64,000 nucleotides of DNA, from assembly GCF_018739865.1 (NCBI RefSeq), contig NZ_JADOER010000004.1, positions 62,001 to 126,000 of the forward strand. The letters run 5' to 3'. Every line of letters starts with the position of its first letter. Position 1 is the stretch's first letter. The notes beneath the pieces were generated by a model that saw nothing but the letters and a program-made list of their open reading frames with translations, was not told the origin of the DNA and did not search any database. This DNA is from Leptothoe kymatousa TAU-MAC 1615 (GTDB lineage Bacteria; Cyanobacteriota; Cyanobacteriia; Phormidesmidales; Phormidesmidaceae). The position numbers and the translations under genes are program-made. Shown here in pieces: positions 1-64,000 of this stretch.

Positions 1-346
1 GATCAACAATGGACTTGAGCGTAAGAGAGTTATAGGCGTTAATCCAATAGGCAATTTGTTCCGCCTCACTCCAGCCGCTGACGGTGGCTTCGTCAACGGT
101 GGCTAAACCCTTGTTGAAGGTATCCAATACCTCCCGAGACTGTTGCAAATCAACGTAGTTAACCCAGCCTTCGTCATTGACGTAGGTGCTTAAAACATCA
201 TCGTAAATGGTGTAGTCAATCCCCTGGGCAGAGGCAATCTCCACCTGGGCTGAGGGGGTATTGGCGGTGGTGTCGGGGCCGGTGGAACACCCCACTAGGC
301 CAACGGAGAACGCCAGAATAAGGGCTGATAAATACTTATGCTGCAT
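1..346 (-). CDS. DUF547-type lipoprotein (3' end beyond window)
   Basis: The minus-strand frame opens with ATG at 346 and runs off the left edge, giving about 115 residues. Residues 1-20 form a lipoprotein signal peptide: a hydrophobic stretch ending in the lipobox LVGC, with Cys20 as the likely lipidated residue. The mature part contains GWVNYVDL and then IAYWINAYNSLTL, the signature of the DUF547 family of exported proteins with no established biochemical role. It is probably anchored in the plasma or outer membrane. The gene is cut by the window, so total length and C-terminal residues cannot be judged. Confidence 0.8.
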   Translation of the reverse strand, partial: MQHKYLSALILAFSVGLVGCSTGPDTTANTPSAQVEIASAQGIDYTIYDDVLSTYVNDEGWVNYVDLQQSREVLDTFNKGLATVDEATVSGWSEAEQIAYWINAYNSLTLKSIVD

Positions 347-437
347 AATAATTTTGAAAAAATCGTAGGGGGAATATGTGGATCAAGCCTTAACTGGTAA
401 TCTCTCACGGCCAACTGAATGCAGCCTGAGATGCGGC

Positions 438-2474
438 TTAAGTTCTGTTCAATTTTGGGGTTAACCCCAGCTTGGGCCAGGTGATTTTGGCGCTGCTCCA
501 GGCAATGCCCAGGACAAAGGGCCACCATAAAATATGGCGCTGGGCCTCGGGCAAAATCCAGCTGTAGTCTTCCTGGGCAGACATATATAGCAGCGTGAAG
601 TACACATAGGCTGAGAGACTAATCAGTCGAATCCCTAGGTTGCGGCTGAACACTAGAAAAGGCATGAGCCAGCTCAAGTACCAAAAGTGAATGATGGGGG
701 AAATTACCATCAAAAAAATCAGATACCATTCGGTGAATTTGTGGAACGTATGGGCCCGCAGCAGCAGCCACACAACGACTAACGCCAGGGGAAAGGCATA
801 GAGCCAGTTGGCCCAGCGTGAGGGTTCCCAAAGTTGTTCAACAATATAGGGAATCAGTTCAGAACAGCGCCCGGTAACAACGAAGGACGACCCAAATTTT
901 ACTAATGGGCAAGATGTGGGACTACAAAATGGCACGGCGGCCAGGACCACGGGCCCTAGGCCGAGGATGCCGCTGCCTAGGGCCGTGGCGATGCGCCCTC
1001 GCCGCAGGGCATGCCACACCACAAAGGCGAGCACCGGTAGGGAAATCCATTTCACGGCGATGCTAATGCCCACAAAAAAAGCACTGCCTAGATAGGTGAA
1101 GGGGGGGAGGGTGTCTGCGGCGGCACCGGGGCGATCAAACCATAGCCAGGCCATCACCAGGGGTAGCACAAACCAGCTGTCGTAGTGGCCCCCACCGGCA
1201 AAGCTATAGAGCACTAGGGGGTTCCAGGCATAGAGGAGGGTGGCCCGATGGCCAAAGCGACGGCTCAGCAGCCAGCACACGGCTAGGTCGGCGGCGGCAA
1301 AGGCGGCCTTGAACAGGGGGACCCATAGGCCAATGCGGGCTAGGGTTTTGAACCCAAACTGGGTGACGGGGGGATAAATGGCTGAGGCGTAGGGGTGGTT
1401 AATTTGGTCCCACCATTCGGTGCGCAGCGGCTTAAGCACATCGGCCATGGGGGAAAAATCGTAGGGGCTAAAGCCCTGGAGCTGAACGTAGCCCTCCCAT
1501 AGGTAGCGCCAAATGTCATTGCCGGGGTACATGGTGAGGAGCAGCAGTCGGGTGGCGATCGCAACTCCCCAGAACCAGATGCCGGGAACGCTGCGCAGCA
1601 TCCAGGCCAAGATAAACCCCACCCCCATGATGGCGCTGCCAATCCAAAAGTGAATGACCGATGTGGGTTCGCTAAAAGCACCGTGGGGCAAGGTGTAGAT
1701 GGTGCCTGCCACAAGCAAAAAAGCACTCAGAAAGAGCAGCCCCGGCTGATGCTTTTCTGGGTTGGGGGTGGCGCCGCCGCGCCAGAGATTGTGCCAGTAC
1801 AGCTGGGTCAGGGTGGACAAAATAATGGTGCCGGCTTGGATGCTGCCGCCAAGGGTGCCGGAAATTTTGGATGTGCCCCCCTGGCGCGGCAAGTAGTTGA
1901 CGGGCAGTTCGCAAATGCGCAACCCGCATTCGACGGCGCGGGCCTGCATTTCCACGGTCCAGCCAAAGTTGCGATCGCGCATGCCAATTTGGTCTAAGGC
2001 CGTTTTGCGGATTAGGCGTAGGGGGCCTAAATCTTGAAAGCGATGGCCCCAGCCAAGGGCAATCAAAGACCCCGACAGCCAATTGCCAAAATTTTGCACC
2101 GGGCTCAGCTGTTTGCGCCCTGCTGCTGTGCCCCGGCGATTGCCCAAAATCAAATCGTAACTTTGCCGCTGGGCCAAAAACTCCGGCAATTGCCCCAAAT
2201 CATCACTGCCGTCCGCATCACAAAATAAAATCCATTCTATGGCGGTGGGCATGGCCTGCAGACCTGTCCAGCAGGCTTGCCCATAGCCCTTTATCGGTTC
2301 TTGCACCACCTCGGCCCCGGCTTGGGCTGCCACCTGGGCTGTGCCATCGATACTGCCGTTATCCACCACCCGAATGTGGTTTAACCCCTGGGTCTGCAGG
2401 GCCTGAATCACCTGGGGGATGGTCGCCGCTTCATTCAGCGCTGGAATAATAACTAACGTATTGTCTAAGGTCAT
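438..2474 (-). CDS. GT2 glycosyltransferase fused to multi-spanning membrane mannosyltransferase-like region
   Basis: The protein has 678 residues. Residues about 5-230 are a family 2 glycosyltransferase of the dolichol/polyprenol-phosphate mannose synthase type: VIIPALNEA at the start, FCDADGSDD as the metal-binding acidic motif, and QARAVECGLRICELPVNY near the end of the domain. The remainder has about ten hydrophobic segments and a loop with WRYLWEGYVQLQGFSPYDF, resembling GT-C polyprenol-sugar-dependent mannosyltransferases. The fusion suggests one chain both charges a polyprenyl phosphate with sugar and uses it at the membrane; that coupling is inference. The ATG at 2474 is the natural start of the GT2 domain. 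Substrate is unknown. Confidence 0.8.
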   Translation of the reverse strand: MTLDNTLVIIPALNEAATIPQVIQALQTQGLNHIRVVDNGSIDGTAQVAAQAGAEVVQEPIKGYGQACWTGLQAMPTAIEWILFCDADGSDDLGQLPEFLAQRQSYDLILGNRRGTAAGRKQLSPVQNFGNWLSGSLIALGWGHRFQDLGPLRLIRKTALDQIGMRDRNFGWTVEMQARAVECGLRICELPVNYLPRQGGTSKISGTLGGSIQAGTIILSTLTQLYWHNLWRGGATPNPEKHQPGLLFLSAFLLVAGTIYTLPHGAFSEPTSVIHFWIGSAIMGVGFILAWMLRSVPGIWFWGVAIATRLLLLTMYPGNDIWRYLWEGYVQLQGFSPYDFSPMADVLKPLRTEWWDQINHPYASAIYPPVTQFGFKTLARIGLWVPLFKAAFAAADLAVCWLLSRRFGHRATLLYAWNPLVLYSFAGGGHYDSWFVLPLVMAWLWFDRPGAAADTLPPFTYLGSAFFVGISIAVKWISLPVLAFVVWHALRRGRIATALGSGILGLGPVVLAAVPFCSPTSCPLVKFGSSFVVTGRCSELIPYIVEQLWEPSRWANWLYAFPLALVVVWLLLRAHTFHKFTEWYLIFLMVISPIIHFWYLSWLMPFLVFSRNLGIRLISLSAYVYFTLLYMSAQEDYSWILPEAQRHILWWPFVLGIAWSSAKITWPKLGLTPKLNRT

Positions 2475-2680
2475 GGGCTGCCACGAAACTGCGCTGGGCT
2501 TATTAAATAGGGTGTGGCTGAAATTCTGCTGAGCTTTTTAACAGCAAATTCTCAGATATCGGCAGTTATGTGGGGGGTATGCGGTCATTTTCTCAGCCAA
2601 ACATCTTAAGTTCTCCGTGCCAATTCCTCTGCTACCAATTACCCTCTGTAAACTGTAGTAGCGGTATGTAGGAGTGGTCC

Positions 2681-4435
2681 ATGGCAACAGCAGCAAAACC
2701 AACAACGATTATCGATCCGCAGTTGCAAACCTATCGCACTGCCCTGGCGGAACTGCTACAGCGGATGCAGGCCTTAGCCGCCAGCATTAATAACCCGGCC
2801 TTGGCGGAAACCACCGACAGCCTGCGCCGCAACATTGATGAACCCTTTTTGTTTGTGGTGGTGGGGGAGGTCAAAGCTGGCAAAAGCAGCTTTGTGAACG
2901 CGTTGCTAGATGCGGAGGTGTGCGCCACGGATATTGCCCCCTGCACCGATTCGATTCAGCAAATTGTCTATGGCGATCAAGAGACCGTTGAGCAAATCGA
3001 GCCCCATCTGCGCAAGCTGAGTCGCCCCATTGAGATTTTGCGAGATGTGTCCATTGTGGATACGCCGGGCACCAATTCCCTGGTGGATGGCCATCAGGTG
3101 ATTACGGAACGCTACATTCCCAACAGCGACCTCACCTTTTTTGTTCTGTTTGCCAAAAACCCTTACCAGAAAAGTGCCTGGGACTTTTTGGACTATGTCA
3201 GTGTGAACTGGCGTAAAAAAGTGGTGTTTATTTTGCAGCAGGCAGATTTGCTACGGTCTGAAAATTTGGCCACTAACGTTCAGCAGGTGCGGGACTACGC
3301 GATTCAAAAACAGATTCCTGACCCGATGGTCTTTGCCACATCGGCGGAAATGGAATTTGAAGGGGATGCGGACAATAGCGGTTTTGCCCCCGTCCGTCAG
3401 TACATTCGCGATATGGTCTCCACGGGGGAGAGCTACAAAGTGAAGCTGCGGTCCGTGAGCGGCACCACCCAAAAGCTGATTGAAGCGCTGACGGACGATA
3501 TCAATATGCTGCAAAAACAGCTGAATGAAGATAGGGCAACGGCCGATGGCATTCGCCAGCAGATTGCTGGGGGCCGGGCGCGATCGCAAACCGAAATTGA
3601 TACATTAGTGAGTCGCCTTAGCGATCGCTACGACACCATTGCCAGCCGCATCAAACTAGAATTTCGCGATAGCCTGTCTGTGATGACCGTAATGCGTCGG
3701 TCCTTTGTCGGCATTTTTAACAAAGAGGCATCGCTGCAGGCCTGGATGAACGACTTCAAAGATCGCTGCCAGGACGAACTCAAAACATCCCTAGAAGAAC
3801 TTTCCAATGAAGGTGCCCAGCATTTTGTCGATGGCATTCGTCAGCTACTCCAAGGATTAACCGATGACCTGAATGCGGTGCAGACCCATCAGCTTCAAAG
3901 CAATGCCATTTCCATCAAAATCCTAGAACGCCGCCAAGAAGTCATCGAAAGCGTTAAAGCCAAAGTCGGCACCCTGCTGACCGATGAGGGGCTAACGCGC
4001 ACCCTGGGTTCCGAAGCTGAAAGCATGGCCGCCGAAATTGTTGGCGGGGCCTTTGTGGCCGTAGCCGGCACCATTCTCCACATTGTCGAATTTGCCGTAG
4101 CCGAGGCCATTATGAACGCCATTGGCATCGCCTTTGCCGGTATCGGCGTCATTTTTCTAGCCATTGGCATTGCCTGGCAGCGCCGACAAATCATTACTAA
4201 ATTTGAGCAGGCCCTCGATAGCGAAAAAAGTCGCTTCAAAACGGATGTGGCCGATCGCCTCAACCAAAAACTGAGCCTAATTTACGAAGAAGTGGAGCGT
4301 ATTTTTGTCCAGTTTTACGATTATGTAGAACGCGAAACTGAAGCCGTTGCCCCGGTGCTAGACCAATACGACGCTATCCAAACCGAGGCCAAGGACTTAT
4401 TTAACGAAATGGCCACTCAAAACCTATTGCAATAG
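2681..4435 (+). CDS. Bacterial dynamin-like GTPase
   Basis: The protein has 584 residues. The G1 P-loop GEVKAGKSSFVNALL (about residues 62-76), the G3 motif DTPGTNSL (about 127-134) and a G4-like QQADLL identify a dynamin-family GTPase. A long helical stalk follows, then a hydrophobic segment at about 450-500 (VGGAFVAVAGTILHIVEFA to GIGVIFLAIGIAW) matching the membrane-inserting paddle of bacterial dynamin-like proteins such as Nostoc BDLP, and a final helical region. Predicted role is GTP-dependent membrane remodelling at plasma or thylakoid membranes. AGGAG at 2670-2674 supports the ATG at 2681. It stands alone, convergent with the DUF2605/DUF2973 pair. Confidence 0.88.
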   Translation: MATAAKPTTIIDPQLQTYRTALAELLQRMQALAASINNPALAETTDSLRRNIDEPFLFVVVGEVKAGKSSFVNALLDAEVCATDIAPCTDSIQQIVYGDQETVEQIEPHLRKLSRPIEILRDVSIVDTPGTNSLVDGHQVITERYIPNSDLTFFVLFAKNPYQKSAWDFLDYVSVNWRKKVVFILQQADLLRSENLATNVQQVRDYAIQKQIPDPMVFATSAEMEFEGDADNSGFAPVRQYIRDMVSTGESYKVKLRSVSGTTQKLIEALTDDINMLQKQLNEDRATADGIRQQIAGGRARSQTEIDTLVSRLSDRYDTIASRIKLEFRDSLSVMTVMRRSFVGIFNKEASLQAWMNDFKDRCQDELKTSLEELSNEGAQHFVDGIRQLLQGLTDDLNAVQTHQLQSNAISIKILERRQEVIESVKAKVGTLLTDEGLTRTLGSEAESMAAEIVGGAFVAVAGTILHIVEFAVAEAIMNAIGIAFAGIGVIFLAIGIAWQRRQIITKFEQALDSEKSRFKTDVADRLNQKLSLIYEEVERIFVQFYDYVERETEAVAPVLDQYDAIQTEAKDLFNEMATQNLLQ

Positions 4436-4449
4436 TCTTCTCGATAAAA

Positions 4450-4495
4450 CATGGGGAAAGGATACAGCCATATCAACCTGCATCCTTTCCCCATG
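4450..4495. terminator. Hairpin between convergent genes
   Basis: A perfect 14-bp inverted repeat (4450-4463 and 4482-4495) with an 18-nt loop lies between the dynamin-like gene and the DUF2973 gene, which converge here. No clear T-tract follows on either strand, so it may be a weak bidirectional terminator or an mRNA-stabilising hairpin. Confidence 0.5.
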
Positions 4496-4526
4496 CCCTT
4501 AAGCTAATAAGTTTTGAGGTAGATTT

Positions 4527-4832
4527 CTAATCTTCCTTGGGCTCTTCTAGGGATGTGCCACCGCCTGAAGATTCATAGATAGCATCCAGCTGCTCGCGCG
4601 CATCTTTGATCGAAATAGAGCGCATTACCAGCAGAGGCTCATCGAGCACATTGCCATCGTCGTCTAACAATTCCGGGTGGGGGACACGGCGGGGCTGCTT
4701 GGGTCTAGATGCAGCGACACTGCCAGTGCCTCGCCGGGTTTCGATACCCAGGCTAATAAGATTACGGACTAAATTGACAATTGCCAATACAGCCAGAATC
4801 GAAAACGCAAAAATATAGAGTAAATGCAGCAT
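4527..4832 (-). CDS. DUF2973 family small membrane protein
   Basis: The preferred start is the ATG at 4832, giving 101 residues beginning MLHLLYIFAFSILAVLAIVN, a single N-terminal membrane helix typical of DUF2973, a cyanobacterial family. The C-terminal half is charged, with a proline/arginine segment and an acidic end. The open frame extends upstream to 4925, but that extension overlaps the DUF2605 gene and has no hydrophobic or conserved character. It lies 17 bp downstream of the DUF2605 gene and is probably co-transcribed with it. Function unknown. Confidence 0.75.
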   Translation of the reverse strand: MLHLLYIFAFSILAVLAIVNLVRNLISLGIETRRGTGSVAASRPKQPRRVPHPELLDDDGNVLDEPLLVMRSISIKDAREQLDAIYESSGGGTSLEEPKED

Positions 4833-4849
4833 AGGAAGAAGCGTTTGCG

Positions 4850-5197
4850 CTAATTGTCCTCTGTGAGTTTGTCTGGAGCCGCTTGGGCTTGCTGCTGTCG
4901 GAACCGAATCGCCACATTCCAACATTCATGGACCAGCTGATGCCAAGACATTACCACGGCAACATCGACACCAGCTTGGCTGTCGGTTGCCTGAAATAGC
5001 GCCTGAGATGCACTCACCAGCTGTTGAGCTTCACGCACCCGAGCCAGCAAATTTTGCTGTTCGTCTTCACCAAGAAAATCAATGGTCTCAGCTTCGAGCA
5101 AAGTAATAGAACGACTGAACCAGTGCTGGAAATCGTTCAGGAGGGGTTCTAGGACCGCCTTCATTAGCTTTGTTTCGGGGGCGTTGGGACTGGACAT
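4850..5197 (-). CDS. DUF2605 family protein
   Basis: This 115-residue soluble, largely helical protein has the DUF2605 pattern: LLNDFQHWFSRSITLLEAET near the N-terminus and a Trp/His/Cys-containing segment SWHQLVHECWNVAIRF. The family is confined to cyanobacteria and is usually encoded immediately upstream of a DUF2973 protein, as here. No catalytic motif is visible and no function is known. ATG at 5197 begins the frame. Confidence 0.75.
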   Translation of the reverse strand: MSSPNAPETKLMKAVLEPLLNDFQHWFSRSITLLEAETIDFLGEDEQQNLLARVREAQQLVSASQALFQATDSQAGVDVAVVMSWHQLVHECWNVAIRFRQQQAQAAPDKLTEDN

Positions 5198-5514
5198 CAG
5201 CTGTGTTTAAGCTAAACAGTTAGAGTACTTATGAATGTTTAGTTAAAATCCACAAGCTATTACTAGCTTAAACAGAACCTCCAGAGAATGCCAATTAGCA
5301 TGTGTATTGAGAAACAATAGGCAATACCAATGAGCTTTCCGTAAGGAGTATTAATTACGGTATATATTAGCGCTATTCTCATTTGAGAATAGTTAAGATA
5401 TGACATCAATTTTACCGTTACGCTTTGAGCGCATACACCAATACTTATTGCTGGCGGTGTCTCGGCCTGTTTGGGATGCCCTCAAAGGGCGCAGAAATAC
5501 CGCAATTTTGCTGA
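5198..5514. promoter_or_regulatory. Intergenic region with a 20-bp palindrome
   Basis: This 317-bp gap holds the upstream region of the DUF2605/DUF2973 pair. It contains a perfect inverted repeat, CTATTCTC-ATTT-GAGAATAG (5373-5392), and a 10-bp inverted pair GTTTAAGCTA (5205-5214) and TAGCTTAAAC (5264-5273). Either could be an operator. No gene is seen. Confidence 0.4.
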
Positions 5515-5757
5515 CTATCCTGTGATTTCTTCTAAGGTTTGCCAGCCAGCTTTCCAAAGCTGTCGATTTTTTAACACCGTAGCGTTAATCCAAAAGCGTA
5601 CGGTGGGGTCGCAGGAGGCTACCAGTTCAGCGAAGACGAGCTTGCCTTGGTTTTTGCGATTGACAACTTGAAAATGCCGCCAACCCATGGTCCTTTGCTG
5701 GGCTGTCCATTTGGAGCCTACTAAGTGGGGAAATTTTTGTTTCTTTGGTTTGGGCAT
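5515..5757 (-). CDS. TIGR02450 family Trp-rich small protein
   Basis: This 80-residue basic protein begins MPKPKKQKFPHLVGSKWTAQ and contains GWRHFQVV, RFWINATVL and LWKAGWQTLEEI. The lysine-rich start, the (L)VGSKWT motif and five tryptophans match the small Trp-rich family TIGR02450 found in cyanobacteria and some marine bacteria. No function is established. It is a single gene on the minus strand. Confidence 0.8.
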   Translation of the reverse strand: MPKPKKQKFPHLVGSKWTAQQRTMGWRHFQVVNRKNQGKLVFAELVASCDPTVRFWINATVLKNRQLWKAGWQTLEEITG

Positions 5758-5863
5758 TAGTCGCTGTTATGGCGCTGCTGTGTTGAAGCATGGGTGGGTG
5801 GGCAAGCTATCCTCAACCATGGTTTGGCCGAGCGTCGTTCTACGGTGCTCAACCATAGGCTGG

Positions 5864-6295
5864 CTAGCTCAGAATTTTTTTGAGCCCGCGAATATGCACG
5901 GCGCGGCTGGTGATATAGGCGGTTTTGGGTTCTAGCCGGATGTACACTTTGCCCGATAGCAGACCGCGCACATTTTGGCGTCCATAGACAACGATATCTG
6001 CTGGCAAATTATCGTCGTCTAGGGGGGTGTAGCCTAGTTCGGCTAGGGGTTGACTGATTTGGTTGAGAAAAACTTTGTGGCCTTTGATGGGTTGCTTGAG
6101 GGTAATCGATCGGTTGAAATATAGCCCTAGGAAGCCGCCAACTAGTCCCATGACTAATCCCATTTGGTTGGGGATAGAACTCATGGGGCTTAGATTTAGC
6201 ACCAGGCTGGCCAGCACAATGGTAATCAGTGTCGTGGTGCCAAAGTAATACAAAAAGGTGAGGGAGTTTTCAGGCCCTGGATTGCTGGTCGTCAT
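5864..6295 (-). CDS. Small membrane protein, two N-terminal helices; possibly CCB2/CCB4-like
   Basis: This 143-residue protein has two hydrophobic segments (about 14-35 and 45-60) followed by a soluble C-terminal domain of about 80 residues. The arrangement (two helices then a soluble alpha/beta domain with VVYGRQNVRGLLSGKVYIRL) recalls the cyanobacterial and chloroplast factors for cofactor assembly of complex C subunit B, but it is shorter than those and I cannot confirm membership. It is at least a conserved-looking membrane protein with a clean ATG at 6295. Confidence 0.6.
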   Translation of the reverse strand: MTTSNPGPENSLTFLYYFGTTTLITIVLASLVLNLSPMSSIPNQMGLVMGLVGGFLGLYFNRSITLKQPIKGHKVFLNQISQPLAELGYTPLDDDNLPADIVVYGRQNVRGLLSGKVYIRLEPKTAYITSRAVHIRGLKKILS

Positions 6296-6615
6296 AGGGA
6301 GGCTGATGCATTATTGTCGTACATGGCAAATCCTTGATGTATTAGGATATTTGCGCGCTAGGGTAGCCTTTGAACGGGCTGGGGACATGGTCAATGGGTT
6401 GTCCTACCCTGACAAATAGTATAGGGTTGCGCAATTTGTCGTTACTGATTTTTGAGGGCAAAGCTACCTTTGAAACTGTCTTGTAGCCTGGGTTTGAGGA
6501 ATATCCTCATGATTTGGATGGCAAATGCTCATAATTTTATGGCAATCCTTGGGAAATTCAGTGGCAGAATGGTCAAGCTGTTTCGCTCAGCCTATGGATA
6601 TTGGACTGGTAAACC
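6296..6615. promoter_or_regulatory. Upstream region of the Gld-type ABC operon
   Basis: This 320-bp gap lies between divergent genes and should contain the promoter of the ABC operon. No gene is seen. TGGCAGAATG at 6562-6571 partly matches the motif noted upstream of the RTX and ferric-reductase-like genes. Confidence 0.3.
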
Positions 6616-7776
6616 ATGATTGAGGTAGATCAGCTAAGTAAGGCCTATGGTTCCACACTGGCCATTAAGGATGTGTCCTTTAAAGTCGAGCCGGGGGAAA
6701 TTCTAGGTTTTCTGGGACCCAATGGGGCGGGCAAAACCACCACCATGCGGATTTTGGCTGGCTATTTGCCGGCCACCAGTGGTACGGCACGGATTGCCGA
6801 CCATGAGGTGCATACGGATTCTATGGCGGTGCGCCAAAGCATTGGCTATTTGCCAGAGACTCCCCCCCTCTATCCGGATATGACGGTGGAGGCGTTTCTT
6901 TATTTTGTGGCCCGGATCAAGGGGGTGCCCATTGGCGATCGAAGCCAGCGGGTGGCGTCGGCCATGGAGCGCTGCAACCTGGGCGAAAAGAGGCGGATCC
7001 TGATTCGGAAGCTGTCGAAGGGATTTCGTCAGCGGGTGGGGATTGCCCAGGCGATTGTGCACGATCCGCCGGTGATTATTTTGGATGAGCCTACGGTGGG
7101 GCTGGACCCAAAGCAAATTATTGATGTGCGAAATCTGATCAAAAGCCTGGCGGGGCAGCATACGATCATTCTCTCCACCCACATCCTGCCCGAGGTGAGC
7201 ATGACCTGCGATCGCATCACCATCATCAATCAAGGGCGCATCGTTGCCACCGATACGCCAGAAAATCTGACGGCGCGGTTGGCCGGACAGTTGGGCTATG
7301 CCATTGAGGTGGCGGGCGACCCAGAGCGGGCGAACTCGGTGCTAAACGATTTGGAACAGGTGGAGTCGGTGACGGCCCTATCCGGCGAGGGCCTGGCGGA
7401 AAATCATTATCGATTTCAGCTAGTGTCGGCCACGGAAGACGATCCGGGCAGTGAGATCGCCAGCGCCATTATCAATTCAGATTTGGGCCTGTATGAACTG
7501 TCCCGCAACCGGGTCAGTTTGGAAGATGTCTTCATCAACCTGATCACCGAAGACCCCTCCACCGCAGAAGAAGACGATTCCGAGACCGAGCCCTGCGAGG
7601 CTGTCGTAGATGATGACCCAGAAAACGATGACCCAACGAAGGCCGAGGCCGAGCCAGACGATGAAGCCGCTTTGGTAGCCGCCGCGGAGCCACCGACGGA
7701 TAGTGCCGCCGACCCCGCCGACCAGACCCCAGAAGATTCTGCCGAACAAGACACCCCAGCCAAGACCGATGAATAG
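6616..7776 (+). CDS. ABC transporter ATP-binding protein (GldA-type) with acidic C-terminal tail
   Basis: The protein has 386 residues. Residues 1-220 are a typical ABC ATPase: Walker A GPNGAGKTTTMRIL, signature LSKGFRQRVGIAQA, Walker B VIILDEPTVGLDP and a switch His in STHILPE. Residues about 221-315 match the C-terminal domain of GldA/NatA-type exporters. The last 65-70 residues are an E/D/A-rich low-complexity tail (for example EEDDSETEPCEA) not needed for the ABC fold. It overlaps the permease gene by 8 bp, implying translational coupling. With the next three genes it forms the ABC core of a GldAFG-like system; the transported substrate is unknown. Confidence 0.88.
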   Translation: MIEVDQLSKAYGSTLAIKDVSFKVEPGEILGFLGPNGAGKTTTMRILAGYLPATSGTARIADHEVHTDSMAVRQSIGYLPETPPLYPDMTVEAFLYFVARIKGVPIGDRSQRVASAMERCNLGEKRRILIRKLSKGFRQRVGIAQAIVHDPPVIILDEPTVGLDPKQIIDVRNLIKSLAGQHTIILSTHILPEVSMTCDRITIINQGRIVATDTPENLTARLAGQLGYAIEVAGDPERANSVLNDLEQVESVTALSGEGLAENHYRFQLVSATEDDPGSEIASAIINSDLGLYELSRNRVSLEDVFINLITEDPSTAEEDDSETEPCEAVVDDDPENDDPTKAEAEPDDEAALVAAAEPPTDSAADPADQTPEDSAEQDTPAKTDE

Positions 7777-8578
7777 CATCGTTACCGTTATCAGCAACAT
7801 CATTGCCATCTACCGTCGGGAACTCCAAAGCTACTTTGCGTCTCCCCTGGCCTACGGCATTGCCACCATATTTTGGCTCTTAGCCAGCTTCTTGCTCATT
7901 ATTCTGGTGTTTGGTCCCCAGGGATTGCTAGAGCAGTCGGCCTTTGCCGACCAGGCCGGGTTGCAAAGTGCCCCCCTGGATCTGCCCTACGAATTCACCC
8001 AGTTCTATCTAGGGCTATTGGGGTCCCTGGCCATGTTTGTGCTGCCCGCCCTTTCCATGGGGCTCTATACCGATGAGCGCAAGCAGGGCACCCTCGAACT
8101 CTTAGCCACCTCCCCCATTACCAACTGGGCGGTGGCCTTAGGCAAGCTGCTGGGGGTGGTCACCTTTTTTCTCACCATGGTCTTGCCCCTGCTGGTGTTA
8201 GAAGCCCTGATTGTGGGCGCATCGGACCCACCATTTGACCTCAACCTACTGTTTATCGGTCATCTGGGGCTGATCTTGATGGCCGCAGGGGTGCTTTCCC
8301 TGGGGATGTTTATTTCCTCACTTACAGAAAGTACGGTGCTGGCGGCTATTCTCACCTTTGCCATGGTGCTGGTGCTATTTGTGTTAGAAGGTGTGGCCAG
8401 TGGCTTGGAAGGCCCCCTGGGGGAAGCCATTAGCCATTTATCGTTGCTCAAGCACTACAGCGATTTTACCCAAGGGGTGTTTGACCTCGGCGGGTTTGTC
8501 CTGTTCCTGTCCTATGCGGTTTTAGGGTTATTCTTAACCGCCCAGTCCATCGAAGCCTTTAGGTTTCAGCGAAACTAG
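7769..8578 (+). CDS. ABC transporter permease (GldF-type)
   Basis: From the ATG at 7769 the protein has 269 residues (MNSIVTVISNIIAIYRREL...) with six hydrophobic segments. IYRRELQSYFASPLAYGI at the N-terminus and MGLYTDERKQGTLELLATSP in the first cytoplasmic loop are the ABC-2 family patterns of GldF-like permeases. The open frame extends upstream to 7703, but that part lies inside the ATPase coding sequence and is proline-rich without a membrane segment. The ATGAATAG overlap with the ATPase stop supports the chosen start. It should form the membrane channel with the ATPase encoded upstream. Confidence 0.87.
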   Translation: MNSIVTVISNIIAIYRRELQSYFASPLAYGIATIFWLLASFLLIILVFGPQGLLEQSAFADQAGLQSAPLDLPYEFTQFYLGLLGSLAMFVLPALSMGLYTDERKQGTLELLATSPITNWAVALGKLLGVVTFFLTMVLPLLVLEALIVGASDPPFDLNLLFIGHLGLILMAAGVLSLGMFISSLTESTVLAAILTFAMVLVLFVLEGVASGLEGPLGEAISHLSLLKHYSDFTQGVFDLGGFVLFLSYAVLGLFLTAQSIEAFRFQRN

Positions 8579-8655
8579 CCCGTGTAGAGTTCCTGACTGG
8601 CCCCGCCAAAGCATTTGTCCCACTTCATTGATACTCTTCTTTCTACCTCCACTGT

Positions 8656-10347
8656 ATGAAAGCGCTGTCTACCCTTCGCCCCTATCTCCGCTGGTTAATT
8701 TGGCCCGGTTTAGCTCTGACCACGGCGGGGCTGATCTCTGGTTTTGTCGGTGCCTGGACGGCTGTCCCCGTGACCCTTTTGGTGGCGGGTGTGGCGCTCA
8801 CCCAAATTGGCCTATTTATGGGTGGGGGTGGCTATCGCAACTTTTTGCAAAGTCGATCTACCCAGGCGGGGACGAATGCCGTCCTGGCAACGGTGTCGGT
8901 GCTGCTGATTTTGGCGGTGGCCAACTTTTTGGCGGTGCAATATGGGCCGCGCATTGATTTTACCGAAGGCGGTCTATTCACCTTGGCCCCCGAGACCCAG
9001 GCCGTAGTTAGCAATTTAAGACAGCCCGTGAATGTGGTGTTGTTTGATGCGTCGCTCAATTCCAATGATAAGGAGTTGCTGGATAGCTATCAAAATATTA
9101 ATGAGAACCTCACCTACGAATATGTAAACCCGTTTCAAAACCCAGGCATTGCCAGGGAGTTTAATGTGTCGGGGGAAGGTCGGGAAGTGCACCTAGAGGT
9201 GGGCGACAAGAAAATTTTTGTGCAGCCCCTGGGGGTGCAAGGCTTAAACGAGCAGGACCTGACTAATAAATTGGCCCAGATTGGCCGCGATCGCGATGCC
9301 GTTGTGTACTTTCTCCAGGGCCATGACGAATTCCTCATCGACGGCAGTGTCTCCGGCTATGCCCAGGCCGCCGCAGCCCTAGAAGAAGATGGGTTTACGG
9401 TGGATACCCTGAACTTTGATGAAATCGGTGTGGTGCCAGGGGATGCCAATGCCCTGGTCATTGCTGGGCCGAAGCAAACCTTCTTTGAACCCGAGGTGGA
9501 GATCCTCGAAACTTATCTGGATGAAGGGGGCAGCGTTTTGCTAATGGTAGATCCCCAAACCAATCCAGAACTGGACAGCCTGCTAGAGGAATGGGGCATT
9601 ACCCTAGATGAGCGTCTGATTGTCGATGCATCCAATACGGGGCAACTGGTGGGCCTAGGCCCTGCCGCACCTCTGGTGACCGACTATGGTGAGCACCCCA
9701 TTACCGAAGCATTTGACAATGGCCGTTCGTTTTATCCCCTGGCCCGTCCGGTGCTGGTGGAGGAGGTGGACGGTGTGGAGGCAACGCCCCTATTGCTGAG
9801 CAATGCCCAAAGCTACGCCGAAGAACTGTCGCCCACCGGCGAGCTTAATGTGGATACGGAACAAGCGCCGGAAGGTCCGTTTACCATTGGTGTGGTGCTG
9901 ACAAGGGAGATTCAGGACCCGGATCTGGAAGAAACAGAATTTTCGGAAGAGTCCTTTGAAGACCCCTCCTTTGACGAGGCCGAAGAAGAGGCCGAAAACG
10001 AAGAGACTGTGGAAGAAGAAGAAGCTACTGCAGACGGGGGTGAAACAACATCCGAGGCTGAGGACGAAGGCGCCCAGGGTGAAGGGCGGCTGGTGGTGAT
10101 TGGCAATGCGACATTTGCCACCGATGGTCTGTTTGGTCAGCAGTTAAACGGGGATGTGTTTCTCAATAGTGTTACCTGGCTCAGCAATCTGGAAGATTCG
10201 ATCCTATCGATTCGGGCTAGGGAAATTACTAACCGTCGCATTACTATGACGGTTTCTCGTCAGATTTTGGTCATTGTTTTGGCGCTGATTGTGTTGCCCT
10301 TACTCGGCTTAATCGGTGCCACCGTGACTTGGTTCCGTCGTCGTTAG
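8656..10347 (+). CDS. GldG-family protein with acidic insert
   Basis: This 563-residue protein has N-terminal membrane helices (about 15-60 and 75-95), a periplasmic GldG-like domain and one C-terminal helix (VIVLALIVLPLLGLIGATV). DFTEGGLFTLAPETQAVVSN right after the second hydrophobic block is typical of GldG family proteins, and VVYFLQGHDEF and LLMVDPQTNPELDSLLEEWG fit the family. Between about residues 420 and 475 there is a very acidic segment (EEEAENEETVEEEEATADGG) ahead of the family's final G-RLVVIGNA block. It lies 77 bp after the permease in the same operon and is probably a substrate-binding or coupling component. Substrate unknown. Confidence 0.83.
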   Translation: MKALSTLRPYLRWLIWPGLALTTAGLISGFVGAWTAVPVTLLVAGVALTQIGLFMGGGGYRNFLQSRSTQAGTNAVLATVSVLLILAVANFLAVQYGPRIDFTEGGLFTLAPETQAVVSNLRQPVNVVLFDASLNSNDKELLDSYQNINENLTYEYVNPFQNPGIAREFNVSGEGREVHLEVGDKKIFVQPLGVQGLNEQDLTNKLAQIGRDRDAVVYFLQGHDEFLIDGSVSGYAQAAAALEEDGFTVDTLNFDEIGVVPGDANALVIAGPKQTFFEPEVEILETYLDEGGSVLLMVDPQTNPELDSLLEEWGITLDERLIVDASNTGQLVGLGPAAPLVTDYGEHPITEAFDNGRSFYPLARPVLVEEVDGVEATPLLLSNAQSYAEELSPTGELNVDTEQAPEGPFTIGVVLTREIQDPDLEETEFSEESFEDPSFDEAEEEAENEETVEEEEATADGGETTSEAEDEGAQGEGRLVVIGNATFATDGLFGQQLNGDVFLNSVTWLSNLEDSILSIRAREITNRRITMTVSRQILVIVLALIVLPLLGLIGATVTWFRRR

Positions 10348-10368
10348 GTTTTTTAGGGAGCATATGCC

Positions 10369-11139
10369 ATGAAGCTACAGCGTAGCACTGGGGTGTTGTT
10401 GGGCGTTGCGATCGCGCTGGTCGCCACCGTTGCCATCATCGAAACCACCAAAAAAAATAGACCCGAAAAGGGGCAGCCTCTCTATGCCTTTGCTGAGGAA
10501 GATGTGGATGCATTTACCATCACCCGCAGCGACACCACCCTCGCCTTTGAAAAAACAGACGGCACCTGGCAAATGACCGCACCCGAAGATGCCCCAGCAG
10601 ATCCGTCGGCCATTGCCTTTTTCCTCAATATCATCACCACCGATCCGATTACGGAAACGATCTTAGCGACCACAGCGCAGCTGGACGACTATGGCTTAGA
10701 CGCCCCCCGGGCCACGGTGGAGATGACTGTGTTTGAAGAGAGTCATACGTTGGCCTTAGGCGACGAGGACTTTAGTGGGTCCTCAATGTATGTGATGACG
10801 ACTGAGATTACGCCAGAGACTGAACCTGGAGAGCTTTATTTGATGCCCAATAGTCTACGATCTGGCATTGGGCGTCGCATAGATCAATGGATTGCGGCCG
10901 AAGATAGCGAAGAGGCAGTAGAGGAAGGATTAGAGCCTGAAAGTGAAGAAACCACAGAACCGTCGGCATCTGAAGAGTCTGAACCATCCGATGCTTTAGA
11001 TAGTGCGGACGAAGATGCTGATGCAACAGGGGAAGAGTCAGAAGCAGAAATATCAGAGCCTGACAGTGAGGAAACCACAGAACCATCGGCATCTGAAGAG
11101 TCTGAATCACCGGATGCTTCAGACAGTGAAAGTGAGTGA
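10369..11139 (+). CDS. DUF4340 protein with duplicated acidic tail
   Basis: The protein has 256 residues, with one N-terminal membrane helix (residues 8-26) and a DUF4340 domain at about 38-185 (TLAFEKTDGTWQMTAPEDAP; LDDYGLDAPRATVEMTV). DUF4340 proteins habitually follow GldG-like genes, as here (21-bp gap; AGGGAG precedes the ATG). The last 70 residues are low complexity (Glu/Ser/Asp/Thr) and contain two copies of a 24-residue unit with EETTEPSASEES, encoded by a 73-bp direct repeat (10933-11005 and 11056-11128). The tail is probably disordered and periplasmic. Confidence 0.82.
   Translation: MKLQRSTGVLLGVAIALVATVAIIETTKKNRPEKGQPLYAFAEEDVDAFTITRSDTTLAFEKTDGTWQMTAPEDAPADPSAIAFFLNIITTDPITETILATTAQLDDYGLDAPRATVEMTVFEESHTLALGDEDFSGSSMYVMTTEITPETEPGELYLMPNSLRSGIGRRIDQWIAAEDSEEAVEEGLEPESEETTEPSASEESEPSDALDSADEDADATGEESEAEISEPDSEETTEPSASEESESPDASDSESE
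10933..11128 (+). repeat. 73-bp direct repeat inside the DUF4340 gene
   Basis: Copies at 10933-11005 and 11056-11128 (offset 123 bp) begin GAGCCTGA and differ at roughly ten scattered positions. They encode the repeated acidic Ser/Thr-rich unit at the C-terminus of the DUF4340 protein. The separation keeps frame, so the repeat can expand or contract without breaking the gene. Confidence 0.85.
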
Positions 11140-11210
11140 CTCTTCTAGAGTTCAATTAACTTCTCTTAGTGAGAATCAGAAGAACTCTGAATCACCTGGA
11201 GTTAGTCCTC

Positions 11211-11855
11211 TTAACCATATTCCACCCTCACGTCTTCAGGGATTTCTGAGGGTTCTAAAACAACGTCTTCGTACAGTTCAGTAAAGGTACCTGTGAAATC
11301 AATACTCTTCAAGTCAAACGTCTCATCTTCTAACGTGTAAAATTGCAACACCCACTGTCCAGAGTCATTACGACGAAAGATTTCTAATCGCTGACAGTGA
11401 GTGTTGATCAACACATATTCCTGCAAGCTCTCCAACGCCCGATAGGCGGCAAACTTATCTCCCCGATCATAGGCTTCTGTCGATTTAGACAATACTTCGA
11501 TCACCAACTTTGGAAACCGCTTGTACGTATCCGTCTCCTGATCGCGCGGGTCACAGGTAACCATCACATCCGGATAAAAGAAGCGATTTCGTGCCTCCAC
11601 CTGTGCCTTCATATCTGAAATATACAAACGGCAACCGGTCCCTCGTATATGCCCCCGCAGTGCCGCGAATAAGTTACCTGCTATGGTCACATGGCTATCC
11701 GTGGCCCCAGCCATGGCATAGATTTGGCCGTCGATATACTCATGCTTAATGGGGCTTTCGGCCTCTAGCCGCAGATAATCATCAACGCTTAGATACTGCT
11801 CGGGTAAAGCAACCATGGCAACTGTGGCAGGTTTCCGTGCCCATTGTAACGCCAT
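11211..11855 (-). CDS. Uma2 family (DUF820) restriction-endonuclease-fold protein
   Basis: The protein has 214 residues. The PD-(D/E)XK-like core of the Uma2 family is visible: IKHEYIDGQIYAMAGA, RLYISDMKAQVE, FFYPDVMVTCD (acidic metal ligand), KLVIEVLSKSTEAYDRGDKF (Glu and Lys of the core) and YVLINTHCQRLEIFRR. This family is greatly expanded in cyanobacteria; its biological role is unresolved. ATG at 11855 is used, though MVALPEQYLSVDDYL starting at 11816 is the more usual N-terminus. It converges with the DUF4340 gene. Confidence 0.87.
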   Translation of the reverse strand: MALQWARKPATVAMVALPEQYLSVDDYLRLEAESPIKHEYIDGQIYAMAGATDSHVTIAGNLFAALRGHIRGTGCRLYISDMKAQVEARNRFFYPDVMVTCDPRDQETDTYKRFPKLVIEVLSKSTEAYDRGDKFAAYRALESLQEYVLINTHCQRLEIFRRNDSGQWVLQFYTLEDETFDLKSIDFTGTFTELYEDVVLEPSEIPEDVRVEYG

Positions 11856-11936
11856 AATTAAAGCGCCAGAGACAAGCCCCCGGCGCTGAAACCTTTATTC
11901 CGATAACGCTTACTGCGGCAAGACTTGAGCGGGGTA

Positions 11937-11965
11937 TGAGCCATGCTTGGTAAAAACATGGCTCA
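11937..11965 (-). terminator. Hairpin downstream of the RTX gene
   Basis: A 9-bp perfect stem (TGAGCCATG at 11937-11945 with its complement at 11957-11965) follows the RTX stop codon by a few bases. The T-run is inside the loop rather than after the stem, so termination efficiency is uncertain. Confidence 0.4.
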
Positions 11966-11971
11966 CGTGCC

Positions 11972-14884
11972 CTAGGTTAGGGTGAAGCTGACAACGGTGT
12001 CGTTAAAGTCCGCATCACCCAGACCCACCAGGTCTTCAAAGCCAAAGGTATTGTTACCCAGCTGTCTAACGTGGTCATTGCCACCATTGGCTGCCCCGTA
12101 GGAGAAGAACACATCGTTGCCGGCGGCCTCAGTGCCATTGGCGATCAGGTAGGTGCCTAGGAACCCGCCTGCATCTAAGGTGGCGGTGCCAGTCACCACC
12201 TGACCATTTTCGCCGGTGATATTAACATCAACCCGATTGGCCAGGGCCGCTTCTTGGTACCCCGCATCTTCTGGCTGCAGAATAGCCCCGGTGACAGGAT
12301 CCGTCACACCGCCGTTAGCATCGACAGTGGTGTAGAAGCCCACGGTGTTGTCGAATGCCGCCTCCCGGAACACCGAGAAGTTCATGGTCAATGAATCACT
12401 CTCTCCGCTGAGGTTGATTAGCTCATCGCCCGCTGCATTTACTTCCAGCGCGCTGGTGCCAACGCCCACATCAAAGGCACCGATGGCTAGGTTTAGGCTA
12501 ATGTTGTCCCCAAAGTCGAGGGTGACCTGACCATTGTTTAGAGCGGTTGGTGTTGCCGTTCTGGTGTTGCCGTTTTGCACGAGTAGGGCTTGGAAAAACT
12601 CACCATCTTGGAAGTCGTCCACTGTAAACTGTGGCGAGAAGCCTGCAAGACTATTGTTGTCGGCAAGCAGTGACAGGGTGCTGACCGGGCTATTACTAAT
12701 GATGTTGCCTGCTGCATCGGTGCTAAATAGCTGAAGCTCACTCACCTCGTTGATATTTTGGCTATTGATGGTGAACTGTAGGGCATTGTCGCCAGCGGCT
12801 AGGTCGAGCTGTACTAGATTATTGCCGGGGAGTACAAAGGTGCTGCCGTTGTTGCCGTTTTCAAACTCGAAGTTGTCGGCGGTAAAGTTGGGCAGGGCGT
12901 CAATGGCGTCTTGCCCAGTTAGGTCTGTTTGGCGTGAGAGAATGCTAATGCCTGCATTGGCGTCGCTTAGGTCTTCTGAATAGACCAGACGGTTAACGCC
13001 AAGGGCCGTGTTGAAGTAGGCAAAGAAACCGGGACGACTTTCATCGGTCAGAGATGCGATCTGATCGGCGGCGGCAACGGCGTTAAAGCCCGTATTTGGA
13101 TCATTGTCATTGGCGTTTTGCAGCACGATAACGTTGGCATTATCTGAGATGCTTGCCCCGGCAGCATTGGCGTCTAGGGACTGGAAGTTAAGCACTGCCC
13201 CGGCCATGTCAAAGCTGGCAAGGTTGAGCTGGTAGCGATCGCGAGCAAAATCGAAGTCAGTGATGAAGTCGTCACCCACGCCTACGCGCCGAGTTGGCGT
13301 TTCGACCACCTGCCGGTCAAAGGGCGCATCGGAGAACCTAAAGGCATCTGCACCGGCACCACCGGTTAGGGTATCGACGCCCAAGCCACCATCAAGGACA
13401 TCGTCACCGCCTTGACCATTGAGGGTGTCTGCGCTGTCATTGCCAGTGAGGGTGTTGTTGCCGTCACCGCCGTTAATGGTGTCGCCATCGTTGGAACCAA
13501 TGATGTTTTCAATGGAGGTAAGGGTGTCAGTTTCGGTAACCTCGTTAAAGACATTCCCATCGCCTGTATTAGCAGCTGGTGTTTGGGCTACACCATTAAT
13601 ATCGCCCCCCGCATCCTGGACTATGTCTAAAATTACCGGGCCATTGACGCCAGCGGCACCCTGGTGAATGTGGATGGCGCTGAGGCCAGCAACGGGCAAT
13701 AGGTCTGAGGTGGCGAGGCCGGTGACTGAAAAATCCGTGCTGTAGGTAATGTCGCCGTTGGCGTCTACATTTAGGGTGAGGGTGCCAGTGCCAGTGGCCT
13801 CAGAATCAGAGGTGCCACCGGGTTCTTGGCCTGCATCCAGCCCGCCGGAGATGACGACGGTGCCGATACCATTGGCATCGCGTTGGTCGTTGATGGTGCT
13901 GAGCTGACCTCGAATTTCGCCACCGCCAAAATCGTTGGTGTGGATATTGAAATACAGGTTGCCAGCCAGGGCTTCCGCTAAGAAAGCGGCGTCATCGGCA
14001 ACGGCATCTGTGGTCAGGGATTGCACGGCGACATCGTCATAGCTAATGGAGAAGCCGGTTGCGCGGGTGGCGGTGCCATTGCCATTGGCATCTAGGGTGA
14101 CGGTGACGGGCACATCGATGTCAGAAAAGTCAGCCGTATCGATACCAGCGCCACCGTTGAGGGCGTCACTGCCTAAACCGCCCTGCAGAGTTTGGTTACC
14201 ACCTGCGCTGGTGATCGTGTCTCCTTCGGGAGAGCCAATTACCCTATTTACATCAGTGAGGTTTTCGGTAGACAATATTTCATCGAAAACATTGCCATCA
14301 CCTGTGTTGGCCGCTGGAGTCAGGGCATTACCGTTGGTATCCCCACCAGCATCTTGCACCACGTCTAGGATGACAGGGCCATTTGTACCACGGGCACCCT
14401 GGTGAATGTGAATGGCGCTAAGGCCAGCAACGGGCAGCAGGTCCGAGGTGGTGAGACCGTTTAAAGTTAGGTCGGAGCTGTAAGTAACGTCGCCATTGGC
14501 ATCCACTGTCAATGTGACGGTGGCGGTGCCAGTAGCGTCAGAAGTAGAGGTGCCACTGGGTTCTTGGGCGGCATCTAATGTTGCTGTTAAAGTGATAGAA
14601 CCAACGCCATTGGCATCGCGCTGGTCGTTAATATCATCGAGTTGACCGCGAGTGGCACCACCGGGAAAGTCTTTGGTGTGAACGTTGAAATATAGGTTGC
14701 CAGCGAGGGCTTCGGTGACGAATGCAGGATCGTTTGCGATCGCAGCCGCTGTTAACGATTCAACCGCAACATTCCCATGGCTGACTGAAAAACCAGTCTC
14801 ACGAGTAGCGGTGCCATTGCCATTGGCGTCTAGCGTTACTGTTACAGGAACATTGATGTCAGAGAAATTTGCAGTTGTTGCCAT
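11972..14884 (-). CDS. Large secreted protein with split CHRD units, RTX repeats and DUF4114 C-terminus
   Basis: The protein has 970 residues and no N-terminal signal peptide, as expected for type I secretion. Two units of about 245 residues each contain a CHRD C-terminal half (AGNLYFNVHTKDFPGGATRG; AGNLYFNIHTNDFGGGEIRG) and a CHRD N-terminal half (LPVAGLSAIHIHQGA). A calcium-binding RTX block follows at about 480-530 (GGDGNNTLTGN, GGDDVLDGGLGVDTLTGGAG). The C-terminus (GFEDLVGLGDADFNDTVVSF) is of the calcium-binding DUF4114 type. GGAGG 7-8 nt before the ATG at 14884 supports the start even though it falls within a repeat unit. Likely an extracellular or surface matrix protein. Confidence 0.85.
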   Translation of the reverse strand: MATTANFSDINVPVTVTLDANGNGTATRETGFSVSHGNVAVESLTAAAIANDPAFVTEALAGNLYFNVHTKDFPGGATRGQLDDINDQRDANGVGSITLTATLDAAQEPSGTSTSDATGTATVTLTVDANGDVTYSSDLTLNGLTTSDLLPVAGLSAIHIHQGARGTNGPVILDVVQDAGGDTNGNALTPAANTGDGNVFDEILSTENLTDVNRVIGSPEGDTITSAGGNQTLQGGLGSDALNGGAGIDTADFSDIDVPVTVTLDANGNGTATRATGFSISYDDVAVQSLTTDAVADDAAFLAEALAGNLYFNIHTNDFGGGEIRGQLSTINDQRDANGIGTVVISGGLDAGQEPGGTSDSEATGTGTLTLNVDANGDITYSTDFSVTGLATSDLLPVAGLSAIHIHQGAAGVNGPVILDIVQDAGGDINGVAQTPAANTGDGNVFNEVTETDTLTSIENIIGSNDGDTINGGDGNNTLTGNDSADTLNGQGGDDVLDGGLGVDTLTGGAGADAFRFSDAPFDRQVVETPTRRVGVGDDFITDFDFARDRYQLNLASFDMAGAVLNFQSLDANAAGASISDNANVIVLQNANDNDPNTGFNAVAAADQIASLTDESRPGFFAYFNTALGVNRLVYSEDLSDANAGISILSRQTDLTGQDAIDALPNFTADNFEFENGNNGSTFVLPGNNLVQLDLAAGDNALQFTINSQNINEVSELQLFSTDAAGNIISNSPVSTLSLLADNNSLAGFSPQFTVDDFQDGEFFQALLVQNGNTRTATPTALNNGQVTLDFGDNISLNLAIGAFDVGVGTSALEVNAAGDELINLSGESDSLTMNFSVFREAAFDNTVGFYTTVDANGGVTDPVTGAILQPEDAGYQEAALANRVDVNITGENGQVVTGTATLDAGGFLGTYLIANGTEAAGNDVFFSYGAANGGNDHVRQLGNNTFGFEDLVGLGDADFNDTVVSFTLT

Positions 14885-15223
14885 GAGTGCCTCCAGGAGC
14901 CCATAAGTTGATTGATTCGCAAGGCCATTATCTAAAAGCTAGAGAGATCAACGCTTGTATATTTCTCTGATTCGTAGAACATTCTGCCAAGTAGTTATAT
15001 CCGCAGCCGTAAGTCCTTTGAGGTAAGCATTTTTGTGAAATGGGCGAGCTGTCGTCAACGGCTTGAATTGGCATTTTTAACAACTAAAAACCGTATCGGA
15101 GTCAGGCATTTTCGACTCCGATACGGTTGTTGGTAACGTTGATTGAAATTTCAAAGAGAGGAGATAGAAGGCTACTACCTCCTCAACATACAATTTTGAT
15201 ATCTCATATGTGATCAGACTGGT
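14885..15223. promoter_or_regulatory. Intergenic region between the WD40 and RTX genes
   Basis: No gene is seen in these 339 bp. They contain the RTX leader, the motif AGAACATTCTGCCA at 14976-14989 (shared with the region upstream of the ferric-reductase-like gene at a similar distance) and the WD40 terminator at 15089-15128. Confidence 0.5.
15089..15128 (-). terminator. Rho-independent terminator of the WD40 gene
   Basis: A perfect 15-bp stem (15089-15103 and 15114-15128) with a 10-nt loop is followed on the minus strand by a short T-run. It lies about 95 bp after the WD40 stop codon. Confidence 0.8.
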
Positions 15224-16369
15224 CTATTGAGTCGCCCAAAAGCGAATATTGCCATCGGTGCTACTGCTCATCAACCTTGTTCCAGTATCGTCAAATTCCA
15301 CACCCCATATTGCAGTCTTGTGGCCTTCGAGGGTTTGTCGGTGCTGCTGAGTTGTCACATCCCAGAGTTTGACAGTCCTGTCATAGCTACCCGTGGCTAC
15401 CGTGCGACCATCTGGACTAAAGGCAACAGCATAAACTGCCCGCTGATGGCCCTCAAATATGCCCACGGGAGCCAAGGTGTTTAAGTCCCACAGAATCGCT
15501 GTTTTATCCTGGTTACCGCTGAGCAACATGGTGCCATCGGGGCTAAAGACCAAATCCCATACTGTGCGGGTGTGACCGTGTAACGTGGCCTGTTTTAACC
15601 CACTGTCTAGATCCCATAGGGAGATCTTTCCCCGTCGGTCACCACTGGCTAGGATTTTACCATCCGGGCTAATGGCCACAGAGGTAATGCCATGGCTATG
15701 TTCAAAGGTGTGTAACAACTTGCCAGACTGCACATCCCATACCTTAGCGCTTTTATCAAAGCTGCCACTCACCACCAGTCGGTCATCTGGGCTCATGGTC
15801 AAGGCTTTGATATCATCGGTGTGCCCGATCAGCGAATAGCCCCTTTGACGATTGTCTAGGTTTGTAATGTGAATAGTATTGTCCCAACTGCTGCTGGCTA
15901 AAAGTTCGCCATTGGAGCTTAAAACAATGTCCTCAATGGCATCTGAATGTATGGCATGGGACTGTTGCAGCTTTCCCGATGTTGAATCCCAGATATCAAC
16001 CGTGCCATTAAAGTTGCCAGTGGCAAAAATATGTTTTTTGGAGTGTAAGTCACTGGCATAGGTGACTCCATTGCCTGCAAAGGCTTGGGTGGGCTCAAAT
16101 TGTCTATCTAAGGTCAACGCTGCGTCAGCTTTTGCCACACTGGCGACCATATCTGTGGGCTGTATTTTTGTCGCTATGGTAGCAGGAGCCAGGTCTATCA
16201 ACATGGTGATGCCAGCGGCAGCCAAACTTATCAGTCCTAGTTTTTCGATGGTTGATTTTTGCTTTGGCCGTTTGCCTTTAACTTTGCGAGCTTTGGGCTG
16301 ATGGCGCTGGTCTGTTGGATAGAGAGAGAGTCTACTGGTTGTCTGTGGAGAAGTGGATGTGACGATCAT
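15224..16369 (-). CDS. Membrane-anchored WD40 repeat protein
   Basis: From the ATG at 16369 the protein has 381 residues; the frame extends nine codons further to a TTG. Basic N-terminal residues (KARKVKGKRPKQK) precede one hydrophobic segment (LGLISLAAAGITMLIDLA). Seven WD40 repeats follow, with typical GH...WD endings (GHTDDIKALTMSPD...KVWD; GHQRAVYAVAFSPDGRTVA), enough for one seven-bladed propeller. The basic stretch before the helix suggests the propeller lies outside the cytoplasm, probably as a protein-interaction scaffold. Partner unknown. A separate terminator suggests a monocistronic unit. Confidence 0.83.
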   Translation of the reverse strand: MIVTSTSPQTTSRLSLYPTDQRHQPKARKVKGKRPKQKSTIEKLGLISLAAAGITMLIDLAPATIATKIQPTDMVASVAKADAALTLDRQFEPTQAFAGNGVTYASDLHSKKHIFATGNFNGTVDIWDSTSGKLQQSHAIHSDAIEDIVLSSNGELLASSSWDNTIHITNLDNRQRGYSLIGHTDDIKALTMSPDDRLVVSGSFDKSAKVWDVQSGKLLHTFEHSHGITSVAISPDGKILASGDRRGKISLWDLDSGLKQATLHGHTRTVWDLVFSPDGTMLLSGNQDKTAILWDLNTLAPVGIFEGHQRAVYAVAFSPDGRTVATGSYDRTVKLWDVTTQQHRQTLEGHKTAIWGVEFDDTGTRLMSSSTDGNIRFWATQ

Positions 16370-16466
16370 GGGTTTAATGGGGCACGACGAATACAATTCA
16401 ATTGCTTGAATTCAGTGGAAAGAGTGACATTCTCGGGGGGCGATAGCAGTTTGGTGTTTCCTTTGG

Positions 16467-17006
16467 TTAGGAATTGCTACGGTGCTTACGAAATTCAGTT
16501 AGCTGCCGAATACAAAACAAGACTGTGATGGTGAGAATACTTGTTGCTGCAATGGGTGTGATCATTGTCCATTGACCTGCCATTTTGTTAATCACATGCC
16601 AGGTCAACAGAAACATGGCCATGTAGGTTAAGGTGTGTAAGCGTTTCCAGTTTTTCTTAAGGCGCTTGATGCTCCAATCGTTGGATGTGATGGAGAGTAG
16701 GGTGAAAATTATTAATGTGGATGCGCCTTCCGCACTGGCCTGGTAGGTGTGGAGGTCAAAAAAGTCGAAATTGCGTTTGCGCACAACAAAGTAGGTGTGG
16801 CCGACAGCGAGCACAAACGCCAGTATGCCAATGGCTCGACGCTGTTTTAATAGCCAACGGACGGCGTTGTGGGACTTAAACTGGGGTAAAACAATTCGGA
16901 CAGTGGTGGGGACTAGGGTGGCAATGTAGGCGGCTAGTGCTAGAAAACCTAAGTTGTTACCAAGGGGGGCAAAATCAAGGGGCAGAGCTTCGGATAGCGC
17001 GTTCAT
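16467..17006 (-). CDS. Ferric reductase-like transmembrane protein
   Basis: This 179-residue protein has five or six hydrophobic segments. Histidines in AVGHTYFVV and LHTLTYMAMFLLTWHVI sit in two helices at the spacing used to bind haem b in ferric-reductase/MsrQ-type domains. No flavin or NAD domain is present, so it would need an external electron donor or act as a haem membrane subunit. ATG at 17006. The upstream motif AGAACATTCTGCCA (17101-17114) is shared with the RTX gene upstream region. Confidence 0.75.
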   Translation of the reverse strand: MNALSEALPLDFAPLGNNLGFLALAAYIATLVPTTVRIVLPQFKSHNAVRWLLKQRRAIGILAFVLAVGHTYFVVRKRNFDFFDLHTYQASAEGASTLIIFTLLSITSNDWSIKRLKKNWKRLHTLTYMAMFLLTWHVINKMAGQWTMITPIAATSILTITVLFCIRQLTEFRKHRSNS

Positions 17007-17178
17007 CGGTTTAGGTCTTACTCTCGTGTGCGTTTGTGCGTTAACACAATCATTATGTAGACGAGGGTGAGCTGAGGGATTGTATGTTTTGCTGATGGAC
17101 AGAACATTCTGCCAGTTAGTTGATTCAACCTGGATGCGCCTTAATTACGGCCTGCTATGGCGATTTTCCCTGGGTGTT

Positions 17179-17994
17179 TTAGCGAGTTAAGGTATGGCAA
17201 GCATTTTGGGTGAGTTGGCCCACGTCATGCTCACTGAGTTCTATGGTGTCACCCTCACTGATCAGCCATAGCAAATATTCGATATTACCTGCGGGACCTT
17301 GGATGGGTGACCAGGTAAGACCTTTAGCCTGCCATCCTAGTTGTTGAGCGGCCAGGTAAACTTGCCAAATAGCCGATGCGTGGTCTTTGGGATCTCGTAC
17401 TACGCCTTTTTTGCCGATTTTCTCGCGGCCTACTTCAAACTGGGGCTTGACTAACAAAATACATTCCCGTGCGGCGGCCATGAGGTTCCAAAAGGCAGGG
17501 AGAACTTTGGTTAAGGAGATAAAGGATACATCCATCACACCCAGGTCTGGCCGCTGGGTGTTTTCGTCGTATAGGTCGTCTGGGGTGAGATGGCGTAAAT
17601 TTGTTCGTTCGCGCAAAATTACCCGTGGGTCCTGGCGGATTTTCCAGGCCACTTGACCATAGCCCACATCGATGCCGTAAACCTGTTTAGCTCCGTTTTG
17701 TAGTAAGCAATCGGTAAAGCCACCGGTGGAAATGCCGCCATCTAAGCAGATGCGATCGCACACCTCGACACCAAACTCTGCAATGGCCTTGGCCAGCTTT
17801 TCCCCACCCCGCGACACATAGGGCGATTTTTGCTTCAGCACCACCACCGCACCGTCTTTAATTGGGGTGCCCGGCTTGTCAATGATGGCCTCGTCTACCT
17901 TGACCTCGCCCGCCCGGATGCAGCGCTGAGCCTGCTGCCGCGATTCACATAGCCCCTGTTCTACCAGGTATACATCCAAGCGTTGTTTGGCCAT
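17179..17994 (-). CDS. tlyA: TlyA-family rRNA 2'-O-methyltransferase
   Basis: The protein has 271 residues. An S4 RNA-binding domain occupies residues about 4-65 (RLDVYLVEQGLCESRQQAQR) and an FtsJ-type SAM methyltransferase domain about 66-250 (CLDGGISTGGFTDCLLQNGA; DLGVMDVSFISL; LVKPQFE). This two-domain order is diagnostic of TlyA, which methylates ribosomal RNA cytidine 2'-OH and was earlier labelled hemolysin A. The GGxSTGG-type motif replaces the usual Asp-rich motif I, as in other TlyA proteins. Usual family length. Confidence 0.9.
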   Translation of the reverse strand: MAKQRLDVYLVEQGLCESRQQAQRCIRAGEVKVDEAIIDKPGTPIKDGAVVVLKQKSPYVSRGGEKLAKAIAEFGVEVCDRICLDGGISTGGFTDCLLQNGAKQVYGIDVGYGQVAWKIRQDPRVILRERTNLRHLTPDDLYDENTQRPDLGVMDVSFISLTKVLPAFWNLMAAARECILLVKPQFEVGREKIGKKGVVRDPKDHASAIWQVYLAAQQLGWQAKGLTWSPIQGPAGNIEYLLWLISEGDTIELSEHDVGQLTQNACHTLTR

Positions 17995-18430
17995 GGCGGG
18001 TGGTTTAACTAGAAAAAAAGCGGTTCAAAAAAAGCAGGCATTGCTCACCCTACCATTTTGTTCGAATGAGTCTTTACAAACCCTTTTTGTCTGCCCCCTA
18101 GACAGTGCTGGCAATTTGTCTTTAGATAGGAATGGTTAAAGAAATATTAAGTACACTTGCTCACACGCTGCTAAAATCGCTGACCTACGGGTCAATAGCT
18201 CTAGTCTCTATGGGGGATAGCTCAGTCTAATGCGCCTGCACTGGAACTTTAGCCTACGCGGTGGGCTTGGGTTCTTGCACGTTTGACTGGGCAAGACAGC
18301 GTCCTATTAACAATGTTTATTCGTTGCTGATGCTCAAGGATGTACTGGTCAACGTGCTACATCGTTCTCCAGATTCAACCTATCCAATGTTCAGTAACGT
18401 CCAATTTATTTTTAAGCTTAAGGAGACCCC
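17995..18430. other. 436-bp intergenic region with a tRNA-like 5' fragment
   Basis: No coding sequence is seen. Positions 18212-18240 (GGGGGATAGCTCAGT and then GCGCCTGC) resemble the acceptor/D-arm half of tRNA-Ala, but no anticodon or T-arm follows. The SulP promoter must lie in this gap. AAGGAGA at 18419-18425 is the ribosome-binding site for the TTG start at 18431. Confidence 0.4.
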
Positions 18431-19927
18431 TTGAATACTCGCACTCTTAATTTTCGGTCCCTAAATTGGCGTTCCATTAAACGGGAATGGTTACTGAACC
18501 CCAAGGACGACCTCCTGGCCGGAGCCTTGGTTGGGTTAGCCCTGATCCCTGAGGCGATTTCGTTTTCCATTATTGCTGGGGTGGACCCCAAGGTGGGGCT
18601 ATATGCCTCGTTCATTATTGCGGTTATTACCGCCTTCCTGGGGGGGCGACCGGCCTCGATTTCGGCGGCCACCGGGGCGATGGCCCTGCTCATGGTGGAT
18701 TTGGTTAAGGACCACGGGCTGCAATATTTGCTGGCGGCCACCTTCCTCACCGGTATCTTCCAGGTAATTTTCGGGCTGCTGAAGCTGGGTCGCCAGATGA
18801 AGTTTGTGCCTAGGGCGGTGATGATTGGCTACATCAATGCCCTGGCGGTGCTGCTGTTTTTGGCCCAGTTGCCCCAGCTCACCAACGTGCCCTCCATGGT
18901 CTATGTGCTCACCCTGGCATCCCTGGGGATTATTTATATTTTGCCCCGGTTCACCCAGGTGGTGCCGTCGCCGTTGGTGGCCCTGGCGGTGATGACCATT
19001 GCTGCGATCGCGCTGCGCTTGGATGTACCCACCGTAGGCGACATGGGCGAGCTACCCACCGCCCCACCCATCTTTTCGTTGCCCCAGGTGCCCTTCAGCC
19101 TAGAAACCCTGCAAATTATCCTGCCCTACTCCCTAACCCTGGCGGTGGTGGGTTTGCTGGCCTCCTTCCTAACCGCATCCCTAGTGGATGACTTTACCGA
19201 CACCCCCAGCGACAAAAACCAGGAAGCCAAAGGTCAAGGTGTGGCCAACATAGTCACTGCCTTCTTTGGTGGCATGGCCGGATGCGGCATGATTGGCCAG
19301 TCGGTCATTAACGTGCAGTCCGGCGGTCGCGGTCGCCTGTCCACACTGTCCGCGGGTATCTTTTTGCTGATTGCCATTTTATTTTTGCAAGACTGGGTGC
19401 GCCAGATGCCCATGGCGGCCCTAGTCGCAGTGATGATTATGGTGTCCATTGGTACATTCCGGTGGTCCTCATTTACCAACCTGCGGAAGGTGCCCCGCAG
19501 TGAAGTGGCGGTGATGCTCACCACCATGTTTGTGATCATCTTTACCCGCAACTTTGCCTTTGGTGTCGCCACAGGCATTGTCATGAGTACGGTGTTCTTC
19601 TCTCGGAAAGTGGCCAAGCTGGTATTTGTGGACAAGGTGCTAGATGAAGATGGCGCCCACCGCATTTATAAAGTGTCTGGTCAGATTTTCTTCTTGTCTC
19701 GCGATGAGTTTTCCGCCTCCTTTAACTTTGCTGAGCGGGTGGAGCGGGTCACCATTGACCTGAGCGATGCCCAACTGTGGGACCAAGGGGCCGTGGAAGT
19801 GTTGGACAAAACCGTGCAAAAGTTTCGCCGTAAAGGGGTGGAAGTCACGGTGGTGGGGCTGAATGCCGCCACGGCCAACCTGCTGAATCGCTTGGCAACC
19901 GAAGAAGACCTGGTTGCCAATAGTTAA
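18431..19927 (+). CDS. SulP family inorganic anion transporter with STAS domain
   Basis: The protein has 498 residues and starts at TTG, supported by AAGGAGA six bases upstream and by the lack of any suitable ATG before the first membrane segments. Residues about 25-390 form the SulP membrane domain ([56 protein letters not shown]). Residues about 400-498 are a STAS domain ([20 protein letters not shown]). SulP proteins carry sulfate, bicarbonate or other anions; the sequence differs clearly from BicA as I know it, so the substrate is left open. A universal stress gene follows. Confidence 0.88.
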
Positions 19928-20192
19928 GCCCAGTTCGGTTTTATGTGTGGATTGTGGAGCGGGACGGTTTAGCAACGCTGAGTTCGGAATTGGGCAGTCG
20001 GAGTTGGGAATTTAATCCCTTTCCGCATTCCGACTTCCGCATTCCGAACTCAGCCGCTTGATTACCCTTCTGGCTGTTTACCCACCCCCCTCTCTGTCCC
20101 AAATGTTTAAGTTTGACGGACGACTAGTTCTGCTGTGCCCGTGATCTCCTAGACTGCATTTTATAAGAGGCAAAAAGGATAAAACACAGCGT
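19928..20192. repeat. Intergenic region with a long imperfect palindrome
   Basis: Perfect 14-bp inverted arms GCTGAGTTCGGAAT (19977-19990) and its complement (20041-20054) enclose a second pair, AGTCGGA (19996-20002) and TCCGACT (20029-20035). The resulting long hairpin, built of variants of TTCGGAATT, resembles the mobile palindromic intergenic repeats of cyanobacteria. It may also end SulP transcription. Confidence 0.6.
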
Positions 20193-21053
20193 ATGAAAAC
20201 AATTCTGATGTGCTCCGATGGGTCTGCCTTTGCAGACGGCATTTACCGATATGGAGCCTGGTTTGCCCGCCACTTTCAGGCCAAGGCAGAGGTGCTGTAT
20301 GTGACCGATATTCGTAGCCAAAAGCTGGTGTCTACCGGTAACTTCACCGGCAGCATCGGCCTCGGCGCATCAGATCAGCTATTAACTGATTTAGTGAACC
20401 TGGAGCATGAAAAGGCCAAGCTCAACAACCAGCGAGCCCGGCTGATTTTGCAGCATGCCGAAGAGATGCTTAAGGCCGAAGGTCTGAGCGATGTGGCGCT
20501 GATCAATAAAACTGGTTTTTTGGTGGATCAGCTCCATGACTTTGAGGCTGATGCCGACATGGTGGTGCTGGGGAAGCGCGGTGAGGCTGCCGAATTTGCC
20601 TCGGGCCACCTGGGGGCAAACATCGACCGGATTGTGCGCAGCAGTACTAAGCCCTGTCTGGTCACCCCCCAATCCTTTGCACCCATTGAGAAATTGCTCG
20701 TGGCCTATGACGGCAGTCCCACGGGTAAGCGGATCCTAAGTTTCTTGGTAGATAGTGCCGAGGGCTTTAAGGATATTGATATTCATCTGCTGACGGTGGC
20801 CAAGTCGGATACTGCGCCGCCCACCGAATTAGAGAGCGCTCAAGCAACGTTGCAGCAGGCTGGGCTCAGCTCCACAACGACCGTGCTCAGTGGCGACCCT
20901 GAAACGGTGATTAGTGATTACATCGATAAAAATCAAATCAGTTTGCTGATGATGGGGGCCTATGGCCACAGCCGCATTCGTCACTTGGTCATCGGTAGTA
21001 CTACGGTGCAACTGCTGAGAAGTGTGCAGGTTCCGGTGCTCTTATTCCGTTAG
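20193..21053 (+). CDS. Tandem-domain universal stress protein
   Basis: The protein has 286 residues made of two UspA domains. Domain 1 (residues 1-150) begins KTILMCSDGSAFADGIY and domain 2 (about 165-286) begins KLLVAYDGSPTGKRIL. Domain 2 ends with the ATP-binding-type motif MMGAYGHSRIRHLVIGSTT; domain 1 has VLGKRGEAAEFASGHLGAN in the equivalent position. Such pairs often lie beside SulP transporters, as here, suggesting a regulatory link, but that is inference from context. ATG at 20193. Confidence 0.87.
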   Translation: MKTILMCSDGSAFADGIYRYGAWFARHFQAKAEVLYVTDIRSQKLVSTGNFTGSIGLGASDQLLTDLVNLEHEKAKLNNQRARLILQHAEEMLKAEGLSDVALINKTGFLVDQLHDFEADADMVVLGKRGEAAEFASGHLGANIDRIVRSSTKPCLVTPQSFAPIEKLLVAYDGSPTGKRILSFLVDSAEGFKDIDIHLLTVAKSDTAPPTELESAQATLQQAGLSSTTTVLSGDPETVISDYIDKNQISLLMMGAYGHSRIRHLVIGSTTVQLLRSVQVPVLLFR

Positions 21054-21136
21054 GTTGCGTTGGTGTCAAACTCCACTGTTTGCACAGTCGATGGGGTTTA
21101 ACCTGGTTGAGGGATGCTCACAATGCGATCTAACGA

Positions 21137-22096
21137 ATGCTGAGATATGTTTGCCGCCGACTCTTAGTTGCCATTCCTACGCTGTTGGCAATTAGTGTGG
21201 TGATTTTTGTGCTCCTTGCGATCGCACCCACCAATCCCCTGGGTGAAATGGCCACCAACCCCTCCATCACTCCAGAGGTGCGCGAAAACCTACGGCGGTC
21301 CCTGGGGTTAGATGACCCGATTATTATTCGCTACTTTAAATGGCTGTGGGCCTTAATGCAGGGCAACTTTGGCTATTCCTTTGGCAGTCGTAGTCCGGTC
21401 AGCGAACTGATTTTGCAACGGCTACCGGCCACCCTATGGGTGATCGGGTCAGGCTATTTGTTGAGCGTACTGCTGGCATTGCCCCTGGGCACCCTGTCCG
21501 CCATCAAAAAAGGCACCTGGGTAGATGGGCTGATCACCACATTGGCCTTTGTCGGGCTGTCGTTACCTACCTTTTTTACCGGGTTATTACTGATTTTGTT
21601 GTTTAGCGTTCAGCTGGGCTGGGTGCCGTTTATTTACAGCAGCACCTTAGTGGTCACCAATTGGAGCAGCTTTATCGAACTGGTGCGCCAGTCGATTTTG
21701 CCAGTGTTAGTGCTGGCGTTATTTCAAACGGCAGTGCTGATGCGGTTTATGCGAACAGCGATCGCTGAAGAGCTACCCCAAGGCTATGTGCGTACGGCCC
21801 GTGCCAAGGGCCTATCTCGGGCCCGCATTTTAGGCATTCATGTATTACGCAATGCGTCTATTCCAGTTGTCACCCTACTAGCCTTGGATATTCCCAGTCT
21901 GTTTACCGGGTCTTTGGTGCTAGAACAAGTCTTTCGGATTCCCGGCATGGGGGCATTGTTAATTGACTCTATTTACCGTAGTGATACGCCTGTGGTTATG
22001 GCGGTTTCATTTATCTATGCGGTTTTAGTCGTGCTGTTTAATCTTGTTGCCGATGTGTTGTATGGCTGGTTAGATCCAAGGGTGCGATTTGGATAA
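21137..22096 (+). CDS. DppB/OppB-type ABC transporter permease
   Basis: The protein has 319 residues and six membrane segments. It starts MLRYVCRRLLVAIPTLL, typical of DppB/OppB permeases, and has the EAA-loop region YVRTARAKGLSRARILGIHV followed by the C-terminal pattern GSLVLEQVFRIPGMGALLI. It pairs with the DppC-type permease 72 bp downstream. No substrate-binding protein or ATPase is encoded nearby, so the substrate (peptide, nickel or other) cannot be named; cyanobacteria often scatter these components. Confidence 0.87.
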   Translation: MLRYVCRRLLVAIPTLLAISVVIFVLLAIAPTNPLGEMATNPSITPEVRENLRRSLGLDDPIIIRYFKWLWALMQGNFGYSFGSRSPVSELILQRLPATLWVIGSGYLLSVLLALPLGTLSAIKKGTWVDGLITTLAFVGLSLPTFFTGLLLILLFSVQLGWVPFIYSSTLVVTNWSSFIELVRQSILPVLVLALFQTAVLMRFMRTAIAEELPQGYVRTARAKGLSRARILGIHVLRNASIPVVTLLALDIPSLFTGSLVLEQVFRIPGMGALLIDSIYRSDTPVVMAVSFIYAVLVVLFNLVADVLYGWLDPRVRFG

Positions 22097-22168
22097 AAGA
22101 GAATTTACCAGGAGTACTACCCTGCCCCTGCCCCTGATGTTGGATACAGCCTGTCAGAATTTGAAAAC

Positions 22169-23014
22169 ATGTCAAGCCTGAGAAAAATACAGCCTACTAC
22201 TCTCTTTGGCACCGTTACCTTGGCTGTGATTGTGCTAGCTATCGTTGTTGGGCCGCTCGTCTATCCCCAGTCCGCCGAAGCGATCGATTTTTCCCTTGCT
22301 AGCCAGCCGCCGAGTTTAATCCATCCCTTTGGCACCAATACCCTCGGCCAGGATCAGCTAGCTCGGGTGATGTTAGGGGGGCGCATCTCGCTGACGGTGG
22401 GCATTGCCGCCATGGCCATGGCGGTGAGCTTTGGCACCTTAGTGGGGGCGATCGCAGGTTTCTACGGTGGCCTGCTCGACTCCCTACTGATGCGCTTCAC
22501 CGACCTGTTTCTATCGCTGCCCCAGCTGCCCCTGTCGCTGCTGGTGATCTACCTATTTGGCGACCACGCCAGGGAGCTCTTAGGACCCCAAAACGGCATT
22601 TTTGCCCTGGTAGTCTTAGTCATTGGTGGCTTTAACTGGATGTCGGTGGCCCGCCTGGTGCGGGCTGGGTTTTTGGCCAATCGAGATCGTACCTTTATGC
22701 AAGCAGTCAATGCCCTAGGGGCAAAACCCCGGCGGTTAATCTGGCACCATTTGTTGCCCAATGTTCTGGGGCCAGTGATTGTGGCGGCTACCCTGGCCGT
22801 GGGTAATGCGGTGCTGGCCGAAGCGACGTTGAGCTTTTTAGGGTTAGGTTTTCCTCCGGATGTACCCACCTGGGGGCGAATGTTGTTTACTGCCCAAGAT
22901 TATTTAGACAGCGCACCCCACATGGCCATTTTTCCGGGGGCTGCTATTTTTCTCACCGTATTGAGCATTAATTTCATTGGTGATGGGTTGCGAGATAGTT
23001 TAGGCCCCAATTAA
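22169..23014 (+). CDS. DppC/OppC-type ABC transporter permease
   Basis: The protein has 281 residues. HPFGTNTLGQDQLARVMLGG after the first helix is the DppC/OppC signature, followed by five more hydrophobic segments and the EAA loop FMQAVNALGAKPRRLIWHHL. AEATLSFLGLGFPPDVPTWG near the C-terminus is also characteristic. It should form a heterodimeric channel with the product of the preceding gene. Start ATG at 22169. Confidence 0.87.
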   Translation: MSSLRKIQPTTLFGTVTLAVIVLAIVVGPLVYPQSAEAIDFSLASQPPSLIHPFGTNTLGQDQLARVMLGGRISLTVGIAAMAMAVSFGTLVGAIAGFYGGLLDSLLMRFTDLFLSLPQLPLSLLVIYLFGDHARELLGPQNGIFALVVLVIGGFNWMSVARLVRAGFLANRDRTFMQAVNALGAKPRRLIWHHLLPNVLGPVIVAATLAVGNAVLAEATLSFLGLGFPPDVPTWGRMLFTAQDYLDSAPHMAIFPGAAIFLTVLSINFIGDGLRDSLGPN

Positions 23015-23589
23015 TCCTGGAATATTCCTGGTTTTTAGAAAAAATTAGCTTTATAGGCCTGTCCTTTGGCACCTTGCTTCAGCATCCTGTTGGGGAAATA
23101 TCTAGCTATCCGTAAAAAAAACGGACAGTTTATCAGAACTCAACAATCTAAGAAATGCTAAAAAGTCCTTTCCCATAGGTAGATTAAGCCTGCTCTCAAC
23201 AATATTAGGGTGCAATTATATAAAGCCCCATGGCAGACCTAGAACAATTCTCCGGGAATCTTCTAAAAATGCTGTAGAAGATTCATAGCAACATCGGGCA
23301 TCACTTACCGTACCTGATGTCTAAGGGACTCTATCATTTTAATGGCGTCATCCGTTGATATGCGAGGCAGTGCGTTACTGCCTAACCAGCACTATCACGG
23401 GGATATGCTCAGGTTCATTCTCTACTCTAAACATCAATACCCAGCAGTTCAACAACCGCTGGGTATTTTGTGTTGCCACTGCCGCTTGGCTGATATATGG
23501 CAATAGCTTCAGCCGTTTTGGGACAAACTGGCTTTATCTAGGAAAAACAGACTATGGGACAGTGCTGCATTGTTGTTGTAAATGAATGA
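23015..23589. other. 575-bp intergenic region with a hairpin series
   Basis: No convincing gene; a 76-codon frame here has no coding character. The region contains stems at 23256-23284 (10 bp), 23365-23383 (7 bp) and a terminator at 23436-23467. They may belong to the 3' UTR of the permease operon or to an independent small RNA. Confidence 0.4.
23436..23470 (+). terminator. Rho-independent terminator
   Basis: AATACCCAGC (23436-23445) and its perfect complement (23458-23467) enclose a 12-nt loop; the distal arm ends in a T-rich stretch on the plus strand. It could end a transcript from the permease operon or from a small RNA gene in the preceding 200 bp. Confidence 0.7.
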
Positions 23590-24762
23590 CTACATAATGC
23601 TTTGTACAAAGTCGCTCAACCGTTCTATGCCGCGCTCTATGGTGTCCATGTCGGTGGCGTAGGACACGCGGATGCCCGTATCGTCACCAAATGCCACCCC
23701 TGGAACGGCTGCTACATATTTTTCATTCAAAAGACGGCTGCAAAAATCAAAGGATTTTAGTTGCGTTTTGCTGATGTCGATAAAGATATAAAAGCTGCCA
23801 TCGGGGACAACGCAGCTCAGACCAGGAATGGCATTGACTAGGTCAACAATGCCGCGACGGCGCTTGGCAAAGGCTTTGAGCATGGTGGCTACGCAGTCCT
23901 GGGGCGATTCTAGGGCAGCGATCGCACCATACTGGGCGAAGGTGCACACATTGGATGTGCTTTGGCTTTGGAGGGTGTTTGCCGCTTTGATCAATTCCAC
24001 CGGACCCGCCAAATACCCTAAGCGCCAGCCGGTCATGGCATAGGCTTTGGCAAAGCCATTACTCACAATCGTGCGCTCGAATATAGCGTCACTGACGGCA
24101 CCGATACTTAGGTGTTGCGCGCCATCGTACAAAATCTTTTCGTAAATTTCGTCGGCGACGACCCAAATATTATTGGCGACGATTACCTCTGCCAATGCCC
24201 GTACTTCATCCGGTGTGTACACCACCCCCGTCGGATTAGACGGGGAATTAAAAATAAGGAATTTAGTTTTGGGGGTGATTGCTTTTTGTAACTGCTCTGG
24301 TGTGATTTTGTAACCACTTTGGGTGGTGGTTGAAATGACGACCGGCGTTCCTCCAGCTAATTTGACCATTTCTGGGTAGCTGACCCAGTAGGGGGCTGGA
24401 ATGATCACTTCATCCCCTGGCTCAATGGTGGTCATCATCAGGGCATACAGGGAATGCTTGCCGCCATTGGTGACGATGATATTTTCTGCGTTGTAGGCCA
24501 GGTGGTTATCGGTTTGCAGTTTGGTTGCGATCGCTGCCCGCAGGCGCGGTTCCCCTGAGGCTGGACCGTAGCGAGTTTTGCCATCATCCAATGCTTTCTT
24601 CACTGCAGCGCGAATATGCTCTGGAGTATCAAAGTCAGGTTCACCAGCACTGAAACTACATACATCCAGTCCCTCAGCTTTCATGGCCTTGGCCTTAGCA
24701 GAGATGGCCAAGGTCATTGAAGGAGTGACTTGCTGCACCCTTGCAGCTAACTTGATACTCAT
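23590..24762 (-). CDS. aspC: Pyridoxal-phosphate aspartate aminotransferase
   Basis: The protein has 390 residues, the normal length for class I aminotransferases of the Ib type. It shows [17 protein letters not shown] at the N-terminus, [25 protein letters not shown] (PLP-contacting Asp and Tyr) and [20 protein letters not shown] with the Schiff-base lysine. It transfers amino groups between aspartate/glutamate and 2-oxo acids in the cytoplasm; cyanobacterial members may also use prephenate. ATG at 24762. The Yfr1-like RNA terminates about 100 bp upstream on the same strand, so the gene needs its own promoter. Confidence 0.88.
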
Positions 24763-24862
24763 TAGAACGCTGTTCGCCTCCGGCTCAAAACCTTATTCTG
24801 ATTAGCTTAAATCGATTTGTAGTGCAGATTGCAAATCTTCATGATTTGCTCGAATCATGACC

Positions 24863-24941
24863 AAAAAAAAACTCCTCTGGCATTGCCAGGGGAGTAAGTG
24901 TTCTTGATCTGTGTGAAGGAAACGGTGTGAGGAGAGAGGTT
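24863..24941 (-). ncRNA. yfr1: Yfr1-like small regulatory RNA
   Basis: Read on the minus strand, the segment holds CTCTCCTCACACCG (24927-24940 region), an unpaired stretch with a second CTTCACAC, and a terminator ACTCCcCTGGC-aat-GCCAGaGGAGT followed by T9 (24863-24871). Yfr1 of cyanobacteria is defined by the unpaired core ACUCCUCACAC before a terminator hairpin; here ten of the eleven core bases match (U instead of the first A). A plausible promoter is TTGCAT (24971-24976), 17 bp, TATGAC (24948-24953), placing the 5' end near 24941. The three porin leaders at 59.8, 61.6 and 63.4 kb carry complementary sites. The 5' end is inferred. Confidence 0.78.
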
Positions 24942-25012
24942 GTCAAGGTCATAGCCTCGGCAAAATCCCAATGCAAGGAGCACAGCTCGTACGGCAAATC
25001 GGCAGTAATTAC

Positions 25013-25213
25013 TGTGATATCGCTTTTCAGGAACTCCAATTTTTGGATGTCATCCAACTATTGGATTGATTTAATAATCTCGTATATACAGCTCTTTTGA
25101 TGTGATTCCATGGCCGTAAACCTGTGATACCAAAGACTTTTGCCGGTGATATGGGTGATACCCCCTAGTGATATAAATGCCAGGGGCCTGTGATATAAAT
25201 CACGGGCCCCTGG
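25013..25213. promoter_or_regulatory. GTGATA cluster and CRP-like palindrome within a hairpin
   Basis: GTGATA(T) occurs six times between 25013 and 25195. The last copy is part of TGTGA-TATAAA-TCACG (25189-25204), one base from the CRP consensus TGTGA-N6-TCACA. The same palindrome extends outward to a stem of about 15 bp, CCAGGGGCC...GGCCCCTGG (25180-25213). It may be an operator, a transcript end for the pentapeptide gene, or both. Confidence 0.5.
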
Positions 25214-25288
25214 ATGGGGCACAGTGGGTCAGCCTGCTGGCGGGCGAGCCAAGATTCGGCTGGCGGGGTCAGGACGCTGGTTAGCGGG

Positions 25289-25897
25289 TCAGGACGCTGA
25301 CTGTAATTGCTTCAGGTCCACAAAGTTGCTGCGGTGAGAAATCGCACAGCGGGTAAATACTTGCAGCGGTTCTAGTTTGGATGTTTGTTTGCCATTGGGG
25401 AGGCGGATGCCATAGCAATGGACGTTCCTTAAGTTAGCGCCGCATAGTTCGGCTTCGTAAAAACTGGCTCCAGCAATATCTGTGCATACGATGTGTGCCC
25501 TAGAAAGCAGGGCCATGCGAAAGTTCGTATGGCGTAAATCGGAACGGGAGAAGACAACGGCGTCGAGCTCGGCATAGCTAAAATTTGCCCAGTTTAGGCG
25601 GGTTCCACGAAAGCTAGCCCGTTCTAGCTGGGCATGGCTAAAGTCCACATTATCTAAGACGGCTTGGCTGAAGTCAGTTTGCTGTAGCTGGCTCTGACTC
25701 AGATTGGCACCAGTCAGATTAGCCCCAGAAAAGTTAGAGCCTCGGAGATCCGCCCCCCGGAAGTTAGCACCGGTCAAATCGGCCTGGCTAAAGTCAAATT
25801 CGGTGAGAATGCATCCTGTCCAATCTGCATTGCGTAAGCACTCTCCACGAAACGTGTGATGTTTCAAATGCCAAGCCAAATTTTTCAGATTCATCAT
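25289..25897 (-). CDS. Pentapeptide repeat protein
   Basis: This 202-residue protein is built around about 20 tandem pentapeptides of the A(D/N)LXX type at residues about 20-160 (ADLTGANFRGADLRGSNFSG; SHAQLERASFRGTRLNWANF). These fold as a right-handed quadrilateral beta helix. A short C-terminal segment without repeats follows (PNGKQTSKLEPLQVF). No signal peptide, so probably cytoplasmic. The family is very common in cyanobacteria with few known functions. Adjacent ATG codons at 25897 and 25894 are both possible starts. Confidence 0.87.
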   Translation of the reverse strand: MMNLKNLAWHLKHHTFRGECLRNADWTGCILTEFDFSQADLTGANFRGADLRGSNFSGANLTGANLSQSQLQQTDFSQAVLDNVDFSHAQLERASFRGTRLNWANFSYAELDAVVFSRSDLRHTNFRMALLSRAHIVCTDIAGASFYEAELCGANLRNVHCYGIRLPNGKQTSKLEPLQVFTRCAISHRSNFVDLKQLQSAS

Positions 25898-26199
25898 TGG
25901 TATCCCCTTAGGCTCTGTGAATAATGACAGTTAATTAGGCATAAAGTCGGTTTATCTGTCGCTATTTTTATTCGATAATACAGGCATTTAATAGACATAA
26001 AATACTTTTCTCGCTTTAATAATGCCTTTTGTTGGTTTTTTGATGTCTAATTGATGAGTTTATATAGGTTTAATCTCTGGCTTAGGCGATATGATCTAAC
26101 GTAGATATAGATGTTTTTCTGGCATAATCTTTCGGGAGATGCCTGGAAAATATCCTTATGTGTTTAAAAATCCTGAAAATAATGTGACTGCTACTGGAT
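25898..26199. other. 302-bp AT-rich intergenic region
   Basis: This region lies between the divergent pentapeptide and HTH-protein genes. It is AT-rich and should contain both promoters. No gene, tRNA or convincing repeat was seen. Confidence 0.4.
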
Positions 26200-27813
26200 A
26201 TGAATGCTTTTACCGAGTTGCCCCAAACCTATTTAGAAGAGCGGGCGGGCTATGCTGGCTTGACACTTGAGCAAACGAGGTTATTTTTGCTCAAGTTTCA
26301 GCAGGCTAAGCACAATCGTGCCATCGCTAGTGAGCTGGATATTACGGTGAATGCCTGTGTGCAGTGTTTGGGGGAAATTTATCGCAAGTTTGGTATTGAG
26401 GGGCGTGGGCGTGGCAAGGAGAAACGCCTGCGGGATGTTCTGGTTCAGGGCTATGAATCCCGTCAATCTGATCAGCCTGCTGGCGGCGTTCCCGATCAAG
26501 AGTCGGTCATGGTGGCGCTGCAGCCGATGGCACAAACCGAGTCGTCGGCTAAGGCGTTGACTCGGTTTGCGCAAGCTTCGCCCCCTGCCGCTAATGCTCA
26601 GTTTTTGAGGGGGTGGGTGAGATCGCTACGCTATTCCCAAACCAACCTGAACCACGAAGAGGGGCAGGAAATGGTTGACGACATCCTCCAAAGCTTGTTT
26701 AAGACCTTGCCGGTTGCCGTGACCGCGTTGGCTGCTGAGACGCCCAATACCAAGGCGGAGATTGTGGCCAAATTATTAGACCGTTTAGATCAGCTGGTTT
26801 TAGAATTGCAACCTCGGGTGGAAAAAGATCGTCTGCCCCAGCTGCGGTTTTTTCTACAGCAAAATTCGAATCCCCTGGCCCGCAGTGTCTTTGCCTTTGT
26901 GCTCAGGCTGCGATCTCAGCTGGGGCTCACCGACGATGACTTCATGCCTTGGGAAGTTATCGACGAAGCCATGGAAAACGTCAAACATGCCTCCAGCGGT
27001 GAGGCCAAGCCACCGTGGGGGATGAAAGCCTATTCAAGAATGATTCGTCAGCAATGTTGTCTATCGATCATTCAGCGATCGCAGCATCGGAAATCGGCAC
27101 CTTCTGTCGACTCAATTGCCCCAGAAGTTTTACCGGAACGTCTGCAACGGGGGCTTCAGGCCATTGATCATGCCCTGCTCGATTTATATTTAGCCACCAA
27201 GCAGCGCTCGGAAGCTAATATCGACTTTTTCAATATTCTGCGGACCCGTTGGCTAGAGCCCTTAGAATGGGGCCGATATTCTACGGAAATCCAAAGCAAT
27301 CGGAATCATTGGGCGAGCCGTAATTATTTAGCCACCACATTAGAAGAACAATGGGATTTCGAAATTAAGGCCCTGCGGGCGCTCAGGGTCGCATTTCATA
27401 ACTACGACCAAGACTCCTTTGAGCAGCTATATGCGGACTTTGGCCAAAAGGTTCAAGTTCGCCATCGCACCTACTGCGAAAAGCTGTTTTACCCCCTGCG
27501 GGAGCCCCCAACGTCTGGCTTTTATAAATTAGTGGCCGTACCTCGGGGCGATCAGTTAAATCAAGCGGATATTCTGCTATCTAACCAAGTGTGGCGCTAT
27601 GCCATCCTGATGGCCAAACCTCAGCTGACTGCCCTTGATTTAGATGAAATTCAGAAGCTCTTAGATGATGCGGCCACGCGACCTGGATTAGATTTCTGGC
27701 TCCGAGAAGTGGATCATCTGATTGCCCACGAAACTGAGATGGCACCAGATTCACTATTAGAAGTGGAGCAAATTCAACAGGCCGAACTCAAGAAACATAG
27801 CATTCGCCTATAG
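26200..27813 (+). CDS. Protein of unknown function with N-terminal LuxR-like HTH
   Basis: The protein has 537 residues. Residues about 18-75 (LTLEQTRLFLLKFQQAKHNR; IASELDITVNACVQCLGEIY; RKFGIEGRGRGKEKRLRDVL) resemble a LuxR/GerE-type helix-turn-helix: LT start, IA..L.I, Y.KFGI. The remaining 450 residues are helical, soluble and unlike any family I recognise; there is no kinase, ATPase, WD40 or nuclease motif, and no membrane segment. It could be a DNA-binding regulator with a large sensing or oligomerisation region. It converges with the NTF2-like gene (9-bp gap). Confidence 0.7.
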   Translation: MNAFTELPQTYLEERAGYAGLTLEQTRLFLLKFQQAKHNRAIASELDITVNACVQCLGEIYRKFGIEGRGRGKEKRLRDVLVQGYESRQSDQPAGGVPDQESVMVALQPMAQTESSAKALTRFAQASPPAANAQFLRGWVRSLRYSQTNLNHEEGQEMVDDILQSLFKTLPVAVTALAAETPNTKAEIVAKLLDRLDQLVLELQPRVEKDRLPQLRFFLQQNSNPLARSVFAFVLRLRSQLGLTDDDFMPWEVIDEAMENVKHASSGEAKPPWGMKAYSRMIRQQCCLSIIQRSQHRKSAPSVDSIAPEVLPERLQRGLQAIDHALLDLYLATKQRSEANIDFFNILRTRWLEPLEWGRYSTEIQSNRNHWASRNYLATTLEEQWDFEIKALRALRVAFHNYDQDSFEQLYADFGQKVQVRHRTYCEKLFYPLREPPTSGFYKLVAVPRGDQLNQADILLSNQVWRYAILMAKPQLTALDLDEIQKLLDDAATRPGLDFWLREVDHLIAHETEMAPDSLLEVEQIQQAELKKHSIRL

Positions 27814-27822
27814 CCGCCCCAG

Positions 27823-29013
27823 CTAAACCACTAGCCAAATTCCCAAACCCCAGAACGGAATAAAGCGCAACGCTCTGATTCGTTCCCCCACGGGAATAAT
27901 GGCGCCCATCAGCCAGATCTGAAATACCCAAAATAGGCTGATATCAACCGCAAAGGCTAGCGTGACTCGATTGCCGGCTAGCTGCTGCCCCAGATAGTCA
28001 AAGCGACTAAGCACTCCGCCCAGCTCTGGTTGATTCAGGCAAAACCACATCACTGCCAAACTACCGACAGTTAGTCCCACAGACCCAAATAGCCGAGCCA
28101 GGGCTCCTTTTTTTTGGGAGTCCGGTGATGTGCCGGCGGGTTTCCCTAGGCGCAGTGCCATGTAGGGCATCAAAAAAACATTAGTTAGAAACATGGCACA
28201 GCCCCACAAGCCGACCCGAGGTAGTTGCCGACTCCGCCCATCCATTAGCATTAGGGGGAGGAACATAAAAATCCACGCTTCTGCCAGATTAAAGAATCCC
28301 TGGACTGCTGGATGCACTGACGGGGCTTGCAAATAGCTAATCCCCATCCAGTTAAGCAACGGCAGAATAAAAAAGAAGTTTAGTGATTCATTGAGGATTT
28401 CTGCCATCGTATCTGGCTGAATGGCCCAGGCCGGTTCACCGGGTAGCCAATCCGGGGGCGATAGGAGTAATAGACCTACATAAATAGCCGTGGCAATCCA
28501 CAGCAGTTTTTGGATCAGCACTATGTTTGGGGCTGGTAGGTCATTTGGGGCCGGTGTAGACGGGCCATGGGCGGATACAGGGGGTTTCTGCCCCAGCCAA
28601 TAGCGGGCTAAAGGGGTGACCCAACGAATCAGAATAAAAGCCGCTTTGCCAGGTTTGACAGCAGGTTCTACACAATCGCGGGCATAGATGAGTTTATTCG
28701 TCTCGGGAGAAAATCGATAAAAGCTAACGCCGCGGCCATTGGGGAAAGGGCCTTCGTTCAATTCGACATGCCAGGTGATGCCGACTGCCAAGTCATCCCC
28801 TGTGATGTCATCAATGACGAACTGTAAATCCGCTGGCACCGCCTGACAAGACTCTGAAAATAAACCTTGAACCGCCGCTTTGCCGAGAAAAGTGGCGGAA
28901 AAATTTAAATCTTCGTATCGGCAATTTTCATCAATCAACCCGATGGCCTGGGGGACATCACGCTCATTAATGGCTGCATAGATCTGTCGGATACGATTGG
29001 CGGCGTCTCCCAT
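27823..29013 (-). CDS. NTF2-like domain fused to a multi-spanning membrane region
   Basis: The protein has 396 residues. Residues 1-125 form an NTF2/SnoaL-like cone domain (NRIRQIYAAINERDVPQAIG; FNPNGRGVSFYRF-like segment; YARDCVEPAVKPG). The rest has about seven hydrophobic segments (LLWIATAIYVGLLLLSP, FFFILPLLNWMGISYL, MFLTNVFLMPYMALRLG). Similar fusions occur in cyanobacteria and chloroplasts, without assigned function. Paired CRP-like palindromes lie about 120-160 bp upstream of the ATG at 29013, between this gene and the divergent TPR gene. Confidence 0.72.
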   Translation of the reverse strand: MGDAANRIRQIYAAINERDVPQAIGLIDENCRYEDLNFSATFLGKAAVQGLFSESCQAVPADLQFVIDDITGDDLAVGITWHVELNEGPFPNGRGVSFYRFSPETNKLIYARDCVEPAVKPGKAAFILIRWVTPLARYWLGQKPPVSAHGPSTPAPNDLPAPNIVLIQKLLWIATAIYVGLLLLSPPDWLPGEPAWAIQPDTMAEILNESLNFFFILPLLNWMGISYLQAPSVHPAVQGFFNLAEAWIFMFLPLMLMDGRSRQLPRVGLWGCAMFLTNVFLMPYMALRLGKPAGTSPDSQKKGALARLFGSVGLTVGSLAVMWFCLNQPELGGVLSRFDYLGQQLAGNRVTLAFAVDISLFWVFQIWLMGAIIPVGERIRALRFIPFWGLGIWLVV

Positions 29014-29342
29014 GCTTTTTCAACCAGCAACGTTACTTGAAATAATAATGAACTTTGTAAATGTTCTGAAAACTCACAAATGTTCTGAATATTGAATTAT
29101 TGGTGGATTGTCAAAAATCTTCCTGAAGAAAAACTGTGATTGTTGTCACACTCGTATGTGATTGTTGTCAGATTTTCACCGTGTTTGAAAACCTTGTGGT
29201 GATTAAGGTGTGGCTTTTCAAGAAGAATTTTAATCTTCTTGAAGCTAGCCTGAAATCTTCTGGTTATTTTTACTTTTCTAGATAAGAATCTAGGTGCTTT
29301 TGCCAGAATGGAATCAACTGTTCGTGACGAGTCTGCCCCTTA
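29014..29342. promoter_or_regulatory. Divergent intergenic region with two CRP-type sites
   Basis: TGTGA-TTGTTG-TCACA (29135-29150) is a perfect match to the CRP consensus. A second copy, TGTGA-TTGTTG-TCAGA, lies at 29157-29172, exactly 22 bp away (two helical turns). Further toward the TPR gene is a 10-bp hairpin (29217-29226 and 29234-29243). The sites could control either flanking gene. Confidence 0.65.
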
Positions 29343-29903
29343 ATGTTCCCGAATTTCAAAAAACATGACGATAGACGACACTCTCGTCGTACTTCTATAA
29401 CAACGACCGATGTGATGTCTCCTATGCCTGAAACCCCGGATCAACTTGTCGATGCAGGTCTTGGATTTGCAAAGCAACGGATATACGAAGAGGCCCTGTG
29501 CTGTTTCGAGCGAGCCCTTGAGCTGCGGCCGAATCATTTACAGGCGTTGAGAAACCGTGCTTTAACCTATGTCCACCTTGGACATACGCGAGCGGCATTG
29601 GTAGATCTTGATCGCTTGATTAAGTTGGATCCTAAAAATTTGTGGGCCTATGCGAATCGTGCAATTATTTTTCGTGATTTAGGTCATTATGGCAATGCCA
29701 TTAGTGATTTTGGTTATTTGATCAAGCACGATCGTCCTAAGCGTTGGCAGTGGTTAATTTCCCGTGGCGCCACATTAAAATTAATGGGCCACTACGATGA
29801 AGCCTTACAGGACTTTAATCTCTCATTGAAAATAAAGCCCAACAATAGCTGGGCTATGGAAGAAAGAGATGCAATGGTGCTGCAGGTGCGCCACTATTCT
29901 TGA
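29343..29903 (+). CDS. TPR repeat protein
   Basis: The protein has 186 residues. A basic N-terminus (FPNFKKHDDRRHSRRTS) precedes at least three tetratricopeptide repeats: YEEALCCFERALELRPNHLQ, TRAALVDLDRLIKLDPKNLW and YDEALQDFNLSLKIKPNNSW, with a degenerate copy between. It is a probable protein-protein interaction adaptor in the cytoplasm. No strong ribosome-binding site precedes the ATG at 29343; a later ATG (MPETPDQLVDAG) is an alternative. CRP-like sites lie about 170-210 bp upstream. Confidence 0.82.
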   Translation: MFPNFKKHDDRRHSRRTSITTTDVMSPMPETPDQLVDAGLGFAKQRIYEEALCCFERALELRPNHLQALRNRALTYVHLGHTRAALVDLDRLIKLDPKNLWAYANRAIIFRDLGHYGNAISDFGYLIKHDRPKRWQWLISRGATLKLMGHYDEALQDFNLSLKIKPNNSWAMEERDAMVLQVRHYS

Positions 29904-30078
29904 CGATCGATCTGTTTTCGATTCCTGTGGTAGCTCGCTTTTGATATTTTTGTTGTTGAACTATAGATTGACTAAATAATCGGTTAGAGCGAGTGATGAT
30001 ATTTTTGACTCTCTCGGTATGACCCAGGTGATCGTTACCTGTTTTGTTACAGGGCTATGAGAGATGTCTCCCGAAGAC

Positions 30079-31353
30079 TTACGTTGTATACTCTGCATTA
30101 ATTTTGACGTAGTCGTAACTGAGGTCGCAGCCCCACGCCTGGCCTTTCCCAGGCCCTTCTCCCACTGCAACGGTAATGCGAACAGGATTGGCTAGGGACT
30201 CTGTAGCGCCGGGTTTATGGTCAATGGCGCAGGCTTTGAGATAAGCGTGGGCCCCCTGATGATCAAAGGGTTGGGGTTGACCATGGTCTAACAGGATAAA
30301 GCTCCCCAACTTAATCATGATGTTTGACTGATCTAGGGTAACGCCCGCTCTGCCAGCGGCTCCTGCAATTCTGCCCCAGTTGGGGTCGCGGCCAAAGATT
30401 GCCGATTTTACTAGGGATGAACTGGCAATGGTACGGGCGATTTTACGGGCATCTGCGGCCGTGGAACTGCCTGATACATTCACTTCAATTAGGCAGGTAG
30501 CCCCTTCTCCGTCGCGGGCAATGCTTTTGGCTAGGTAGATACAGACCTCCGTTAGCATCGCTTCTAGTTGGTCGGCCGCAGGACCGGGGCCAGTAATGGC
30601 GGCTGTGCGGGACTGTCCGTTTGTCAGTGCGATGACGGTGTCGTTGGTGCTGGTGTCACCATCCACCGTAATTTGGTTGAAGCTTTGGTCGACGGCGCGG
30701 GATAGCATTGCTTGCCACAGGGTGGGGGAAACGGCGGCATCGCAGGTAATAAAGGACAGCATGGTGGCCATGTTGGGGTGAATCATGCCAGACCCTTTGG
30801 CAATGCCGCCAATGCGGATGGGGCGGCCATCGACATTGGTTTCTAGGGCATAGGATTTGGTGACTAAATCGGTGGTGAGGATGGCTTGGGCGGCGGCATC
30901 GCTGCCCTGGTCGGATAGCTGGGCGGCGAGTTGAGGAATATGGGCCACGAGTGGGTCCATTTTGATGCGTTGTCCAATCACACCGGTAGACGCAATCAGG
31001 ATTTCACTGCTGTTGGTTGCTAGGACCTGGGCGGCGGTCGTTGCCATGGTGACGGCGTCTTCCCAACCTTGCTGGCCGGTGCAGGCGTTGGCCTGGCCTG
31101 AGTTACAGAGGATGGCTCGGGCCGAGGCTTGCTCGTCTAATTGCTGTTTGCAGTAGTCTACACAGGCGGCACGTACTTGGGATTGGGTGTAGACGGCCGC
31201 TGCGATCGCATCATTCTCTGACACAATCAGCGCTAGGTCTGGTGCTCCAGATGCCTTCAGCCCTGCACTCAGCCCTGCAGCCATAAATCCTTTGGGCGCT
31301 GTCACCCCCCCCGGAATAACTTGCCACTGAGCATTGTCCTGTTCCATTGCCAT
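30079..31353 (-). CDS. argJ: Bifunctional ornithine acetyltransferase / N-acetylglutamate synthase
   Basis: The protein has 424 residues, normal for ArgJ. It shows GGVTAPKGFMAAGLSAGLKA at the N-terminus, KGSGMIHPNMATMLSFITCD with the autocleavage Thr that becomes the N-terminal nucleophile of the beta chain, and DGDTSTNDTVIALTNG. It moves the acetyl group from N-acetylornithine to glutamate, closing the acetyl cycle of arginine synthesis, and can also use acetyl-CoA. No other arg genes are adjacent. Confidence 0.92.
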   Translation of the reverse strand: MAMEQDNAQWQVIPGGVTAPKGFMAAGLSAGLKASGAPDLALIVSENDAIAAAVYTQSQVRAACVDYCKQQLDEQASARAILCNSGQANACTGQQGWEDAVTMATTAAQVLATNSSEILIASTGVIGQRIKMDPLVAHIPQLAAQLSDQGSDAAAQAILTTDLVTKSYALETNVDGRPIRIGGIAKGSGMIHPNMATMLSFITCDAAVSPTLWQAMLSRAVDQSFNQITVDGDTSTNDTVIALTNGQSRTAAITGPGPAADQLEAMLTEVCIYLAKSIARDGEGATCLIEVNVSGSSTAADARKIARTIASSSLVKSAIFGRDPNWGRIAGAAGRAGVTLDQSNIMIKLGSFILLDHGQPQPFDHQGAHAYLKACAIDHKPGATESLANPVRITVAVGEGPGKGQAWGCDLSYDYVKINAEYTT

Positions 31354-31460
31354 ACCCCTGAGCCTGATTGCTAGTATCTCTACAGGAAATTTACTTCCCC
31401 CAGGGCTGAGAATAGCTCAAACATTGCTCTTTAACCATCCAATTTTTCAGGTTTAATCCT

Positions 31461-31979
31461 TTAATCCGGCGATGGTTCTTCCACTAATAGATCGTTTAGC
31501 AAATCGCTGTGACTATTAATCGTTTTATTCAGGTTATCTCCCCTGGCCTGAAAGAGAGATAACATAACTTTTGGCGTATTGTCCGACAGCACACAAAAGT
31601 GGTCGATAACAAATTTAAGTGTGTGACCCAGTTGAATCTCACCCTGGGCTTCGGGGGATAATGCTTGGGGTCTCATTTGGATTTGTTGCCCATTTTGAGA
31701 TTGTTCTCTCACCCACCAAGAGAGAAATTCTAACGTCAGCCAGCCAGCCCGATCATAGGACAAAATGATATCCGTATTTGCCCAGGCTTCATTGTCTAAC
31801 CCGCCATCCGTACGGCGTAGTAGAGCATGGGGTAAATCTCCTAAAGGACCTGAGGTTTTATAATCTTCAAGAGAGATTTGATCTAGCTTTTTAATGCCAG
31901 TGTTGACCTCTATCACCCCTCGAAAACGAGAAATCGCTTGGTGGAATACGCTAACCTGTGGTGGATAATTATCAGCCAT
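31461..31979 (-). CDS. Conserved-looking hypothetical protein between accC and argJ
   Basis: This 172-residue acidic soluble protein begins MADNYPPQVSVFHQAISRF. I do not recognise the family. Visible features are WLTLEFLSWWVREQSQNGQQ, QLGHTLKFVIDHFCVLSDNT and an acidic C-terminus (LLVEEPSPD). No signal peptide, membrane helix or known motif. It is 28 bp downstream of accC and likely in the same transcript. Confidence 0.65.
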   Translation of the reverse strand: MADNYPPQVSVFHQAISRFRGVIEVNTGIKKLDQISLEDYKTSGPLGDLPHALLRRTDGGLDNEAWANTDIILSYDRAGWLTLEFLSWWVREQSQNGQQIQMRPQALSPEAQGEIQLGHTLKFVIDHFCVLSDNTPKVMLSLFQARGDNLNKTINSHSDLLNDLLVEEPSPD

Positions 31980-32007
31980 AAAATCTCTCTCTTGCCATGG
32001 CTGTTGG

Positions 32008-33351
32008 TTATCCCATCATCTGATTAACAAAGTTGGTATAGACTTCCCCTTTAATAAATTCGGGACGTTCTAGTACCTGCTGATGAAACCCGATAGTTGT
32101 TGGTAGGCCGGTGATGGCACACTCCCGCAATGCCCGCTTCATGCGCTGAATAGCCGTAGTGCGATTGGGACCCCATACAATTAATTTACCAATGAGAGAA
32201 TCGTAATAGGGAGGAATTTCATAGTCGGTGTAAACGTGGGAATCCATCCGCACACCCAACCCACCAGGCGCTAGGTAGCCGCTAATGCGACCGGGGTTAG
32301 GGCGGAAATTATGTTCCGGATCCTCTGCGTTGATGCGACACTCGATGGCATGTCCTTTGAGGTTAACGTCCTCTTGTCTGAAAGACAGCCGTTCCCCTTG
32401 GGCAATGCGAATCTGCTCGCCGATTAAATCTATCCCAGTCACCATCTCAGTGACGGGATGTTCCACCTGGATGCGGGTATTCATTTCCATAAAGTAGAAA
32501 TCGCCGTGGCTATCCACGAGAAATTCCACCGTACCAGCCCCCACATAGTTAATGGCTTTAGCGGCCCTTACCGCAGCAGACCCCATGCTTTGCCGGAGTT
32601 CCGACGTTAAGGCAGGGCTAGGGGCTTCTTCCAATAGCTTTTGGTGACGGCGCTGAATAGAACAGTCTCGTTCGCCCAGATGCACCACGTTGCCATAGCT
32701 GTCGGCCAAAATCTGAAATTCGATGTGGCGCGGGTTTTCAACAAACTTTTCTAAATAAATGCCGCCGTTACCAAAGGCGGCTTCCGCTTCTCCCTGGGCC
32801 GAGAGAAACAGCTTATTCATTTCGCCCGCTTCCCGCACTAGGCGCATGCCCCGGCCACCGCCACCGGCGGTGGCTTTAATCATGACGGGGTACCCAATTT
32901 CGTTGGCTAAGGCCATCGCTTCGTCCGGTGTGTCTAAAAGGCCTTTGCTGCCCGGCACAGTCGGCACCTTTACCCGCTGCATGGTGGCTTTAGCGGTGGA
33001 TTTATCCCCCATGGCCCGCATGGCCGCCGCCGATGGGCCGATAAAGACGATTTTGTGATCGGCGCAGATGTCCACAAAGCGGTCATTTTCTGCCAAAAAA
33101 CCATACCCAGGGTGGATGGCGCTAGCACCCGTGGTCATGGCTGCGGCAATAATATTGGGTACATTAAGGTAGCTGCGGCTGCTGGGAGCTTCCCCAATGC
33201 AAACGGCTTCGTCGGCCAGTTGAACGTGCAGCGCGTGACGATCGATGGTGGAATGTACGGCAACGGTAGCTATGCCCATTTCCTCGCAGGTGCGCAAAAT
33301 TCTCAGGGCGATTTCACCTCGGTTCGCAATCAAGATTTTCGAAAAGCGCAT
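32008..33351 (-). CDS. accC: Biotin carboxylase subunit of acetyl-CoA carboxylase
   Basis: The start is the ATG at 33351, giving 447 residues, the usual length; [20 protein letters not shown] is the conserved N-terminus. The frame continues upstream to 33582, but the extra part lies beyond any homology and runs into the tRNA-Leu gene. ATP-grasp features are present: [16 protein letters not shown] (glycine-rich ATP loop), [29 protein letters not shown] with the catalytic Glu and Arg. It carboxylates the biotin carried by AccB with ATP and bicarbonate, the first step of fatty-acid synthesis. Confidence 0.94.
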
Positions 33352-33552
33352 CAGCCAGCCACTACCTTTAAGGAAACGTTTTTTGTGAGCATCAATTAGG
33401 ATGGAAGCTGATCGTACCACGCGGTCTTCCCTGGCATAGTCCCTGATATTGGATAGATTAAGCTGCCTAAATTGGATAGATAAATTGGGTGCTTGGGACG
33501 GCTGTTTATGGTTTACTGTTATATGCTGTTGTGGAAATATTAAACAGCTCTT

Positions 33553-33634
33553 GCGGATGTGGTGGAATTGGTAGACACGCACGCTTGAGGGGCGTGTGGC
33601 TTATGCCATGCGAGTTCGATTCTCGCCATCCGCA
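33553..33634 (+). tRNA. trnL: tRNA-Leu (anticodon GAG)
   Basis: An 82-nt cloverleaf: acceptor stem GCGGATG/CATCCGC, D-arm TGGTGGAATTGGTAGACA, anticodon stem CACGC/GCGTG with loop TTGAGGG giving GAG, long class II variable arm TGGCTTATGCCA, and T-arm GCGAG-TTCGATT-CTCGC. Discriminator base A, no encoded CCA. The 15-bp terminator follows six bases downstream. Confidence 0.96.
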
Positions 33635-33640
33635 TTATTC

Positions 33641-33681
33641 AAAACGGCTCACTTTTGTTACCAAAGTGAGCCGTTTTGTTG
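33641..33681 (+). terminator. Terminator after tRNA-Leu
   Basis: A perfect 15-bp stem (33641-33655 and 33663-33677), AAAACGGCTCACTTT with its complement, a 7-nt loop and a short T-run. It immediately follows the tRNA-Leu gene and can act in both directions. Confidence 0.88.
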
Positions 33682-33769
33682 AAAGTACATCCATTGGCTC
33701 CATTCGAATGCTGCATAGCTTGGGTCAACCGTATATCATGAAAACAGTTATGAATTTTTGTAAACAGTT

Positions 33770-34393
33770 TTGACTTCAACGCTTGGACCATCGCCAAAGG
33801 CTCAGACTACCCATGGATGGCATTCTCTGGATATGCTTTGGCAGGGGGATAAGGCCGTTGTGAAGAAGGGGCTGCCCCACGATCAGCTATCGCCAGCCTG
33901 GCAAATTTTAATGCTGGGGGATGGTTCCCCCACCCGTCATTTGCAGCTGCTCACCAGAGAACCCACCGAGGTAGATGTGATTGAAATGTCCTTGGTGGGC
34001 ATGGCCAATGATGGTGCCCCCGATGTGATTAGCTATGTGCCGGGGCCTAGGCTGCGACGGCAGGTGTGGCTGCGGACTGCCTCTGGCCAGCGTTTGGCCT
34101 ATGCCACATCCTGGTGGGAAGCCAGCCATGTGGATGAATATTTGAAGAATCGTTCCTTGCCCATTTGGGCTAGCCTGGCCAATTTACGCACTGAACTGTA
34201 TCGAGACATTCAGGGCATTTACTATGGTTGGAGCCCACCGTTGGAAGCGGCCTTCGGTCAAAAAGGACCCTTTTGGGGGCGCCACTATTTATTTTGGCAC
34301 CATGGCAAGCCACTAACGCTGATTTATGAGGTTTTTTCTCCTTATTTAATGCGTTATTTAGGGCCTATGCGTTCTGAAACTAGCCATCGTTAG
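33770..34393 (+). CDS. Chorismate pyruvate-lyase (cyanobacterial type)
   Basis: The protein has 207 residues. WHSLDMLWQGDKAVVKKGLP, SPAWQILMLGDGSPTRHL, RRQVWLRTASGQRLAYATSW and a C-terminal FWGRHYLFWHHGKPLTLIYE match the cyanobacterial chorismate lyase family. The enzyme splits chorismate into pyruvate and 4-hydroxybenzoate, the head-group precursor of plastoquinone. The start given is TTG at 33770; an ATG at 33833 would remove part of the conserved N-terminus. Its 3' end overlaps the convergent DUF2256 gene by 14 bp. Confidence 0.8.
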   Translation: MTSTLGPSPKAQTTHGWHSLDMLWQGDKAVVKKGLPHDQLSPAWQILMLGDGSPTRHLQLLTREPTEVDVIEMSLVGMANDGAPDVISYVPGPRLRRQVWLRTASGQRLAYATSWWEASHVDEYLKNRSLPIWASLANLRTELYRDIQGIYYGWSPPLEAAFGQKGPFWGRHYLFWHHGKPLTLIYEVFSPYLMRYLGPMRSETSHR

Positions 34394-34547
34394 ATGTGTT
34401 CGCCCGATGGCGTCGTTTCCGGCATCGGTCAGAACAATATTTCACCTCTTCCCAACAGTCGGCCCATTTTTTTCGCCAGGTAAACGGGCGCTGGCAGACA
34501 GCGCACGGTTTGGTGGGTAGATCGGATTTGCGGCGTTGGCGGGCCAT
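34380..34547 (-). CDS. DUF2256 small zinc-ribbon-like protein
   Basis: This short gene encodes 55 residues: MARQRRKSDLPTKPCAVCQ at the start, then RPFTWRKKWADCWEEVKYCS and a basic tail. CAVC near the N-terminus and the later C-x(n)-YCSDRC give a four-cysteine pattern, and the order of Trp and Lys residues is the DUF2256 signature. Function is unknown; a small metal-binding protein is likely. The ATG is at 34547. It overlaps the 3' end of the chorismate lyase gene by 14 bp on the opposite strand, so both stop codons lie within the partner gene or next to it. Confidence 0.87.
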   Translation of the reverse strand: MARQRRKSDLPTKPCAVCQRPFTWRKKWADCWEEVKYCSDRCRKRRHRANTSNDG

Positions 34548-34729
34548 GGTGCTGACGGGCTTTGGTTTTGGTGACTTGTTCTAGGCTCAGTGTAAGGGAC
34601 TTTCCTGGGGCCGTGGGGCTGCCTTTGGGGGCAAGTTGTATCCCTTTTGCCTGTGCAGGATTAGGATATGCGTTAGTTGATGATTTTTGTATACCGTAGG
34701 CGTTGAATGGATGCCTACTCTGAGATCGC

Positions 34730-35482
34730 ATGTCCTCTGATAGTTCCCTAGCGCAGCTGCGTATCGTTTTAGTTGAGCCTGCTGGCCCTTTGAATGTTGG
34801 TTCAGCTGCCCGGGTGATGAAAAATTTTGGCCTCACTCAGATGGTGTTGGTGAATCCCCAGTGCGACCCCCATAGTGCCGATGCGAAGCAAATGGCTGTG
34901 CATGCCTATGATGTGATTGAAGCCGCTACCATTGTCGGCACATTACCCGAGGCCTTGGTGGGGTGTCAGCGTGCGATCGCAACCACAGCCCGGAGTCGAG
35001 ATTTACAGACTCCCCTGGAGTCTCCCGCAAGTACGTTGCCCTGGCTGTTTGAGTCATCTCCCAGCGCTTTGATTTTTGGCCCTGAAGATCGGGGCCTTAA
35101 TAATGATGAGATGCTCCAAGCCCAGCGATTTATTAAAATTGAAACGCGGCCGCCCTACGAATCGCTCAACTTGGCCCAGGCCATTGCCATTTGCTGTTAC
35201 GAATTATCCCAGGCAGAGCAACGTTCGTCGTCCGAGGTGTTACCTTCCACCGAGGAAGTTGCTACCCTAGACCAGCTTGAAGGGTACTATCACCACCTGG
35301 AGTCGGTTTTGTTAAAAATCGGCTATCTTTATCCCCATACGGCGCTTAGTCGCATGCGAAAATTTCGCCAGCTCGGTCATCGCGCGGCTTTGTCTTCCCA
35401 GGATGTGGCCATGTTACGTGGCATCCTGCGGCAAATAGACTGGGCGGCAACCCATCAGGGAAAGGATGTGCCAGCTCCCTAA
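34730..35482 (+). CDS. trmJ: TrmJ-like SpoU-class RNA methyltransferase
   Basis: The protein has 250 residues. VLVEPAGPLNVGSAARVMKN is the SpoU motif 1 region, LIFGPEDRGLNNDEM motif 2 and ESLNLAQAIAICCYEL motif 3; together they form the knotted SAM-binding fold. Domain order and length fit TrmJ, which 2'-O-methylates position 32 of tRNAs; other SpoU substrates are possible. The C-terminal 80 residues (LEGYYHHLESVLLKIGYLYP) match TrmJ-type tails. ATG at 34730. Confidence 0.85.
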   Translation: MSSDSSLAQLRIVLVEPAGPLNVGSAARVMKNFGLTQMVLVNPQCDPHSADAKQMAVHAYDVIEAATIVGTLPEALVGCQRAIATTARSRDLQTPLESPASTLPWLFESSPSALIFGPEDRGLNNDEMLQAQRFIKIETRPPYESLNLAQAIAICCYELSQAEQRSSSEVLPSTEEVATLDQLEGYYHHLESVLLKIGYLYPHTALSRMRKFRQLGHRAALSSQDVAMLRGILRQIDWAATHQGKDVPAP

Positions 35483-35542
35483 GGAGCGCCACGATGAGCC
35501 AGGGCAACGGTTAGCAATGCGTTTAGCAATGCGTTCACACTT

Positions 35543-36868
35543 ATGACGGATCCACAGCAGCCTCATTCCACCTCACGCCGATCGGGTCGGCCTCGACGGC
35601 AACGTCGCCCCAAGCCATTCCCTTTGTCTAGGGGGGGTAGCAAAGACTCACCCAAAAGCAGGTCATCGCGTCAGCGTTCAACGCCGACGGGTCCTGCCAC
35701 GGGCATGTTTGGGGACATGGTCGATCCATCCCGCCATGTGCGTCGCAATCGCCGGGGGCGCTCTGCATGGCCACCCGAATCTAAGGCGTCCTTTTTTCCA
35801 AAGCTGCCAAAATCTTTGGTCTATGGCGTCCGGCTTTTAATTATTGGCTTAGGGGTGGCGGCGATTGCCGGCACCTTGCTGTCGGTGCTCACACCAGCGG
35901 ATGAATCCCTGGGCCAAGGAACGGCGGCTGAAGTGCGCTCGGCTGTGAATGCATCGGCCAATAAGGATGATGATGTGCTGGTGCGGAATCGGGAGCTAGC
36001 TACCTTAAAGGGGAGTTTAGCCGAACTGCAGGAGCTCATCCCTGAGCTAACCCCCACCGTCTATGTATTCGATTTGGATACCGGGGACTATGTAAATATG
36101 GCCGGTACGACGGCGGTGCCTGCTGCTAGCACGATTAAGTTACCGATTTTGGTGGCCTTTTTTAAGGCCGTGGATGATGGCCGCATTACCGTTGACCAAA
36201 CGCTGGTGATGCAATCTAGCCAGATCGCTCAGGGGTCTGGTGATATGCAGGTGCAGCCCCCTGGGACGCGCTACACCGCATTAGAAGTGGCCACCCAAAT
36301 GATCATTAATAGTGATAATACGGCCACCAATATGATGGTGGATTTGTTGGGGGGCGGCGCCTCCCTCAATCAGCAGTTTGTCGATTGGGGGCTGACGACG
36401 ACGGTCTTGAATAATCCCCTTCCAGATATTGAGGGCACCAACACCACCAGCGCTGAGGATCTAGTGCGGATGTTGGCCCACCTACATAAGGGAGACCTCC
36501 TGACCCTGCGCTCTCGAGATCGTGTGTTTAATATTTTGCAGCGTACTTACAACAAAAATCTGCTGCCATCGGGGGTGAATGAAGGCACGGTTAGCTATAA
36601 CAAAACTGGCGATATTGGCGAAGTCCTAGGGGATGTGGCCCTGATCGATGTGCCCAATGGTAAGCGCTATGCGATCGCAGCCCTGGTGCAGCGTCCCGAT
36701 AATGATGGCCGAGCCCGAGAATTGATTCGACGCATTTCTCAAATTGTTTATCAGACCATGGATGATGCAGTTTCTGTGATTAAGCCCGTATCGGGTGAGC
36801 GGCCCGCATCCACTGACCCCGCCTCCACACCGGGGGAACGATTGCCGGCGCCCGAAATTGCCCCCTAG
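35543..36868 (+). CDS. Class A beta-lactamase-like serine hydrolase, membrane anchored
   Basis: The protein has 441 residues. Residues 1-90 are basic and proline-rich (cytoplasmic), followed by one membrane helix (VYGVRLLIIGLGVAAIAGTL). The catalytic domain (about 165-410) has the class A motifs: STIK (S-x-x-K, in PAASTIKLPILVAFFKAVDD), SDN (INSDNTATNMMVDLLGG) and KTG (YNKTGDIGEV). In cyanobacteria these proteins are usually part of cell-wall metabolism rather than proven antibiotic resistance; which applies here is unknown. The unusual feature is the long charged cytoplasmic N-terminus. ATG at 35543. Confidence 0.82.
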   Translation: MTDPQQPHSTSRRSGRPRRQRRPKPFPLSRGGSKDSPKSRSSRQRSTPTGPATGMFGDMVDPSRHVRRNRRGRSAWPPESKASFFPKLPKSLVYGVRLLIIGLGVAAIAGTLLSVLTPADESLGQGTAAEVRSAVNASANKDDDVLVRNRELATLKGSLAELQELIPELTPTVYVFDLDTGDYVNMAGTTAVPAASTIKLPILVAFFKAVDDGRITVDQTLVMQSSQIAQGSGDMQVQPPGTRYTALEVATQMIINSDNTATNMMVDLLGGGASLNQQFVDWGLTTTVLNNPLPDIEGTNTTSAEDLVRMLAHLHKGDLLTLRSRDRVFNILQRTYNKNLLPSGVNEGTVSYNKTGDIGEVLGDVALIDVPNGKRYAIAALVQRPDNDGRARELIRRISQIVYQTMDDAVSVIKPVSGERPASTDPASTPGERLPAPEIAP

Positions 36869-37057
36869 TGGCATGCCCTAGGCCAACAAAATCATGCAGA
36901 GAATCACCAATATCTCAAAAATAATTCTGGATTAAACCCTGAAATAAAGGAAAACCTGTGGAGTCACAGTTGACAAGAACCCATCTTTGATACACTCTGT
37001 CAGACAAGTTCGGGGGTGTCCCATCTACACTCTGATACTGGCCAATGCGAGAGAAAT

Positions 37058-39883
37058 ATGAGCAACCCCCCTGTAGATATCCATCAGGTTAAAAAACTAG
37101 CTTCCACTGGCCATTTTCGTTCAATTGCCCTGTGGCTAAATTATCCCCTCGTTCCCCAGGCAATCTATGCCCAGGTACAGCCCCATGAAAAGTCTGGCTA
37201 CTTACAAGTTTTAATTGAATTTGAACGTCCACCCAGGCAAGACGCACTAATCCGTCTAATCTGCCATCGTATTTGTTTGCTCGAATCCAGCGTTATTCGT
37301 GGCGTGCATCTGGTTGGGCGTCAGGTAGGCATGCAGCAGCCTCTCTGGCAGCAACGGGTGCGTCTGGCAAAACGCCGTCGTTTTTCGGCTCCGGCGGTGG
37401 CCAATGGTGCAGTTCCTTCCAAGTCAGCGCCGCAGCCGTTGCATGCACCGCAGTCGGTCCATCCGCCCTCCCCACAGCCTTTGGCGAACGATGGCCAGCA
37501 GCCTGACCCCGTGCCACAAAACCCATCGGACTTAGTCACGGCTATTCCCTATGGGAGTGAAACCCTCGATACAGTTCCCTCGGCTCTAATTCCGCGCGAA
37601 TCCAGCCATTCCGACCGTCGTCGTCGTCGTCCACATCGCAGCACCGCTCCAGCGCCGGTAGTGCATATTCGCCCAGCGGATATCGATTCCACGCGCACGC
37701 CTTCCCTGCGCCGCCGTATCCAGCGCCGTCGCATGACGCTAATTCCAGGCGAAATTTTGGAACACCAGTTTAAATATCTGCGGGCTATTGTAATCACGGG
37801 GTCGGCGGCGGCGGCCTTTATCCTGGGCTGTGTGACCGAATCCGTCATGTTCAATCGGGGGCAAGTGGCTCAGTCCCCCGCACTGCCTGCTGTGGATGAG
37901 GGCTGGCGTGCATTGAGTGATGTGGAAGCTCAGGAAGTTGCCTACCGTTCTTCCATCCGCGAGCCGTCTGTGTCTGCAGCATTAGAGCCCGTTGCCGTGA
38001 TGCCTCACGAAGCGAACGATCCACAGGATCCCACTGTCACCCTTGTGTTTGGTGGTGATGTGGCTGTGGGTGATGTGCCTTTGCAAACGCCTGATGCGGT
38101 TGGTCAGGTGCTAGGAGACTTGGACATGTTTCGTGAAGCCGATGTCGCCATGGTGGGGTTGGGCAACTCCCTAGCCATGGCAGACACCTCTTTGCAAGAA
38201 ACCTACCTGGACCGTTCCCGGGCGGATGCGGTAAATTCCCTAGAACAAGGGGGGATTGATATTGTCAGTCTCACCGGAGACCACACCATGGACTTCGGTC
38301 GTCATGGTTTAACCGAAACCCTCGAATCCCTAGATAGTGCCGGGATATATCGAGTAGGTGCAGGGCGCAATAGCCAAGAGTCTCGGCGACCAGAAATTTT
38401 AGACGTTAAAGGGCAGCGAATTGCATATTTGAGCTACGCCCCCGAAGGAAGCTTTGGCGCAGACATTGATAAAGCTGGAGTTAACATCCAAGACAAAGCT
38501 GGCATCGTCGAAGATATTGCCGCATTGCGCCAAGCTGTGGATTGGGTGGTGGTTAACTATCGCTGGCATGGTGAGCTGGAAACCGAACCCAGTTGGAAGC
38601 AGATTAACCTTTCTAGAACGGCCATCGACGCCGGGGCAGATTTGGTTGTGGGGTATCACCCTAAGCAAGTCCAGGGGGCTGAATTATATAAGGCTCGGCC
38701 AATTGTCTACGCCTTAGGGGATTTTGTCTTTCAAGATGCTCCCTTGGAAAATCGAGATACGGCAACCCTGCGGGTTTCGCTGCGAGATCAGCAGATGAAG
38801 GTGGAATTTTTGCCCATCAGCATTCGTGATGCGCGGCCTAAGGAAGCCTCCATAGAAACGGCAAAAGCTATTTTGAAACAGATCCGTCAAGCCTCCGCCA
38901 CCTTTCCTTCACCCTTGAGGTTTCCAGCCATTTTAGAAGCAACTCCTCCCCAGGAGCCTCTGCTAAAGCCTGACAAAACATCGGCTCCCCTGAAGACCCT
39001 GGGGGAACTAGAGCCGTCTCAGGCCACCGAAACCTGGTCTGACCCGTGGACCGAAACCTGGACTGAAGATCAGCCGACGGATGCCGGCACGGTGGACTCG
39101 AATACGTGGGTGCCGGAGCAATATGAGCCGAATAGCTATGAATCAGGTGGCTATGAACCGGATAGCTATGGGCTAGATAACTATGAACTGGATGGCTATG
39201 ACCTAAATAGTCCAGAGGCTCCCAATATTCCGTCTGTGGATGCTGAAATGGCGACGCCTGAGTTCGAAGCGGAGGCAGAACTGCCGGCATCGGATTTGGA
39301 GGATCCATGGGGCGACCCCTATGACAACACGGTCAATATTAATGCCCCGGTTGGACCGTTAGATGGTTTTCAGGCTCAGCCTGATGCCTTCACCAACGAC
39401 TATGGCGCAGCTGATGATGTTGTAGATGATGCGCTGCCGCTACCAGAGAAGCCAGCGAACCCTTTACCGAAGGAAAATTTAGGGACCGAAGGGTTTTCCA
39501 ATCAAGATTCTGTTGTCCCTGATAGCATCCCGTCAGGAGATGCGGTTACTGAGGATGGTAGTTTCTTAGACGAGTCCATGGGCGGAGAAGAGCAGCCTGA
39601 TGAAGAGCTCGTTGTGCCTGTTGAGGAGCCTTTGCCGGGGTATGACTCTTTGCAAAACTGGGGGGAAAAGGAATCACCCCACAAGGAATTCAACCCGATT
39701 CAAGATCGCTTAAACAGCCTCAAACAAGATGGGCTTGATACTACATCGGATGAATGGGCGCCGATGTCGGCGGAACAGCCCCCTCTTCTAGAAGAGGACC
39801 CTCTGGAGGTAGATAAGTCTATCAAAGATACATCTGGTGCCATTTCCCCCCACGATGAGCCGTTGGTCGGTCCCCTGAGTTAG
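37058..39883 (+). CDS. CapA-family metallophosphatase-like protein with N-terminal domain and long tail
   Basis: The start is ATG 37058 (941 residues); the frame opens at a GTG 42 bp upstream without support. Residues 1-105 form an unidentified cytoplasmic domain (STGHFRSIALWLNYPLVPQA). An Arg-rich linker and one helix (about 240-265, IVITGSAAAAFILGCVTES) follow. The CapA domain (about 320-610) has VTLVFGGDVAVGD, DIVSLTGDHTMDFGRHGL, VVNYRWHGELE and DLVVGYHPKQVQG, the metal-binding pattern of PGA_cap proteins. The last 320 residues are acidic and Pro/Glu-rich, including Tyr-containing repeats (YEPNSYESGGYEPDSYG). Role in capsule or polymer synthesis is inference. Confidence 0.8.
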   Translation: MSNPPVDIHQVKKLASTGHFRSIALWLNYPLVPQAIYAQVQPHEKSGYLQVLIEFERPPRQDALIRLICHRICLLESSVIRGVHLVGRQVGMQQPLWQQRVRLAKRRRFSAPAVANGAVPSKSAPQPLHAPQSVHPPSPQPLANDGQQPDPVPQNPSDLVTAIPYGSETLDTVPSALIPRESSHSDRRRRRPHRSTAPAPVVHIRPADIDSTRTPSLRRRIQRRRMTLIPGEILEHQFKYLRAIVITGSAAAAFILGCVTESVMFNRGQVAQSPALPAVDEGWRALSDVEAQEVAYRSSIREPSVSAALEPVAVMPHEANDPQDPTVTLVFGGDVAVGDVPLQTPDAVGQVLGDLDMFREADVAMVGLGNSLAMADTSLQETYLDRSRADAVNSLEQGGIDIVSLTGDHTMDFGRHGLTETLESLDSAGIYRVGAGRNSQESRRPEILDVKGQRIAYLSYAPEGSFGADIDKAGVNIQDKAGIVEDIAALRQAVDWVVVNYRWHGELETEPSWKQINLSRTAIDAGADLVVGYHPKQVQGAELYKARPIVYALGDFVFQDAPLENRDTATLRVSLRDQQMKVEFLPISIRDARPKEASIETAKAILKQIRQASATFPSPLRFPAILEATPPQEPLLKPDKTSAPLKTLGELEPSQATETWSDPWTETWTEDQPTDAGTVDSNTWVPEQYEPNSYESGGYEPDSYGLDNYELDGYDLNSPEAPNIPSVDAEMATPEFEAEAELPASDLEDPWGDPYDNTVNINAPVGPLDGFQAQPDAFTNDYGAADDVVDDALPLPEKPANPLPKENLGTEGFSNQDSVVPDSIPSGDAVTEDGSFLDESMGGEEQPDEELVVPVEEPLPGYDSLQNWGEKESPHKEFNPIQDRLNSLKQDGLDTTSDEWAPMSAEQPPLLEEDPLEVDKSIKDTSGAISPHDEPLVGPLS

Positions 39884-40402
39884 GAAAACGCGCTCGGTTT
39901 ATACCTATTTTGGTGTCTTGCTGTGTAGAAGAAGGCACATAGGTTGGTGCTGTGTTCGTAATTATCAAAAACCAACGTGTAATTAAAAGCTACATACGTA
40001 TGAATGTAGCTTATGTATCAGTGGACAAATTTGGACAGATTCCATAAAAAAAATCCCCTCGGGATGACATCCGTGAATACCCTTATTCTACAAAGGTTTT
40101 CTGGCGTAGATATCGGTCTATTTACGCAGATTTTAGTACACCTGAACTCAGTATTTCTACTGTGTTTGGATACAAGGGGTTTACCACATCGTAAAAGATT
40201 CAGGTATACTTTTACTTCCCACCTGGATCCTTGTAGAAATCTTAAAAATCAGGGTAAGCGCGTAGCATTTTGAGGCAAAAGACACATTCCTGAGCCGTTT
40301 TATACTGATATCGTTCAGTGGCTCGGAAGAAAGAACATAGGCAGGTCAATACTCGTATGACCTCCTTTCGATGTTGTAATCTTTGTGAGATTTATAACCG
40401 CT
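39884..40402. other. 519-bp intergenic region upstream of the XRE gene
   Basis: An 86-codon frame occurs here but has no recognisable features and is probably not a gene. A 9-bp hairpin AAGCTACAT (39987-39995) and its complement (40004-40012) may terminate the capA-like transcript. The remainder should carry the promoter of the small XRE gene. Confidence 0.35.
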
Positions 40403-40648
40403 ATGGGAAGGGCAGGAAAAGCACTTAAGCATGTACTGACTCAGTACGGAATTAGTCAAAATCGTTTGGCTGTAACAATGGGCGTCGCCCGTTCAACTGT
40501 TAATCAATGGGTCAATGAAGTTAGCGATCCGCTAGCTGATTCGGTCCCGGAGATTATTGTGGCATTGGAAACCTTAGAGCCAGCTGCGGCAAATATTTTC
40601 CTTAGTATGTACTTGGAAAGAGGCGCTGAAGCAGCTGCTGAACGTTAG
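40403..40648 (+). CDS. Small XRE-family helix-turn-helix protein
   Basis: From the ATG at 40403 the protein has 81 residues. Residues about 5-65 form an XRE-type helix-turn-helix: LKHVLTQYGISQNRLAVTMG and VARSTVNQWVNEVSDPLADS, with the recognition helix at STVNQW. A short Ala/Glu-rich tail follows (ERGAEAAAER). The frame extends six codons upstream to a GTG. It is converging with the Ig-like gene. Very similar small regulators are conserved in cyanobacteria; the target genes are not known. Confidence 0.8.
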   Translation: MGRAGKALKHVLTQYGISQNRLAVTMGVARSTVNQWVNEVSDPLADSVPEIIVALETLEPAAANIFLSMYLERGAEAAAER

Positions 40649-40678
40649 AAACTTTAGAGCACAAAACTAAGCTGTTAC

Positions 40679-42148
40679 TTAGGGAATCCAGGTGGGATTG
40701 AGGCCTGCAAAGGGAAGCGCCTGAGGCTCAATGGGCTGCGGTCGCTTGCTAAGGCGAGCTTCAGATGTTTGATACAGGGGTAACAGCCAAAGTTTAGAAG
40801 TTGCGATCGCAACACCATCATCTACAATCGCCGAATTGTCTGCACCCGGTGTAATTTCGTCATACAAGATAGCCAAGCCGTCCGGGGCGAGGCTCATATG
40901 ACTTGATGGTTGTGGAGGCAGTTGCCGCAGCTCCTCCACATCGCCTGTTTGCAGATTCACAACGGTGATAGACGGTTGTACCTGATAGGTTTCAGCTTCT
41001 ATCAGTTCGCTTGTGAGGCAAAACAAAAGCTCATTGGTAGGGTCAAATTGCGCGTCTAATATTGCCCCTGTGACATTGAGGATGGGCGTTTCATCGCCCT
41101 GATTAGATACCCAAAACAATGTTTGGGTATATCGTTTTTCAGGATCATCCTGGTTGAAGCTAACCATGGCCGCTGCAGCGCCATTGCTAGCTACATCCAT
41201 GACTAGTCCATATTCAGGCAAAAAATCTAAGGTTTCTCCACTTTGCTCATCCTGAGCATTATTTAAGGCGATAACGGCCGTCCCTTGCCCCTGTTGTAGT
41301 AGCAGGGACTGGCTGTCCGGAGCGATAATAAAATCGCCGCCAGGTTCAGTTTCTAATCGTCGAGGCGCCTGTCCTTGGGTAATCACCCAGGGACCGAAGT
41401 CCCCTGGGTTGTCTCGACCAACGCGCTGTACAACAATAGTTTGACCATCTAAGGACAGATCAAATTTCAAATTTTGATAGTCCTGATTATCTAATACGGT
41501 TTCGATATTGCCACTGGCTTGAGATGTTTCTCCTAAGCCGGTGGTTACTGTATATAGCTGTTGATCTTGTTGGCCACTTTGTCCCGGTTCAAGGGCTGCC
41601 AAGAGAATGCGATCGCCCTGACTGTAGGGCTTGTAGTCGAGGATGGTCCATCCTTCTGGAGTTAGGGCCGTTTGGGACTGATCGCTCAAGTTATAAAGCA
41701 TGAGTCGGCCCTGTTCGTCGCCCTCAACACCGATGTAAACAAAGGAGCGCTGACGGGAGGTGAAGGTAGCCTCAAAAGGGGTGAACTTCGCGGATGCCCC
41801 ACTAAACCGATCGCTCGCTACGGGTAAACTCACCTTAAAATCGCTGCCGTAGGGCGCTGGAAAATTTAATGTGTAGGCCATGCGCCGTCCGGCCCAGCTA
41901 AAACGACCGGGCAATGGGGGCTCAATGGTTAAATTTTCCTCTACGCTCGCCTGGTCCATGGGACGGCTAAAGGTCATCAGAAAAGAGGTGTCTTCAACGC
42001 CAATTTTCTGGTTGTCCCAGCTAAATTCTCTTACCTTAGATGCAGCTGGACCGCCAAAAAGCACCATGCCAGCCATAATCACTGCCAGTAGGACCATGAG
42101 GGCCTGGGCTAAACGATCCAGAGGCTGGCGACGACGAAATTTGGTCAT
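40679..42148 (-). CDS. Membrane-anchored protein with Ig-like and beta-propeller domains
   Basis: From the ATG at 42148 the protein has 489 residues. A basic N-terminus, one membrane helix (ALMVLLAVIMAGMVLFGG) and an Ig-like domain with SFLMTFSRPMDQASVEENL and a following RFSWAGRRMAYTLNFP are the SbsA/Big_5 pattern. From about residue 140 there are TolB/WD-like propeller repeats (GRLMLYNLSDQSQTALTPEG; IIAPDSQSLLLQQGQG). The ATG is one base after the stop of the TIGR03943 gene, so it is the third member of a minus-strand operon. Probably periplasmic, function unknown. Confidence 0.78.
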   Translation of the reverse strand: MTKFRRRQPLDRLAQALMVLLAVIMAGMVLFGGPAASKVREFSWDNQKIGVEDTSFLMTFSRPMDQASVEENLTIEPPLPGRFSWAGRRMAYTLNFPAPYGSDFKVSLPVASDRFSGASAKFTPFEATFTSRQRSFVYIGVEGDEQGRLMLYNLSDQSQTALTPEGWTILDYKPYSQGDRILLAALEPGQSGQQDQQLYTVTTGLGETSQASGNIETVLDNQDYQNLKFDLSLDGQTIVVQRVGRDNPGDFGPWVITQGQAPRRLETEPGGDFIIAPDSQSLLLQQGQGTAVIALNNAQDEQSGETLDFLPEYGLVMDVASNGAAAAMVSFNQDDPEKRYTQTLFWVSNQGDETPILNVTGAILDAQFDPTNELLFCLTSELIEAETYQVQPSITVVNLQTGDVEELRQLPPQPSSHMSLAPDGLAILYDEITPGADNSAIVDDGVAIATSKLWLLPLYQTSEARLSKRPQPIEPQALPFAGLNPTWIP

Positions 42149-42149
42149 C

Positions 42150-42950
42150 TTAATACTCGTAGGGGTTGCGGGGTTCGGGGATGGTTTCAATCTTAGTGGG
42201 CTCGATGGTGAGCTGACGCTGGCCATCGATGGTAGCGGTCACCATTTTGCCTTCAATATCTAGCCAGCTATCAGGGTTGTAAGCCTGGCGCGATACCGCT
42301 AGCTGCACCGGTAAACCAACCGGATAAGCGTCTGCAGCACAGCAGGTTAAAACAAATCGTGACACCATTAAATAGTCTTCGGGCCAGGTATCTGGATGAA
42401 TGACAAAGCCTGATACTTTAACGTTTTGACCCGTATAAGCATCGGGCTCAGGATAAACGTTAAGAGTGCGAATCCAATCGATGATGGTCCTTTCATCGGA
42501 GGAGGTTTGTCGAACGAAACGTTGGGGTTGAGACCGGGTCATGGTGAGGGTGTCCGAAACCCCCCGTTGGATGGCCGTATCACTGGCAAAGGCTCGCGGC
42601 GTATAGATTAGGCCTAGAACTGCCACCGCTAATAGAATGAGGCTACTGATCTGGGGCGGTAGCAAGGTGGTATGGCCGGGGGCTGGCTGCACCCGTCGCT
42701 GTCCTTTGATGGTTTTGATCAGCTTGAACAGGGCCATGGCCAACAGCACCATGGCGGCCCCATTGGCTAGCCACATATAGTCTGGGTGCAGTAATAGGAA
42801 GAGTTTGCCGGTTATCCAATATCGAAATAGGGTCAAACTCCAAGCCGCTAAAACAGCCACATCTAGCCACTGTTGATTGAACCAAGGTTTCTGGGGTGAG
42901 CGCTTGGGGGTCTTTTTCTTGCGTGGTTTGCGGTTTCGTCTAGCTGACAT
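42150..42950 (-). CDS. TIGR03943/DUF1980 family membrane protein
   Basis: The protein has 266 residues. A strongly basic start (RRNRKPRKKKTPKRSPQKP), three hydrophobic segments, and a C-terminal soluble domain with NVKVSGFVIHP, the conserved CCAADAYPVGLPVQL and DSWLDIEGKM are characteristic of the TIGR03943 family. These proteins are encoded with the UPF0718-type permease, as here (coding regions overlap by 11 bp), and probably act with it in transport, possibly of metal ions; the substrate is not established. The Cys-Cys pair may bind metal. Confidence 0.83.
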   Translation of the reverse strand: MSARRNRKPRKKKTPKRSPQKPWFNQQWLDVAVLAAWSLTLFRYWITGKLFLLLHPDYMWLANGAAMVLLAMALFKLIKTIKGQRRVQPAPGHTTLLPPQISSLILLAVAVLGLIYTPRAFASDTAIQRGVSDTLTMTRSQPQRFVRQTSSDERTIIDWIRTLNVYPEPDAYTGQNVKVSGFVIHPDTWPEDYLMVSRFVLTCCAADAYPVGLPVQLAVSRQAYNPDSWLDIEGKMVTATIDGQRQLTIEPTKIETIPEPRNPYEY

Positions 42951-43935
42951 AGAGATTCATAAATAGGGTCAAAATAAAGCACATTTGTGCGCCCAAAATA
43001 AAAATGTAGAAAATGGCCCTAGGTTTAAAGAGGGTCATGAGCAACCCGATGTTTTTTAGGTCAATCATGGGCCCAAAGACCAGAAATGCTAGCTGTGAGC
43101 CGGTGGTAAAGGTGGATGCGAAGGATAGGGCAAAAAATGAATCTACGGTGGAACAAATAGAGACCACGGCGGCGAGCACCATCATTGCGATGATGGACGT
43201 AATAAAGTTTTGCCCCAGGGCTAAAATCCAGTCCCTTGGGATGGCTACCTGCACAAACGCCGCGATCGCACTGCCTAACACTAAAACCGCACCCAGTTCC
43301 TTGAGCTCTTGGATCATGTTATCCACCACCAGCTGAAGCTTTGTGGCCAAAGGTTGATCTGGTTTTTGAGCTAGCACTGCCGCCGGATCATCTAGCTGGA
43401 TTGCGGCCCCATCGGTTTGTAAAAGATACGTCCCCGAGCGCAGTAGCGGATTCACCTGTTCTTTTTTTTGTACCTGGGGCATCTGTCTCACCACGGCGTT
43501 TTGCAGAATGGGGCGCAAATCTTTTTGCCGACTAAACACCCAGGCAATGGTGACAGCAATGATTAATGTAAAAATGACCCTGAGAAAAACAATCTCTGGC
43601 TGATCGCGAAACGCCACCCAGGTGGCCCAAAAGACAACCGGATTAATGGTGGGTGCGGCCAACAAAAAACCGACCGCGACCGAAGCAGGCGCCCCTTGAA
43701 CAATGAGGCGTCGTGCCACGGGCACATTGCCGCATTCACACACCGGAAAGAAGACGCCCATTAAGCTACCGGCCAAGGCCCCCATCAATGGGCCCTTGGG
43801 TAGCAGTTTGATCAACGTGCGTTCATCAACAAAGAACAATAGCAAGCTGGAAAACGTGACGCCAATTAGCAAGAATGGAATAGCCTCCACCAACAAGCTA
43901 AAGAAAAGCGTTAGTCCATTGCTGAGTTGTTCCAT
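42940..43935 (-). CDS. UPF0718/DUF318-type permease
   Basis: This 331-residue protein has about eight to ten hydrophobic segments. GVFFPVCECGNVPVARRLIV contains the conserved CECGxxPxxR motif, and FLLAAPTINPVVFWATWVAF is a repeat-type sequence typical of the YraQ/DUF318 permeases. The ATG at 43935 starts the first gene of a three-gene operon with TIGR03943 and Ig-like/propeller products. Substrate unknown. Confidence 0.84.
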   Translation of the reverse strand: MEQLSNGLTLFFSLLVEAIPFLLIGVTFSSLLLFFVDERTLIKLLPKGPLMGALAGSLMGVFFPVCECGNVPVARRLIVQGAPASVAVGFLLAAPTINPVVFWATWVAFRDQPEIVFLRVIFTLIIAVTIAWVFSRQKDLRPILQNAVVRQMPQVQKKEQVNPLLRSGTYLLQTDGAAIQLDDPAAVLAQKPDQPLATKLQLVVDNMIQELKELGAVLVLGSAIAAFVQVAIPRDWILALGQNFITSIIAMMVLAAVVSICSTVDSFFALSFASTFTTGSQLAFLVFGPMIDLKNIGLLMTLFKPRAIFYIFILGAQMCFILTLFMNLYVS

Positions 43936-44044
43936 AAATAGTGCAATTGTGAGTTCTCTATCGCTGAGCAGCTATTCTACAGGAGCATCAAGCCTTCAGC
44001 TGCACCAATGCTAAGCGGATGGATAAAAAATCTAATTGTGTGCT

Positions 44045-44758
44045 CTACCAAAGGCACACTTTACTGACACTGATATTGCCAGAAAAACAAACATCAACAT
44101 CGGCTCCCGGGTCGCGTCGCCGGTTTTTATACGTGCCAGTATAGCGAAATTGACCTGCCTCTAGGCTAGATTCTGTGGGTAATGGCTGGGTGCAAACCGG
44201 GCAAAAGACAATGTCGGGCTCTGTTTGCGATGGGGAATTGAGCGGTAGGTTCACATTCCAAAACTGACCGGCTGCAATGGGTTTGTCCATGAGCACTTTT
44301 AAGACCCGGGCGGTTTGGTGGGTGGCTCTTTCCCAATCAATGGGGATACTCTGGTTTTTGTACTGGGAAAAAGAAATGGCTGGCACCCTTAGAAGAGTTG
44401 CCTCCCGGGCCGCTGCGACGGTACCTGAAACGTAGATGTCGGCCCCCAGGTTGCCACCGCTGTTGATGCCCGATAGCAGCCAATTTAGTTTTGGATAGAG
44501 GTGGTGGGCCACCCGGGTGCAGTCGGCGGGAGTGCCGCCCAGGGCATATCTCTGGGGAGCTTGCTGTTTGACGTCGATGGCGCAGTTGCCTCGGTTAATT
44601 TGGTGGCTACAGCCAGATAAGTGTTGGTCTGGGGCCACAACACCAATGGTGGTGTCGTCTGAGATGCTGGCAATTGCCTGGTAGAGTGCTTCGATACCTG
44701 GAGCATCAATGCCATCATCGTTGGTGAGAACGATATTGGTCAAAACTTTGTGGGGCAT
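44045..44758 (-). CDS. surE: 5'/3'-nucleotidase SurE
   Basis: From the ATG at 44758 the protein has 237 residues; the GTG at 44779 overlaps the dapF stop in a GTGA coupling arrangement and would add seven residues. LTNDDGIDAPGIEALYQAI (metal-binding DD), LSGCSHQINRG and WLLSGINSGGNLGADIYVSG with the conserved Ser and Asn ligands are SurE motifs. It dephosphorylates nucleoside monophosphates and possibly exopolyphosphate in the cytoplasm. The gene follows dapF. Confidence 0.9.
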   Translation of the reverse strand: MPHKVLTNIVLTNDDGIDAPGIEALYQAIASISDDTTIGVVAPDQHLSGCSHQINRGNCAIDVKQQAPQRYALGGTPADCTRVAHHLYPKLNWLLSGINSGGNLGADIYVSGTVAAAREATLLRVPAISFSQYKNQSIPIDWERATHQTARVLKVLMDKPIAAGQFWNVNLPLNSPSQTEPDIVFCPVCTQPLPTESSLEAGQFRYTGTYKNRRRDPGADVDVCFSGNISVSKVCLW

Positions 44759-44775
44759 GGGACGTTCACAGTGAC

Positions 44776-45627
44776 TCACAAAATGGCGTCACCTGTAAAT
44801 ACCCGCACTGCAGGCCCCGTCATATAGATGTGATTGTTGCTGGCCGACCATTCAATTTGGAGGGGACCGCCTGGCAGCTCAACGGTGGCTTTGCGATCGC
44901 ATTTGCCATTGAGCACCGCTGCCACCAACGAGGCACAGGCCCCTGTGCCACAGGCCAGTGTGGGCCCTGCCCCCCGCTCCCATACCCTCATTTTTAGATA
45001 GTCCGAGCGCACCACCTGGATAAATTCCGCATTGGTGCGTTGGGGAAACGCCCCATGGGTTTCAACCAAAGGCCCAACGACCGCTAAGGGGACCGCATCC
45101 GTATTGTCGACAAAGGTAATGCAGTGGGGATTGCCCATGCTGACGCAGGTGACCTGATAGGTGTCATCCCCCACGGCTAGGGGCACATCAATGGCTTTCT
45201 CCCCTGGTAAGGTGGTTGGAATTTCGGCGGCCATCAGGCGAGGTTCGCCCATATCCACCGTGATCTGACCGTCGGGCTGGAGCGTGGGCACAATTTGCCC
45301 GGCCAAGGTGTGGATGGTGTAGCGATGGGGCCGCTGCCGGGGGTGTCCAGCGGCCGTGTCCAAATCGGCTAGGTATTGCGCCATGCAACGAATGCCGTTG
45401 CCACACATTTCGGGTTCTGAGCCGTCGGAATTAAAAATCCGCATGGTGTAATCTGCACCGGCTTCGCCAGGGAGGGCAAAAATGACGCCGTCGGCGCCAA
45501 TGCCGGTATTGCGATCGCATAGCTGAATCGCTTGTGTAGGGGTTAAAAGCGGCGCTGTCTGGTGACGATTATCCACCAAGATAAAATCATTACCCAGACC
45601 GTGATACTTACTAAAGGGGAGACCCAT
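44776..45627 (-). CDS. dapF: Diaminopimelate epimerase
   Basis: The protein has 283 residues. [19 protein letters not shown] starts the protein, [20 protein letters not shown] carries the first catalytic Cys and [20 protein letters not shown] the second. The enzyme interconverts LL- and meso-diaminopimelate for lysine and peptidoglycan synthesis. It is divergent from hfq (80-bp gap), a neighbourhood conserved in cyanobacteria, and overlaps surE. Confidence 0.94.
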
Positions 45628-45707
45628 GGCGTGGGGAAATATGGGTGAACGGTGTACCCGAAGTAGTATAGACCGGGTACGTTATTACTGTTTCATCTGA
45701 GATTGCC

Positions 45708-45920
45708 ATGGCTACCGAATTTGACACAGGTTTACCCAGCGTTCGCCAGCTGCAAGGCGTAATCCGCGAGCAGAGTACGGTTGAAGTTAAGCTGCTGACG
45801 GGTGATGTATTGAACGGCATGATTGTGTGGCAAGACGCCCATGCCATCTGTTTGAGTGTAGATGGTGCAACGATGCTGATGATGCGGGCGGCGATTGCCT
45901 ATGTCAAAATATCGGCTTAA
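45708..45920 (+). CDS. hfq: Cyanobacterial-type Hfq
   Basis: The 70-residue protein consists of just the Sm-fold core: LPSVRQLQGVIREQSTVEVK, LLTGDVLNGMIVWQDAHAIC and AIAYVKISA. Position beside dapF and the divergent C-terminal Sm2 motif (YVKISA instead of the YKHA type) are cyanobacterial features. In Synechocystis Hfq is required for motility through the pilus ATPase PilB1 and shows little RNA binding, so a role with the sRNAs in this window cannot be assumed. ATG at 45708. Confidence 0.93.
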   Translation: MATEFDTGLPSVRQLQGVIREQSTVEVKLLTGDVLNGMIVWQDAHAICLSVDGATMLMMRAAIAYVKISA

Positions 45921-45960
45921 ATAAATTCGACACTGTTGTCTATTTACAATTTTTTTGTTT

Positions 45961-45996
45961 AAAGAGCGTGGGGCTAACCTTAGCCCCACGCTCTTT
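45961..45996. terminator. Strong bidirectional terminator after hfq
   Basis: A perfect 17-bp inverted repeat (45961-45977 and 45980-45996), AAAGAGCGTGGGGCTAA with its complement, with only a 2-nt central gap and A/T-rich flanks on both sides. It lies 40 bp after the hfq stop. Confidence 0.85.
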
Positions 45997-46176
45997 ACTT
46001 ATCGACTGCGATGCGGAGTTCGGAAGATGGTCTAGAAGCCAGGGCACCTATCATGGCGCCGTGTGGCAACACAATATTTTTACGGATTACCCTTTAGTTT
46101 TAAAGAGTTAGCTGATTGCCCCCATCGCGATGCTTTTATTTACTCCGTAAAAACGCGGTGATTCTAGTTTTCTCCG

Positions 46177-46479
46177 GTGATTACATCAAGTATTTTCAGT
46201 AAGAAATGGAGTATCCATCAACTATTTTTTCTATTAGTTCTATCGTGTTTTTATGCACTAAATGTGTTTGTTCATGAACGTCCGGGCATAATAGCGTCAA
46301 CACAATCCCTGGGGGTGCTTTCCAAGATTCAACAGGGGTTGCTAGTTGCTGATGGAGCACATTTTCTAACCCCATTAGGATGTTTGTGCGGTTCCATTGT
46401 TGCTACAACCTATGGCTTCAGGATATTGCTTTATCCGAGGCAATGGACTTATATAAATGGAGCGTTTTCTCAATGGTAA
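46177..46479 (+). CDS. Possible small membrane protein (doubtful)
   Basis: A 100-codon frame with a GTG start lies in the 676-bp gap between hfq and comFB. It would have one or two hydrophobic segments (HQLFFLLVLSCFYALNVFV; LGCLCGSIVATTYGFRILL). There is no recognisable family, no ribosome-binding site and no operon context. It may be non-coding DNA; the gap has nothing else to suggest a gene. Confidence 0.22.
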   Translation: MITSSIFSKKWSIHQLFFLLVLSCFYALNVFVHERPGIIASTQSLGVLSKIQQGLLVADGAHFLTPLGCLCGSIVATTYGFRILLYPRQWTYINGAFSQW

Positions 46480-46597
46480 AAAGCTGTAAAAGCCTCTGCC
46501 TACTATTTTTGAAAACATCGATTTATGACCATCTACTAATCCCATCAGCAACATCCCAGACTGTTTACAGAGATATGCAACGGAGCCATTTGACAGG

Positions 46598-47143
46598 ATG
46601 AGCAGTATTGAAAAAATCGTTGACCAAGCATTGCAGGATGGTTACTTGACTCCTGCTATGGAAGCCGAGGTGGGCCGCATTTGCGACACTGCATCTGAGC
46701 TTTCCATTGAAGAATATATGGCCCTTGATCGGCTCATGGGTTCTCTTCTCACGGGCGAGGTGGTTGCTGTTCCCCGTAAGCAATTTATCAATGTGATGGA
46801 AGAGTTGGTGCTGACAGAGGCTATTGCTCGGGTGGCCGAAATCGAGGCTTCCACTGACTGTAGTCTGGATCTGGGCGATGTGGCTGCCTATGCTCTCAAC
46901 CGTCTTCCACCCTTGTATGCCACTACCGAAGAAGGCGCATCTTATCAGCGTAATAAGGCCAATGAGGAACTGGCTGAACTGATCTCTGATCAAGTGAAAG
47001 ATGCGATCGCAAATAGTCTGAACCGACCTGACTTCTTCCCAGAGCGCGAAAGCATTAAGCGTTCTAGCGATGGCTTCCTCGGTCAGATGAATGATCTACT
47101 GAAGGACTATGCCCATAAGTTTGAGCCTGCCCAAGTTGCTTAA
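46598..47143 (+). CDS. ComFB-family cyclic dinucleotide-binding protein
   Basis: The protein has 181 residues. EKIVDQALQDGYLTPAMEAE, ELSIEEYMALDRLMGSLLTG, LVLTEAIARVAEIEASTDCS and LGDVAAYALNRLPPLYATTE match the late-competence ComFB family as it occurs in cyanobacteria. In Synechocystis and Nostoc, members of this family bind c-di-GMP and influence cell size or motility. No DNA-binding or membrane element is present. ATG at 46598. A structured 3' UTR and a 17-bp terminator follow. Confidence 0.83.
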   Translation: MSSIEKIVDQALQDGYLTPAMEAEVGRICDTASELSIEEYMALDRLMGSLLTGEVVAVPRKQFINVMEELVLTEAIARVAEIEASTDCSLDLGDVAAYALNRLPPLYATTEEGASYQRNKANEELAELISDQVKDAIANSLNRPDFFPERESIKRSSDGFLGQMNDLLKDYAHKFEPAQVA

Positions 47144-47196
47144 GCTTTAGACAATCAGAGACAGTACAAATCCGAATTCATTCAGTCTGGTTAAAA

Positions 47197-47270
47197 GGGG
47201 CAACCCCATCGGGGCATTCCCTAGTGGAGGGCGGCTAAGCTTACTGTCGAAGCCTGCCCTTCAATACCGG
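47197..47270 (+). other. Structured 3' UTR after comFB
   Basis: After the comFB stop there are GC-rich complementary blocks: GGGGC repeats at 47197-47215 and a 9-bp stem with one bulge, AGGGCGGCT (47228-47236) against AGCCTGCCCT (47251-47260). The bidirectional terminator lies further on. The segment could simply stabilise comFB mRNA or generate a 3'-derived small RNA. Confidence 0.4.
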
Positions 47271-47306
47271 GCACTCTGAGTCAGGATTTTGTATAAGTCA
47301 AACCAA

Positions 47307-47344
47307 CGATCAGGCCCCGATAGATTTCTATCGGGGCCTGATCG
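47307..47344. terminator. Bidirectional terminator between comFB and branching-enzyme genes
   Basis: A perfect 17-bp stem, CGATCAGGCCCCGATAG (47307-47323) with its complement (47328-47344) and a 4-nt loop. Moderately T-rich sequence follows on both strands. It separates the convergent comFB and GH57 genes. Confidence 0.88.
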
Positions 47345-47401
47345 TGTTTCTTAAACCGGTGCCGAGCTGGCGGCCAAAGGCCACCTGTTCCTAGGATGGG
47401 T

Positions 47402-48991
47402 TTACAGCGGGCGATATACCCGGTAGTTAATGCTGGGGAAGATGTTGTCGATTTCCTCAACTTTTTGCAGCCAGCCAGAATCAATCTTTTCAGCCATGAT
47501 ATCTTCCCGTAGCTTGTCAAAGCGCAATAGGTGGGCCCGAGTGCGGCGAACGGCGTAGGGCACCATGGTGCCGGTGCGCATAATAAATGCCCAGTCAGAC
47601 GATTGAGCTAGCAGCAATTCGCGCGCGGCCTGGTTCAGGGCTCGCCATTCTAGTTCATCGGCGGGTTCACGGCGGGCCAGTTCAATCATCCGTTCTGCCG
47701 CTTTGTGCAAATGGGGATAGATCCAGGCGTTGGTTTCATTTAGCCAATATTCATGGAAACCTTTGTAGCCCCAGCTAGACTGGGACGGACGACACACTTG
47801 CTGGGTGGGGTTGCCCCGCAGATAGTCCGCCAGGTGAGTCATTTCATAGGTGTCTTGGTCGAACCAGGTCTTACGGAAGAGGTAGTCAATAAACCAGGGA
47901 CCTTCGTACCACCAGTGGCCAAATAGCTCCGCATCGTAGGGGGAGATCACAATGGGCTTGCGCTGCATCATGCCATTGAGGTTGGCAATTTGCTGACCGC
48001 GGTTGTACATAAAGTTGCCCGCGTGTTCAGCCGCCTTTTCCCTAGCCCAGTAGGGGTCGTACCAGTCTTTCTCAGAGAGGCCTAGGTTTTTGCCCGTAAT
48101 CTTGTGATATTTAATGCCCACGTTCTTGCGCTGACCGTTGGGCATGATATACGGCTTGATATAGTCGTATTCTGCGTCCCAACCTAGGTCGCGGTAGAAC
48201 TCACGATATTCCGAAGCCCCTGGGTACCCCACTTTGGACGACCACACTTGCTGGGAAGACTCATGGTCACGGCCAAAGGCGGCTACACCGGTTTCAGTGT
48301 AGATGGGGGCGTAGGCCCCAAACCGAGGACGGGGGCGGGCATAGAGAATGCCGTGGCCATCGGTGAGGAAATACCGCAGCCCCACGTCGGCCACCATGCG
48401 TTCGAGGCCTTCGTAGTAGGCGCATTCAGGTAACCAAATGCCGGTGGGGGCACGACCAAAGTTTTCTTCGTGGCTCTCGACGGCAACCTTGAGCTGTGCC
48501 CATACCGCTTCGGGGTACATCTTCATCAGCGGTAGGTAGCCGTGGGTGGCACCGCAGGTGATGATGTCTAGGTTGTTGCTGTCGACGTACGTTTTAAAGG
48601 CAGATATTAGGTCGCCCTTGTGGTCTTCCCACACCTGGCGAGTGTGGTTAAACTCATTGGCGTAATATTCCGCCAAGTACTTAACGTGACCGTTGTGCTC
48701 ATTGCGCTCGATTTCGCGCTCGGTCAGTTCTTCAAGATTGGTCAGATGCTCGTCGTAGCGTTCTTGGAGCAGGGGGTCTTTGAGCATCGACACCAGGGGC
48801 GGTGTCATGCTCATCGTCATTTTGAAGTCGATTCCATCCCGCTTGAGACCATCGAACATGGTCAAAAGTGGAATATAGGTTTCGGTAATTGCCTCAAACA
48901 GCCACTCTTCTTCTAAAACAAAATCACTCTCTGGGTGCCGAACGAAGGGAAGATGTGCATGGAGAACCAGAGCAAGATATCCGAGAGACAT
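47402..48991 (-). CDS. GH57 1,4-alpha-glucan branching enzyme
   Basis: The protein has 529 residues, the length of GH57 branching enzymes. The N-terminal motif LGYLALVLHAHLPFVRHPES is GH57 region 1, TCGATHGYLPL region 2, GIWLPECAYYEG region 3 with the nucleophile Glu, and ISPYDAELFGHWWYEGP region 4 with the catalytic Asp. The C-terminal DUF1957 domain (WGYKGFHEYWLNETNAWIYP) completes the enzyme. It transfers alpha-1,4 chains to alpha-1,6 positions in glycogen. It is monocistronic. Confidence 0.9.
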   Translation of the reverse strand: MSLGYLALVLHAHLPFVRHPESDFVLEEEWLFEAITETYIPLLTMFDGLKRDGIDFKMTMSMTPPLVSMLKDPLLQERYDEHLTNLEELTEREIERNEHNGHVKYLAEYYANEFNHTRQVWEDHKGDLISAFKTYVDSNNLDIITCGATHGYLPLMKMYPEAVWAQLKVAVESHEENFGRAPTGIWLPECAYYEGLERMVADVGLRYFLTDGHGILYARPRPRFGAYAPIYTETGVAAFGRDHESSQQVWSSKVGYPGASEYREFYRDLGWDAEYDYIKPYIMPNGQRKNVGIKYHKITGKNLGLSEKDWYDPYWAREKAAEHAGNFMYNRGQQIANLNGMMQRKPIVISPYDAELFGHWWYEGPWFIDYLFRKTWFDQDTYEMTHLADYLRGNPTQQVCRPSQSSWGYKGFHEYWLNETNAWIYPHLHKAAERMIELARREPADELEWRALNQAARELLLAQSSDWAFIMRTGTMVPYAVRRTRAHLLRFDKLREDIMAEKIDSGWLQKVEEIDNIFPSINYRVYRPL

Positions 48992-49339
48992 AGGGCAACC
49001 TTTGATTGAAAGTGAGCATCTTATGGAAAATTGCTAGGCTAGCCTTAGCCCTTAGCTATGTTTACGTTTCAGGAACAAAAAAAATGCTTTACGGTTGAAG
49101 CTAAGGTGCTAAACCACTTTCAGGGAAAGCTTTTTAGGAAGCTAGCAGTGATGAATGGCAGCATCAAAGAAGTAAAACTTTAAACTAATTTAAGCATTTC
49201 TCGAGTGCATTCGATTAAGGAAATGAGTGAGCTCAATGGAACTCATTTCACTGTACTATCCGGGATTTAATCTACGTCTCCGGCGGGGATCGCTTCCGTA
49301 GCGGTTATGTCTTTTTGTAAATCAGTCCCTTGACGTTCT
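48992..49339. other. 348-bp intergenic region
   Basis: No gene is seen. A hairpin AAATGAGT (49221-49228) with its complement (49241-49248) lies downstream of lpxD (minus strand) and may end that transcript. The rest should contain the branching-enzyme promoter. Confidence 0.4.
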
Positions 49340-50425
49340 TCATTCAGTGGGATCTGGGGTTTGTAATTCTTCTATTTGCTGCTGCAAGGTGGCCATCTGT
49401 TTTTGCAGATTTTTTAGGGTGCGGTGCATCTCTGGCAGGCGATTGTAGATTGCCGAAGATTTGAGGTAAGTGCGATAGGAACTGGCAGGGCTGCCCATCA
49501 TGATGCTGCCTGGGGTGACATTGCTATGGAGCCCGGCTTTGGATCCGGCTTGTACTCCTTTGCCAATTTTGGCGTTGTTGGCGACGCCCACCTGTCCGCC
49601 TAAAATCACCAGGGAGTCTAGTTCGACGCCCCCGGCTAAGCCAACCTGGGCTGCCAGGACACAGTTGTCGGCGATCTGGCAGTTGTGGGCCACATGCACT
49701 AGGTTGTCCAGTTTGCTGTTGCGGCCGATGCGGGTGGTGCCTACGGCGGGGCGATCTACAGCTGCGTTGCAGCCCACTTCCACATGGTCTTCGAGGATGA
49801 CGATGCCGGATTGGTGCATTTTTTCCCAACCCTGGTCCGTGGGCACAAAGCCAAAGCCCTCAGAGCCGATGACGGCGCCAGCGTGGATAATGCAGTGGTT
49901 GCCGATTTGGGCGCGCTCATGGATGACGCAGTTGGCATGGAGGGTGGTGTGGCTGCCTACCGTTGCGTTGGGGTAGACCACGGCATGGGGATGGATACAT
50001 ACGTTATCGCCCAGGGTGGCGCCGCTATGGATAACGGCATAGGCCCCAATGGCGACGTTGTTTCCTAGGGTGGCACTGGGGTCGATGACGGCGGTGGGGT
50101 GAATGCCAGGGGCTAATTGAAATGGCTGGTAAAACAGTGCGATCGCCCGCGCAAATCCGAGCCGCGGCTCCTGAACGCTAACCCAGGCAATGTCCTTGGC
50201 GGTTGCCTGGGCCTGGAGAGTTTCATTGAGGGGCAAAATCAGCGCTGCATTGGTTGTTTGCTCAATGTAGGGGGCAAACTTTTTCCCTTCCACATAGCTG
50301 ATGGTATTGGGTTCAGAGTCTTGAACCGCCGTGACTCCCACGATATCTGGATTAAGGTGAGGTGAGGCTGCCAAACTGGATGTTTCTGCCAGGCCAAGCT
50401 GCTCTACGATGTCGCTAAATTTCAT
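49340..50425 (-). CDS. lpxD: UDP-3-O-acylglucosamine N-acyltransferase LpxD
   Basis: The protein has 361 residues. An N-terminal UDP-GlcNAc-binding domain (KFSDIVEQLGLAETSSLAA) is followed by a left-handed beta-helix of hexapeptide repeats (NNVAIGAYAVIHSGATLGDN; LVILGGQVGVANNAKIGKGV) and a C-terminal helix (LQKQMATLQQQIEELQ). The catalytic His lies in NLVHVAHNCQIAD. LpxD adds the N-linked 3-hydroxyacyl chain in lipid A synthesis. It is the second gene after the RNA methyltransferase (50-bp gap). Confidence 0.92.
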   Translation of the reverse strand: MKFSDIVEQLGLAETSSLAASPHLNPDIVGVTAVQDSEPNTISYVEGKKFAPYIEQTTNAALILPLNETLQAQATAKDIAWVSVQEPRLGFARAIALFYQPFQLAPGIHPTAVIDPSATLGNNVAIGAYAVIHSGATLGDNVCIHPHAVVYPNATVGSHTTLHANCVIHERAQIGNHCIIHAGAVIGSEGFGFVPTDQGWEKMHQSGIVILEDHVEVGCNAAVDRPAVGTTRIGRNSKLDNLVHVAHNCQIADNCVLAAQVGLAGGVELDSLVILGGQVGVANNAKIGKGVQAGSKAGLHSNVTPGSIMMGSPASSYRTYLKSSAIYNRLPEMHRTLKNLQKQMATLQQQIEELQTPDPTE

Positions 50426-50475
50426 GGGTGCGTGGGTGCTATTGGCGTCTCCAGCGTCAGGCTATCAAAAAAAGG

Positions 50476-51879
50476 TCAAGCCGAAGATGATTCCTGGGAC
50501 CGGTGCTCTAAAAAGGCAACGCATTCCACATGGGCCGTTTGGGGAAAGAAGTCGGCGGGCTGCACCTTTTGTAGGCGATAGTCCTGGGCACAGAGAATTT
50601 TCAAGTCCCTGGCCAAGGTGGTCGGATTGCAGCTCATGTAGACCACACGGGCTGGAGCAATCTCTAGCAATGTGTCAAGCACGGTGCGATCGCAGCCCTT
50701 ACGGGGCGGATCCAAGACCACCGCATCGATCGGTCTGGCCTCTTGCCCACTAATGTCCTGCAACAGCTCTTCCACTGACCCCGCAAAAAACTCCGTATTT
50801 TGCAGCCCATTCAATGCGGCATTGTGACGGGCCTGGGCCACCGCTTCGGCCTGCAGCTCAATGCCAATACAGCGAGCTACCCGCTGCGCTATGGGCAACG
50901 ATAGGGTGCCAATGCCGCAGTAGGTGTCCACTACGGTCTCATTCCCCTGCAAATTGAGTTCGTCCAACACAATTTGAACTAACCTCTCCGCTTGGAGCGT
51001 ATTCACCTGGAAAAATGTATTGGGTTGAATCCGTAATCGCAGCCCCAAAAATAATTCTTCAATGTAAGGCTGGCCTGCCAAACATGTGGTTTCTTCCCCA
51101 AATATGCGATTGGTTTTATGGGTATTGATATTGAGACATACCCCGACCAAATTCGGATGCTCTTCTAGCCATTGCTCGGCCTGCTGTTTGACATCGGGCA
51201 GGTGGCCGGTGGTCACCAATGTGAGCAAGACCTGCTGGGTATGTTGGCCGACGCGCAAACCCAAGTGCCGTAATCTGCCCTGGTGTTTTTTCTCGTTGTA
51301 CAAGCTCCATTGGCGCGTTTGAATCGCCGTCTTGGCTGCCACCAAAAGCGGATCCAACTGTTCATGCTGAATGGGACATTGATTCAGATTAACGATTTGG
51401 TGACTGCCCTGGCGGTAATATCCCGCTTTCACGGTGCCACCATTTCCCCGAGCCAAGGGATAGGTAACCTTGTTGCGATATTTCAGCACCTGGGGTGCCC
51501 CCAAAATAGCTTCAATCCGAACATCGGATAGGCCCCCGATACGTGCTAGCGCAGATTGTACCTGGTGTTCCTTGGCGGCCATTTGCTGGGCATAGTCTAC
51601 GGCCTGCCACTGGCATCCCCCACATTTATCCGCCACGATGCAGGCGGGGCGAACTCGGTGGGGAGACGGCTGCAAAATCTGGATCCATTTGCCATAGCCA
51701 TAGTTAGCCTTAATGCGCGTTAGCCGCACCTGGAGCGTATCCCCCGGCACAGAATTAGCGACAAAGACTACGCGCTCTTGCCAGCGCCCGACTCCGTCGC
51801 CGCTGTTACTTAAGCTTTCAATTGTTACGTCAATAATTTGTCCCTGTTTCCAGTCAGAGAGCGTGGTCTGTGCAGCCAT
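50476..51879 (-). CDS. rlmD: RlmD/TrmA-family RNA (uracil-5-)-methyltransferase
   Basis: From the ATG at 51879 the protein has 467 residues; the frame extends 16 codons to a TTG. A TRAM domain (residues about 9-65, IIDVTIESLSNSGDGVGRWQ) is followed by iron-sulfur cysteines in CIVADKCGGCQW, the SAM motif VVDTYCGIGTLSLP, VVLDPPRKGCD and VVYMSCNPTTLARDL with the catalytic Cys. The family forms 5-methyluridine in rRNA or tRNA; RlmD-like position 1939 of 23S rRNA is the usual target, but RlmCD-type paralogues exist. Likely co-transcribed with lpxD. Confidence 0.87.
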   Translation of the reverse strand: MAAQTTLSDWKQGQIIDVTIESLSNSGDGVGRWQERVVFVANSVPGDTLQVRLTRIKANYGYGKWIQILQPSPHRVRPACIVADKCGGCQWQAVDYAQQMAAKEHQVQSALARIGGLSDVRIEAILGAPQVLKYRNKVTYPLARGNGGTVKAGYYRQGSHQIVNLNQCPIQHEQLDPLLVAAKTAIQTRQWSLYNEKKHQGRLRHLGLRVGQHTQQVLLTLVTTGHLPDVKQQAEQWLEEHPNLVGVCLNINTHKTNRIFGEETTCLAGQPYIEELFLGLRLRIQPNTFFQVNTLQAERLVQIVLDELNLQGNETVVDTYCGIGTLSLPIAQRVARCIGIELQAEAVAQARHNAALNGLQNTEFFAGSVEELLQDISGQEARPIDAVVLDPPRKGCDRTVLDTLLEIAPARVVYMSCNPTTLARDLKILCAQDYRLQKVQPADFFPQTAHVECVAFLEHRSQESSSA

Positions 51880-52134
51880 GGTGAGGGTTCTGTGGGACGA
51901 GTCGAATCCGCAAGGAATAGCTTCCAATTCTATGGCAACTCTAGGTCAGTGCGTTGTCTGGAAATGGTTCTAGTGCTTTGTAAACTCTCTTAACATACCT
52001 CTCAGACTAGAACACGCAGTCAGTTATTATTCAAAACAATAAAAGCCTTAAGGCATAGGTAAAAGTCATCCTTCCCTTGTGCCCCCTAGAGTCGATACAC
52101 TGTAATCATTACGAGTCACCGCATTCATTAAGCT

Positions 52135-52623
52135 ATGTCTGTTGTTAGCCAAGTAATCCTCAATGCAGATGATGAGCTGCGCTATCCTACCAGCGGCGAG
52201 CTCCAGGGCATTCAAGATTTTTTACAAACGGGTCCCCAGCGTTTGGGTATTGCTCAAGTTTTAGCTGAGAACGAAAAGAAGATTGTCGATCGTGCTAGTC
52301 AGGCGCTTTGGCGTCGCCGTCCCGACTTTATCGCCCCCGGTGGTAATGCCTATGGGCAAAAGCAAAGAGCCTTGTGCCTGCGCGATTACGGCTGGTACCT
52401 GCGCCTCATCACCTACGGCATTATTTCAGGTGATAAGGACCCCATTGAAGATATTGGGCTAGTGGGCGTGCGCGAAATGTACAACGCCTTGGATGTGCCA
52501 GTGCCTGGAATGGTGGCAGCTATTGAGTGCCTTAAGGATGCGTCCCTGGGTTTGCTGACCGAAGATCAGGCTGTGGAAGCGGCCCCCTACTTCGATTACA
52601 TCATTCAGGCGATGTCTAGCTAA
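52135..52623 (+). CDS. apcD: Allophycocyanin B alpha subunit
   Basis: The 162-residue protein has the phycobiliprotein fold. [20 protein letters not shown] and the segment [20 protein letters not shown] with the phycocyanobilin-attachment Cys81 are characteristic of ApcD rather than ApcA, especially [11 protein letters not shown] and DYGWYL. ApcD is a terminal emitter in the phycobilisome core that passes energy preferentially to photosystem I. The gene is monocistronic with a terminator at 52671-52708. Confidence 0.95.
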
Positions 52624-52670
52624 GTTTGAAGCTAGGACCCTTGATTTGTCTCAATTTAATTGAATATCTT

Positions 52671-52708
52671 AAAATGAGGAGTACATATGATCGTACGCCT
52701 CATTTTTT
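52671..52708 (+). terminator. apcD terminator
   Basis: AAAATGAGG (52671-52679) pairs with CCTCATTTT (52698-52706); an inner GTAC/GTAC pair and a mismatch extend the stem. The distal arm runs into T6. It is 48 bp after the apcD stop. Confidence 0.85.
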
Positions 52709-52745
52709 GTATATGCTTGGAGCACTGTTCATCTGAATTGGAATC

Positions 52746-53375
52746 GTGTCCCCTAAGCACAGTTATCGCGGTTGTAAGTTAGGCACTGTGGTGAAGTCCA
52801 ATTCCCACTGTGATTATGTCGTACAGCTCAATACCGATCGAGATGTCATGGAGCCCCCGGTGGCCAGTGATTATGGATTTGGTCAGTTTGTGGCCTTAGA
52901 GACAGACCACCAGCACTGGGCCGTGGGGATTATTTACAACTCACAGTTATTAAATCCAACATTTTTGAATAATGGGCCCCAGTTAACCAGCGCGCCTGAT
53001 CCATTATTTACCCCTGACCTGATTCAAGAAACTAAAACCCTGCTCAATGTGGTGTTGGTGGGCACGTTAATTCAAAAGAGTAACCAGATCTACGGTCAGC
53101 AGGGGATTCCCCGTAATGTTGTACCGGTCAATACACCGGTGTTTGCTTTGCAAGAAAAAGGCCGCCATCAGTTTCATTTAAGTGCCGATGCCCGTCCGCA
53201 GTTTAAGTACTATGGTCATCTTTTAAGCGGTGGTGGTGCGTTTGCGGCCCAGCTAACTCAACAGGTGCTGACTGAGTTAAGTGCATCGGGCTTATTTAAA
53301 AATGCCGATCAGCGGGCTTTACAGGTTTTGTGTCGGGAACTGGCTTGGAAAAATACGTTGGGGGCCATGGGATAG
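52746..53375 (+). CDS. Conserved hypothetical protein, HAS-barrel-like N-terminus
   Basis: The protein has 209 residues and starts at GTG 52746. The first 75 residues (LGTVVKSNSHCDYVVQLN; DYGFGQFVALETDHQHWAVG) look like the small beta barrel found in HerA and F1 ATPase N-termini, but no ATPase domain follows. The rest is mixed alpha/beta (YYGHLLSGGGAFAAQLTQQV). I recognise no function. It lies between apcD and purL, without an operon partner. Confidence 0.65.
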   Translation: MSPKHSYRGCKLGTVVKSNSHCDYVVQLNTDRDVMEPPVASDYGFGQFVALETDHQHWAVGIIYNSQLLNPTFLNNGPQLTSAPDPLFTPDLIQETKTLLNVVLVGTLIQKSNQIYGQQGIPRNVVPVNTPVFALQEKGRHQFHLSADARPQFKYYGHLLSGGGAFAAQLTQQVLTELSASGLFKNADQRALQVLCRELAWKNTLGAMG

Positions 53376-53420
53376 ATCAACCGGGTAAATGGGCTGAAAA
53401 CGTCTGCTGGTACGGATATC

Positions 53421-53467
53421 TGTGATCAAAATCAATAAAAATGTGATCAAATGTGATCAAAATCACA
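53421..53467 (+). promoter_or_regulatory. CRP-type site cluster upstream of candidate sRNA
   Basis: TGTGA-TCAAAA-TCACA (53452-53467) is a perfect CRP/SyCRP1 consensus palindrome. Two more TGTGATCAAA half-sites start at 53421 and 53442; the one at 53421 continues as TGTGATCAAAATCAAT, near-palindromic. The centre of the perfect site is 61.5 bp before 53521 and about 64.5 bp before 53524, the two most likely starts of the downstream transcript, a class I activator position. Confidence 0.72.
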
Positions 53468-53520
53468 GGTTGATGATGACTTAGATCGCCATCACCCCTC
53501 TGTAAATTCAGCATACTAAG

Positions 53521-53603
53521 GATGACTCAACTCTAGCCGAGTCATCTACAGGGAACACACAACCAGCCGATAGAACTCGCGGGAGTTCTGTCGGTTTTTT
53601 TTT
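53521..53603 (+). ncRNA. Candidate small RNA with two hairpins, CRP-type site upstream
   Basis: The segment has a -10-like CATACT (53512-53517), then a hairpin GATGACTC (53521-53528) with GAGTCATC (53539-53546), a 20-nt unpaired stretch (GGGAACACACAACCAGC region), and a 12-bp terminator stem (53567-53578 and 53583-53594, one G-U pair, loop GCGG) ending in T9 (53595-53603). It lies 145 bp after the previous stop and 210 bp before purL, so it is unlikely to be just a terminator of the upstream gene. I cannot assign it to Yfr2, Cyano-1 or another known family by eye. Confidence 0.6.
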
Positions 53604-53814
53604 GCCTAGGGGAATGGTGGGTAGCCATAGGGCTCTGGGCACCTATGGAGAGGTGTGAGCGCTGTCTGAAAGCTTTAAATTGCGATCGCTACGCCCGAAG
53701 TAATCCACCGCAGACCTGCAATAGACGCCTATCCCCATAAAAATCCAGGCTATCGATAAAACCAGTGGGCAAAGACAGTTTAAGATCAAACACTGTCCAC
53801 CCTGGTCCTGTTTC

Positions 53815-56151
53815 ATGTCTACCCCTTCATCCACCCCGATTCCATTTTCTCCAGAGGAAATTGCCTCTGAAGGGTTAAAGCCCGGTGAGTACGATGAAAT
53901 TTTTCAACGCTTAGGACGCCATCCCAATCGAGCGGAGTTGGGCATGTTCGGCGTGATGTGGTCAGAACATTGCTGTTACAAAAACTCCCGCCCGCTGCTG
54001 AAGCAGTTTCCCACCGAAGGGCCTCGTATTCTGGTAGGCCCAGGGGAAAATGCGGGTGTGGTTGATGTGGGCCATGGCCAGCGTCTGGTTTTCAAAATTG
54101 AATCCCATAACCACCCATCGGCTGTGGAACCCTTCCAGGGCGCAGCCACCGGGGTGGGGGGCATTTTGCGCGATATCTTCACCATGGGGGCACGGCCAAT
54201 TGCGGCCCTGAATGCGTTGCGGTTTGGCACCTTAGAAGACCCTAATACCCGCCGGATTTTTACCGGGGTGGTCTCTGGCATTTCCCACTATGGCAACTGC
54301 TTTGGTGTACCCACCGTGGGGGGAGAAATTTACTTTGACGCGGCCTACGCGGGCAATCCTTTGGTCAATGCCATGGCCATTGGGCTCATGGAAACCGAGG
54401 ACATTGTTAAATCTGGGGCATCGGGCATTGGCAACCCGGTGCTCTATGTGGGCTCCACCACAGGTCGAGATGGCATGGGCGGCGCCAGTTTTGCCAGTGC
54501 AGAGCTCACTGATGAGTCAGAAGCCGATCGCCCGGCGGTGCAGGTGGGGGATCCATTTCTAGAAAAATCCCTAGTAGAAGCCTGCCTAGAAGCCTTTAAG
54601 ACAGGGGCTGTGGTCGCAGCCCAAGACATGGGGGCCGCTGGCATTACCTGCTCGACATCAGAGATGGCTGTGAATGGAGGCGTGGGCATCGAACTGGATC
54701 TCGATAAGGTCCCCGTGCGTGAGACCGGCATGGTGCCCTATGAATATCTGCTATCCGAATCCCAGGAGCGCATGTTGTTTGTGGGACACAAAGGGCGTGA
54801 GCAAGAATTGATTGATATTTTTGAGCGCTGGGGTCTGCATGCGGTGGTGGCCGGTGAGGTGATTCAGGAGCCCATTGTTCGTATCTTATTTCAAGGAGAT
54901 GTGGCGGCTGAGGTACCTGCCTCTGCCCTAGCAGATAACACGCCCCTGTATGAGCGGGAAGTTTTGGCCGAACCCCCGGCCTATGTGCAAACGGCCTGGG
55001 CTTGGAGCGAAGGCCGTTTACCCAATGCTTCTGCGGCTGGCATCGATGGCAAATCCTGGAATCAGGTGTTGCTAGCGTTGCTGAGTACGCCAACCATTGC
55101 GTCTAAGCAGTGGGTTTATCACCAGTACGACCATCAGGTGCAAAACAATACGGTGATGCTGCCTGGTGGCGCCGATGCGGCGATTTTACGTTTGCGCCCC
55201 CTGGAGGGCGACGATGGAACAAGCAGTAATTCTGGGGTGGCGGCCACCACCGATTGCAATCCTCGCTATGTGTATCTCAACCCCTATGGGGGCGGCCTGG
55301 CGGCGGTGGCAGAGGCGGCTCGCAACCTCAGCTGTGTTGGCGCTGAGCCCATTGCGGTCACCGATAACTTAAATTTTGGTAGCCCCGAAAAGCCCGTGGG
55401 CTATTGGCAGTTGGCAGAGGCGTGCCGAGGTTTGGCCGATGGCTGTCGTTTGTTTGACACCCCCGTGACCGGCGGCAATGTGTCTCTCTATAACGAAACT
55501 GTGGATAGTGAGGGCAAGCCCCAGCCGATTTATCCCACCCCCGTGGTGGGCATGGTGGGGGTCATTGATGATCTCGATCTCATCTGTGGCCAAAGTTGGC
55601 AAAATCCTGGCGATCGCATCTATCTCCTCGGTACCCCCTTAGGGGACCTTGCCGACGAAACCGTTACCTTAGGCGCATCGGAGTACCTCAAAGTGATTCA
55701 CGGCCAGGTGGCGGGCCGGCCCCCTAAGGTCAATGTCGATCTGGAGTTAAAGGTACAGGCCGCCTGTCGCCACGGCATTCGCCAAGGTTGGATCACATCT
55801 GCCCACGATGCGGCGGAGGGGGGAGTTGCGATCGCCCTCGCTGAATCCGCCATCGGCGGCGAGCTGGGCGCTACGATCCACCTGCCAGATACCCAGCAAC
55901 GTCAAGATACCCTGCTCTTTGGCGAAGGCGGTGCCCGCATTCTCGTGACCGTCTCCCCGCAATATTTCAGCCTTTGGGAAGAGTATCTGACCCAGCATCT
56001 CGCGGCTCAATGGATGACATTGGGCACAGTGGCCCAGGCCAACGACCCATTAACCATTCAAACCCCAAGCGGTAACCCTCTGATTAGTGTAGATTTACCC
56101 ACCATGGTGGATAGCTGGCGCTACGCTATAGAAAGAGCCCTGGACAATTAA
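53815..56151 (+). CDS. purL: Phosphoribosylformylglycinamidine synthase subunit PurL
   Basis: The protein has 778 residues, normal for the small PurL that works with PurQ and Pur[21 protein letters not shown] is the conserved N-terminal motif, [20 protein letters not shown] and GGDRDG-type [15 protein letters not shown] follow, and [18 protein letters not shown] lies near the C-terminus. It converts FGAR to FGAM with ATP and glutamine-derived ammonia in the fourth step of purine synthesis. purF follows after 277 bp. Confidence 0.94.
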
Positions 56152-56428
56152 GTCTGTTCGAAGCAAGACTAGCCCCCTCCATTCAGCTTTGGATGCTAGG
56201 ATCCTACTAGTAGTTAAGAAAATGTTAAGAGTTGTTGGTTCATTGATATGACTTTATTTGAGCGTATCGATCTCCGCTATCAAAGTTCTCAGTAACTCAA
56301 ACTTTCTGTTTCCTTTAATGTCACCATTTTCTTCCCGTATGTTTTAGGCAGCCGTCTAAAACATACGGGGGTTAGATCATAAATTTCAGCGCTGCTTTTA
56401 ACCGTCATTCCTACCTAGCGGACTCACG
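56152..56428. promoter_or_regulatory. purL-purF intergenic region with hairpin
   Basis: A perfect 14-bp inverted repeat, CCCGTATGTTTTAG (56334-56347) and its complement (56356-56369), with an 8-nt loop, lies 60 bp before the purF start. No T-tract follows, so it is not a standard terminator; it could be an operator, an attenuator or a processing signal. Confidence 0.5.
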
Positions 56429-57919
56429 ATGCCTCTTCCCTCTGATTTTTCCCCGCAAACTCCTGCCGTGGATGTTCGTCCCGATAAGCCAGAAGAAGCC
56501 TGCGGCGTATTCGCCGTGTTTTCTCCTAAGGACGATGTCGCAACGCTCACCTATTTTGGGCTATATGCTTTACAACATCGAGGACAAGAATCCGCTGGTA
56601 TTGCCACCTTTGATCATGGCAGCATCAACGTCCACAAAGATATGGGTCTGGTTTCCCAAGTCTTCGATGAAGACGTACTTCAGAACTTGACTGGACAATG
56701 GGCCATTGGGCATACCCGATACTCCACCACTGGTTCGAGTCGAGTCGCCAATGCACAGCCAGCCATCTTATCCACTCGCCTAGGGGATATGGCCTTGGCC
56801 CATAACGGTAATGTGGTCAATGCCGGTAAGCTCCGCGAAAAACTCCTAAAGCGCGAGCATACCCTACTAACCACCACCGATACAGAAGTATTGGCTCTAT
56901 TGATGGCAGATGCTGTGAATGATGGCAAAGACTGGATCGCCGCTGCCATTGATGCTTGCCAGCAGTGTGAAGGGGCCTTTAGTCTGACCGTTGCCACCCC
57001 TGAGGGAATTTTGGCCATTCGAGACCCAAATGGCATCCGTCCTTTGGTGATGGGCTACTTTGGCGATGAGCACCCCCATGATGGCGCTGGTCAATATGTA
57101 GTATCCTCCGAAACCTGCGGGCTCGATATTGTCAACGCCCACTATTTTCGAGATGTTCAACCCGGTGAGCTGGTTTGGATTAGTGAAAGTGGCCTTAAAT
57201 CCGTGCAATGGGCCGAGCCAGAGCGTCGGCTATGCATCTTTGAAATGGTCTACTTTGCCCGACCTGACAGCATATACCACGGCGAGAGTCTTTACAGCTA
57301 TCGCAAGCGCCTGGGCAACATATTGGCAGAAGAATCACCGGCCGATGTGGATTTGATTATGCCCGTGCCCGACTCGGGTATTCCGGCTGCCATTGGTTTT
57401 GCCGAAACATCTGGGATTCCCTACGCAGAAGGCTTAATTAAAAATCGCTATGTAGGGCGCACCTTTATTCAACCAACTCAAATGATGCGAGAGGCAGGTA
57501 TTCGCATTAAACTCAACCCACTTCGAGATGTGTTGCAGGGCAAGCGAATTTTGTTGGTGGACGACTCCATTGTGCGCGGCACTACCAGTGGAAAAATTGT
57601 TAAAGCGTTGCGAGATGCCGGTGCCACCGAAGTACATATGAGAATATCATCCCCCCCGGTGACCCATCCTTGTTTTTATGGCATTGATACCGATAGCCAA
57701 GATCAGCTCATAGCAGCCACTAAGTCTGTTAAAGAAATCGAAGCCAAAATCACAGTAGATTCCTTAGCCTATCTAAGTTGGCAAGGGATGCTAAATGCTA
57801 CTCAGCAAGATACGGGCACCTTCTGCTCCGCCTGTTTCACCGGTGACTATCCTGTGGCAATTCCAGAAATGTTCAAGCGCTCTAAGCTGATGTTGGAAAA
57901 AACACCCATAGAAGCTTAG
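56429..57919 (+). CDS. purF: Amidophosphoribosyltransferase
   Basis: The protein has 496 residues. After a 24-residue propeptide, Cys25 begins the mature glutaminase (EEACGVFAVFSPKDDV). HRGQESAGIATFDHG and GHTRYSTTGSS are the glutaminase motifs, and KRILLVDDSIVRGTTSGKIV is the PRPP-binding loop. C-terminal Cys residues (TFCSACFTGDYP) fit the iron-sulfur-containing PurF type. It makes phosphoribosylamine, the first committed step of purine synthesis; purL is upstream. Confidence 0.94.
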   Translation: MPLPSDFSPQTPAVDVRPDKPEEACGVFAVFSPKDDVATLTYFGLYALQHRGQESAGIATFDHGSINVHKDMGLVSQVFDEDVLQNLTGQWAIGHTRYSTTGSSRVANAQPAILSTRLGDMALAHNGNVVNAGKLREKLLKREHTLLTTTDTEVLALLMADAVNDGKDWIAAAIDACQQCEGAFSLTVATPEGILAIRDPNGIRPLVMGYFGDEHPHDGAGQYVVSSETCGLDIVNAHYFRDVQPGELVWISESGLKSVQWAEPERRLCIFEMVYFARPDSIYHGESLYSYRKRLGNILAEESPADVDLIMPVPDSGIPAAIGFAETSGIPYAEGLIKNRYVGRTFIQPTQMMREAGIRIKLNPLRDVLQGKRILLVDDSIVRGTTSGKIVKALRDAGATEVHMRISSPPVTHPCFYGIDTDSQDQLIAATKSVKEIEAKITVDSLAYLSWQGMLNATQQDTGTFCSACFTGDYPVAIPEMFKRSKLMLEKTPIEA

Positions 57920-58051
57920 GCGTCCTGATCTTGTAAAACCACTACCGAATCCCATTTTGACTGTGTCAGTTCTTCACGTACCTAATGGCTATGTATAAGG
58001 CTGTATCCTAGATGAATATATAGACATCTAGACGTGTTTTAAAATTTCATA

Positions 58052-58240
58052 GTGGTACAACCAGGGGATAAGGTTCAAATTTTATACCCAGCCTATGTTG
58101 CTGGTAAAACAACTGTGGTTTTAGAAAAGGAAACGCTTCAGGATGGATCTAAAACAGGTTACTGGTTGGTTCGAACTGAAGGTGATGGTGAGGTTTTGGT
58201 ATTGTTAGCTAAAGAAATGCGTCTACTCAAAAGCACGTAA
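58052..58240 (+). CDS. Small conserved-looking protein, 62 residues
   Basis: The frame starts at GTG 58052 and encodes an all-beta-looking protein: VQPGDKVQILYPAYVAGKTT, then VVLEKETL, YWLVRTEGDGEVLVL and KEMRLLKS. The pattern resembles a small SH3/KOW-like barrel. It is followed by the bidirectional terminator at 58312-58343. No ribosome-binding site is obvious, so the start is uncertain. Function unknown. Confidence 0.6.
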   Translation: MVQPGDKVQILYPAYVAGKTTVVLEKETLQDGSKTGYWLVRTEGDGEVLVLLAKEMRLLKST

Positions 58241-58311
58241 AAACTGTCACTTGGTCAAATAAAAGCGAATTGGTTGCTTTTTCACAGTTCTTGATTCAAT
58301 ACGGTTCCAAT

Positions 58312-58343
58312 AAAAAAGGCTCTGCATTTGCAGAGCCTTTTTT
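58312..58343. terminator. Bidirectional terminator
   Basis: AAAAAAGGCTCTGC (58312-58325) and its perfect complement (58330-58343) with an ATTT loop give a 14-bp stem with A6 and T6 at the base, working on both strands. It serves the 62-residue gene and the first porin gene, which converge here. Confidence 0.93.
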
Positions 58344-58365
58344 ATTAAGTAACTAAGTTAGAAAC

Positions 58366-59766
58366 TTAGAACTTGAAAGTAGAACGAACTACACCATAGA
58401 GGCCGTCATTGTCACCACCGTCGGGGTTGCCGTAGATCACAGAAGGAGTCAGAGTCCAGTACTTGTTGATCTTAGCGGACATGTAACCTTCAATTACTTC
58501 GTTATCGTCGAAGTCTTGAGTGTAGTAAATGCCAACACCATCGCCAAGAAGGTTAGGTAGAGCAGCACCAAACTGGTAGCTGTCGTCACCATCTTGGTCA
58601 GCATAGTAACCAGCAAGCTCAAAACCACCGAAGTCTAGGCTTAGCAGACCAGCGATGATTTCATCCTCGTCATTAAGAGCATCAGAGGAACCACCCATGT
58701 AGGTTACAGCTGCGTCGATGATGCCATCGCTTAGGTAGTTCAGCTGGAAGATGTACTCATACTCATCAAAGATACCTTGGGAAGCATCTTGACCAGCACC
58801 AGTTGCATAACCAGCATCAAAAATTAGGTTCTCAGTTAGAGCAACGTTGAAACCAACACCTAGAGAGTTGCCACCGATACCTAGCTGATCGTAGAACTGA
58901 GGACCGCCGTAATCGCCAACGGAAGGACCATCGAAGGGAACGATGGTGCTAGATACAAAGTCGTCGGAAACGATGCTGTTTGCGGCGATGATACCGGAAA
59001 CACGGCTACCAACGGGGAAGCTGTAGTAAACGTCGTCAATAACAACGTTGTTGCCAGTACCACCGTCACGGGCTAGGTTCCCGGGGATGCCAGTAGCACT
59101 GTTGTTGCTGTCGCCAAACTGGAGACGAGTACGCAGACGATCTTCGCCAGTGAAGCTAGTGTCTAGGTTTAGACGAGTACGATACTCAAAAGTAACTTCG
59201 TCAGCGTCGGTATCAGCAATACCGTCAGCATCGGTGTCAACCTGAACGTCGGTATCGAAAGGAATAACCAAGTGAGCGTCTAATTGACCCTTCAGCTTAG
59301 TAGTAGTAGAGAACTGGTTAGCTTCTAATTCAGCTACGTCAGCTTCAAGAGTGTCAACGCGACCACGGATGGTAGCAAGCTCAGCAGCAAATTCTTCTTG
59401 CAGACGCTTGATAGTCTCAAGTTCGCTGTTGCCGTCGGGGCCGATTAGCTGAACAATTACGTCCAAACAAGCGTTCAAACCAGCGGCAAACTCATAACGA
59501 GTCATGGCGCGGTTGCCGCGGTAGGAACGATCGGGGTAACCCTCAAGGCAACCGTACTCTTCAACTAGGCGTTGCAGAGCAGTGTAAGCCCAGTCAGAAG
59601 GAAGCACGTCAGAAAGCTCGGAAACACTAGTAACCTGAGCCAACTGGATAGAGTCAGAGTTGCTTAGAGCGTCAACGCTTACGGTCTCAGCAGCTACAGC
59701 AGAGTTGGAAAGAGCAGCACCCAAAACAAAGGGGCTAGCCATTAAGGCCTTCCAAAGATTAGCCAT
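58366..59766 (-). CDS. SLH-domain outer-membrane porin (copy 1)
   Basis: The protein has 466 residues. A signal peptide ending AVA-AE (residues 1-26), an SLH domain at about 50-110 (LPSDWAYTALQRLVEEYGCL; YRGNRAMTRYEFAAGLNACL), a short coiled coil (ETIKRLQEEFAAELATIRGR) and an OprB-type 16-strand barrel to the C-terminal phenylalanine (VRSTFKF) define the cyanobacterial Som/iron-uptake-porin family. The SLH domain binds peptidoglycan-linked polymer and the barrel spans the outer membrane. The leader has a 12-nt Yfr1-complementary site, GGTGTGAGGAGA (59776-59787 on the plus numbering), overlapping the GGAG ribosome-binding site. Confidence 0.93.
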   Translation of the reverse strand: MANLWKALMASPFVLGAALSNSAVAAETVSVDALSNSDSIQLAQVTSVSELSDVLPSDWAYTALQRLVEEYGCLEGYPDRSYRGNRAMTRYEFAAGLNACLDVIVQLIGPDGNSELETIKRLQEEFAAELATIRGRVDTLEADVAELEANQFSTTTKLKGQLDAHLVIPFDTDVQVDTDADGIADTDADEVTFEYRTRLNLDTSFTGEDRLRTRLQFGDSNNSATGIPGNLARDGGTGNNVVIDDVYYSFPVGSRVSGIIAANSIVSDDFVSSTIVPFDGPSVGDYGGPQFYDQLGIGGNSLGVGFNVALTENLIFDAGYATGAGQDASQGIFDEYEYIFQLNYLSDGIIDAAVTYMGGSSDALNDEDEIIAGLLSLDFGGFELAGYYADQDGDDSYQFGAALPNLLGDGVGIYYTQDFDDNEVIEGYMSAKINKYWTLTPSVIYGNPDGGDNDGLYGVVRSTFKF

Positions 59767-60167
59767 TATTTAATTTCTCCTCACACCTTAGAAAGTAGGC
59801 CGAGATCCAGCCAAACAGCTGAAAAACTCAGACTATTAAACACACGAACGAAGTCAACCAAAGTATTAAAATACATTGAGAGTACTTCTAGGTAGACATG
59901 CTAGCAGATTCTTCAGTGAAGAACCAGTAAATTCAATCACCATAAATGGTCAGAATTAATTAGCGTGCTCAGTCTACTTATACTTTGCATGCTCGTATAT
60001 TCGATTAGAAATTTTCTCTAGGCTGTGACAGTTGATTTGCTGACCCAGTTATCGATGAAAATCCAAAAAATCTTTTGAGCAATGTGTTTGCGATTCTAAA
60101 GCGTGAAAAGAATTGAGCATGGGCTCTGAATTAACTAGAACCCATGCAAAGTCCCTAATAGGGCGTC
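59767..60167. promoter_or_regulatory. Leader and promoter region of porin copy 1
   Basis: These 401 bp carry the porin 1 leader with the Yfr1-complementary site, a terminator-like hairpin for porin copy 2 (60117-60127 and 60137-60147, one mismatch) and a block at 60054-60108 that resembles 61829-61874 in the next intergenic region. No gene is seen. Confidence 0.55.
59776..59787 (-). promoter_or_regulatory. Predicted Yfr1 target site, porin copy 1
   Basis: On the mRNA, GGUGUGAGGAGA is complementary over all 12 bases to UCUCCUCACACC of the Yfr1-like RNA encoded at 24863-24941. It contains the GGAG ribosome-binding site, 10-11 bases before the AUG at 59766, so pairing would hide it. Confidence 0.75.
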
Positions 60168-61565
60168 TTAGAACTTGAATCTGGAACGGATGACACCGTA
60201 GAGGCTATCGTTGTCGCCACCGTCGGGGTTGCCGTAGATCACAGAAGGAGTCAGAGTCCAGTACTTGTTGATCTTAGCGGACATGTAACCCTCAATGGTT
60301 TCGTTGTCAGCGAAGTCTTGAGCGTAGTAGATGCCAACGCCATCACCCAGTAACCCAGGTAAAGCCGCACCAAACTGGTAGCTATCATCACCATCTTGGT
60401 CAGCATAGTAACCACCCAACTCAAAGCCACCGAAGTCTAGGCTTAACAGACCAGCGATGATAGCTTCATCAGCACCAGCGGACTCACCATCCATGTAAGT
60501 GATAGCAGCGTCAATGATGCCATCGCTGAGGTAGTTCAACTGGACGATGTACTCATACTCATCAAAGATGCCAACACTAGCGTCTTGACCAGAACCAGTG
60601 GAATAGCCAGCATCCAAGATCAGGTTCTCAGTTAGGGCAACGTTGAAACCAGCTGCGAAGCCACCGCCACCGATGCCTAGCTGATCGTAGAACTGAGGAC
60701 CGCCGTAATCGCCAACGGAAGGACCATCGAAGGGAACGATGGTGCTAGTTACAAAGTCGTCGGAAACGATGCTGTTTGCGGCGATGATACCGGAAACACG
60801 GCTACCGATGGGGAAGCTGTAGTAAACATCGTCAATGCGAACATCGTTGATACCACCAGCACCAGCTGCAGCGAAGCCACCGGGAACACCGCCAAGGGCA
60901 TTGGTATTGTCACCAAACTGAAGACGAGTACGCAAACGGTCTTCACCGGTGAAGCTAGTGTCTAGGTTTAGACGAGTACGGTACTGGAACGTTACTTCGT
61001 CAGCGTCGGTATCAACAATACCGTCAGCATCGGTGTCAACCTGAACGTCGGTATCGAAAGGAACAACCAAGTGAGCGTCTAGCTGACCCTTTAGCTTAGT
61101 AGTCGTAGAGAACTGGTTAGCTTCTAGTTCAGCTACGTCAGCTTCAAGAGTGTCAACGCGACCACGGATGGTAGCAAGCTCAGCAGCAAATTCTTCTTGC
61201 AGACGCTTGATAGTCTCAAGTTCGCTGCTGCCATCGGGGCCGATTAGCTGAACGATGACGTCCAAACAAGCGTTTAAACCAGCGGCAAACTCATAACGAG
61301 TCATGGCGCGGTTGCCACGGTAGGAACGATCGGGGTAACCCTCAAGGCATCCATACTCTTCAACTAGGCGTTGCAGAGCAGTGTAAGCCCAGTCAGAAGG
61401 AAGCACGTCAGAAAGCTCGGAAACGCTAGTAACCTGAGCCAACTGGATAGAGTCAGAATTGCTTAGAGCGTCAACGCTTACGGTTTCAGCAGCTACAGCA
61501 GAGCTGGAAAGAACAGCACCCAAAACAAATGGGCTAGCCATGAAGGCCTTCCAGAGATTAGCCAT
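60168..61565 (-). CDS. SLH-domain outer-membrane porin (copy 2)
   Basis: The protein has 465 residues with the same architecture as its neighbours: signal peptide, SLH domain, coiled coil and OprB barrel ending VIRSRFKF. Residues 1-160 are almost identical to copy 1, also at DNA level, whereas loops of the barrel differ (for example GGVPGGFAAAGAGGINDVRI around residue 220). This suggests tandem duplication with continuing exchange in the 5' half. The leader has a 10-nt Yfr1-complementary site. ATG at 61565. Confidence 0.93.
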   Translation of the reverse strand: MANLWKAFMASPFVLGAVLSSSAVAAETVSVDALSNSDSIQLAQVTSVSELSDVLPSDWAYTALQRLVEEYGCLEGYPDRSYRGNRAMTRYEFAAGLNACLDVIVQLIGPDGSSELETIKRLQEEFAAELATIRGRVDTLEADVAELEANQFSTTTKLKGQLDAHLVVPFDTDVQVDTDADGIVDTDADEVTFQYRTRLNLDTSFTGEDRLRTRLQFGDNTNALGGVPGGFAAAGAGGINDVRIDDVYYSFPIGSRVSGIIAANSIVSDDFVTSTIVPFDGPSVGDYGGPQFYDQLGIGGGGFAAGFNVALTENLILDAGYSTGSGQDASVGIFDEYEYIVQLNYLSDGIIDAAITYMDGESAGADEAIIAGLLSLDFGGFELGGYYADQDGDDSYQFGAALPGLLGDGVGIYYAQDFADNETIEGYMSAKINKYWTLTPSVIYGNPDGGDNDSLYGVIRSRFKF

Positions 61566-62007
61566 TATTTTTTAGTTCCTCACACCTAATTGACGGGATG
61601 AATAATTATTTCCCTAAGTAAAATAACCATTGCGTAAAATCCCTGAGGCATAAAGTACCAAAGGCTTATACTTAATTTCCGTATGTCTATATACAGAAAA
61701 TTAATCTGAAGTTAAACTGCCCTTAATTTTTGCTGAAAGTTTCTTTGGTTAAGCGTTTTGCTATATGCCTGTCCTCGCTTTGCGTAGAGTCTATGCAATT
61801 TTTAAGTGCATAGACAATTTATTTTCGTGATGAATGAAAATCTTTGAGCGGTGTGTGTGCTTCTAAGGTATGAAGCTCTGCATAGAAGAAAATGGAAATA
61901 TAGTCTCCTATGCAGAGGTTAGTTATTCGTGTGTGTTTTCTACCTAAGGTGTGGCAGAGAAATTAGCGAGGGCTGTTAAGTCCTCGCAGGGTATCTAAGA
62001 AGTGATC
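61566..62007. promoter_or_regulatory. Leader and promoter region of porin copy 2
   Basis: These 442 bp contain the Yfr1-complementary leader of porin 2, a block at 61829-61874 similar to 60054-60108, a hairpin CTCTGCATAG (61876-61885) with its complement (61908-61917), and a GCGAGG/CCTCGC hairpin at about 61967-61989 close to the porin 3 stop. No gene is seen. Confidence 0.55.
61577..61586 (-). promoter_or_regulatory. Predicted Yfr1 target site, porin copy 2
   Basis: The mRNA has AGGUGUGAGGAAC shortly before the AUG at 61565; GGUGUGAGGA is complementary to ten bases of the Yfr1-like core (UCCUCACACC). It covers the purine-rich ribosome-binding region. Confidence 0.7.
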
Positions 62008-63417
62008 TTAGAACTTGAAGGTGGAACGAACTGCACCGTAAAGGCCGTCGTTGTCACCACCAGTGGGGTTACCGTAGATAACAGCGGGAGTTAGAGTCCA
62101 GTACTTGTTGATCTTGGCGGACATGTAACCCTCAATTACTTCGTTTTCGTCGAAGTCTTGAGTGTAGTAAACACCAACACCATTACCTAGCAGGTTGGGT
62201 AGAGCAGCACCAAACTGGTAGCTCTCATCGCCATCCTGGTCAGCGTAGTAACCAGCAAGCTCAAAACCACCGAAGTCTAGGCTTAGTAGACCAGCGATGA
62301 TAGCTTCGTCGTTACCAGCAGTCTCAGAATCCATGTAAGTGACAGCAGCGTCGATGATGCCATCAGTTAGGAAGTTCAACTGAGCAATCCACTCATACTC
62401 GTCGAAGATACCAGTAGTAGAAGACTGAGCATCGGCAGTAGCGTAGCCTAGGTCAAGAATGATGTTCTCAGTTAGAGCAACGTTCAAACCAAGACCCAGA
62501 GAACCACCGCCAACATCTAGTTGGTCATAGAAGAAAGGACCACCAGCGTCAGCAACGGAAGGACCATCGAAAGGCACGATCGTGCTAGTTACGAAATCGT
62601 CGGAGCTAGCGCTGTTAGCAGAGATAAACGCAGAGATGCGGCTACCGATGGGGAAGGAGTAGTAGACGTCATCCAGACCTACGTTGTCCTCAAGGCCGTT
62701 ACGAGGACCACTCTGACTAGCTAGACCACCAGAAACAACGTCAACATTGCCGCCGTTGATGACAGTTCTTGTGGAGCGAGTGCCGCTGCCACCGCGATCG
62801 CTGGCCTGGAGACGGATGCGCAAACGGTCTTCACCAGTGAAACTGGTATCGAAGTTCAAACGAGTACGATACTCAAAAGTAACTTCGTCGCCATCACCTT
62901 CTACATCGAAAGGAACAACCAAGTGGGAGTCTAGCTGACCCTTTAGCTTAGTAGTAGTAGAGAACTGGTTAGCTTCTAGTTCAGCTACATCAGCTTCAAG
63001 AGTGTCAACGCGACCACGGATGGTAGCAAGCTCAGCAGCAAATTCTTCTTGCAGACGCTTGATAGTCTCAAGTTCGCTGCCGCCGTCGGGGCCGATTAGC
63101 TGAACGATTACGTCCAAACAAGCGTTCAAACCAGCGGCAAACTCATAACGAGTCATGGCGCGGTTGCCACGGTAGGAACGATCGGGGTAACCCTCAAGGC
63201 AACCGTACTCTTCTACTAGGCGTTGCAGAGCAGTGTAAGCCCAGTCAGAAGGAAGCACGTCAGAAAGCTCGGAAACGCTAGTAACCTGAGCCAACTGGAT
63301 AGAGTCAGAGTTGCTTAGCTCATCAACGCTTACGGTTTCAGCAGCTACAGCAGAGCTGGAAAGAGCAGCACCCAAAACAAATGGGCTAGCCATGAAGGCC
63401 TTCCAGAAATTAGCCAT
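62008..63417 (-). CDS. SLH-domain outer-membrane porin (copy 3)
   Basis: The start is ATG 63417 (469 residues), which aligns with the other two copies (MANFWKAFMASPFVLGAALS); the frame extends six codons to a GTG within the Yfr1-complementary leader. The SLH domain and coiled coil are nearly identical to copies 1 and 2. The barrel is the most divergent of the three, with a distinct loop (RGGSGTRSTRTVINGGNVD). It ends AVRSTFKF. The family passes small solutes and inorganic ions, including iron, across the outer membrane. Confidence 0.93.
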   Translation of the reverse strand: MANFWKAFMASPFVLGAALSSSAVAAETVSVDELSNSDSIQLAQVTSVSELSDVLPSDWAYTALQRLVEEYGCLEGYPDRSYRGNRAMTRYEFAAGLNACLDVIVQLIGPDGGSELETIKRLQEEFAAELATIRGRVDTLEADVAELEANQFSTTTKLKGQLDSHLVVPFDVEGDGDEVTFEYRTRLNFDTSFTGEDRLRIRLQASDRGGSGTRSTRTVINGGNVDVVSGGLASQSGPRNGLEDNVGLDDVYYSFPIGSRISAFISANSASSDDFVTSTIVPFDGPSVADAGGPFFYDQLDVGGGSLGLGLNVALTENIILDLGYATADAQSSTTGIFDEYEWIAQLNFLTDGIIDAAVTYMDSETAGNDEAIIAGLLSLDFGGFELAGYYADQDGDESYQFGAALPNLLGNGVGVYYTQDFDENEVIEGYMSAKINKYWTLTPAVIYGNPTGGDNDGLYGAVRSTFKF

Positions 63418-63428
63418 TATTTTTCTAT

Positions 63429-63438
63429 TCCTCACACC
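63429..63438 (-). promoter_or_regulatory. Predicted Yfr1 target site, porin copy 3
   Basis: GGUGUGAGGA in the mRNA leader is complementary to ten bases of the Yfr1-like core and lies at the same distance from the AUG (63417) as in the other two porin genes. Confidence 0.7.
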
Positions 63439-64000
63439 TAATAAAGGGGCATTAAGCAGTGGCTATCCAAGAAGGATTAGCTGTTAATTAAAAGCCCTCG
63501 GAAAGCATGCTATCAAAGCATATTTTTTATGGCCAGTGTTTTTGAATACAAATCCAAAAACCTCTTCAGAAAAGGCTTTTAGCCGTATTAAGGCGTATTT
63601 AAGATAGATTTAACTAATTATTTAAAAATTAAAAATAGAGCCGTAAAAAATAAATTTTAATTTAAAAAAGATTAAAAATAAGAGTTGAATTAACTTGAGG
63701 TTAATTAAAGGTAAATAAATAAGCAAGTCTTTGTTTGTGGTTGTTTTAGTTCCGATAATCCTTGTTAGGTAGTAGCTTTGGCTTTGTTATCTCCTGTTGA
63801 ATACACATTTGGTAAATGTAAATTTAAGAAATGCATTGTCTGAAGATTAAAATTTTATTGTCGCCAATTTAAAGTCGGTGAAAGTCATGACTGGTATAGG
63901 TCTTCTGGTTTAAGTGCGAATATTAAAAAGCCGCCCTCTAGATACCTAAAGGGCGGCAGAATATATAAATATTGCGTCGGTGAAGAGTTTGGTGGTAGTA
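63439..64000. other. AT-rich region upstream of porin copy 3
   Basis: These 562 bp contain no recognisable gene. 63590-63720 is very AT-rich. A minus-strand terminator (GCCGCCCT at 63930-63937, complement at 63950-63957, then T5 on the minus strand) shows that another minus-strand gene ends just beyond the window. Confidence 0.5.
63924..63957 (-). terminator. Terminator of a minus-strand gene lying beyond the window
   Basis: An 8-bp GC-rich stem (63930-63937 and 63950-63957), 12-nt loop, then T5 on the minus strand. Its gene would end to the right of 64000; a fourth porin is possible but cannot be tested here. Confidence 0.78.

What the first reader, a model, noticed from the sequence alone, without database searches (positions are those of the whole stretch)
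24863..24941. Yfr1-like sRNA with perfect complementarity to the leaders of three porin genes in the same window
The minus-strand RNA contains UCUCCUCACACC. All three porin leaders contain its reverse complement over the ribosome-binding site (12 nt in copy 1; 10 nt in copies 2 and 3), at the same distance from AUG. Yfr1 is known to repress som porin mRNAs in Prochlorococcus. Here the whole tandem family carries the site, and the graded match suggests copy 1 is controlled most strongly. The first core base differs from the usual Yfr1 core (U for A), and copy 1 has the matching A, suggesting co-variation.
Basis: partly seen in the sequence, partly recalled or inferred. Interest (0 to 1): 0.78.

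Follow-up and report, generated by a model that had tools for sequence, protein, structure and literature searches.

The report
Yfr1-site porins; look-alike RNA, not Yfr1

Summary
The base matches are real: minus strand 24924-24935 reads UCUCCUCACACC, and the three tandem porin leaders hold its complement (12, 10, 10 nt), 11 nt before AUG. The site looks selected: GGTGTGAGGA is kept in 8 of 9 compared porin leaders of the genus (the ninth has one change) while the flanks diverge. But the RNA is not Yfr1. The genome's Yfr1 lies on another contig between a guaB-family gene and a thioredoxin gene, with canonical ACUCCUCACACC (Rfam RF01116, 50 bits), and matches the same sites by 11/10/10 nt. The window RNA scores 5.9 bits against a Yfr1 model (Yfr1 89.6). 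It is a different, genus-restricted candidate RNA, in 8 of 8 genomes, with a covarying terminator. Its Yfr1-like stretch is less conserved (8 of 12 columns) than a neighbouring 25-nt block (24 of 25), and the porin match is lost in one relative and weakened in another. The proposed co-variation fails. Most likely Yfr1 controls the porins, as known in Prochlorococcus; the window RNA may add to this in some species, but its main role is probably another one.

The parts
   Evidence: found in 8 of 8 genomes of the genus and in 0 of 51 other relatives by DNA; terminator with compensatory changes
24924..24935 (-). Yfr1-like stretch UCUCCUCACACC (one base off the Yfr1 undecamer); 8 of 12 columns invariant in 8 genomes
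24899..24923 (-). near-invariant block GUUUCCUUCACACAGAUCAAGAACA, 24 of 25 columns invariant in 8 genomes; best kept of the five parts compared; function unknown
   Evidence: no excess of complementary leaders
24863..24895 (-). intrinsic terminator: hairpin and run of U; 6 of 11 consensus pairs have changes on both sides that keep the pair
24944..24959 (-). small hairpin upstream of the Yfr1-like stretch; no compensatory changes among relatives
24970..25046 (-). conserved upstream stretch (promoter/regulatory region, or 5' part of a longer RNA)
23590..24762 (-). class I/II aminotransferase gene, directly downstream of the candidate RNA in all 8 genomes
59776..59787 (-). Yfr1-type site in the leader of porin copy 1 (12 nt to the window RNA, 11 nt to Yfr1)
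61577..61586 (-). Yfr1-type site in the leader of porin copy 2 (10 nt to either RNA)
63429..63438 (-). Yfr1-type site in the leader of porin copy 3 (10 nt to either RNA)
58366..59766 (-). porin copy 1 (SLH + OprB)
60168..61565 (-). porin copy 2 (SLH + OprB)
62008..63417 (-). porin copy 3 (SLH + OprB); start taken at the ATG 63417, not the GTG 63435 of the mechanical ORF list

Best explanation
The three porin mRNAs are targets of the canonical Yfr1 encoded elsewhere in this genome (G000:C18:82419-82490, between a guaB-family gene and a thioredoxin gene). Its unpaired ACUCCUCACACC pairs with GGUGUGAGGA(G) over the ribosome-binding site and blocks translation. The window RNA is a different, genus-specific candidate small RNA, ended by its own terminator, that carries a near-copy of the Yfr1 motif. 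It can pair with the same porin sites in this and some related species and may back up Yfr1 there, but it is maintained mainly for something else, centred on its near-invariant 25-nt block. Shown: the sequences, their conservation, the covarying terminator, the presence of a true Yfr1 locus. Inferred: transcription of either RNA, pairing in the cell, translational repression, and redundancy.
For: Canonical Yfr1 found by motif, synteny, Rfam RF01116 (50 bits, gathering score 38) and own model (89.6 bits; this sequence is in the model) (neighbours are GuaB3-family and thioredoxin). The window RNA gets 5.9 bits in an unfiltered search of 801 bases and no RF01116 match even at E up to 10. GGTGTGAGGA is identical in 8 of 9 compared porin leaders and has one change in the ninth, while 38 of the 40 upstream columns have their commonest base at only 33-78% in an ungapped alignment. 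Yfr1 matches by 10-11 nt in all 7 leaders of the four genomes where both it and close porins were found; the window RNA by 12/10/10 (G000), 12 (G004 and G005, one leader each), 8 (G007, both leaders; 10 with G-U) and 6 (G006, both). The window RNA is present in 8 of 8 genus genomes; 6 terminator pairs are changed on both sides (0 of 500 shuffles reach this). The gap between its U-run and the conserved region before the aminotransferase gene varies, with about 130 extra nt in G004 and G005, which favours a separate transcription unit.
Against: No transcript data for either RNA. For Yfr1 itself, 4 of 60 shuffles reached the same number of leaders with 10 nt. Yfr1 was not found in G006, where the window RNA has also lost the porin match, so redundancy cannot be tested there. 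The window RNA has the longest match to copy 1, and in G004 and G005 a 13-pair match with one G-U, which would fit a real porin role in part of the genus. In folded leader stretches of about 164 nt the site is mostly paired in copies 2 and 3 (mean unpaired 0.43, 0.10, 0.07 for copies 1-3), which would hinder either RNA. No promoter was found by the consensus scan. RNAduplex energies do not separate the two RNAs consistently. One measure of the pair count, further pair types, is not above shuffles (260 of 500).
Confidence: 0.68

Rival explanations
1. The window RNA is a second Yfr1-motif small RNA of the Yfr10/Syr5 sort, and porin repression is its main job, with Yfr1 sharing the sites.
For: 12-nt match to copy 1, 10 nt to the others, above chance; CUCCU invariant and CUCCUCACAC intact in 5 of 8 genomes; longest match in G004/G005; such extra Yfr1-motif RNAs are described elsewhere (PMC6778093, section on conservation).
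Against: Porin match lost in G006 and only 8 nt (10 with G-U) in G007; the stretch is also damaged in G001 (CUCCUCAUAC), where no close porin was found. The neighbouring block is far better kept. The motif is 10 of 11, whereas the described RNAs share the motif.
Confidence: 0.17
2. The element is a cis-acting leader or attenuator of the aminotransferase gene, not a trans-acting RNA: the conserved GUUCCUGA upstream pairs with UCAAGAAC next to the terminator and switches read-through.
For: The same gene follows on the same strand in all 8 genomes; terminator conserved; the long-range helix is possible in all 8.
Against: The helix bases never vary, so nothing tests it; the gap to the gene varies and takes about 130 extra nt in two genomes and about 25 in a third, while the roughly 100 nt before the gene are conserved as a unit of their own; no Rfam match above the gathering score at this locus.
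Confidence: 0.12
3. The similarity to Yfr1 is chance in an unrelated or silent locus: a pyrimidine-rich anti-Shine-Dalgarno stretch that matches purine-rich leaders.
For: Part of the match is the generic AGGAG complement; with 2 mismatches the motif is no commoner than chance in the window (6 seen, 3.87 expected).
Against: 10-12 nt matches exceed the generic part; none in about 4,000 random stretches; the locus and its terminator are conserved.
Confidence: 0.1

Closest known systems
Yfr1 (Rfam RF01116)
   Same: Pyrimidine-rich unpaired stretch complementary to ribosome-binding regions; 3' terminator hairpin; porin mRNAs as (here possible) targets
   Different: Window RNA has U for A at the first motif base, no strong 5' GCGGAGAC hairpin, about 48 unpaired nt instead of 16-20, another locus, and no Rfam match; true Yfr1 is present elsewhere in the genome
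Yfr10 and other extra Yfr1-motif sRNAs (Syr5, Yfr104, Nostoc TSS RNAs; named in PMC6778093)
   Same: A second RNA in the same genome with a Yfr1-like motif and different structure and location
   Different: Those share the Yfr1 motif; here it is 10 of 11 and drifts among relatives. I could not compare the sequences themselves
Yfr2 (taken, from recall, to be Rfam Cyano-1, RF01701)
   Same: Shares the pairing language: the genome's Cyano-1 candidate holds GTGTGAGGAG, complementary to CUCCUCACAC of both RNAs
   Different: Opposite sense: Yfr2 sequesters Yfr1 (PMC6778093)

Membership tests
Yfr1 (RF01116) | Score above the Rfam gathering cut-off (38 bits) | tested here: not met
   No match in the window, nor at E up to 10 in 24700-25150; the C18 locus reaches 50 bits
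Yfr1 (RF01116) | Perfectly conserved ACUCCUCACAC (PMC2190773) | tested here: not met
   UCUCCUCACAC here; CUCCUCACAC intact in 5 of 8 genomes; all 20 canonical Yfr1 sequences that I aligned have the undecamer, but they were selected by it
Yfr1 (RF01116) | Two stem-loops separated by 16-20 unpaired nt, 54-69 nt long (PMC2190773) | tested here: not met
   About 48 nt between the weak 5' hairpin and the terminator in the centroid fold; own Yfr1 model gives 5.9 bits
Yfr1 (RF01116) | Location by guaB and/or trxA (most genomes, PMC2190773) | tested here: not met
   Window RNA lies before an aminotransferase gene; the C18 Yfr1 lies between a GuaB3-family and a thioredoxin gene
Yfr1 (RF01116) | Abundant constitutive transcript | not testable with these tools
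   No expression data
Yfr10-like (second Yfr1-motif sRNA) | Carries the Yfr1 motif outside the Yfr1 locus | tested here: inconclusive
   10 of 11 bases in this genome; broken in G001 and G006
Yfr10-like (second Yfr1-motif sRNA) | Is transcribed and binds Yfr1-type targets | not testable with these tools
   Terminator supported; no transcript or binding data

The most novel reading that the evidence does not exclude
A genus-specific small RNA with two tandem anti-Shine-Dalgarno-like elements (UCUCCUCACACC and UUUCCUUCACACAG): the first echoes Yfr1 and adds a second layer of porin control in some species; the second, near-invariant element binds another, still unknown partner, so the RNA links the Yfr1/Yfr2 envelope circuit to a second regulon or to the adjacent aminotransferase.
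Probability: 0.2. Interest if true: 0.55.

Novelty: new member of a known kind. Interest (0 to 1): 0.33.

Why it matters
Yfr1 control of porins is already known in Prochlorococcus; this extends the likely site to a tandem porin family of another marine lineage and shows it kept while the rest of the leader diverges. The candidate RNA is a compact case for asking whether a second, Yfr1-like regulator shares targets with Yfr1. It is also one more case in which a Yfr1-like motif alone does not identify Yfr1.

Tried and rejected
Rejected: the window RNA as Yfr1. Rejected: co-variation of sRNA base 1 with the porin site. Rejected: a small coding ORF over the RNA; the relatives differ by indels of 1-3 nt within it. 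Tried: gene leaders complementary to the 25-nt block; none with 10 nt among 315 ORFs, and the genus-wide pattern TGTGAAGGAA...ATG gave 17 matches, three of them the RNA's own locus read on the other strand, none before an ORF of 45 aa or more. Tried: distant relatives of the RNA; 14 of 55 other family genomes gave weak matches, 16 places, at most 29.6 bits. Letters were printed for 15 of the 16 (the sixteenth, L116, appeared): one (L118) resembled the block, four (L116, L121, L123, L125) carried another shared element, the rest were not analysed further. Tried: long-range helix over 210 columns; its bases never vary, so it is untested. Tried: literature search for four strings of 14-17 letters from the two conserved elements, no paper, which says little. 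Porin comparison: 9 of the 19 porin-like places were used; the 10 more distant ones were left out of the count. Of those ten, seven were printed (L095 lacks the site, L099 has GGTGTGGGGA, the other five show no GGTGTGAGGA in the stretch printed) and three gave no ORF there. The nine leaders come from five of eight genomes and include orthologues, so they are not independent.

Full report
Observation. The minus strand at 24935-24924 reads TCTCCTCACACC. The three tandem porins (SLH + OprB) carry its complement in their leaders: 12 nt in copy 1 (59776-59787) and 10 nt in copies 2 and 3, each 11 nt before the ATG. The match is above chance, but the three leaders are paralogues.

The porin sites. 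Nine close porin homologues in five of eight genomes of the genus were compared (9 of the 19 porin-like places; the more distant ten were left out). GGTGTGAGGA is identical in 8 of 9 and has one change in the ninth, while of the 40 columns upstream 38 have their commonest base at 33-78% and two at 89% (ungapped, so indels upstream would lower these figures). The two bases beyond the site vary. In 464 kb of this genome (315 ORFs of 120 aa or more), only the three porin leaders hold 10 nt or more of complement to Yfr1 or to the window's Yfr1-like stretch. For Yfr1 this count was reached by 4 of 60 shuffles, for the window stretch by 0 of 60. In folded leader stretches the site is partly open in copy 1 (mean unpaired 0.43) and mostly paired in copies 2 and 3 (0.10, 0.07).

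The window RNA is not Yfr1. A plain motif search (M at the first base) found ACTCCTCACACC once in this genome, at C18:82443, between a gene of the GuaB3 family (TIGR01304) and a thioredoxin gene (TIGR01068). It matches Rfam Yfr1 (RF01116) with 50 bits against a gathering score of 38. The window has no such match, and none at E up to 10 around the locus. A model built from 20 Yfr1 sequences (6 of the 7 of the genus, 14 of the 17 recognised among 29 class loci; near-duplicates left out) gives 89.6 bits for the C18 locus, 89-92 bits in 7 of 8 genus genomes, nothing convincing in G006 (best 13.2 bits), and 5.9 bits for the window RNA. The C18 sequence is itself in the model; the Rfam result does not depend on that.

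What the window RNA is. Its DNA has matches in 7 of 7 other genomes of the genus and in 0 of 51 other relatives. Its own model finds it in 8 of 8 genus genomes with 105-122 bits (these sequences built the model); the best of 55 other family genomes has 29.6 bits. The 25-base block (one base left open) was found exactly in 7 records of the collection of 84,980 species genomes, named Leptolyngbya sp. PCC 7375, Leptolyngbya sp. Heron Island J, Adonisia turfae, Leptolyngbya cf. ectocarpi and three MAGs; the genus is probably Leptothoe (inference; of PMC8225149 I saw only outline and abstract). The terminator hairpin has 6 of 11 pairs with changes on both sides; 0 of 500 shuffles reach six in the whole structure, though the number of pair types is not above shuffles (260 of 500), and no other helix shows such changes. 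With the U-run on the minus strand this supports an RNA that ends near 24863; the model also gives a weak match (28.8 bits) on the other strand over the same hairpin. The 5' end is unknown; the consensus scan found no promoter.

Where conservation lies. The Yfr1-like stretch has 8 of 12 invariant columns, the neighbouring GUUUCCUUCACACAGAUCAAGAACA 24 of 25. CUCCUCACAC is intact in 5 of 8 genomes; G007 has CUCCUCACAU, G001 CUCCUCAUAC, G006 CUCCUACAUG. The longest match to the genome's own porin leaders is 12/10/10 in G000, 12 in G004 and G005 (13 with one G-U), 8 in G007 (10 with G-U) and 6 in G006; Yfr1 gives 10-11 in all seven leaders of the four genomes where both were found. The first base, U, is invariant in 8 of 8, while the porin base opposite varies, so there is no co-variation. 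No leader with 10 nt of complement to the 25-nt block was found in the 315-ORF sample.

Setting. A class I/II aminotransferase gene follows on the same strand in all 8 genomes. The roughly 100 nt before that gene are conserved, but the gap between them and the U-run varies and holds about 130 extra nt in G004 and G005 and about 25 in G003. I read this as two units, a small RNA and a separately started gene; a cis-acting leader is not excluded, and an invariant helix next to the terminator is possible.

Known ground. Yfr1 targets two porin mRNAs in Prochlorococcus, and represses one of them, PMM1121, in an E. coli reporter; extra RNAs with the Yfr1 motif exist, and Yfr2 sequesters Yfr1 (PMC6778093: abstract and sections 3, 6, 7, 9). 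In Nostoc, alr0834, a homologue of those porins, and OprB-like porins are among the predicted Yfr1 targets, with 11 targets of the list tested (PMC6974561: abstract, introduction, first results section, part 1 of the discussion); whether alr0834 was one of the 11 I did not see in the text read. Definition and synteny of Yfr1 are from PMC2190773 (parts 1 and 2 of 4). The original porin paper was not seen, and I did not compare the window porins with the Prochlorococcus or Nostoc ones. The genome has a Cyano-1 candidate (Yfr2 by recall) at C4:193856-193923, 40.5 bits, just under the cut-off of 41, holding GTGTGAGGAG.

Verdict. Observation confirmed; identity as Yfr1 wrong; porin control by Yfr1 likely and of a known kind; the window RNA is a new, genus-level candidate small RNA with a Yfr1-like stretch whose own role is open.

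Noticed in passing
window 25024-25037 (+): TTTTCAGGAACTCC, invariant in the 8 genomes upstream of the candidate RNA on the other strand, also occurs in other family genomes (loci L116, L121, L123, L125) as AGTGACGATTTTCAGGAACTCC directly before a GC-rich terminator; possibly a separate small RNA on the + strand.
   Followed up: partly
L118 (G061:C232:13610-13703, minus): TTTTCCTTCAAACAGTTTCCTTCAAACAGACAAGGAAC plus terminator, shortly after the end of a porin-like ORF; a doubled version of the conserved block in another genus, a single case that may be chance.
   Followed up: partly
window 24810-24849: Alternating inverted repeats (GCAAATC..GATTTGC..CAAATC) before the aminotransferase gene, largely conserved in the 8 genomes; operator or alternative hairpins.
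   Followed up: no
window 25100-25215: Several GTGATA/TATCAC repeats in the spacer upstream of the candidate RNA; similar ATCAC repeats in the relatives aligned.
   Followed up: no
L183:15485-17533 (+), L051, L046: Other leaders with Yfr1-type sites: an AMIN/secretin gene (9 nt to Yfr1) and two secreted-looking ORFs with GGTGTGAGGA before ATG in G007 and G006, in line with Yfr1's reported envelope targets.
   Followed up: partly
L028 (G000:C4:193856-193923, minus): Cyano-1 candidate with GTGTGTGAGGAGCG, half a bit under the Rfam cut-off.
   Followed up: partly
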